Part shown: positions 1-22,897 of the stretch, one piece after another
Layout: every line of letters starts with the position of its first letter
How positions within the stretch are numbered: position 1 is the stretch's first letter
IMG/VR virus record: IMGVR_UViG_3300044591_000894
Location: 1-22,897 of that record
Direction: 5' to 3' (one strand)
Length of the DNA: 22,897 nt
DNA from: a virus
Notes under the pieces: generated by a model
Seen by the model: the letters and a program-made list of their open reading frames with translations, nothing else
What the model was told of the DNA's origin: nothing
Databases searched by the model: none
Program-made: the position numbers and the translations under genes

Positions 1-376
1 ATGTAGATGCTTGATAGATGCGAACTTTGGTTTCCATTCCAAGCAAACGAACTGCTTCAAGAATACGAAGAGTTCCAAGAGCATCTGTTTGTCCTGTATA
101 CTCAGGCATCTCAAAAGAAACCTTTACATGACTTTGAGCACCAAGATTATAAATTTCATCTGGTTGAACTAACTGAATAACTCTAACAAGATTGGTAGAA
201 TCAGTCAAATCTCCATAATGTAAATTTAATTTATTGTAAATATGATCGATACGATGAGTATTGATTAAAGAACTGCGTCGAATAATACCATGGATTTCAT
301 ATCCTTTTTCTAATAATAATTCGGCAAGATATGATCCATCTTGACCTGTAATACCAGTAATTAATGCTGTCTTCAT
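1..376 (-). CDS. gmd: GDP-mannose 4,6-dehydratase, N-terminal part (cut by window edge)
   Basis: This is the first 125 codons of a short-chain dehydrogenase/reductase; the rest lies beyond base 1. Translation from the ATG at 376 begins [20 protein letters not shown], the Rossmann nucleotide-binding motif GxxGxxG of GDP-mannose 4,6-dehydratase. It continues with IIRRSS (NADP-contacting arginines) and later YNLGAQSHV and the start of the active-site strand (YQAST). The enzyme converts GDP-mannose to GDP-4-keto-6-deoxymannose, the precursor of GDP-fucose and related sugars used in surface polysaccharide. It lies downstream of a terminator, so it probably has its own promoter. Family recognition is strong; the role in the phage (modifying host LPS or decorating virions) is inference. 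Whether the full gene is intact cannot be seen. Confidence 0.93.
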
Positions 377-396
377 ATTAAAAATAATTTTATTTT

Positions 397-425
397 ATTA
401 TAGCAAAAAAGGAGAGTCTATACAA
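397..425 (-). promoter_or_regulatory. Possible sigma70-type promoter for gmd
   Basis: On the minus strand TATAAT (402-397) sits 17 bases after TTGTAT (425-420), about 20 bases before the gmd start. The -10 is perfect but the -35 matches only three of six positions and lies in the loop and arm of the preceding terminator, so this is tentative. Confidence 0.3.
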
Positions 426-434
426 CTCTCCTTT
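405..434 (-). terminator. Rho-independent terminator after tRNA-Ile
   Basis: A 10-bp stem (arms 408-417 and 425-434, AAAGGAGAGT against ACTCTCCTTT) with a 7-base loop runs into six T on the minus strand. It closes the transcript carrying the Phd-like gene and the tRNA, and separates it from gmd. Confidence 0.85.
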
Positions 435-511
435 AAGTATTTTACACATTACTTATTTTCTATAGGGTCAGATTTGACTCCACCAGTTCTGTTATAGTCC
501 ATCCGTGACTA

Positions 512-583
512 TGGGAATACTGGGAGTTGAACCCAGACTAACCCGTTATAAGCAGGCCGCTCTAACCATTAAGCTATACTCCC
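512..583 (-). tRNA. tRNA-Ile (anticodon UAU)
   Basis: The 72-nt minus-strand sequence folds into a full cloverleaf. It has a 7-bp acceptor stem (GGGAGTA with TATTCCC, one G-U), a D arm with TGG in the loop, and a 5-bp anticodon stem with two G-T pairs and loop CTTATAA. A 4-nt variable region and a perfect T stem CTGGG/CCCAG with loop TTCAACT follow. Anticodon TAT reads AUA. The discriminator is A and CCA is not encoded. It lies 7 bases after the stop of the Phd-like gene, so both are probably on one transcript. Confidence 0.9.
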
Positions 584-590
584 AAAAATT

Positions 591-794
591 TTAACAACCT
601 TCTTCGTGATCTGTATGTATTCGAATCAGATCGTCGTTATCTTCTAAACCATCTACTGTATAATTATAATTATTTGCTCGCATCATTACTACTTCTTTTC
701 CTTCACTAGTAATAATGAAAGACTCTCCATTTTCAACTCTTTCAATGAGTTCATCAAATTTTTCTTGGAATTGTTTTACTGTAAATTCTTTCAT
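591..794 (-). CDS. Phd/YefM-like antitoxin-family protein, no toxin partner seen
   Basis: A 67-residue protein. The N-terminal half (MKEFTVKQFQEKFDELIERV, then ENGESFIITSEGKEVVMM) has the typical Phd/YefM layout: a short strand, a helix with conserved F and E, a turn ENGE, then a strand resembling xxITxxGKxVVxL. In Phd/YefM antitoxins this N-terminal domain dimerises and binds operator DNA, and the C-terminal tail binds the toxin. Here the tail is short and acidic (EDNDD, HTDHEEGC). No Doc, YoeB or other toxin gene is adjacent: downstream is tRNA-Ile, upstream a small membrane protein. A good sigma70-type promoter lies 22 bases before the ATG, suggesting early expression. The family call is by eye and fairly good; the role, such as neutralising a host toxin or autoregulation, is inference. 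Confidence 0.75.
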   Translation of the reverse strand: MKEFTVKQFQEKFDELIERVENGESFIITSEGKEVVMMRANNYNYTVDGLEDNDDLIRIHTDHEEGC

Positions 795-815
795 TTTTTA
801 TTTGAATGTAAGATT

Positions 816-844
816 AGTTTATCGTGTATTGAATGATGTGTCAA
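816..844 (-). promoter_or_regulatory. Sigma70-type promoter for the Phd-like gene and tRNA
   Basis: Minus strand: TTGACA at 844-839, a 17-base spacer, then TAAACT at 821-816. The -35 is perfect and four of six -10 bases match. It lies just before the start at 794 and just after the stop of the preceding small gene. Confidence 0.7.
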
Positions 845-849
845 GACTT

Positions 850-999
850 TTACTTAGAAATATGATTTACAATTGTTATAACACCATGAGTATAAAATCC
901 CAACAAAAAAGTTCCAATGCAAGCACTAATAATAGATGCTGTCTTATTGTGTTTATCGATAGCATCATTTATCATATTTTGAACTTCTTCTTTATTCAT
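850..999 (-). CDS. Small single-pass membrane protein, 49 aa, unknown
   Basis: Begins MNKEEVQNMINDAIDKHNKT, a short amphipathic helical segment, followed by a hydrophobic stretch at residues 21-37 (ASIISACIGTFLLGFYT) and on to VITIVNHISK. That is one probable transmembrane helix near the C-terminus. Its ATG overlaps the stop of the upstream 49-aa gene (ATGA), which supports both as real, translationally coupled genes. I do not recognise a family. Confidence 0.6.
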   Translation of the reverse strand: MNKEEVQNMINDAIDKHNKTASIISACIGTFLLGFYTHGVITIVNHISK

Positions 1000-1145
1000 T
1001 TATCGTCACCAAGAAATTTAGCAAAAGGATCTTTTTTAGTTTTTACAATTTCACATGCTCTAGTATAAAACATATTTTTTGTATTTCCTGACTTCTCAAA
1101 TGTTTCTTTGATTTTCACCCAATTATCATAAGTGTGTTGATCCAT
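996..1145 (-). CDS. Small basic protein, 49 aa, unknown
   Basis: Starts MDQHTYDNWVKIKETFEKSG, continues with NTKNMFYTRACEIVKTKKDP and ends FAKFLGDDK. It is predicted to be mostly helical and is lysine-rich. There is no strong Shine-Dalgarno at the ATG, but the ATGA overlap with the next gene and the lack of any competing reading frame support it. No family recognised; two such coupled tiny genes are typical of the accessory small-gene clusters of T4-like phages. Confidence 0.55.
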   Translation of the reverse strand: MDQHTYDNWVKIKETFEKSGNTKNMFYTRACEIVKTKKDPFAKFLGDDK

Positions 1146-1206
1146 TTGTTTTGTATCAATAGGATACTAATACTTATAAATTTTAGTATTTTTAATTGTG
1201 TGAAAA

Positions 1207-1362
1207 TCAAAACTTATTCAAATAATCTTCCAATCGATGTAATAGTTTTTCCATTTTTGGCATATCTGGAATTTCTATATTAGATGCATAAAGATATTCA
1301 TCCAATGCAACTGTAAGCAATTCAATATCACCTTTAGACAGGTTTGGGGATTCCCAACTCAT
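1207..1362 (-). CDS. Small acidic protein, 51 aa, unknown
   Basis: Starts MSWESPNLSKGDIELLTVAL, continues with DEYLYASNIEIPDMPKMEKL and ends LHRLEDYLNKF. Two helices are likely and there is no membrane segment. The start overlaps the stop of the zinc-ribbon gene (ATGA at 1362-1359), indicating coupling. No family recognised. Confidence 0.6.
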   Translation of the reverse strand: MSWESPNLSKGDIELLTVALDEYLYASNIEIPDMPKMEKLLHRLEDYLNKF

Positions 1363-1613
1363 TTAATTTCAAACTCCATTTTTCTAACTTTGCGGTTTCT
1401 TCTTGCTTCTTGATATGCAAGATCTTCTCTGGAAAAAAGAGAAGATGAATTGTTTTTTTGATTTGAGTTTGATATCAATTCAACCAAACTTAAATCCAAT
1501 GCAGTAATCTTATCATCTTTTACTGTTGTTAGATTATCACATCCACAACATTTAATTTGTATTGGATGTGAGTGCAATTCTTTGTTGCACATTTTGCATC
1601 TGACCTTTAACAT
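1359..1613 (-). CDS. Zinc-ribbon-like small protein, 84 aa
   Basis: Two cysteine pairs, C6-K-M-C9 and C22-C-G-C25, form a probable zinc knuckle in the first 30 residues. A helical, basic C-terminal half (EARRNRKVRKMEFEIK) follows. The start at 1613 has AAGGA about 9 bases upstream and keeps the first CxxC; starting at Met8 would destroy it. Small zinc-ribbon proteins in T4-like phages are often nucleic-acid or RNA-polymerase binders, but no specific function can be claimed. It sits between the Dps-like gene and the 51-aa gene, to which it is coupled by a 4-base overlap. Confidence 0.7.
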   Translation of the reverse strand: MLKVRCKMCNKELHSHPIQIKCCGCDNLTTVKDDKITALDLSLVELISNSNQKNNSSSLFSREDLAYQEARRNRKVRKMEFEIK

Positions 1614-1654
1614 TTTGATTCATCCTTCTTAGTTTGTCAAGTTTTTACATTATA
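1612..1654 (-). promoter_or_regulatory. Ambiguous promoter elements before the zinc-ribbon gene
   Basis: Two partial sigma70 elements lie here on the minus strand. A perfect TATAAT at 1654-1649 lacks a good -35. A perfect TTGACA at 1640-1635 has a weak 17-spaced -10 (CAAAAT, 1617-1612) that overlaps the start codon of the 84-aa gene. At most one is likely to be used. Confidence 0.3.
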
Positions 1655-1665
1655 ACATTAATTTT

Positions 1666-2109
1666 TTATTCTAGAAAAGATCTTAACATCCAGTGGAATT
1701 TTCCGTGCGATTCCATTAAACTCTGGACTAAATTAGAAGTTGCATATTGCTTTTGTCTATCTGCTTCCTCTGAAATTTCTGCAAATACTTCTATAATTTT
1801 CTTATTGTCATCACGCAACTGTCTTACCATTTCATTTGCGTCAATTGATTGAGCACTATTTGATGCCTGTTCAATGGATGAAACTTCTACAACTCTTGAA
1901 AGAGTACTAACTGGTTTCATACCTAAGTATCTCATATGTTCGGTAAGAGTATCAATTTCTTCAAACATTGCTTCATATTGCTCACCAAAGAGTATATGAA
2001 GTTGTTGAAAATCAGGACCTACCACATCCCAATGGTAGATCCAAGTTTTTTGAAATAGAACAAAAAGTGATGCTTGAGCATCACTTAACTGTTTAAACAA
2101 CTTTTCCAT
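1666..2109 (-). CDS. Dps-like ferritin-family protein
   Basis: 147 residues, close to the usual Dps length of 150-170. The Dps signature is present: H26-W-D-V-V-G-P-D-F-Q-Q-L-H38, followed by F/Y residues and D53-xxx-E57 in EEIDTLTEHMRYLG. H26, H38, D53 and E57 match the four inter-subunit ferroxidase ligands of the family. Dps assembles into 12-subunit shells that oxidise and store iron, detoxify peroxide and in some cases coat DNA. The N-terminus is short and not lysine-rich, so DNA coating is not obvious. The gene has its own TATAAATA late promoter 20 bases upstream, just after the porin terminator, so it is probably made late. Family assignment is strong; whether the protein protects host, phage DNA or virion is inference. 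Confidence 0.88.
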   Translation of the reverse strand: MEKLFKQLSDAQASLFVLFQKTWIYHWDVVGPDFQQLHILFGEQYEAMFEEIDTLTEHMRYLGMKPVSTLSRVVEVSSIEQASNSAQSIDANEMVRQLRDDNKKIIEVFAEISEEADRQKQYATSNLVQSLMESHGKFHWMLRSFLE

Positions 2110-2128
2110 TAAACTAATACTTTTTAGG

Positions 2129-2136
2129 TATTTATA
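2129..2136 (-). promoter_or_regulatory. T4-type late promoter (TATAAATA) for the Dps-like gene
   Basis: A perfect TATAAATA octamer on the minus strand, 20 bases before the ATG at 2109 and directly after the hairpin that ends the porin transcript. Confidence 0.75.
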
Positions 2137-2138
2137 AT

Positions 2139-2160
2139 AAGGGTCGGAAACCGACCCTTT
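2139..2160 (-). terminator. Terminator after the porin gene
   Basis: A 9-bp stem (AAGGGTCGG/CCGACCCTT, arms 2139-2147 and 2151-2159) with a 3-base loop lies just past the porin stop. The following minus-strand bases are TT then ATTATAAATA, so the T tract is short and merges with a late promoter. Confidence 0.75.
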
Positions 2161-2165
2161 AGTTA

Positions 2166-3650
2166 TCAGAACCTAAACTGGGTCTGAATTACACCACCAT
2201 AGTTAGAGGATGCATTCTTGAATCCCTGATTATTGGAAACATAGAAGATTGCAGGAGTGATGCTGATATTATCACTCACGCGGTAACGATAGAAGGTTTC
2301 CCACATCAGAGCATCCTTAGTGAGGGAAGCAGCATTACCAGGGGCACCGATAGCAAAACCAGCGGCATTACCCTTAGCAAATACATCTGCCCACTGGACA
2401 CCAGCAAACCAAGTCTCAGACTTAGTAGCAGCACGGGGAGTAGCAGGACCCTCTACAGTGTTCCAACCATACGCACCACTCAGAGAAGGAATAATACCAG
2501 ACTTCTTAGGTTGCCAATAAGCATTCACTGCGTAACCGTTAGAGGTTTGATTGGCAGCAAGAGTACCACCATTACCAGCAACACCGTTGAAGGTACGAAC
2601 ACGAGTGCCTTCAGTACCATAACGATAACCGAATGCAATACCATACTGAGGAGCACGATAACCGATCTGTGCCAGAGTGTTCAGAGCACCAGATTCATCA
2701 AATTCACCTTTGCTAGAATCAGAACCGTTTTGGGCAACATAGTTGATACCAGCAACGAAACCACCCTTACCTTTCTTGGTAGGTTGTGCCCACTGGGCAC
2801 CGAAACCAGAACCAGTTGCTTTGTTGTAGACACCAGGGGCACCAGCAACAGAGAAGAAGTCAAGAATGTCTGATTTATAAGCAGTAGGAACCCACGACAT
2901 CTCAGTGTTACGAACAAGAGCACCAGCAGTCAAAGTCAGACCTTTGGTAAGAGCAGGGAACTGATAGTACAGACGGTCAAGTTGCACTTGGTTTGCATAA
3001 GATTCTGCCTTATCCAGTTTGAACAGAGAAGAGGAAGAACCAAAGGGTTGACTGGAGAAATTACCAGAACGCAGACGAGTCTTCAGCAAATCCTTACCAG
3101 TAAAGGAAGTATCAAAGTTCAGACGAACATCATAGTTGAAAGCAGTGTTGCCAACATTGGTTCCATTAGCAAGACGAGCACCTTCTACACCACCGAGAAC
3201 GAAGGTTGCTTCACCACGCAGTTTAGATGTAGTGGAGAACTGAGTTGCTTGAAGTTGACCAACTTGTGCTTCCAGTTTATCGACACGACCACGAATAACT
3301 AGAAGTTCTTCGGAAAACTCTTTCGAAAGACGTTGGAGTTCATCAGTTACTTCGGTTACACGATCAAGGCAAGCATTCAGAAGTGCTGCTGCCTCATAAC
3401 GGGTCATTGCCTTACCACCACCATAAGTGCCGTTAGGATAACCAGCAACGCAACCATAACGCTCTACTAGGTTGCTGAGTGCCTGATATGCCCAATCAGA
3501 AGGTTGGACATCAGAAAATTGAGTGACGCTTGTTGCCTGCTCAGAGGAGTATTGATTGACTGCTGCAATATTAAGATCTGCGGCATTCGCAACAGCAGGA
3601 GCAATCATACCAAGGGCAACGGGTGCAAGCATCAGTTGTTTGATTTTCAT
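2166..3650 (-). CDS. Cyanobacterial-type SLH-domain outer-membrane porin (SomA/SomB, iron-uptake-porin-like)
   Basis: 494 residues. A Sec signal peptide with a cleavage motif AVANA|A lies near residue 23. An SLH domain follows (about 43-95: FSDVQPSDWAYQAL, then GCVAGYPNGTY and MTRYEAAALLN), then a coiled coil (about 97-137, VTDELQRLSKEFSEEL onward). The OprB-like beta-barrel runs from about 140 to the end and finishes in aromatic F494, the outer-membrane insertion signal. This is the full architecture of cyanobacterial major porins, where SLH binds peptidoglycan and the barrel conducts small solutes. The gene is clearly richer in G+C than its neighbours (32 of 60 bases at 2341-2400), which points to recent capture from a host. 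It has its own terminator and a host-like sigma70 promoter. Roles could be nutrient or iron entry, or altering the surface against competing phages; these are inference. Confidence 0.92.
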   Translation of the reverse strand: MKIKQLMLAPVALGMIAPAVANAADLNIAAVNQYSSEQATSVTQFSDVQPSDWAYQALSNLVERYGCVAGYPNGTYGGGKAMTRYEAAALLNACLDRVTEVTDELQRLSKEFSEELLVIRGRVDKLEAQVGQLQATQFSTTSKLRGEATFVLGGVEGARLANGTNVGNTAFNYDVRLNFDTSFTGKDLLKTRLRSGNFSSQPFGSSSSLFKLDKAESYANQVQLDRLYYQFPALTKGLTLTAGALVRNTEMSWVPTAYKSDILDFFSVAGAPGVYNKATGSGFGAQWAQPTKKGKGGFVAGINYVAQNGSDSSKGEFDESGALNTLAQIGYRAPQYGIAFGYRYGTEGTRVRTFNGVAGNGGTLAANQTSNGYAVNAYWQPKKSGIIPSLSGAYGWNTVEGPATPRAATKSETWFAGVQWADVFAKGNAAGFAIGAPGNAASLTKDALMWETFYRYRVSDNISITPAIFYVSNNQGFKNASSNYGGVIQTQFRF

Positions 3651-3710
3651 AAAAATGTTTTTTGTGTACTAAACGACAATGTAAAGATTTACAACAAAGT
3701 AAATCTTCGT

Positions 3711-3718
3711 TATTTATG
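3711..3718 (-). promoter_or_regulatory. Late-promoter-like octamer (CATAAATA) upstream of the porin
   Basis: CATAAATA differs from the T4 late consensus at one base. It lies 61 bases before the porin start and downstream of the sigma70-like promoter, so the porin might be transcribed both early and late. An AAGATTT/AAATCTT hairpin (3684-3707) lies in the leader between here and the ATG. Confidence 0.4.
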
Positions 3719-3721
3719 CGT

Positions 3722-3762
3722 CTTAAGCAAATCTTAAGATGAGAGTATCTTAATCCACTCTC
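3722..3762 (-). promoter_or_regulatory. Dyad and repeat cluster around the porin promoter
   Basis: Three structures are visible: CTTAAG at 3722-3727 and again at 3733-3738 (11-base period), a perfect 10-bp palindrome ATCTTAAGAT at 3731-3740, and a 6-bp inverted repeat GAGAGT/ACTCTC (3741-3746, 3757-3762) that brackets the -10 at 3747-3752. They look like operator sites, but the protein is unknown. Confidence 0.4.
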
Positions 3763-3775
3763 GTTCTTATGTCAA
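3747..3775 (-). promoter_or_regulatory. Sigma70-type promoter for the porin
   Basis: Minus strand TTGACA (3775-3770), a 17-base spacer, then TAAGAT (3752-3747). The -35 is perfect and the -10 matches four of six. Transcription would start about 90 bases before the porin ATG. Confidence 0.6.
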
Positions 3776-3793
3776 TTAAAATTTGTTTAAGAA

Positions 3794-3815
3794 GGGAAGA
3801 TTTGCGAATCTTCCC
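3794..3815 (-). terminator. Terminator after the lysozyme-like gene
   Basis: A 9-bp perfect stem GGGAAGATT/AATCTTCCC with a 4-base loop begins 19 bases after the stop at 3835. The minus strand continues TTCTTAAAC, so the T tract is poor; the hairpin itself is strong. Confidence 0.65.
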
Positions 3816-3834
3816 CCTATATTATTCTATTTTA

Positions 3835-4476
3835 TTAAACTTCTACCGTAATCAGACGAGAAGCATAATCATGAGCATATGAAGTGCGAGCACCATGATG
3901 CCCCCAACCAATCCAACTATACGCATAGTCCATGTAACGATTGATAGACTTACCAGGAGTTTTCATCCTATCTTCAATTCGTTTCCATTGAACCTCAGTT
4001 GTTAGATAACCAAGTTGCGTTTGAAGAGATGATGGAGAACCACCAAACTTCTTGGCAAAATCACCCAATCCATAATAACGATCGGCAGATGTCCATTGAA
4101 TCAGTCCGTAACCACGTCCACAGTTACTCCAACTGGTTCTGCTACCACCTTCACAAATATTAGGAATAAAAGTTGATTCCTGACGAATATTACCCATGAT
4201 GGTAGCAAGGGCGTTTCTGTCTTTAATACCACGATCCTGGAAGTATGCCAGGGTAACATTCTCATATTCATTACACCCTTTACAAATAAGCCTTTTCTCT
4301 TTTGGCTTTTCTGGTGCAACCTCTCGGATTGCTGTCTTTAATGTAGGCTCCTCTTGAATAATAGAGAATGGTGGAGGACCACCCACAGGAGGAGGAGGAA
4401 ACACTTGAGGCAGTGATGCCGTATTGGTTGTAACCATTGCTACTAGAGGAACGGCTACTGTAAAGAAATTTTGCAT
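3835..4476 (-). CDS. Exported phage-tail-lysozyme-like peptidoglycan hydrolase
   Basis: 213 residues. Residues 1-21 form a hydrophobic N-terminal signal or anchor (FFTVAVPLVAMVTTNTA). A proline-rich linker follows (about 26-60, with PPPPVGGPPP), then a catalytic domain from about 68 to the end. Motifs NALATIMGNIRQESTF and GYGLIQWTSADRYYGL match the lysozyme-like fold of phage tail lysozymes, with E100 the expected catalytic acid. Four cysteines (65, 68, 108, 119) suggest disulphide bonds in an extracytoplasmic protein. It would cleave cell-wall glycan during lysis or entry. The gene stands between its own terminator and a 150-base intergenic region. No holin is adjacent, and the signal-like N-terminus suggests Sec export. 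Fold recognition is good; lysis versus virion role is open. Confidence 0.8.
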   Translation of the reverse strand: MQNFFTVAVPLVAMVTTNTASLPQVFPPPPVGGPPPFSIIQEEPTLKTAIREVAPEKPKEKRLICKGCNEYENVTLAYFQDRGIKDRNALATIMGNIRQESTFIPNICEGGSRTSWSNCGRGYGLIQWTSADRYYGLGDFAKKFGGSPSSLQTQLGYLTTEVQWKRIEDRMKTPGKSINRYMDYAYSWIGWGHHGARTSYAHDYASRLITVEV

Positions 4477-4579
4477 TTAAATTAATTGAACTCTACATCC
4501 GTATAGAAAGGGGGTACACCCTTTTTTCAAAGGGCACTTTCCACGGCTCTAAATCAAAGTCAAAGACTCATAATAATTA

Positions 4580-4596
4580 CCCTACTCATAATAGGG
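4580..4596 (-). terminator. Weak hairpin after the 64-aa early gene
   Basis: A 5-bp stem CCCTA/TAGGG with a 7-base loop lies 33 bases past the stop at 4629. The flanking minus-strand sequence is AT-rich (AATTATTATG) rather than a true T run. It may be a weak terminator. The remaining intergenic sequence (4477-4579, 4597-4628) contains a second G/C-run hairpin near 4507-4527 whose six T are on the plus strand, and no ORF I can support. Confidence 0.3.
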
Positions 4597-4628
4597 ATTT
4601 ATCATAATAAGTTATTATTTAGAATTTG

Positions 4629-4823
4629 TCAAAAATCTATAAAATAACCATTAATATAATCAAGAGATAATACTTCAAGATTTTCTTTTTGAATTACCCA
4701 ATCACGGATTTCACTATAAACAGACTCTGCATCTTTTGTTCTTCCTTCTTCACACAAAAGATGCATACGATCAATATGACCGTCAATTGTATCATTGCAT
4801 ATTTTCTTGATGTGAAGTCCCAT
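4629..4823 (-). CDS. Small early-type protein, 64 aa, unknown
   Basis: Begins MGLHIKKICNDTIDGHIDRM, continues with a helical acidic middle (LCEEGRTKDAESVYSEIRDW) and ends LSLDYINGYFIDF. There is no membrane segment and I recognise no family. Expression signals are strong: a consensus sigma70 promoter at 4892-4864 and an AGGAAGGA ribosome site about 12 bases before the ATG. It is an isolated early-looking gene in a late region, facing a plus-strand homing nuclease. Small early genes of this type in T4-like phages often act on host targets, but that is only context. Confidence 0.65.
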   Translation of the reverse strand: MGLHIKKICNDTIDGHIDRMHLLCEEGRTKDAESVYSEIRDWVIQKENLEVLSLDYINGYFIDF

Positions 4824-4863
4824 TGAAATAATCCTTCCTGAAATATCGATTCATGACATTGCT

Positions 4864-4892
4864 ATTATAATACGCAGGAATACCATTGTCAA
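4864..4892 (-). promoter_or_regulatory. Perfect consensus sigma70 promoter
   Basis: Minus strand TTGACA (4892-4887), exactly 17 bases, then TATAAT (4869-4864). Both hexamers are perfect. It drives the 64-aa gene; the predicted start is near 4857. Confidence 0.9.
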
Positions 4893-4893
4893 G

Positions 4894-4909
4894 ATATTTT
4901 TAAAAATAT
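4894..4909. repeat. 16-bp perfect AT palindrome between divergent promoters
   Basis: ATATTTTTAAAAATAT reads the same on both strands. It lies immediately upstream of the -35 of the minus-strand promoter and upstream of the late-type octamer of the plus-strand nuclease gene. It could be a protein-binding site or simply an AT-rich junction. Confidence 0.5.
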
Positions 4910-4916
4910 TTTCAAG

Positions 4917-4924
4917 CATAAATA
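4917..4924 (+). promoter_or_regulatory. Late-promoter-like octamer for the plus-strand nuclease
   Basis: CATAAATA on the plus strand, 26 bases before the ATG at 4950. One mismatch to the T4 late consensus. Confidence 0.45.
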
Positions 4925-4949
4925 ATATTAAAAGAAAGAAAATATTTTT

Positions 4950-5651
4950 ATGGAATGGAAATATAACGGAGAAGATTTTATTGAAGTTCCAAAAAATATG
5001 GAAGGTTTTGTTTATTTGATTACAAATTTAACTAATGAAAGAAAATATGTGGGGAAAAAACACTTTTGGACTAGACAAAAAGATAAAAAAACTGGACGCA
5101 AAAAAACAAAAGAAAGTGATTGGAAAAATTATTATGGTTCTTGTGATGAATTAAAAGAAGATATTAAAGACATAGGAAAAGAAAATTTTTTAAGAGAAAT
5201 TCTTTACTTATGTCCTCATAAAAAATCTATGTCTTATTTTGAAACTTACGAACAATTTAAAAGAGATGTATTGATGACTGATGAATATTATAATACAAAT
5301 ATTGAAGGAAGATTTTTTGTAAGTGAAAGAACTGGAATTTATGAAGTTGTTTTAAGAAATGACAAATATAGAGAAGATAAAAGAAAACTTATGACTGGTG
5401 ATAATAATCCAGCAAAAAGACCAGAGGTTAGACAAAAGTTAAGTGAAATGTTTTCTGGTGAAGGGAATCCTATGTATGGATCCAAATTGACAAAAGAACA
5501 TAAACAAAAACTTACTACATCAAGAAATATTATTCTAACGGATGGAAATAAAAATTGGGAAAGTATAGTATCTTATATGAAAGAAAATAAAATAGGATTC
5601 CAAACATACAAAAAAAGGTTACAAGAAGGTAATGTTTGGATAGTTGATTAA
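4950..5651 (+). CDS. GIY-YIG homing endonuclease with two NUMOD3 motifs
   Basis: 233 residues and the only convincing plus-strand gene in the window. An N-terminal GIY-YIG-type domain runs from about 18 to 125: GFVYLIT (19-25) and KYVG (32-35) correspond to the GIY and YIG strands, followed by SDWKNYYGS and NFLREI. Two NUMOD3-like DNA-contact repeats follow (about 150-169 beginning GDNNPAKRPEV, and about 170-189 beginning GEGNPMYGSKL), then a C-terminal helical DNA-binding tail. This is the layout of freestanding Seg-like homing nucleases of T4-like phages, which cut DNA of related phages and spread by recombination. The gene is very AT-rich (11 G/C in 60 bases at 4921-4980). It ends inside the locus where the minus-strand GIY-YIG remnant (5648-5758) breaks off, which suggests it invaded that gene. 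Confidence 0.88.
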   Translation: MEWKYNGEDFIEVPKNMEGFVYLITNLTNERKYVGKKHFWTRQKDKKTGRKKTKESDWKNYYGSCDELKEDIKDIGKENFLREILYLCPHKKSMSYFETYEQFKRDVLMTDEYYNTNIEGRFFVSERTGIYEVVLRNDKYREDKRKLMTGDNNPAKRPEVRQKLSEMFSGEGNPMYGSKLTKEHKQKLTTSRNIILTDGNKNWESIVSYMKENKIGFQTYKKRLQEGNVWIVD

Positions 5652-5758
5652 TAATAATACTTACTACAAGATATAAGATAAACAAAACCAAAACTATCTT
5701 GAATATCATTGCTATCAAAAATTTCCCCATTGTATCTCCAAGGGTTTTCATAACTCAT
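5648..5758 (-). pseudogene. Truncated GIY-YIG-family gene start (36 codons)
   Basis: From the ATG at 5758 the minus strand reads MSYENPWRYNGEIFDSNDIQ then DSFGFVYLIS before drifting into CSKYYY and a stop at 5650-5648. The first 29 residues match the start of the same broad family as the plus-strand nuclease: W-x-YNGE-x-F followed by GFVYLI is shared with its MEWKYNGEDF and GFVYLIT. The reading frame is lost where the plus-strand gene ends (the two stops overlap at 5648-5651). A perfect TATAAATA late promoter lies 25 bases upstream, as expected for a once-complete late gene. It might still be translated as a 36-residue peptide. An alternative hydrophobic frame from 5751 overlaps the nuclease and is less convincing. 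Confidence 0.75.
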
Positions 5759-5782
5759 TCGGGTTCCTAATAATATTCAAGT

Positions 5783-5790
5783 TATTTATA
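5783..5790 (-). promoter_or_regulatory. T4-type late promoter (TATAAATA)
   Basis: A perfect octamer on the minus strand, 25 bases before the ATG of the truncated GIY-YIG gene and after the terminator at 5832-5858. Confidence 0.7.
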
Positions 5791-5831
5791 AGTATAACTT
5801 ATCTTCAACCCTAACAGAGTGATTATAGTCA

Positions 5832-5858
5832 TAAAAAAAGCACCTGTCAAGGTGCCTT
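5832..5858 (-). terminator. Terminator after the 517-aa virion-type gene
   Basis: Stem GCACC/GGTGC (5840-5844, 5851-5855) with a 6-base loop, followed on the minus strand by seven T (plus-strand A run ending at 5839). It lies 20 bases after the stop at 5878. Confidence 0.85.
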
Positions 5859-5877
5859 AATGAATTTTAATATTATA

Positions 5878-7431
5878 TCAACCTTCCATAATTTGATTGA
5901 ACCAACCCTCACTCATATTGTTGATGATTACATTTGCGTCTTCAACTGTTGATGCAAAGTTGTTTTCGAGAAGGTATGATGCTACAAATTCATATGCTTC
6001 ATATGCCTCTCTATTGAGTTGCTTTTTCTCTCTAGGGGTCAAAGCACCTCTTTGTGCTCCTCTTGCTGCCTGCTTTGCTTTTACAGCAGGGTCATCAGAC
6101 TTATGAGCATATCCGTGAAGACCAGGACTTGAAGAAGTTGTCTTACGGAAATCACCTCTTTGTGCTCTAGCAAGATTTTGTCTTGCTTTTTGCTTTGCAC
6201 TATCTCCATAAGTTGGTCTATTTTCAAGTGCAGTTGCTTTGTCTGCAAACTTACCACCACCTGTTGATTTTGCAATTCTATTACGGATTGCAGTTTCATC
6301 ATGGCCTCTCTTAGCCATTGCAGTTGCTTCATCCAATGAAGTTTCTTCATTATATGACTTATTTCTAACTGCTGCGATTGCTTCTGCCTTAGACATTCCA
6401 GATGCAATCATTCTTGCAATTCTTACATCTGCAAAGTCATTATCACCATCTTGGTCTTGGTCTTTTTTCTTTGCTTCGTAGATTTCATTATAAGCACCTG
6501 CAATATCTCTCAAAGTTTTTGCAGTATTCCATTCGTAAGAATTTGATTGCGTCATTGCCGTTGGTTTGGGTTTTGTATTATTTATACCAGTTGCTGGTTT
6601 TAATGGGTATTTAGACATATCCCTTGGGGTAAATTTCTGCAAATCTGCTGCTGCACTTTTCATATCAGGAACAGCAGGAGTAGGACCAGTCGTAGGAAGA
6701 TTAGTTTTTTGTGCTGCTTGAAGTGCTTTCTCTGGTGATGCTCCTTTATCTCTTGCTCCTTGTGCTGCTCTCAATTCAGCAGATGTTGGAGTTCTTCTTT
6801 CAAATGATGTATTACCCAACTTTCCAATTGCTGGTGTTGGGGGTTTTGGTGTTGAAGTTGATGATGCAGAATTCCTTGCAGCATTCTGTGCGGCAACACT
6901 TGCATAACGAGATTTCTCTGCAGCAGTAAATGCTCTTGCTTTAAAATTAGCACCAACTCCTGTTCCTTCTACTCCATTTTTCTTTGAAAGAACTGGCCCA
7001 GATGCTGCTGGTCTTGTTGGAGGTGTTGAACCTCCTGCTGCTGGTCTTGTTGGAGGAGAACCCGCTGGTTGTATTCTTGCTTTTTCTGCTTTTTCTTTTT
7101 CTACCTTATCTGCTGCTGCTATTGCAGCATTTTGTGCTCTTGATATTCTTGTTTCTCGTTGTCCTTTATTCAAGTCAGCAGCAAGTTTCTGAGCTCTTAG
7201 TTGTTGCCTTTTGCCTGCTTGACTACTGGTCATCCATTCCCAATCGCTAGTCAAATTTGGATCAACTTTTCCCGTTGCTACAAATCTACCACCTTTACTT
7301 ATTACCCCCAATTGAGCACGTTCATTTTTGTATTTTATTTGTTCTGGTGTAAGTGGTGCTTCATTCAACTGCTCCCCATCATAAACACTCAAATATAACT
7401 CGTTCAAGGAGTCCAAATCTTTTTTATTCAT
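5878..7431 (-). CDS. Cyanophage modular virion-type protein, 517 aa
   Basis: I place the start at the ATG at 7431 (MNKKDLDSLNELYLSVYDGE). A longer frame to 7494 exists but would overlap the previous gene and begin upstream of the late-type octamer at 7467-7474. The protein is alanine-, lysine- and proline-rich, with a disordered middle containing SPPTRPAAGG and TPPTRPAAS repeats. Later modules are ones I recognise from cyanomyovirus structural proteins: DQDGDNDFADVRIARMIASG, SSPGLHGYAHKSDDPAVKAK, and a C-terminal module of about 40 residues beginning AYEFVASYLLENNF and ending MSEGWFNQIMEG. A related copy of that last module occurs in the neighbouring HAD-domain protein. Late promoter and composition suggest a virion or packaged protein; no enzyme domain is visible. 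Confidence 0.75.
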   Translation of the reverse strand: MNKKDLDSLNELYLSVYDGEQLNEAPLTPEQIKYKNERAQLGVISKGGRFVATGKVDPNLTSDWEWMTSSQAGKRQQLRAQKLAADLNKGQRETRISRAQNAAIAAADKVEKEKAEKARIQPAGSPPTRPAAGGSTPPTRPAASGPVLSKKNGVEGTGVGANFKARAFTAAEKSRYASVAAQNAARNSASSTSTPKPPTPAIGKLGNTSFERRTPTSAELRAAQGARDKGASPEKALQAAQKTNLPTTGPTPAVPDMKSAAADLQKFTPRDMSKYPLKPATGINNTKPKPTAMTQSNSYEWNTAKTLRDIAGAYNEIYEAKKKDQDQDGDNDFADVRIARMIASGMSKAEAIAAVRNKSYNEETSLDEATAMAKRGHDETAIRNRIAKSTGGGKFADKATALENRPTYGDSAKQKARQNLARAQRGDFRKTTSSSPGLHGYAHKSDDPAVKAKQAARGAQRGALTPREKKQLNREAYEAYEFVASYLLENNFASTVEDANVIINNMSEGWFNQIMEG

Positions 7432-7466
7432 CTTGTTGGGAGCAATAAAAAGTACTTTTATATACT

Positions 7467-7474
7467 TATTTATT
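7467..7474 (-). promoter_or_regulatory. Late-promoter-like octamer (AATAAATA)
   Basis: Minus strand AATAAATA, 36 bases before the chosen start at 7431 and overlapping the stop codon of the HAD-domain gene. One mismatch from the late consensus. Its position argues for the shorter start of the 517-aa gene. Confidence 0.45.
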
Positions 7475-8636
7475 ATTTTATAAATTGCTTCCAATATTCG
7501 TAAGAACTCATTTCTTCATTCTTTGTTGCCTGATAAGAACGAACTCTTGATTCACCTTTTTTATCTGGTGCAACCATATGAGTTTTGATTTTCTTTGATG
7601 TTGGTGCTTCTTTCTTTTCTTTCTCAAATGCTTTATGAACTTTAGCAGCATCATCGTACATATGAATTTTTTTAGCACCACTTTGCTTTGCTACTGCATT
7701 CGCAACATCCACTTTCTTTTTGCCAATATCACCACCTTTCATTCCACCAGTATAGTGAATCTTTGACTTATCCACATCAACACCGTGCTTCTTAAGATGT
7801 CCTTGGAATTCACTTGGTTTATCGAACTTAGAACGAGCAGTAATTAAATGAACGTTTTGTCCTCTTGCCTGTTTTCTCTTAATGTCCTTAATTACTTTCT
7901 TATTTGGACTTGAAGTTTCCTTGAACTTCTTAGCACTTTGGAACTCACTAAAATCATATGAGTGTCCTTTTTCCAACTTATGAGTATTGAACTCTTGGTT
8001 GCTTAGACTCTTAACTCTCTTACCTGATGAATCCTTTACGTGAACCTGAACATTTGGTTTTCCTTTTTTGCCGTGACCGAACAAAGTTTCATCCACATCA
8101 TATGCGTGAACTGTTCTTTTTGGTCTAGTTCCTCTTGCCTTTTCTTCAATATATTCTTCAAGAATAACTGCCACAAATTCAGTGCTCATACACTCAAACA
8201 TATTTTCAGCAGTCTCATAATCTTGTGCGAATTCACTATCAACTAAAGTTTCAATTACATAATTATAAATGTTTTCTGTTTCTTCTCTCTGTGCTGCATA
8301 ATAAGCACCAAGTGCTCTCTTAATTCTTTGCTTTTTACTATCACCTTTGAAGGTTTTGCTCTTTGAATGAACGAAATCACTGATTGTCGCACCAGCATCA
8401 GCACCTACATCAATCTTTTCATTTACTTCAACTTCTTCTCCAATTTTATTCATATTATATAATTTTCTTCCAATCGCATCCAGTTTAGCATTTTTTTCAC
8501 TTTTTGCTCTATTTCTTTTTCTTCTTGCTAAGATTTCATCTGCTTTACTTGCAAATTCTGATTGTCCTGCAATATCTGGATGTTCTGCCGCAACACCTTC
8601 GGTATAAATTCTTTTGAACTTGGAAATGCCAGACAT
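7473..8636 (-). CDS. Modular virion-type protein with a HAD-like phosphatase domain, 387 aa
   Basis: The ATG at 8636 (MSGISKFKRIYTEGVAAEHP) lies 23 bases after a perfect late promoter; a TTG four codons upstream is less likely. Residues about 78-117 are the cyanophage module GADAGATISDFVHS to RIKRALGAYY. About 123-160 is a coiled module related to the C-terminus of the neighbouring 517-aa protein. From about 174 a HAD fold follows: D180-V-D182-E-T-L-F (motif I nucleophile and acid), LITAR with T266 (motif II), a lysine in GDIGKKKVDV (motif III, about K306-K308) and Y-D328-D329 (motif IV). All catalytic positions look intact, so a phosphohydrolase on a small molecule, nucleotide or polynucleotide end is plausible. 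The basic, linker-rich tail suggests nucleic-acid or virion association. Substrate unknown. Confidence 0.78.
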   Translation of the reverse strand: MSGISKFKRIYTEGVAAEHPDIAGQSEFASKADEILARRKRNRAKSEKNAKLDAIGRKLYNMNKIGEEVEVNEKIDVGADAGATISDFVHSKSKTFKGDSKKQRIKRALGAYYAAQREETENIYNYVIETLVDSEFAQDYETAENMFECMSTEFVAVILEEYIEEKARGTRPKRTVHAYDVDETLFGHGKKGKPNVQVHVKDSSGKRVKSLSNQEFNTHKLEKGHSYDFSEFQSAKKFKETSSPNKKVIKDIKRKQARGQNVHLITARSKFDKPSEFQGHLKKHGVDVDKSKIHYTGGMKGGDIGKKKVDVANAVAKQSGAKKIHMYDDAAKVHKAFEKEKKEAPTSKKIKTHMVAPDKKGESRVRSYQATKNEEMSSYEYWKQFIK

Positions 8637-8658
8637 ATGAATAAGCAATACTTTTTTT

Positions 8659-8666
8659 TATTTATA
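8659..8666 (-). promoter_or_regulatory. T4-type late promoter (TATAAATA) for the HAD-domain gene
   Basis: A perfect octamer on the minus strand, 23 bases before the ATG at 8636. It begins in the T tract of the terminator at 8667-8690. Confidence 0.8.
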
Positions 8667-8690
8667 AAAAAAGAGGGGTCGAAACCCCTC
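8667..8690 (-). terminator. Strong terminator closing the primase-nrdA-nrdB-nuclease operon
   Basis: A 7-bp stem GAGGGGT/ACCCCTC (8673-8679, 8684-8690) with a TTCG tetraloop on the minus strand and a run of seven T. It lies 3 bases past the stop of the GIY-YIG gene. Confidence 0.92.
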
Positions 8691-8693
8691 ATA

Positions 8694-9155
8694 TTACATC
8701 TTCAGAAACCTACCATTAGAATCTCTTGGTAGTGGCTTTCTTTTTCTTTCCGCCCAAACTTTTTTCATAGATTCACGTTTTCTTTCAATTTCTTCTGGGG
8801 TTTGTTTCCCAGGTCTTCCTTTTCTATGTGCCGAATTGGAACACTTTTCCCTTATTTCAGGTGTTCTTTCATAAGGAGTATATAATGATTTATATTGTTT
8901 TGGTGGAGTATCTCCACCATCAGTTTTATTTTCTAATATTCCAGTCCCATTATTCAATCTTCCCCACTTTTCTATCAATTTAATTTCTTCATTTAAAGCA
9001 GTTTTTTCATCAACATCTTTTAAAGGAAAAATGACTCGTTCTTTGGGTGGAACTTCTACACTATGAGATTTTTGTTTCCACCTATTATCTTTCCCCTTAC
9101 CGACATAGTAAGGGGTTCCATCTTCTTTTAAATAAACATAAACATAATAATTCAT
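8694..9155 (-). CDS. GIY-YIG endonuclease downstream of nrdB
   Basis: 153 residues. The N-terminal GIY-YIG signature is YYVYVYLKEDGTPYYVGKG (3-21), with R25 as the expected catalytic arginine, an acidic helix (NEEIKLIEKWG) carrying the metal-binding glutamate, and an asparagine-glycine region (ENKTDGGDTPP). The C-terminal half is basic (SAHRKGRPGKQTPEEIERKR, then MKKVWAERKRK), a NUMOD-like DNA-binding tail. Its ATG overlaps the nrdB stop (ATGA), so it is co-translated with nrdB. This fits the known habit of homing nucleases to settle beside nrd genes in T-even phages. A homing role is likely but not shown; single-domain GIY-YIG nucleases can also have repair or exclusion roles. Confidence 0.82.
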   Translation of the reverse strand: MNYYVYVYLKEDGTPYYVGKGKDNRWKQKSHSVEVPPKERVIFPLKDVDEKTALNEEIKLIEKWGRLNNGTGILENKTDGGDTPPKQYKSLYTPYERTPEIREKCSNSAHRKGRPGKQTPEEIERKRESMKKVWAERKRKPLPRDSNGRFLKM

Positions 9156-10294
9156 AGTTTAAAACTAGAAAATTGATTTGAAGTCATATCTTGTTTAATT
9201 CCACCAACCAAATAGCTTTCTGCCTCCGATTCTTGAGGTGCTACTTGCAATCCTTTAGATTCAATCCAGTGAGAAGTCCAAGGAAGTGGGTTATTTTTTG
9301 CAGAAATATCATAAAGTGGTTTAATACCAATTGCTTTCATACGACGATTGGCAATCCACTCAACGTAACTCCAAAGAAGTTTATCATTCAGACCAATCAT
9401 TGAACCATCTTTAAACAAATATTCTGCCCACCTTTTCTCCTCATTCACACAATTGTCAAAAGCACTTCTTACCCATTCCTCTTCTTCTTTAGCAATTTGT
9501 TGCATTTCTGGATCATCTCCTTCACGCCACTTATTGAGGATGTTCTGAGTAATGACAAGGTGCTGATTTTCGTCTCGTGCGATGAGAGAGATAATTTTAG
9601 CGGATCCTTCCATAAGTTTGAGTTCACCAAACGCAAACGAGCAAGCGAAAGAGACATAGAATCTGATACCTTCGAGAATATTGACATTTGCAATTGCACG
9701 ATAGAGTTTTCTTTTTAATTCATATCTTTCATCCTTTGCAGTTCCAGCACCTTCTTGAGCGTGAATCCAAAGATTTGAGTTTCCATAAGATTGTGCCGAA
9801 TTAATAAAATCATCATAAGCACCAGTTACGGATGAAGCACGATCAAGAATTCTTTCATCAGTTAAAATAGAATCAAAAACTTCTGAGGGATCCGAATACA
9901 CATTCTTAATAATATATGTATAGGAACGACTATGAATCATTTCCATAAATTCCCAAACCGTCATACAAGCTTCCAATTCAGGAAGAGAACAATAAGGAAT
10001 AAATGCCATTCCAGGACCACGACCCTGAACTGAATCTAAAAGAATTTGATATTTTAGATTAGAAGTAAAGATATGTTTTTGTTCTGGACGAAGAGTTTGA
10101 TAATCTGCACGATCCTTTTGCAAAGAAACTTCTTCTGGTCTCCAGAAATACCCCAACTGTTGTTGAGTCAGTTTATCAAATACTGGATACTTATACGAAT
10201 CATATCTTTGAACTCCAAGAGGAGAACCAAAAAACATAGGTTGCTTTTTGGCATCTACCTCTTGAGTATTAAATACGGTCATTCCTTGAATCAT
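9152..10294 (-). CDS. nrdB: Ribonucleotide reductase class Ia small subunit
   Basis: NrdB carries the diiron-tyrosyl radical used by NrdA to reduce ribonucleotides, feeding dNTPs to phage replication. Numbered from the ATG at 10294 (MIQGMTVFNTQ), the ligands match E. coli NrdB: D87 in LLDSVQG, E118 and H121 in MEMIHSRSY, radical tyrosine Y125, E208 in NILEGIRFY, and E242 and H245 in RDENQH. The C-terminus SYLVGGIKQD to FSSFKL is the NrdA-docking tail. The frame opens earlier, at a GTG at 10336 overlapping nrdA, and family alignment would also allow Met at 10282; 10294 has a weak AGAAAG ribosome site. About 380 residues, normal for the family. It is co-transcribed with nrdA and coupled to the downstream nuclease. 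Confidence 0.95.
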   Translation of the reverse strand: MIQGMTVFNTQEVDAKKQPMFFGSPLGVQRYDSYKYPVFDKLTQQQLGYFWRPEEVSLQKDRADYQTLRPEQKHIFTSNLKYQILLDSVQGRGPGMAFIPYCSLPELEACMTVWEFMEMIHSRSYTYIIKNVYSDPSEVFDSILTDERILDRASSVTGAYDDFINSAQSYGNSNLWIHAQEGAGTAKDERYELKRKLYRAIANVNILEGIRFYVSFACSFAFGELKLMEGSAKIISLIARDENQHLVITQNILNKWREGDDPEMQQIAKEEEEWVRSAFDNCVNEEKRWAEYLFKDGSMIGLNDKLLWSYVEWIANRRMKAIGIKPLYDISAKNNPLPWTSHWIESKGLQVAPQESEAESYLVGGIKQDMTSNQFSSFKL

Positions 10295-10316
10295 TTTTTC
10301 TTTCTCTGCAGTAATT

Positions 10317-12614
10317 CTAAATTTTACAGGATTCACAGTCTTCTTCCCCTCCTTCTAAAAGTTCTTTAACGAGATCATCAATACTAGTTTTTTCCTCCTT
10401 AACTTCATCTGTTTTATTATCATATGTATTTTGGTAATAAGAAGTCTTCCATCCAAGTTTATAAGTTGTAAGAAGATCTTGTGCCATCACTGAAACAGGA
10501 ACTTCATTATTTTCATAATTGCTTGGATTATAGGACCAGTTTCCAGAAATTGCTTGATCGAAGAATTTTTGCATAACTGCAACAATATTAATATACCCAC
10601 GATTGCTAGGCATATCCCAAAGCAACGTATAATTGTTTTTGAGATGCTGATACTGTGGAACAATTTGTTTAAGAGGACCTTTTTTGGATTTCTTAATTGA
10701 CAAGAATCCACGAGGAGGTTCGATTCCATTAGTTGCATTTGAAACTACAGAACTTGATTCTGAAGGCATTTGTGCCGTAAGAGTAGAATGCCTAAGACCA
10801 AACTCTTTGATTGATTGTCTTAATGATTCCCAATCATGCTGAAGAGCAACCGAAGAAACTTCATCCAAATCTTTCTTATAAGTATCGATTGGAAGAATAC
10901 CTTGGGAATACTTAGTGCGATTGAAATATTCACAAGCACCCTTTTCTTTAGCAACTTCATTTGATGCTTTGAGAAGGAAATATTGGAAAGATTCAGATAG
11001 TTGATGAACTGCATCCCAAGCTTCTTGAGTATCATAATTAAAACCAAGTTTAGCAAGATAATGTGCTAAACCAATATATCCAACACCTAAAGACCTACGT
11101 GCTTTAGTTCCAATCTCTGCAGCAACTACAGGATAGTTTTGATAATCAATCAATTCTTCCAAACCACGAACAGAAAGATCACAAAGATCTTCAAATTCAT
11201 CATCGGATTTCACTTTACCAACATTGACAGCAGAAAGAATACAAAGTGCAATTTCACCATCAGGATCATCAATATGTTGAAGTGGTACTGTAGGAAGTGT
11301 AATCTCTTGGCAAAGATTACTCATTTCAACCTTATCAATAAATGATGAGTGTGAATTGCAATGGTCGATATTCATAATGTAAATACGACCAGTTTCTGCT
11401 CTTTCTTTTAAGAGGTCCAAAAAGAGTTCTTGAGCTCCGATAGTCTTTCTAGGAATAGATTCATTTCGTTCTGCATCCACATAAAGATCGTCAAATCGAT
11501 CAGTCCCAAAAGCATCATAAAGACCAGGAACTGCATGTGGAGAGAAAAGGGAGATTTCTTCGTTCTTGATAAATCGTTCATAGAACAGTTTGGAGATTTG
11601 GATAGAGTAGTCTAATTTACGAACACGATTATCTTCGGTTCCTTTATTATTTTTTAGTACTAAGATATCTTCTATCTCTTGGTGCCAGATAGGAAAGTGG
11701 ACTGTAGCAGAACCACCTCTGATACCGTTTTGTGTGCAGCATCGCACAGTTGCTTCAAACTTTTTAAGGAAGGGGACCACACCTGTGTGTTGTACTTCTC
11801 CACCTCTGATTTTACTGTTGATGCCACGGATTCGACCTGCGTTGATACCGATGCCCGCCCTTTGTGCAACATATCTGCCGATAGCCATATCAGAACTAAA
11901 GATGCTATCGAGGGTGTCATCAACATCAACAAGAACACAGCTAGCAAATTGTCGAAGTGGAGTTCGCACTCCTGCCATGATAGGTGTGGGAATGTTGATT
12001 TTGTGCTTTGAGATTGCGTCGTAGTATCGTTTGACATAGGAAATTCTAGTTTCTTTTGGATATCTAGCAAAAATAGTAGCAGCAATCATCATATACATGA
12101 ATTGTGGAGTTTCATATACTTGACCGATACTACGATCCTGAACCAAATACTTATCAACTACTTGACGAAGACCAGCATAAGTAAAAAGATAATCACGATT
12201 GTGTTGAATATAATGACCAAGACGATTGAGTTCGTCTTCTGTATAGTTATTCAAGATTTCTGAGTCATAAACTCCACAATCAACACATTTTTTAATGTGC
12301 TCAACGAAATCAGGATGATCTTGCACTCTTCCATACAAAGATTTTCTCACAGAAAATAAAAGTAATCTTGCAGCAACAAATTGATAATTTGGATTATCTA
12401 AGTCAATCAAATCTGATGCCGAACGAATCAAAATTTCTTGAATTTCTGCTGTAGTAATTCCATCATAAAACTGAATTCCTGATTGCATTTCAACTTGAGA
12501 AGCAGAAACACCAGCAAGATCTCTACATGCTTCTTCAACCATCAAATGAAGTTTATTCAAATCAAGAGGTTCTTTTGAACCATTTCTTTTAATTACCTTT
12601 GTACCGTTGCTCAT
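10317..12614 (-). CDS. nrdA: Ribonucleotide reductase class Ia large subunit
   Basis: About 765 residues. An N-terminal ATP-cone region (KVIKRNGSKEPLDLNKLHLM onward to about residue 95) precedes the ten-stranded catalytic barrel. From the ATG at 12614, the redox cysteines are C226 (FASCVLVDVDD) and C458 (LCILSAVNVG). The thiyl-radical cysteine is C435 in MSNLCQEI, with N433 and E437. The radical-transfer tyrosine pair is in KTSYYQNTYD, and the C-terminal shuttle pair is C760-E-S-C763. With the Met four codons earlier (12626), C439 and C462 would match E. coli numbering, but the ATGA overlap with the primase stop favours 12614. Substrates are ribonucleoside diphosphates. The shuttle cysteines are CxxC, closer together than the E. 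coli pair. Confidence 0.95.
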   Translation of the reverse strand: MSNGTKVIKRNGSKEPLDLNKLHLMVEEACRDLAGVSASQVEMQSGIQFYDGITTAEIQEILIRSASDLIDLDNPNYQFVAARLLLFSVRKSLYGRVQDHPDFVEHIKKCVDCGVYDSEILNNYTEDELNRLGHYIQHNRDYLFTYAGLRQVVDKYLVQDRSIGQVYETPQFMYMMIAATIFARYPKETRISYVKRYYDAISKHKINIPTPIMAGVRTPLRQFASCVLVDVDDTLDSIFSSDMAIGRYVAQRAGIGINAGRIRGINSKIRGGEVQHTGVVPFLKKFEATVRCCTQNGIRGGSATVHFPIWHQEIEDILVLKNNKGTEDNRVRKLDYSIQISKLFYERFIKNEEISLFSPHAVPGLYDAFGTDRFDDLYVDAERNESIPRKTIGAQELFLDLLKERAETGRIYIMNIDHCNSHSSFIDKVEMSNLCQEITLPTVPLQHIDDPDGEIALCILSAVNVGKVKSDDEFEDLCDLSVRGLEELIDYQNYPVVAAEIGTKARRSLGVGYIGLAHYLAKLGFNYDTQEAWDAVHQLSESFQYFLLKASNEVAKEKGACEYFNRTKYSQGILPIDTYKKDLDEVSSVALQHDWESLRQSIKEFGLRHSTLTAQMPSESSSVVSNATNGIEPPRGFLSIKKSKKGPLKQIVPQYQHLKNNYTLLWDMPSNRGYINIVAVMQKFFDQAISGNWSYNPSNYENNEVPVSVMAQDLLTTYKLGWKTSYYQNTYDNKTDEVKEEKTSIDDLVKELLEGGEEDCESCKI

Positions 12615-13612
12615 ACTCGTTTCCATCCAATAAGTTTTGCTTTTGCTTCTAATCCCATATAAGTATTTTCCTTGATGATTTTTGAGGCATCAATTCCTGC
12701 AAGGATCATATCATTAATATCCTTTTCTTTCAAGTCATTCGGCCAAATAACAATTGGAAGTCGCAGGTCTATTGCATTTTCCATTCTATCAACAATTTGT
12801 CTATTTCGTTTTTCATTATCATAAACCATCACAAAGTCTGTTTCAAAGTTAGATAGAAAAAACATTTTGTCGATGTCCGCACCAACCATAGCAATTGAAT
12901 TATCTAAAAACATACTATCAATTGGTCCTTCAACAACATAAACAGTTTTATTATAATCTGGTTTATCTAAATTATAAATTTTTGGAGGTGTATCATTAAG
13001 AATAATTGTAATGTATTTTACCTTTGAGTTTTTATTTAAACTACGACCTTGAAATCCAAATATTTCTCCTTTATTGATTAGAGGAATAATAATTCGTGGT
13101 TCGTCTTGCTCTACTTTATCAAAGGTGTGTTTTTGAGTGTTCGTCCATTCTTTAAACTTTTCACAGAAATACAATTCACGCAGATAGTTGTTGGGTATTT
13201 TTCTATCTTCTAGATATTTTCTTGCGAAGTGTTCTTTATTTAGTTCTGCGATAGTAGGCAGGTCAAATGACTTTTTTGAAAAGTTTGGTTTCTCGAAATT
13301 AAATTCTGGTGTTTTTGTTTGAGACCTTTTGCCTGTGGTGCCTTCTTTGTATCTTTCCATTACATATTGATCGTAAAGGACAGTATCTAGATCTTTTAAG
13401 AAGTTTGTGAATGTTCTGGAAGTTCCACAATTATGACATTTAAAATTGTGGTCGTTCTTCAGTTGGTAAATATATCCTCTTGCTTTACTCTTTGTCCTTT
13501 GACTATCACCGCAGTAAGGACACCGAAAGTTATAAAGACCTTCCTTTTTCTTGGCAAACTTATCCAGTCGGGAAGATACCAACCCGATGTATTTGGAATC
13601 AACAAAACTCAT
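12611..13612 (-). CDS. 61: DNA primase, T4 gp61-like
   Basis: 333 residues. An N-terminal zinc-binding domain has C31-P-Y-C34-G-D-S and C59-H-N-C62-G, as in DnaG/gp61 zinc ribbons. A TOPRIM catalytic core follows: VYVVEGPIDSMFL with E228 as the metal-binding glutamate, and VMVYDNEKRN with D265 as part of the DxD-like acidic site. The protein makes RNA primers for lagging-strand synthesis with the gp41 helicase, whose gene lies about 7 kb upstream in this window. Length is close to T4 gp61 (342). It is the first gene of the primase-nrdA-nrdB block and is coupled to nrdA. A sigma70-like promoter lies 31 bases upstream, inside the end of the preceding gene. Confidence 0.93.
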   Translation of the reverse strand: MSFVDSKYIGLVSSRLDKFAKKKEGLYNFRCPYCGDSQRTKSKARGYIYQLKNDHNFKCHNCGTSRTFTNFLKDLDTVLYDQYVMERYKEGTTGKRSQTKTPEFNFEKPNFSKKSFDLPTIAELNKEHFARKYLEDRKIPNNYLRELYFCEKFKEWTNTQKHTFDKVEQDEPRIIIPLINKGEIFGFQGRSLNKNSKVKYITIILNDTPPKIYNLDKPDYNKTVYVVEGPIDSMFLDNSIAMVGADIDKMFFLSNFETDFVMVYDNEKRNRQIVDRMENAIDLRLPIVIWPNDLKEKDINDMILAGIDASKIIKENTYMGLEAKAKLIGWKRV

Positions 13613-13626
13613 TACAAAAAAGAATA

Positions 13627-14049
13627 TTACTTCGTTCTCTCTATGCTACTTGAATTCTGGTGTGATGTCAAGAGATTTAATGCTGGTGGAGCAAATTTAA
13701 TAAAAATGGCAATGACTGCTAAACCACCCAATACTTGCCATCTAAATTTTGAAATACCTTCTACCTTTTCTTCTACCCTGTCTATCCTTTCACCTAACTC
13801 TTTACTTATTTGTTCGTGTTGTTCTTTTGAAGATTTTTTAATATCTTCAATCATCGATACAATTAAATTATCGGTTCTATTACATTGCTCAATCTTTTCA
13901 TTATGAACTGCAAGCATTTGACTAATATTTTGACTTGTCTCACCAATTTTTTGAATTGCAGTATCAATTCGTTCCATCATCTGTTCGTAAACATTAATAC
14001 GTTCTTCAAGTAGTGCTATTTTTGTTTCAGTAGATGATGGTGGGAACAT
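13627..14049 (-). CDS. Coiled-coil protein with a C-terminal membrane anchor, 140 aa
   Basis: From the ATG at 14049 the protein begins MFPPSSTETKIALLEERINV. A long heptad-rich coiled coil covers about residues 7-100 (EERINVYEQMMERI, SKELGERIDRVEEKVE). One transmembrane helix follows at about 104-127 (WQVLGGLAVIAIFIKFAPPAL), then a short polar tail. An open frame runs up to 14109 but overlaps the previous gene, so I prefer 14049, 7 bases after that gene's stop. I recognise the type as a conserved cyanomyovirus protein of unknown function (DUF7201-like). The architecture suits a membrane-tethered scaffold or lysis accessory, but no function is established. The 3' end contains the promoter for the primase operon. 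Confidence 0.72.
   Translation of the reverse strand: MFPPSSTETKIALLEERINVYEQMMERIDTAIQKIGETSQNISQMLAVHNEKIEQCNRTDNLIVSMIEDIKKSSKEQHEQISKELGERIDRVEEKVEGISKFRWQVLGGLAVIAIFIKFAPPALNLLTSHQNSSSIERTK
13643..13671 (-). promoter_or_regulatory. Sigma70-type promoter for the primase-nrdA-nrdB operon
   Basis: Minus strand TTGACA (13671-13666), a 17-base spacer, then TAGCAT (13648-13643). The -35 is perfect and four of six -10 bases match. It lies inside the last codons of the coiled-coil gene; the predicted start is about 24 bases before the primase ATG. Confidence 0.6.
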
Positions 14050-14056
14050 TTTTTTA

Positions 14057-14281
14057 TTATTGTGGTGGTTTTCTTCTTTGCATCCAATTCTTACGGAATC
14101 CAGTCCCATAAATGTATTTATTTTTCTTTTTTACTGGAGGAGTATCTGGTGGAAGACCTGCGATATTTATTTGTCCTGGTGGGTTTGTGGAATTTGTAGG
14201 AGCAACAGATGCTGACATTCCATCTTCAACAATATAATGTCTTACAATTGAAATAATTCTGTCTAGGGTAGATTCTTTCAT
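14057..14281 (-). CDS. Conserved small cyanophage protein, 74 aa (probable structural)
   Basis: Begins MKESTLDRIISIVRHYIVED, a helical segment. A flexible S/T/N/P-rich middle (TNSTNPPGQINIAGLPPDTP) follows, then a basic end (KKKNKYIYGTGFRKNWMQRR). The combination of a KESTLDRIISIV-like start, an AGLPPDTPPV stretch and a YIYG-x-G-x-R-K-x-W ending is one I recognise from cyanomyovirus structural gene clusters; function is unknown. Its ATG overlaps the upstream stop by one base (TAATG), so it is translated with the 123-aa gene. No membrane segment is visible. Confidence 0.75.
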   Translation of the reverse strand: MKESTLDRIISIVRHYIVEDGMSASVAPTNSTNPPGQINIAGLPPDTPPVKKKNKYIYGTGFRKNWMQRRKPPQ

Positions 14282-14652
14282 TAGATTAAATTAAGTTGTT
14301 CTAAACATTCTATATCAATTGGAATATTATGAATTTTAGTTTTTGGAACTTCTGGCAATCTTCCAAGATAAACCACAAAAGTTTTGACAATACTCCAAAA
14401 TTCACTATCTATTTTATAAAACAATAAAGGTGTTGCTGCATCACCAAAAACATTATAAAGAATAATAAAATGATTAATTAAAAGGTGAGCATTTAACTCA
14501 CCTGTTGTTTTATGTCTTTTTAATAATCTTTTTATCCACTTAAACCTTTTTAGATCTTCATAAAAATCATCTTTGGTTACAGATTGTGGATTATCATAAT
14601 ATTTAATAGCAAATAAGAGATAATTATCTTCATTCAATTCATCAAATCTCAT
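14281..14652 (-). CDS. Conserved cyanomyovirus protein, 123 aa (DUF7207-like)
   Basis: I place the start at the ATG at 14652 (MRFDELNEDNYLLFAIKYYD), one base after the stop of the upstream gene; a GTG three codons earlier is possible. The protein is helical and hydrophobic in places: NAHLLINHFIILYNVFGDAA and EFWSIVKTFVVYLGRLPE. The C-terminus is IPIDIECLEQLNLI. I recognise it as a protein that recurs among T4-like cyanophage structural genes without a known function. Neighbours upstream and downstream are structural-type, and the whole group is probably read from the late promoter at 15452-15459. Confidence 0.75.
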   Translation of the reverse strand: MRFDELNEDNYLLFAIKYYDNPQSVTKDDFYEDLKRFKWIKRLLKRHKTTGELNAHLLINHFIILYNVFGDAATPLLFYKIDSEFWSIVKTFVVYLGRLPEVPKTKIHNIPIDIECLEQLNLI

Positions 14653-14653
14653 A

Positions 14654-15421
14654 TCATGCACTAATCGTTAAAGTAGTTGCACCAATACCAACACCAGAAG
14701 TAGTTCCTGCGCCTGCGATATTCTTAATGAGTCCTGTTAATGTCTTGAGTGCTGCTGCACCATCATACGCATCAGTTACAGTTCCAACAACATTAATACC
14801 AGTGTTGATTCTTAATACCGTACCAATACCAGTAGAAGGAGCAGTAAATGCAAATGCAACCCTATTAGTAATTTGTCCATCAAAAGTAATAACTGTTTGA
14901 CCGACACCTGGAATATTAACATGAACTGGAGCACCAGCAGAAGCAGCAGTAGCAACAATATTTGAACCAGTAGATGGAGTGATGATAATAGTTGCACCAG
15001 CACTACACCAAACTGCTTCGTTCCAAACTACATGAACATATCCAATAGTTCCAGTCCCAATTCCAGTAGTTCCACCAGCACCAATACTGATTGGTGATGC
15101 AAGGTTTGGATCTTCAAAGAAAACAGCAATTGGGGTAGCAGTACCAAGTCCAACTGTACTTGTACCAGAACCAGTAGTATTCAATCCAGAAACTTGTACG
15201 ATCAACTCGTCATAATAACTTGTGGAAAGACCAGAATGCATCTTGGTTCCATAATGTCTATAAGTCCATCCACGATTTTCTGCAAAGCAATTATAAGGAC
15301 TTCTAGTTCTATCAATTGCTTCAAATTGAGAATTAATTGCAGAATACTTACCAAAATATTTGGGAATTGCATAATTATTTGCTGCAGTCTCTGCGTTTGT
15401 TGAAATACCCCAAAGTGCCAT
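14654..15421 (-). CDS. Cyanophage virion structural protein, 255 aa
   Basis: The N-terminal region MALWGISTNAETAANNYAIP followed by NCFAENRGWTYRHYG and SGLSTSYYDELIV is typical of a conserved cyanomyovirus virion protein. The rest is low-complexity, rich in G, T, A, I and V (VGLGTATPIAVFFED, IGAGGTTGIGTGTIGYVHV), and looks like a chain of beta strands, as in surface or decoration proteins. No catalytic motif is seen. A perfect late promoter lies 31 bases upstream and AGGAAA about 20 bases upstream. The structural assignment rests on family resemblance and late expression; exact position in the particle is unknown. Confidence 0.75.
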   Translation of the reverse strand: MALWGISTNAETAANNYAIPKYFGKYSAINSQFEAIDRTRSPYNCFAENRGWTYRHYGTKMHSGLSTSYYDELIVQVSGLNTTGSGTSTVGLGTATPIAVFFEDPNLASPISIGAGGTTGIGTGTIGYVHVVWNEAVWCSAGATIIITPSTGSNIVATAASAGAPVHVNIPGVGQTVITFDGQITNRVAFAFTAPSTGIGTVLRINTGINVVGTVTDAYDGAAALKTLTGLIKNIAGAGTTSGVGIGATTLTISA

Positions 15422-15451
15422 GTGATTTCTCGTTAATTTTTTTCCTAAATT

Positions 15452-15459
15452 TATTTATA
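15452..15459 (-). promoter_or_regulatory. T4-type late promoter (TATAAATA) for the structural cluster
   Basis: A perfect octamer on the minus strand, 31 bases before the ATG at 15421, merged with the T tract of the preceding terminator. Confidence 0.8.
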
Positions 15460-15484
15460 AAAATAGGGGAGTATGAATCTCCCC
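15460..15484 (-). terminator. Terminator after the holin-like gene
   Basis: A 6-bp stem GGGGAG/CTCCCC (15467-15472, 15479-15484) with a 7-base loop, followed on the minus strand by TATTTTTATAAATA. It lies 25 bases after the stop at 15509. Confidence 0.8.
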
Positions 15485-15508
15485 ATTAAAATAATAGATT
15501 GTTATTGA

Positions 15509-15688
15509 CTAAGGAGTTAAATCTTTAGCACCTTTATTTTTCAGTTGTCCTTGGACCTGTAAAAGAATGAGTGAAAGAATACCGTTTGATTTTACTTTTG
15601 GGTTTGCTCCAAGTGCTTCCGAAACTGCAAAAAGAACAGTTGCGATAAGAGCCTGATTTGCTAAACACCAAGCAACTACTGCTGACAT
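15509..15688 (-). CDS. Small membrane protein, 59 aa, holin-like candidate
   Basis: Translation: MSAVVAWCLANQALIATVLF, then AVSEALGANPKVKSNGILSL and ILLQVQGQLKNKGAKDLTP. One hydrophobic segment (about 2-26) and a possible second, shorter one (about 36-46) are separated by a turn with NPKVKSN, and the tail is charged. This size and layout fit small phage holins and membrane proteins that recur in cyanophages, but no lysis gene is adjacent, so the role is open. The start is well supported by GGAGGAG about 6 bases before the ATG. It sits between the DUF6321-type gene and a terminator, with a late-like octamer 28 bases upstream. Confidence 0.7.
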   Translation of the reverse strand: MSAVVAWCLANQALIATVLFAVSEALGANPKVKSNGILSLILLQVQGQLKNKGAKDLTP

Positions 15689-15715
15689 AATAACTCCTCC
15701 ATAATGGTCTTCAAC

Positions 15716-15723
15716 TATTTATC
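15716..15723 (-). promoter_or_regulatory. Late-promoter-like octamer (GATAAATA)
   Basis: Minus strand GATAAATA, 28 bases before the holin-like ATG and overlapping the stop codon of the preceding gene. One mismatch to the consensus. Confidence 0.4.
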
Positions 15724-17323
15724 AACAATTCCACTTTCTTAAAGAAAGTGCTTTTCTCGTTGGACGACCTTTCTCGTCTTTCATTGGTCCAGGCATTCCA
15801 CCCATACGAGCACAGAATGATTTTCTACGTTTTGCTGCTTTTGAATCTGGGTCTAATTCTGAAGGTGGAGTTGTCACTGCCATTGAAAGTTTTGAACCAG
15901 GATTTTCTCTTCTATATGAATCAATTCCTTTTTTATTCAATCCACCCTCAGGATTTTTTCCTTCTTTTCTTTGCCAAGCAGCAGTTTTTTCTTCACCAAT
16001 AATTCCAGAATTTAATTGAAAGTTCTTTTTCTTTTTTGCATCTGCTGCTTTTTTAAGAATTGCCATCATAAGAACTTTTTTCCCATCATCCTCACAACCA
16101 CACTCTTCTACTACTGCTTTTTTCTTTTTTTTCTTTTTTGGTTTTTCAACATCTGCGTTCATTTGCTTCATCATTTTCAAAACACTAGCAGTTCTTTTTC
16201 TGGTTTCACTTGGTTGATGTGAAGAAAATGTTTCTCTAGAGTGTTGTCTAAAAGTTTCATCCTCGTGTGCTTCTTTGACTGGTTCTGGATTTCCATCCAT
16301 ATAATCAGCAACAGTATCAATATAATCTGCTGCTTTGGAAATTTTAGATTGAACCCAAGCAGGAAGCTGCTGTGTTTCTGATTTGATTTTCTTACGAAGA
16401 GATTTGACTGATTTTTCTATTGTAGAAAGTTCATTTTGTGCCATACCACCTTCTTCGTCTCTTTCTTCTTTTATATTTGGGTTGATTTCAATTTTGTTTT
16501 TGCCACGCATCACATCAATAATTTTTTTCTTTTCTGTTTTTCCATTTTTATCATCAACTTCAATAATAAACTCTTCTTTCCAATTCGAATACTCTTCACC
16601 CATTCTTTGTTGAATTAACCCTGCTCTAATTTTTGGATTTTGTCTTGCTCTTTGCCCTAAAGTTTTTGCCTTTGGACCAGCAGAACCTTCAGGAACACCA
16701 CCAGAAGGAGGAAGTCTTTTAGTTGCTGGAACTAATCTTTTTCTTTGTGGTGAAAGTAATTTTGGTTCTGGTGCTCCTGATATTTGTTTTGCTCCACCAT
16801 ATGATGCTGGAGTTGTTACACCAGAAGGAGATGATTTTTCTCTTGCTGGTCTCCCTGGAGATTTTGGTTCTTTTTTTTCTGGTTGTGCTGATTTTGCTGC
16901 TTTTGCTTTTTTCTTTGCCGCAAGATATCCAACCCCATGAACTGCTGCTTTAGCAAGTCCACCAGCAAGAGATGCCACATTTCCAACTGCTTTTGTATAA
17001 GCAGTTGGGTCTGTATCTTTACTCGAAATTGTTTGTGTTTTAACCCCAGAAAGAGCAGATTTTATTCCTTCTTTATGTTTTTCAGTTCCTTTCTTTTTAA
17101 GATTTTCTAATTCTTTTCTTTTTTGTTCTTCATATTTTTTCTTTTTAAACTCAAGTTGCTGTTTCAGATACTCAGTATACTCAGATTTTTTCTTATTATT
17201 TTTTTCTTTTTTATTTTTTGTTTGTTCGTCTTTCAAAGCTGCTTCACCTGCTTTTCTAATTTCAGCAGCAGTCATATTTTTTTTATCTTTTGCTTCAGTA
17301 ATAATTTCCTTCCAAGGTCTCAT
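15722..17323 (-). CDS. Modular virion-type protein with C-terminal DUF6321-like domain, 533 aa
   Basis: Starts MRPWKEIITEAKDKKNMTAA. Residues about 30-90 are a highly charged lysine/glutamate coiled coil, and about 140-230 a disordered basic and proline-rich stretch. Modules I recognise from cyanophage structural proteins follow: EEYSNWKEEFIIEV (243-256), PAWVQSKISKAADYIDTVAD (321-340) and an RQHSRETFSSHQPS region. The C-terminal domain (about 448-533) contains AAWQRKEGKNPEGGLNKKG, RRKSFCARMGGMPGPMKDE and KALSLRKWNC, the compact Cys-containing domain known as DUF6321. Its function is not known; it recurs in cyanophage genomes. It follows the nucleotidyltransferase-like gene by one base and is probably late. 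Confidence 0.8.
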   Translation of the reverse strand: MRPWKEIITEAKDKKNMTAAEIRKAGEAALKDEQTKNKKEKNNKKKSEYTEYLKQQLEFKKKKYEEQKRKELENLKKKGTEKHKEGIKSALSGVKTQTISSKDTDPTAYTKAVGNVASLAGGLAKAAVHGVGYLAAKKKAKAAKSAQPEKKEPKSPGRPAREKSSPSGVTTPASYGGAKQISGAPEPKLLSPQRKRLVPATKRLPPSGGVPEGSAGPKAKTLGQRARQNPKIRAGLIQQRMGEEYSNWKEEFIIEVDDKNGKTEKKKIIDVMRGKNKIEINPNIKEERDEEGGMAQNELSTIEKSVKSLRKKIKSETQQLPAWVQSKISKAADYIDTVADYMDGNPEPVKEAHEDETFRQHSRETFSSHQPSETRKRTASVLKMMKQMNADVEKPKKKKKKKAVVEECGCEDDGKKVLMMAILKKAADAKKKKNFQLNSGIIGEEKTAAWQRKEGKNPEGGLNKKGIDSYRRENPGSKLSMAVTTPPSELDPDSKAAKRRKSFCARMGGMPGPMKDEKGRPTRKALSLRKWNC

Positions 17324-17324
17324 T

Positions 17325-18512
17325 TTACTTAGATACTTTTTTCCTACTGATATTTATGTTTTTCTTCATTGTTGGTTTTATTTCAACATCAGTATAAGAA
17401 CTTACTGGTTGTCCTGGTGTCGTCTTTTGTGTATGCGCTCTGTATTCGCAAGTTCCAACCTCGTAAACTTCACGAACATCTTTCAACCAACTTTTAAACA
17501 TCACACCTTCTTTCGTTACACAAATTAAATGATTTGCTCCTCTACGAAGAATTCTTCCAACCAATCCACTATTTAAGTTTTCCACTAAAGCACCAACATC
17601 AAATAATCCATTTTTTTTATAGTTCCATCTCATTCCATCATAATCCATTTCTGGTGCAATCTTCCAGATTTCAGTGTCTTCACTTACTTTCATTGAACGA
17701 GCAACAGTATTAAACATTTCCTGTTTCTCTGCAGTATCCATATTTAAGGGAAGACCAGTAGCAAATCTTTCATAATCTCCCGTTGCTGCTGCTGTTCTCA
17801 TCATCGCAGAAGAACCAGGACTTTCAACATCACTATCGGGGTCTTTTACACCAGATGGAACTACCTCAATATTATTAAACTGATATTGCTGTCCGTCTCC
17901 TTTATGAACTAAACTTTGGAATTCACCAAGTCTATCTTGTCCAGTTACAATAACAACATCAGTATATCCATCTTCATATACAGAACCCAAAACATCAAAG
18001 ATAGTTCTTGCATCATCACTATCTACAATATAATCCGCATATTCTGGGAACATCGATTGCATATAGGAAATCTTTAGTCCTGGATTGAGTGGATTTGCTG
18101 CTCCATCTTCAATACGACTTGGATAAACTCTAAATTCAAATTTTCTTCTATTTGCCTGCGTATATCCTGCCTTCAGTAATGCCCCGTGATTTTTGGATGG
18201 TGGATTAAATCTACCAATCACAATCGCAACACCATTAACTTGCTCTACTTCTGGTTGCTGTTGTTGCGCTGCTTGTTGTGGTGCTGCTTGTTGCTGTTGT
18301 GCTGTTGCTTGTTTCTTCACTCTTTGTTGCTGTTGAGCATCAGCACCACCTTGACCAAAATATTTTAACTTTCCACCTACAGTTTTTGCTACAAGATTTC
18401 CCTGACTATCATACCAATCACCATGACCGTCACCTTTAAGTCCGCGGTTCTTTGCTTCAGTAGACGCAAGTGTTTCTACTGCCTCTTTAATAAATCTAGC
18501 AAAACTTTTCAT
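17325..18512 (-). CDS. Modular virion-type protein with a nucleotidyltransferase-like domain, 395 aa
   Basis: The N-terminus (about 1-53; ETLASTEAKNRGLKGDGHGD then WYDSQGNLVAKT) is a module shared by many cyanophage virion proteins. A glutamine/alanine linker follows (60-86). From about 93 a HIGH-type nucleotidyltransferase fold starts: VAIVIGRFNPPSKNHGALLK (96-115) matches the GRFNPPxxGH loop of cytidylyl/adenylyl transferases. VIVTGQDRLGEF (187-198) and SPGSSAMMRTAA (231-242) resemble the later strand and the ISSTxxR phosphate-binding motif. The usual (H/T)xGH is altered to S-K-N-H-G, so activity is uncertain. The C-terminal part (about 290-360) looks like a small beta domain (LNSGLVGRILRRGANHLICV). 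A late-like octamer is 19 bases upstream. Confidence 0.78.
   Translation of the reverse strand: MKSFARFIKEAVETLASTEAKNRGLKGDGHGDWYDSQGNLVAKTVGGKLKYFGQGGADAQQQQRVKKQATAQQQQAAPQQAAQQQQPEVEQVNGVAIVIGRFNPPSKNHGALLKAGYTQANRRKFEFRVYPSRIEDGAANPLNPGLKISYMQSMFPEYADYIVDSDDARTIFDVLGSVYEDGYTDVVIVTGQDRLGEFQSLVHKGDGQQYQFNNIEVVPSGVKDPDSDVESPGSSAMMRTAAATGDYERFATGLPLNMDTAEKQEMFNTVARSMKVSEDTEIWKIAPEMDYDGMRWNYKKNGLFDVGALVENLNSGLVGRILRRGANHLICVTKEGVMFKSWLKDVREVYEVGTCEYRAHTQKTTPGQPVSSYTDVEIKPTMKKNINISRKKVSK
18255..18335 (-). repeat. CAA/CAG-type low-complexity tract encoding a Gln/Ala linker
   Basis: Residues 60-86 of the nucleotidyltransferase-like protein are mostly glutamine with alanine (QQQQ, QATAQQQQAAPQQAAQQQQ). 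The DNA is a run of tgctgttg-type triplets. It separates the N-terminal virion module from the enzyme-like domain. Confidence 0.85.
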
Positions 18513-18530
18513 TTATATGGTATTTTTAGT

Positions 18531-18538
18531 TATTTATC
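18531..18538 (-). promoter_or_regulatory. Late-promoter-like octamer (GATAAATA)
   Basis: Minus strand GATAAATA, 19 bases before the ATG at 18512, in the 28-base gap after the preceding gene. One mismatch to the consensus; position and spacing are typical. Confidence 0.55.
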
Positions 18539-18540
18539 CA

Positions 18541-19305
18541 CTAGAAACTGTCACGAAGTAATCTCAAATCATTAGCATCATCTAGTGAAAAATTACTTCT
18601 CGCAACACCTTCACTTTTTAATGTCAACGTTGGTCTGAATGTTTTATTACTACTACTCGTTTTCCCTCTAACAATTAAACTAGCAGATGATGGAGCAAAT
18701 CTCGGAATATCAATTGGAAGTTTCGAATTCAAACCCATTTTATCACTACCAAGAATATAAAATCCCTCATTTTTTATCTGTATATAATAGATACCCTTAC
18801 TATTATAATAAGATATAATTTTAGAAACAATGTCTGGTCCAGATGCGAGTGTTGTTTGTGGAAATGGATTTGAACTTCCAGTTTTTTCAATTAAAAGTTT
18901 TTCGTAATATAAAACTTTAGAAAGATTACTATTATTAATAATATTTTGCAAATCAACAGCAGTTAATTTATCATTTGGCAATCCCCAAGATTGCTGTATC
19001 TTTCTATCTACGTCATATTGTGAATAAAGATAATTATATAAACTAACTATTGATTGTGGTTCTGTTCCATCAAATTTTGCTACCCAAGAAGTTCCATTAA
19101 ATGTAATTGCTTTTTGCCCAAAGTCAGCCTGTGTGGTCGTTTTTGCTTCAACTAAAAGAGTTTGTCCTGGATTATTGACAGAAGGTATCGTCAAATCTGG
19201 ACCACTCCCAAATCCAGCATTTTTTGGAATATTTTTAAAAACTGATTTTAATTTATTTCTAAGAGTAACTTCATATTGTTTTCCTGCTAGTGCTGGATTA
19301 GACAT
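18541..19305 (-). CDS. Candidate PD-(D/E)XK nuclease-fold protein, 254 aa
   Basis: Residues 10-24 (QYEVTLRNKLKSVFK) form a helix with E12. GFGSGPDLTI (31-40) places P36-D37 on a strand, and LLVEAKTTTQ (50-59) has E53-A-K55, together making a PD...ExK catalytic pattern. Q64 follows in a segment ending GQKAITF. This order is the core of restriction-endonuclease-like nucleases (PD-(D/E)XK). The remaining two thirds (from YNYLYSQYDVD to the end) is not recognised; it ends with a strand-rich region containing RFAPSSASLIVRGK and TFRPTLTLKSEG. The gene lies between the mazG/41 block and virion-type genes, so DNA processing or packaging is conceivable. The motif is clear by eye; the fold is inferred. 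The start overlaps the tail of an upstream hairpin. Confidence 0.65.
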   Translation of the reverse strand: MSNPALAGKQYEVTLRNKLKSVFKNIPKNAGFGSGPDLTIPSVNNPGQTLLVEAKTTTQADFGQKAITFNGTSWVAKFDGTEPQSIVSLYNYLYSQYDVDRKIQQSWGLPNDKLTAVDLQNIINNSNLSKVLYYEKLLIEKTGSSNPFPQTTLASGPDIVSKIISYYNSKGIYYIQIKNEGFYILGSDKMGLNSKLPIDIPRFAPSSASLIVRGKTSSSNKTFRPTLTLKSEGVARSNFSLDDANDLRLLRDSF

Positions 19306-19306
19306 A

Positions 19307-19346
19307 TAAAAAATCCCCTCTTTCTTGTATTTAGAAAGAGGGGATT
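19307..19346 (-). terminator. Long hairpin at the end of the replication block
   Basis: A perfect 13-bp stem AATCCCCTCTTTC/GAAAGAGGGGATT (19312-19324, 19334-19346) with a 9-base loop. On the minus strand it is followed by further T (ATTTTTTATATG), and it starts 4 bases after the stop of the 59-aa gene. The T tract runs straight into the ATG at 19305, and AGAGGGG in the descending arm could serve as a ribosome site, so it may also regulate the next gene. Confidence 0.85.
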
Positions 19347-19350
19347 GTAT

Positions 19351-19530
19351 TTATTCTTCTACTTGTTCTCCAATCTTTTCATCAAGAAGACCAATCACTT
19401 CTCGAATTTTATTAATCCTTTCTGTTGGAAATTCATAACTGTATCCTTTTTGTGCATCAAAAAGAACTTGTCTAATTGTTGCTGCAGAAATCAAATCAAT
19501 TTTAATAGATACTGTTTTTTCTTTAGTCAT
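19351..19530 (-). CDS. Small protein, 59 aa, unknown
   Basis: Translation begins MTKEKTVSIKIDLISAATIR, continues with QVLFDAQKGYSYEFPTERIN and ends with KIREVIGLLDEKIGEQVEE. A strand-turn-helix start and an acidic helix at the end; no membrane segment. The start overlaps the previous stop (ATGA at 19530-19527), and the strong terminator starts 4 bases past its stop, which supports it as the last gene of the block. No family recognised. Confidence 0.65.
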   Translation of the reverse strand: MTKEKTVSIKIDLISAATIRQVLFDAQKGYSYEFPTERINKIREVIGLLDEKIGEQVEE

Positions 19531-19682
19531 AGTGCCTCCAATTTTTGCTTCACAGATTCTGGGGTTGCTTTTACACGATACTTAACTTCATCTCTTTTGG
19601 AAAGTTCTGTAAGAATTTCAGCAGTAATATCCCAGAGTTCAGATGAGTGTCGGTGATTGTAAGGCCAAGGTGTTTCAGTCAT
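19527..19682 (-). CDS. Small protein, 51 aa, unknown
   Basis: Translation begins MTETPWPYNHRHSSELWDIT, continues with AEILTELSKRDEVKYRVKAT and ends PESVKQKLEAL. Mostly helical and charged. Its ATG shares one base with the mazG stop (TGATG), and its stop overlaps the next gene (ATGA), so it is part of a tightly coupled run. An upstream GGTGATT-like or purine-rich ribosome site is not obvious. No family recognised; not to be confused with the mazG reading frame. Confidence 0.65.
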   Translation of the reverse strand: MTETPWPYNHRHSSELWDITAEILTELSKRDEVKYRVKATPESVKQKLEAL

Positions 19683-20092
19683 CAGATATCTCCAACTTCA
19701 CGATTTTCACTATAATAAACATCGAAGAAACCATCGGGATAACGTTTCATCAATTTATCAATATTAGTTTGAATCACTTCGTCAAAAGAAACATCAAGAG
19801 CAATACAAGCCTGAGCAACATACCACATAGTATCTCCAAGTTCCTTAATCAGGTGAGTGCGAGTTTCATCATTCCAAGATTTACCTTGAAATACCATCTT
19901 TTTCACAATCTCCATAAACTCACCACCCTCAGCATTAATACCAACAGCAGCAGTCAGAAGACGTTCAATATTAGCACCCTTTTCATCCAACTGAACCATA
20001 CGGTCAGATAGAGCAAGAAAATCTTTGGATGCATCAGAAGTTACAGCATCTACAAAGTTTTGATATTTACCAAAGTCAATTCGTTGTGTCAT
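19682..20092 (-). CDS. mazG: MazG-like nucleotide pyrophosphohydrolase
   Basis: From the ATG at 20092 (MTQRIDFGKYQNFVDAVTSD) the protein has 136 residues, the size of cyanophage MazG. A longer frame to 20236 would overlap gene 41 and is rejected. The MazG core has the metal-binding pattern E55-G-G-E58, then E84-L-G-D87 in IKELGDTMWYV, with N110 and K113 in QTNIDKLMKRYPDGF. MazG enzymes hydrolyse NTPs or dNTPs to monophosphates. Cyanophage MazG has been reported to favour GTP/dGTP-type substrates rather than ppGpp. Genome context, directly after gene 41, suits nucleotide recycling from host DNA. It begins 4 bases after the helicase stop. Confidence 0.93.
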   Translation of the reverse strand: MTQRIDFGKYQNFVDAVTSDASKDFLALSDRMVQLDEKGANIERLLTAAVGINAEGGEFMEIVKKMVFQGKSWNDETRTHLIKELGDTMWYVAQACIALDVSFDEVIQTNIDKLMKRYPDGFFDVYYSENREVGDI

Positions 20093-20096
20093 ATTG

Positions 20097-21473
20097 TTAA
20101 AATTTAAATCCTGAGAATTTGTCTGTGTTTTTAGATTCTTCATAAGTATACTCTTCTTCTTGTCCTGCGTCAAGTATATCTTTTTGAGCACTTTGTTCCA
20201 CATCATAAAGACGCATTTTTGCTCTATCAATACCAACTACAAATCTTTTATTCATTGTTGGATCATTATACCTGTTCTTTAATTGTTTTACCATAATCTG
20301 CCCAAGTTGTTCCAACTCTTCTGTGCTAATAAGGGCAAACATAAGATCAGCAGTAGCAGGGAGACCAAAGGATTCAGAAGTATCAGTAAGGTCAGGGTCA
20401 GAACTAGAAAAACCACTACGAGTAGTCTGGGTAGCCGAAACAATTGGAACATTCGATTCAACTGCAAGTCCACGAAGTTCTTCTGCAATTGCTTTAACAT
20501 ATGAGTAAGAATTAACTGAAAAATTACTCTTATACCTTGAGGACCCACAAATATTAAGGTAATCAATGAAAATAATATCAGGTTTAAATGATTTCTTAAG
20601 AGAGAGTTCATTTAGAAGTGCTCTGAAATGTCCTGCGTGTGCGGAAGCAGTTGGGTACTCTTTAATAATTAAAGTTCCTTGTGTCTTCTTCGCAATATTA
20701 TTTACTTTTGTATCAAACATTGATTTTGGTAATGTTTCGATATCTTTGATATTTACATTTAGGAGATTTGCGTCAATTCGTTCAGCAATTTTCTCTTCTG
20801 CCATTTCAAGCGTAATGTACAATACGTTCCGTCCTTGGAGCAAGACGGAGCTAGCCATATGGCACATGAATAAAGATTTGCCGACACCCGTACCAGCAAG
20901 TGCGATATTAAGAGTTTTGTTAGGGAGACCCCCTTTGGTAATTTTGTTAAAATATTCCAAATCAAATGGGATTTTGTCTTCTTTTCTGTGATAAGAGTCA
21001 TATCGTTCTTGGTAATCTTTTAGGTAATCGTGTCCAATGTGGCTATCAAATCCAATGGCAAGTGCTTCTTGCAAAATTGCTGGAATGGAATCTCTTGACT
21101 TCTTTTCGTCTTGTCCGTCAGCAATTTTAATGCTTTCCATAAGAGCAAGATAAATTGCTCGATCTTTACACCATTTTTCAGTAGTATCAACTAACCATTG
21201 TTTATCTGCTGGTGCATCATCAAGTTTAGAAATATACTCACAAATAATTTTATAAGTATCCTCTGTAATATCTGTTCTTTTTTCTGTTTCAATCAAAAGA
21301 ACTTCTTTTGTTGCTAGTTGCTCATAAGCAACAATAAATTTACAAATCTCCTCGAAAACTACCTTCTCGTGAAGATTCTCGAAATATTCATTTTTAATAA
21401 AAGGCAATACCTTTCTACAATAATCATTATTAAATAAGAGACTTCTAAGAATTGTAGTTTCGACTTTTTCCAT
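20097..21473 (-). CDS. 41: Replicative DNA helicase, T4 gp41-like (DnaB family)
   Basis: 458 residues, close to T4 gp41 (475). An N-terminal helical region (1-140) mediates oligomerisation. The RecA-like motor domain begins about residue 168 (IPFDLEYFNKITKGGLPNKT). Walker A is AGTGVGKS (193-200), the catalytic glutamate region ITLEMAEEKIAERI (220-233), Walker B DIIFIDYLN with D304, and the sensor SATQTTRSGF with Q349. A hexameric 5'-3' helicase working with gp61 primase is expected. The acidic C-terminal tail (QEEEYTYEESKNTDKFSGF) probably contacts partners. The start has AGAGGAG just before the ATG at 21473, so it is well translated. It follows the 2OG-oxygenase gene by 11 bases in the uvsX operon. 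Confidence 0.94.
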   Translation of the reverse strand: MEKVETTILRSLLFNNDYCRKVLPFIKNEYFENLHEKVVFEEICKFIVAYEQLATKEVLLIETEKRTDITEDTYKIICEYISKLDDAPADKQWLVDTTEKWCKDRAIYLALMESIKIADGQDEKKSRDSIPAILQEALAIGFDSHIGHDYLKDYQERYDSYHRKEDKIPFDLEYFNKITKGGLPNKTLNIALAGTGVGKSLFMCHMASSVLLQGRNVLYITLEMAEEKIAERIDANLLNVNIKDIETLPKSMFDTKVNNIAKKTQGTLIIKEYPTASAHAGHFRALLNELSLKKSFKPDIIFIDYLNICGSSRYKSNFSVNSYSYVKAIAEELRGLAVESNVPIVSATQTTRSGFSSSDPDLTDTSESFGLPATADLMFALISTEELEQLGQIMVKQLKNRYNDPTMNKRFVVGIDRAKMRLYDVEQSAQKDILDAGQEEEYTYEESKNTDKFSGFKF

Positions 21474-21484
21474 TACTCCTCTAA

Positions 21485-22036
21485 CTATGGATTTCTTTTG
21501 TGGTGTGGAGCATCAAATACAAAAGTAATTCTAATCTCATCACCAATATTTTCAGCACTATGGGGAAGTTTATTATTAAACCAGAAAAAAGTTCCAGGTT
21601 CAACAATCGTAGTTTCATCCCCAACAGTATACTTGTATTTTCCCTGAATGGAAAGATGGTATCTATCTTTTGTAAGATAATAAGTTCCCTCATCAATATG
21701 AGTTCCAACAATTTCACCAACAGGCAAAGCAAGAAAAGCACAACGACGTATTTTCTTAAAATATGTCTTTAAAAATTTAAGAACTTCTGTGTGCTTTTCA
21801 TATGCAGGTGTTTGAATACAAATTTCAGTATCACCAACATACTGACCTTCTTTTTCTATTCCTCCCATTATCAATTGAAGAACATCGACTGTAACCGTAT
21901 ATTTTGTTGGGTCAAGTTGTTCTATTTTTTTATCTTTAATGTTTTTTTGTGAACCCCAATCTTCTGGATATTGTTTTATTTGTTCTAATATTTTAGATAC
22001 ATCAATTCCAGTTTTTATAACTCGAATATTTTTCAT
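21485..22036 (-). CDS. 2-oxoglutarate/Fe(II) dioxygenase, aspartyl/asparaginyl beta-hydroxylase-like
   Basis: 183 residues. The double-stranded beta-helix core has the iron triad H113-I-D115 (GTHIDEGTYY) and H159 (NNKLPHSAENIGDE), with R169 (EIRITFVFDAP) placed to bind 2-oxoglutarate. Between them are YHLSIQGKYKYTVGDE and PGTFFWFNN, typical of the Asp/Asn beta-hydroxylase family. The enzyme would hydroxylate a protein or small molecule with Fe(II) and O2. Its start shares a base with the uvsX stop (TAATG). It sits exactly between uvsX and 41, where T4 has gene 40. 2OG oxygenases are common in cyanophages, but the substrate is unknown. All active-site residues look intact. Confidence 0.88.
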   Translation of the reverse strand: MKNIRVIKTGIDVSKILEQIKQYPEDWGSQKNIKDKKIEQLDPTKYTVTVDVLQLIMGGIEKEGQYVGDTEICIQTPAYEKHTEVLKFLKTYFKKIRRCAFLALPVGEIVGTHIDEGTYYLTKDRYHLSIQGKYKYTVGDETTIVEPGTFFWFNNKLPHSAENIGDEIRITFVFDAPHHKRNP

Positions 22037-22897
22037 TACCCATAAGAAAATTCCTTTTTTGCTGCCTCGTCAAGTGCTTGCATTACTTCTGGGGTGAAAT
22101 ATTTTTCTGGATTTTCATTAATAGTTTTTCCAAATTGAGTCGTACCATCTCCAATATCATAACGAGTTCCCACCTTTTTAAAGATTTCGTATTTCTCAGC
22201 AAGATCAAGAAGACCATAATACTTATCAAGACCACGTTCATCATAGTACAAACGCACCTCCACCTCTTTATTTTCTTTACTCAAACGAGACTTTTGTGTC
22301 TTGCATTTGATGATATTTCCAACAACCTCTGTTCCATCCTTTTCTTTCTTTTTGGAAAGGTAAATGATTGAAGATGCCGCATATTTAAGTCCACTTCCAC
22401 CACTCATTTCTTTCATAGGAACATAAGAACCCACAACATCATAAGTGTGATTTGTAACAATCATAGGAATCTTTGCTTGTCCTAGTTTAAGAGTAAGCAT
22501 TCGGAATGCACCTTTTACAAGTTGGGATTTAGTCATATCTCTAACTTGTTTATCATTTAATGCATCTTCAATTTCTTTTTCAGTAGAAAGCATTCCCAGA
22601 GAATCCAAAACAAACATACAAGGTTTGCGTTCTCCTTCTTTCTTCTTCAGATACAAATCAACTGCCTTCAATGCTTTGCTTCTAAACTCTTCAATTGTGA
22701 CTACATTGACGACTACGATTCGGTTAATATCAAGACCACGACCCTGAAGTAAAGATTTACTTACAGCAGCTTCAGTATCAAAGTAGAGACAATAACCATC
22801 GGGATGAGTATCAAGAAAGTTCTTAACCACGGCGAGAGAGAAAAAAGTCTTTCCAGTAGAAGACTCTCCAGCAATAGCAGTAATTTTATTCCCAGAT
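22036..22897 (-). CDS. uvsX: UvsX recombinase, RecA/Rad51-like (N-terminus outside window)
   Basis: 287 codons are visible; the N-terminal part and start codon lie beyond 22897. The fragment begins [20 protein letters not shown], giving Walker A GESSTGKT. It continues to [15 protein letters not shown] (ATP-sensing acid), [11 protein letters not shown] (Walker B), [20 protein letters not shown] (loop L1 with the conserved VGSY) and [18 protein letters not shown] (loop L2). These match phage T4 UvsX. The protein catalyses strand exchange and recombination-dependent replication. The stop overlaps the start of the 2OG-oxygenase, making it the first visible gene of the block. A residue tract [17 protein letters not shown] closes the C-terminus. 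Confidence 0.95.

Follow-up and report, generated by a model that had tools for sequence, protein, structure and literature searches.

Cyanobacterial porins of the SLH/OprB type, such as SomA/SomB and Slr1908, have a common domain order, a 16-strand barrel and a terminal Phe. A phage-borne porin that alters a receptor is Lc of coliphage PA-2. Porin mRNAs of Prochlorococcus and Nostoc have been described to be repressed by Yfr1 via their ribosome region (PMC6778093, PMC6974561), and the motif of Yfr1 has been given as ACUCCUCACAC (PMC2518516). With regard to cyanophages, pstS has been reported in 30 of 95 Kyanoviridae, and porin goes unmentioned in the available part of that paper (PMC10976474). 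The genome paper of Synechococcus phage S-SRM01, as far as its available text goes, does not mention the porin either (PMC8557907), though GenBank annotates QPX48248.1 of this phage as such.

Here, we analyzed a stretch of 22,897 bases (the window), which contains T4-like cyanophage genes (ribonucleotide reductase, primase and a DnaB-like helicase) and has the gene order of S-SRM01. An intact ORF on its minus strand (2166..3650, 494 aa) encodes an SLH/OprB porin with a putative signal peptide (residues 1-23, read by eye), an SLH domain (residues 45-88; PF00395, 37.1 bits, cut-off 20.8), an OprB domain (residues 104-494; PF04966, 48 bits, cut-off 22.9) and Phe as the last residue. The por_somb model NF033921 matched it with an E-value of 2.5e-87 and 293.6 bits, well past the cut-off of 100. 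The AlphaFold2 model, for which 46 sequences of the window and the loci were used (mean pLDDT 74.2), consists of one long helix, with the coiled coil at residues 84-137, and 16 strands that form a barrel at residues 141-493; residues 1-80 are unreliable (pLDDT <50), so that the signal peptide is assigned by eye only. The closest solved fold was P. putida OprB (4gey; Z 24.5, 311 residues, rmsd 3.4), and Foldseek returned OprB, followed by the SLH tether-porin OmpM1 at ranks 2-5. Judged by sequence and model, the protein is a member of the SLH/OprB (NF033921 por_somb) family with an N-terminal SLH domain and a 16-strand barrel, and is predicted to form a pore. The original prediction, which had read an intact SLH domain, coiled coil and OprB-like barrel with a terminal Phe from the DNA, was confirmed in these parts (the signal peptide by eye only); its comparison with the SomA/SomB layout is supported by the NF033921 por_somb score on a T4-like cyanophage contig, and the structure prediction it had suggested left the barrel unbroken, with 16 strands and OprB as the top fold.

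When viral contigs were scanned with the window porin, 374 pattern matches were obtained, 356 of which encode relatives (80 loci kept); scans with the S-SRM01 porin and with the porin of contig L082 found 399 and 309 (80 kept each). Among 50,697 phage records, S-SRM01 was the only one with a near full-length relative (two records, one genome), and S-CREM1 and S-PM2 matched over the SLH part alone. For scale, the S-SRM01 capsid protein matched 379 Synechococcus-named and 61 Cyanophage-named records (E<=1e-50). The porin family is common, with hundreds of viral contigs, yet in the records that were searched only one cultured phage genome has it at full length. With 356 viral candidate stretches encoding relatives and purifying selection on the gene (see below), its presence is, on sequence grounds, more than chance. 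A single copy was present in 19 of 20 large contigs and two copies in one, G301 (the contig of L005), whose porins (62669-64165 and 77472-78953) are 98% and 84% identical to that of the window. A scan of viral contigs for host-type porins with the host porin L132, which finds close relatives only, gave one short match. Contig L082 (CALGUV010000018.1) is filed as a Microbacteriaceae MAG and carries a phage-clade porin, HLI, and dCMP-deaminase-like and ribonucleotide-reductase-like genes; it is probably a misbinned cyanophage contig.

The gene had been regarded as compositionally foreign, with G+C counts of 32/60 at 2341-2400 and 11/60 at 4921-4980. These counts are correct, and the GC content of the porin gene (46.1%) exceeds that of the rest of the window (34.4%); the contrast was partly hand-picked, since 5 of 12 sixty-base blocks with at least 30 G+C lie outside the porin gene. 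The next gene (lysozyme-like) has a GC content of 42.2% and another neighbour 39.6%. Recoded with the mean codon usage of 16 other genes of the window, the porin protein already reached 39.8% GC, Gly and Ala make up 23.5% of it (against 13.1%), and amino-acid content accounts for about half of the excess. The remainder is C in two-fold codons, with a fraction of 0.42 in the window porin and 0.47 in the S-SRM01 porin; codon use is similar in the major capsid gene (0.64) and psbA (0.58-0.67) of S-SRM01, where 12 of 116 ORFs of at least 200 aa have a GC3 higher than the porin. At four-fold sites, the window porin has 23% GC and 64% T, and the median GC is 0.231 for phage porins and 0.735 for host porins. 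Foreign composition was thus not borne out, as the four-fold sites are AT-rich like those of the phage and about half of the excess stems from amino acids, and the codon comparison that had been proposed gave a phage-like result (four-fold GC 0.23 vs the host median of 0.735). By these measures, codon use looks like that of a well-expressed phage gene.

For the phylogenetic analysis, ORFs of at least 400 aa (250 phage and 78 host) were reduced to 78 and 56 representatives, shorter porin ORFs being dropped, and the tree was reconstructed by a quick method with SH-aLRT support only. All 78 phage and all 56 host representatives fell on either side of one branch (SH-aLRT 99), and the phage clade adjoined 21 host rows (support 92), whose genomes belong to freshwater Synechococcus/Cyanobium or to unnamed picocyanobacteria. 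The best host identity to the window porin was about 59-62%, with a match in 287 of 300 genomes of the family. Residue 253 is Trp in all 78 phage representatives and Phe in 18 of the 21 sister hosts; a 12-residue stretch that precedes the SLH domain in hosts is missing from the phage proteins. Judged by phage synteny and by host homologues as nearest outgroup, the porin is a host-derived cyanophage gene. The median dN/dS among phage porins was 0.237 in 150 random pairs of representatives (0.246 for the 137 with dS<1.2), indicating purifying selection. One single old capture from a host, maintained since then, would be the simplest reading of these data. The acquisition from a Synechococcus-like host that had been proposed holds as far as the tree places the origin near the Synechococcus/Cyanobium type, and fails as a recent event: the gene lies inside a clade of phages only (78/78) and has phage-like codon use. 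A recent host capture without function, for which the GC contrast (46% vs 34%) had been the argument, is contradicted by this clade, by the phage-like four-fold sites and by purifying selection, and we consider it extremely improbable.

Silent divergence from the window in L004-L017 amounted to a dS of 0.20-0.32 for the porin, at least 0.84 for Dps (where defined), at least 0.95 for gmd and 0.31-0.54 for lysozyme; for L002, the value of lysozyme (aa 0.96, nt 0.39) stems from a frame artefact and was disregarded. Movement of the porin by recombination might be read from this, but its lower dS could stem from codon bias, and lysozyme is also at only 0.31-0.54.

Assessments of host-derived phage genes usually concern the protein; in this porin, the clearest host-to-phage difference is the leader. 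The 5' leader of the window porin (3651..3746, minus strand) ends in TGTCGTTTAGTACACAAAAAACATTTTT-ATG and has neither an obvious ribosome site nor a Yfr1 complement. The start region of host porins reads ...GGTGTGAGGA(N)ATG, which is the complement of the Yfr1 motif. Such a complement of at least 8 nt was found at -11 to -15 in 35 of 46 host porin leaders (shuffles 0.15) and in none of 75 phage leaders; within the last 25 nt, it was found in 37 of 48 host porins and in none of the 126 other host ORFs of these loci (46 of the 56 hosts had leaders of at least 60 nt and 48 of at least 25 nt; 75 of the 78 phage leaders were used). In the sister clade of hosts, 17 of 19 leaders had at least 9 nt. 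At a threshold of 6 nt there was still no match in the 75 phage leaders, the longest run being 4, and among other phage ORFs at least 8 nt occurred in 0 of 1431 (7 nt in 18). The median duplex energy with Yfr1 was -19.0 for hosts and -4.8 for phages, with -1.3 for the window.

The pattern TGTGAGGAN{2,6}ATG had 39 occurrences in 10 host genomes (2 for the control), and at least 22 of these are porin starts by coordinates; it superseded the badly set GGTGTGAGGAN{8,14}ATG, which matched one of the 10 genomes. A Yfr1-like gene, consisting of a hairpin, the motif and a terminator-like stem about 210-245 nt before the thioredoxin WCGPC, was present in all 10 host genomes, whereas the pattern ACTCCTCACACN{0,20}CTTTTT, also badly set and superseded by another search, had matched one of them. 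In 2.72 Mb of phage loci, the Yfr1 11-mer did not occur, and Rfam gave no family for one Yfr1-motif locus. A second conserved host element ending in the Yfr1 motif, GGGAGTCTGTCCTCGTTTCGACCC...ACTCCTCACAC, was noticed in L337, L338 and L340-L344 (G001, G002, G231, G156, G075, G181 and G123).

Judged from its leader, the phage porin mRNA would not be of the Yfr1-controlled type, the complement over the ribosome site being absent. The phage may thereby keep making the pore while the host supply is held down. On the other hand, loss of the site may simply accompany a replaced SD-less leader, without selection for loss: ribosome-site tetramers numbered 3 among phage porin leaders vs 39 among host ones, and since phage leaders rarely have them, the disappearance of the Yfr1 site is indistinguishable from that of the ribosome site. 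We found no report of a Yfr1-free phage porin in the literature, in which work naming both cyanophage and Yfr1 was covered in part.

Upstream of the window porin lies a promoter-like site, TTGACA-17-TAAGAT (3747..3775, minus strand), which agrees with the consensus at 10 of 12 positions. A site of the consensus sigma-70 type, TTGACA-N-TANNNT, precedes 49 of 74 phage porins (shuffles 1.2), and its spacer is 17 in 41 and 18 in 8 and never of another length, though 15-18 was allowed; the strict promoter was missing from the other 25 of the 74 leaders. Within the window leader, CATAAATA (3711..3718, minus strand) matches by sequence the late-promoter motif NATAAATA, which has been reported for S-PM2 (PMC2984593) and occurred upstream of 20 of 74 phage porins (4.5 in shuffles). 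The T4-type late-promoter match TATAAATA (2129..2136, minus strand) stands ahead of Dps, one of 5 such matches in the window where 2.02 are expected. These late-type motifs would make late or dual expression of the porin possible.

The window leader contains a 10-pair hairpin (3683..3708, minus strand) and folds as a whole at a z-score of -2.80, with 2 of 200 shuffles as good. Directly past the stop codon, a GC-rich hairpin (2141..2157, minus strand) is a possible terminator, although absent from the terminator-scan list. A different hairpin, named R1, is common to 26 distinct phage leaders and has a conserved loop, CNCAAYTAYTYG. Paired cells in its stem reached 91.0%, and its covariation score was 0.534 against 0.217 in shuffles (0/500 as high) and at most 0.179 when slid; because the leaders were picked by loop pattern, conservation of the loop is partly built in, while that of the stem is not. 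The R1 model matched the porin leaders of S-SRM01, L204, L218, L040, L190, G305 and G310 and that of the second porin of G301 (the first porin of G301 has a window-type leader). Weak matches away from porins were seen in L172 (E 0.19), L301 (E 0.83), L085 (E 0.83) and G307 (E 0.013), and none in five host genomes at E<=0.1. The window leader, with its own hairpin, gave no R1 match at E<=1, and no Rfam family was found for porin leaders. PhotoRC-II leader RNAs were observed on two porin-bearing phage contigs, L204 (8228-8323, 81.5 bits) and L190 (11407-11503, 64.3 bits).

Based on leader, protein and tree, we propose that the porin serves as a replacement porin and envelope tether, made early and blind to Yfr1, which maintains permeability and envelope stability; we hold this to be an evenly balanced proposition. 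An old host porin would have been captured once by a freshwater cyanomyovirus ancestor and kept. Because most relatives have a consensus sigma-70 promoter, the gene would be transcribed by unmodified host polymerase, i.e. early, and because the complement over the host ribosome site is absent, its translation would be blind to Yfr1. The barrel would insert in the outer membrane and the SLH domain would grip the cell wall, and the channel, with its conserved loops L2/L3, would let inorganic ions, phosphate for example, into the periplasm as host porin supply falls. Early, strong production of the porin in infection would in this way keep the outer membrane working. The tether may matter no less than the pore, as related phages instead have an SLH protein whose barrel is of just 8 strands. 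If this reading is true, phages escape host sRNA control of the envelope besides host transcription.

The genes around the porin bear on what might pass through it. In 22 of 71 relatives with 1 kb downstream, the next gene on the same strand is PstS (identified by the equivalog TIGR00975 with 260.8 bits, cut-off 205), and none was there in the other 49. Flanks of 4 kb on either side of the porin were available for 39 representatives. In 18 of them, the start of PstS is no more than 600 nt downstream, as is that of Dps in 3, and HLI, peroxiredoxin and Dps were found within 4 kb in 20, 14 and 10, respectively. Adjacency to PstS would favor nutrient entry, which the original prediction had named next to a change of the cell surface as a reason for keeping the gene. 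Against the replacement porin stands that the window has no PstS beside the porin: both in the window and in S-SRM01, Dps follows instead. In the window, the gene next downstream is Dps/ferritin-like (1666..2109, minus strand, 147 aa), a frequent but inconstant neighbour of phage porins, and the gene next upstream is Phage_lysozyme2-like (3835..4476, minus strand). One could suppose that iron enters through the porin and is stored by the neighbouring Dps, to be used in ribonucleotide reductase, ferredoxin or parts of the virion. The NCBIfam name is 'iron uptake porin', Slr1908 of the same family has been described to affect iron content (PMC8707739), Dps starts 60 nt past the porin in the window, and Dps/ferritin was present in 13 of 20 large porin-bearing contigs, including 7/7 over 200 kb, as well as within 4 kb in the 10 of 39 mentioned above. 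But Dps is often missing nearby and can sit 15-184 kb away, PstS is the commoner next gene (18/39 vs 3/39 within 600 nt), porin and Dps have different promoter types in the window, and an iron role of Anabaena porins could not be established, according to the part of that study available (PMC9705863). An iron module is quite unlikely in our judgment.

Several other features were observed at these loci. A tRNA gene lies within 500 nt upstream of 33 of 73 phage porins, and in L067, tRNA genes are densely packed directly upstream of it (8-1809). The window also has a SegE-type GIY-YIG endonuclease gene with NUMOD3 (4950-5651, plus strand), opposite in strand to its neighbours and possibly a homing gene, and a Phd/YefM-type antitoxin gene (591-794, minus strand) beside tRNA-Ile (tat) at 511-584. 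In S-SRM01, psbA is split by an endonuclease gene (207378-209040, L109).

Sequence variation distinguishes parts of the barrel. Among phages, mean entropy was 0.48 in the channel loops L2/L3, 0.56 in the strands and 1.21 in other exposed loops; sister host porins had the same pattern with more variation. A changed pore charge was considered and rejected, as strands (7.26 vs 6.81) and L2/L3 (-1.81 vs -1.71) are alike in phages and sister hosts. The whole-barrel charge was +4.6 in phages vs -3.5 in hosts (sd about 8), and this difference sits in exposed loops and turns; with strands and L2/L3 like those of sister hosts, no claim on selectivity is made. It has to be considered whether the phage porin replaces host porins in order to present different exposed loops, blocking other phages or grazers. 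Lc of coliphage PA-2 is a precedent for a receptor-changing porin, exposed loops are the most variable part, the promoter is putatively early, and the porin stands among surface-sugar genes, with a GT25 glycosyltransferase gene whose end is at most 600 nt upstream in 14 of 39 representatives and a large glycosyl/fucosyl gene block near the porin in S-SRM01. A review has also proposed that the SLH protein of S-PM2 guards against infection or grazing (PMC2984593). Since exposed loops are even more variable among sister host porins, there is no special diversification in phages, and conserved channel loops would be needless for such a purpose; the idea is putative. We regard this change of surface as unlikely, although less so than the iron module.

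A second phage family bears on the tether. The S-PM2 and S-CREM1 proteins (279 and 292 aa) have a signal, SLH domain, helix and barrel with a terminal Phe, and the model of this family (32 relatives) has 8 strands at a mean pLDDT of 64.1. A scan found 361 relatives (80 kept), making it as widespread as the porin. Porin and 8-strand family were found together in 0 of 27 large contigs (20 with porin, 7 with the 8-strand protein), records that may be fragments. Its context includes a tRNA upstream in 39 of 67 and, among 41 loci, HLI next in 25, Dps next in 6, GT25 upstream in 6 and PstS next in 1; promoter matches numbered 47 of 69, a count without shuffle control. Mutual exclusion with such a family would favor an envelope role for the porin, and the modelled 8-strand barrel shows that a wide pore would be unneeded in other phages.

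From this it might follow that the SLH-barrel protein only fastens the outer membrane to the cell wall as host envelope synthesis stops, with an incidental pore. The signal-SLH-coil-8-strand family is as widespread and in similar contexts, never together with the porin in the 27 large contigs, and a slr1908 mutant has been described to over-produce vesicles (PMC8707739). However, channel loops L2/L3 are more conserved than strands, PstS is adjacent to the porin in 18/39 but to the 8-strand family in 1/41, and the mean pLDDT of the 8-strand model is only 64. A pure tether appears very unlikely, slightly more so than the iron module. Both the pairing of porin with PstS and the existence of an exclusive 8-strand family make 'pore or tether?' testable. 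With regard to the replacement porin, we tentatively suggest, at somewhat less than even confidence, that the Yfr1 site was removed after one old capture and gave way to a promoter that is strong and early and to leader hairpins that are dedicated and covarying, so that the outer membrane would pass from the Yfr1-limited host porin to a Yfr1-free phage porin, with an SLH/8-strand protein in the same place in other phages. The porin would then be a metabolic/envelope gene of phages with a leader remade so as to evade regulation by host small RNAs.

Compared with cyanobacterial SLH/OprB porins, the phage gene differs in its leader, which lacks the Yfr1 complement and ribosome site, and in its phage-type codon use. 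The closest described relative is the S-SRM01 porin QPX48248.1 (Kyanoviridae, Serangoonvirus), which is 76% identical to that of the window and stands in the same order lysozyme-porin-Dps-gmd, but whose leader has the R1 hairpin that the window leader lacks. The 'putative S-layer protein' of S-PM2 and the 'iron uptake porin' of S-CREM1 resemble the window porin as phage-borne proteins with signal, SLH domain, helix, barrel and terminal Phe; they differ in their length of about 280-292 aa and predicted 8-strand barrel, and their por_somb scores (67.7 bits for S-PM2 and 97.6 for S-CREM1) are below the cut-off of 100. Veillonella OmpM1 (8bym, 8bys, 8byt; phmmer E 5.3e-15) is likewise an outer-membrane tether composed of SLH, coiled coil and barrel, although bacterial and distant, with an identity of 12-14% when the folds are aligned. 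Phage PstS, psbA and other cyanophage metabolic genes are likewise host-derived and kept by cyanophages; the porin differs from genes of the PstS/psbA type in that it is predicted to act at the outer membrane.

Follow-up and report, generated by a model that had tools for sequence, protein, structure and literature searches.

Freestanding GIY-YIG homing endonucleases, encoded by segA to segG, are described for phage T4, and one of them, SegE, is encoded at the inh/uvsW locus and cuts uvsW (PMC2988022). Freestanding homing genes that split a coding sequence are also known, examples being mobE, which interrupts nrdA in phage Aeh1, and mobA, which interrupts T4 gene 60 (PMC2988022). The locus analysed here belongs to this known class of events, of which it is an unusually clear case with an unusual target. 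It lies in a 22.9-kb IMG/VR fragment of a T4-like cyanophage (22,897 nt, hereafter the window), whose nearest isolate matches are Kyanoviridae. On the plus strand of the window, a homing-endonuclease-type gene of 233 amino acids is encoded at positions 4950-5651 (hereafter the plus gene). This SegE-type freestanding gene was very probably inserted, in antisense orientation, at about codon 41 of a resident gene of the family phrog_447, and the insertion destroyed the resident.

With the T4 seg genes the plus gene shares the Pfam family (PF19835, named after SegE), the freestanding organization without an intron, and the presence or absence at one locus. However, the seg genes are intergenic and cut a neighbour, whereas the plus gene splits, in antisense, a coding sequence of its own protein family. 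Like mobE and mobA, it is a freestanding homing endonuclease gene within a coding sequence that it splits. The split NrdA of Aeh1 still works, whereas the target is dead here and its middle is lost in most carriers. The resemblance to I-TevI comprises an N-terminal GIY-YIG domain, a C-terminal DNA-binding part of the NUMOD3/helix-turn-helix type and a structural match to both domains, but the plus gene is not intron-borne. In the open literature searched, no report was found in which a phage homing gene had invaded a gene from its own family in antisense orientation and at the catalytic motif, and this absence is no proof of novelty. What the locus provides is a natural allele series that documents the entry of a homing gene into a widespread phage gene and the erosion and replacement of the latter.

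Opposed GIY-YIG reading frames in the window

A first-pass annotation of the window had described the plus gene together with a minus-strand reading frame of 36 codons at 5758-5648, with stop codons overlapping at 5648-5651, and had assigned both to one broad nuclease family. The two reading frames and the overlap were confirmed, and both translations matched PF19835. The match of the plus gene was strong (E=1e-37, 129.5 bits, curated cut-off 25), and the minus-strand frame matched profile positions 1-26 with E=9.9e-5 and 23 bits, slightly below the curated cut-off of 25. The sequence motifs listed as common to both, WKYNGEDF or WRYNGEIF and GFVYLI, are present. Against phrog_447 the 36-amino acid translation aligned with positions 5-36 (E=9.4e-9), and at the DNA level the remnant was 88.6% identical to locus L179 across 105 nt. 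It comprises resident codons 1 to about 33-35 (5758-5651) and ends at most about 11 nt from the stop codon of the plus gene. The perfect late promoter proposed for this frame was found in place, as a T4-type match TATAAATA at 5783-5790 on the minus strand, 25 nt upstream of the remnant ATG. On its own, however, the match is weak, since the window holds five copies where 2.0 are expected, a count equalled in 5 of 100 shuffles. The leader of the plus gene (4917-4949, plus strand) contains the late-promoter-like CATAAATA, a putative promoter. In L041 the same leader forms the outer edge of the insert and carries a perfect TATAAATA.

The minus-strand gene had been interpreted as beheaded by its neighbour. 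The head remnant was correctly recognized, but a second remnant, the C terminus of the same gene, had been overlooked. It is located at 4893-4822 on the minus strand, 56 nt from the ATG of the plus gene, begins at about codon 117 (LDNGIPAYYNSNVMNRYFRKDYF) and shows 69-74% identity with phrog_447 from residue 117 onward. With this tail in place, the two ends of a broken phrog_447 enclose the plus gene. The identical arrangement was present in three further metagenome contigs (L007-L009), which rules out an assembly artefact. The resident 3' end is overlapped by the start codon of a 64-amino acid neighbour gene (p64, 4629-4823, minus strand), which adjoins the intact phrog_447 in L190. The window remnant belongs to phrog_447 by profile homology and by the intact member at the syntenic position in L190. 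It does not encode a complete catalytic domain, since codons ~36-116, including the YxG motif and the Glu-bearing helix, are gone.

In the plus gene, the SegE_GIY-YIG domain covers residues 3-118 (nt 4956-5303) and is followed by a NUMOD3 module at residues 158-188 (nt 5421-5513; E=2.5e-6, 27.7 bits, cut-off 20.4) and a helix-turn-helix-like C-terminal end. NUMOD3 provides the DNA-binding module beside the nuclease domain by which homing endonucleases are recognized. All 30 aligned homologues of the plus gene matched PF19835, and 25 of the 30 matched NUMOD3. Residues G19, F20, V21 and Y22, Y33 and G35, R42, R82, E98/E101 and N115 were invariant across the 30 sequences; by analogy, the G-F-V-Y, Y-x-G, Arg and Glu positions would have catalytic roles. 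The structural model matched the catalytic domain (1ln0, probability 0.99) and the DNA-binding domain (1i3j, probability 0.97) of I-TevI, with no more than nominal E values (0.02-0.17). A PDB sequence search with the plus-gene profile gave no match. The long form of the gene is under purifying selection, with a median pairwise dN/dS of 0.19 (0.09 for the GIY-YIG part, 0.36 for the tail), and was conserved whole, head and body together, across more than 50 loci. In one carrier (L057) the frame is interrupted by a stop after 56 codons, as is expected of a selfish gene, which can decay. In L035-L042 the inverted gene has an additional C-terminal extension of ~50 residues (281-285 amino acids).

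The resident gene family

phrog_447 is a SegE-type GIY-YIG gene of ~140 amino acids that almost all viruses of this type possess and that occurs in ~400 cyanophage records. Among the 412 records matching the 36-amino acid piece, 402 were from Synechococcus, Prochlorococcus or unnamed cyanophages. In many cyanophage records the gene, which corresponds to T4-like GC 213, is labelled "NAD synthetase." Pfam analysis of 19 members gave SegE_GIY-YIG alone in all 19, and the AlphaFold model resembles the catalytic domain of I-TevI (1mk0, probability 0.98, E 0.07). The label is without support and misleading; the protein is of the SegE GIY-YIG type. Relatives with ~32-37% identity, one per genome, were also found in Escherichia, Salmonella, Shigella, Felixounavirus and Erwinia phages, where they are often labelled NAD synthetase or homing endonuclease.

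phrog_447 and the plus gene are distantly related and share the SegE_GIY-YIG domain, but phrog_447 has no NUMOD tail and is usually located on the nrdA/nrdB strand. It was on this strand in the examined reference phages with nrdB nearby, and in the window this strand is the minus strand. In the phylogenetic tree a long branch, with 100% SH-aLRT support on either side, separated the clade of plus-type proteins from that of phrog_447.

Comparison of alleles and reconstruction of the insertion site

An intact minus-strand allele at the equivalent position of a relative, the check proposed in the first-pass annotation, was found in the syntenic locus L190. There, the gene order is p538 (the homologue of the 538-amino acid gene), intact phrog_447, p64, lysozyme, porin and dps, which is the order of the window without the plus gene. 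Close relatives (L037-L042) carry the plus gene at the position of phrog_447. The gene is present or absent at one site, which is uninterrupted in L190 and interrupted in L037-L042, the window and others. Resident remnants were found on both sides of the plus gene, on the minus strand, in L048, L049, L050, L060, L086, L172 and L173, with long fragments on both sides in L048, L060 and L173. The two-sided cases scored 59-150 bits at a search threshold of 28 bits, and the best score in the reversed-sequence control was 25.4. Because the halves of the resident flank the plus gene, the latter lies inside the resident in antisense orientation. The intact L190 allele and the split residents of L048, L060 and L173 support the earlier suggestion of a mobile nuclease that took the place of the body of a second nuclease. 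All long-form carriers are from metagenome contigs.

In the two-sided carriers the N-terminal remnant reached codon 41-43 at most, and the C-terminal remnant began at codon 60-64. Across all carriers, the former never extended beyond codon 43 and the coding part of the latter never began before codon 60. L037-L042 are an exception, since an extra 21 nt, AGAAAATACTTTTGGTCTTTT (codons 41-47), is retained there and adjoins the plus-gene leader on its outer side. In L060 and L173 the N-terminal side reads up to (A)TAGAA. Since L037-L042 resume at codon 41 and L060 and L173 read up to TAGAA, the meeting point of the two sides is codon 41. This codon encodes the R of Y-x-G-R-K-Y-F, directly after the YxG half of the GIY-YIG motif, and in the model the site falls in strand 37-43, the one that carries "YIG" in the GIY-YIG fold. 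Sequence by itself thereby allows the target site to be predicted to a few bases. Because no carrier has kept all the codons around the site, the exact insertion base had to be reconstructed from several lineages; no genome pair differing solely by the insert was found among the compared loci. In L048 the gap is filled by an insert of ~785 nt, consisting of the plus gene and ~80 nt outside its reading frame. The idea that the homing site is the one stretch of the target that is conserved best held only in part. Among 21-nt stretches, codons 38-44 ranked 7th of 424, and the most conserved stretch in 108 intact phrog_447 genes was codons 61-67.

The long form occupies one locus, as nrdB was located downstream, at 0.16-5.5 kb, in 33 of the 35 long-form loci for which the sequence extended far enough. 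In the phage collection no two family members shared a record, the 801 places being spread over 801 records, and the inverted type and phrog_447 occurred together in no fetched locus. Tail-less homologues of the plus gene (140-145 amino acids; S-SRM01, B23 and L071-L084) were found in the same region and in inverted orientation, where they adjoin p64 or lie between lysozyme and nrdB. No trace of phrog_447 was detected at these loci. The tail-less forms have retained the invariant positions of GIY-YIG, evolve under purifying selection (median dN/dS 0.20) and are basal in the tree. This basal position favours a gain of the tail by the long form, and the tree does not separate gain from loss. The B23 tblastn match, which ran to residue 215, had suggested a tail relic that was rejected on inspection, and no relic was found downstream of any tail-less form, B23 included.

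Predicted promoters and survival of the gene ends

The C-terminal remnant contains a predicted consensus sigma-70 promoter (TTGACA-17-TATAAT, 12 of 12 positions) at 4892-4864 on the minus strand, facing p64. A second 12/12 match was found upstream of the N-terminal remnant (5850-5822, minus strand), with the -35 element in the loop of a terminator-like hairpin (5858-5837). For the 3' promoter, at least 11 of 12 positions matched in 64.5% of 107 non-redundant intact phrog_447 genes, compared with 14% in synonymous resampling and 0.9% in other stretches of the same genes. The match was at one position in 83 of the 107. It is partly forced by the protein sequence, as the null for at least 10 of 12 positions is already 41%. 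In most intact phrog_447 genes (L092-L251), the near-perfect promoter lies within the conserved LDxGxPAYYNSN codons, so that the same bases would serve as coding sequence and promoter.

In the first 140 nt on that side, 18 of 31 distinct long-form carriers had a promoter match at 10 or more of the 12 positions; the shuffle mean was 1.0 and the maximum 6. In L044 the promoter was kept though the coding sequence around it had decayed to ~50% identity, and some carriers (L037-L042) have lost the 3' promoter. The predicted promoter plausibly accounts for the survival of the tail, and these results suggest that a hidden promoter in a coding sequence can limit the erosion of a dead gene.

The head remnants were 0.80-1.00 identical to the nearest intact allele of other phages, and the median among intact alleles was 0.95. 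Complete identity was reached by L014 with L227 and by L037 with L190. Many plus genes have diverged to ~80% DNA identity although their heads stay close to intact alleles. As the heads are as near to intact alleles as these are to each other, renewal by recombination suffices and no function of the 36-codon frame is needed. Such renewal would be expected from homing traffic.

Proposed mechanism and alternative explanations

The intact allele, both resident fragments, the junctions, the separate clades and the mutual exclusion were observed, and on this basis the following course of events is proposed. A phage with the plus gene would co-infect a cell with a phage carrying intact phrog_447. 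The enzyme would cut the intact allele near the YxG codons, at codon ~41, and double-strand-break repair would copy the plus gene into the cut allele and so spread it. The resident phrog_447 is lost, as the alleles show. Later deletions, which are seen in the carriers, removed the resident body up to the neighbouring promoter, presumably because that promoter was retained. In the window, later deletion removed the resident middle, codons ~36-116, as far as the edges of the insert. The persistence of both remnants would have separate causes. The 3' end may survive because it also serves the next genes as a promoter, and continual renewal by recombination with intact alleles may account for the fresh look of the 5' end.

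As an alternative, the annotation had considered that recombination between two copies of the GFVYLI/GGTTTTGTTTAT motif inverted the locus, flipping the body of one gene and leaving an orphan head on the other strand. The motif does form an inverted repeat, and the head in the window loses homology soon past it. This explanation was nevertheless rejected as extremely improbable: the head and body of the plus gene are conserved together over many loci and group separately from phrog_447, and in the less-eroded alleles the junction lies 12-13 codons past GFVYLI rather than at the motif itself. The position of the resident's own C-terminal half beyond the plus gene in L048, L060 and L173 already refutes an inversion. 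It is about equally improbable that the insert represents the reading frame of a spliced element, such as a group I intron, and leaves phrog_447 expressed. Proteins combining GIY-YIG and NUMOD3 are common in introns, I-TevI being an example. However, only ~80 nt of the insert in L048 lie outside the reading frame, which is antisense, codons ~36-116 are gone from the window, and no group I intron core was found with Rfam in L049 or the window. Somewhat less remote, though still very unlikely, is that the 36-codon frame was kept as a functional small gene, or because a small membrane protein is encoded across it in the +1 frame (5751-5530). The head is open in 37 carrier rows with 19 distinct sequences, and the +1 frame begins with ATG and is hydrophobic in many carriers. 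Against a conserved short gene, which the first-pass annotation had named as the outcome that would contradict its reading, the final codons vary between lineages, with stops at different points, and the closeness of the heads to the intact alleles of other phages needs only recombination. The hidden +1 gene was rejected, as in L037-L042 and in L190 the frame stops after 25 codons, and its peptide is not conserved in intact genes. A complete lack of intact homologues, the other contradicting outcome, is excluded by their abundance.

Homing insertion into phrog_447 may have a further consequence. Possibly, although we consider it rather unlikely, the inverted gene not only evicted phrog_447 but also does its job, with the tail-less 140-amino acid forms as the settled version. 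The strict mutual exclusion in 801 records is in line with such a takeover, as are the tail-less genes at the inverted locus with their retained invariant positions and purifying selection. Their basal position, which allows for a tail gained by the long form, and the lack of tail relics argue against it. Slightly more doubtful still is a scheme in which a selfish nuclease targets the motif DNA of a resident of its own family, evicts it and then replaces it on the opposite strand, losing its DNA-binding tail, so that a parasite would have become the successor of the gene that it attacked. All stages of this scheme would exist in living cyanophages, namely the intact, the split, the eroded to the promoter and the fully replaced.

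Other genes near the locus

Also encoded in the window are a porin of the OprB type that includes an S-layer homology domain (2166-3650, minus strand) and a Dps-like ferritin (1666-2109, minus strand), both of which are found in S-SRM01. A second GIY-YIG-like gene, phrog_15526, is located at 8694-9155 on the minus strand and overlaps the end of nrdB by 4 nt. Copies of it with 95% identity were found beside intact phrog_447 in L221 and L227. In L030, nrdA was matched in two pieces (9195-10259 and 11347-12663) ~1.1 kb apart, which suggests another insertion element in nrdA.
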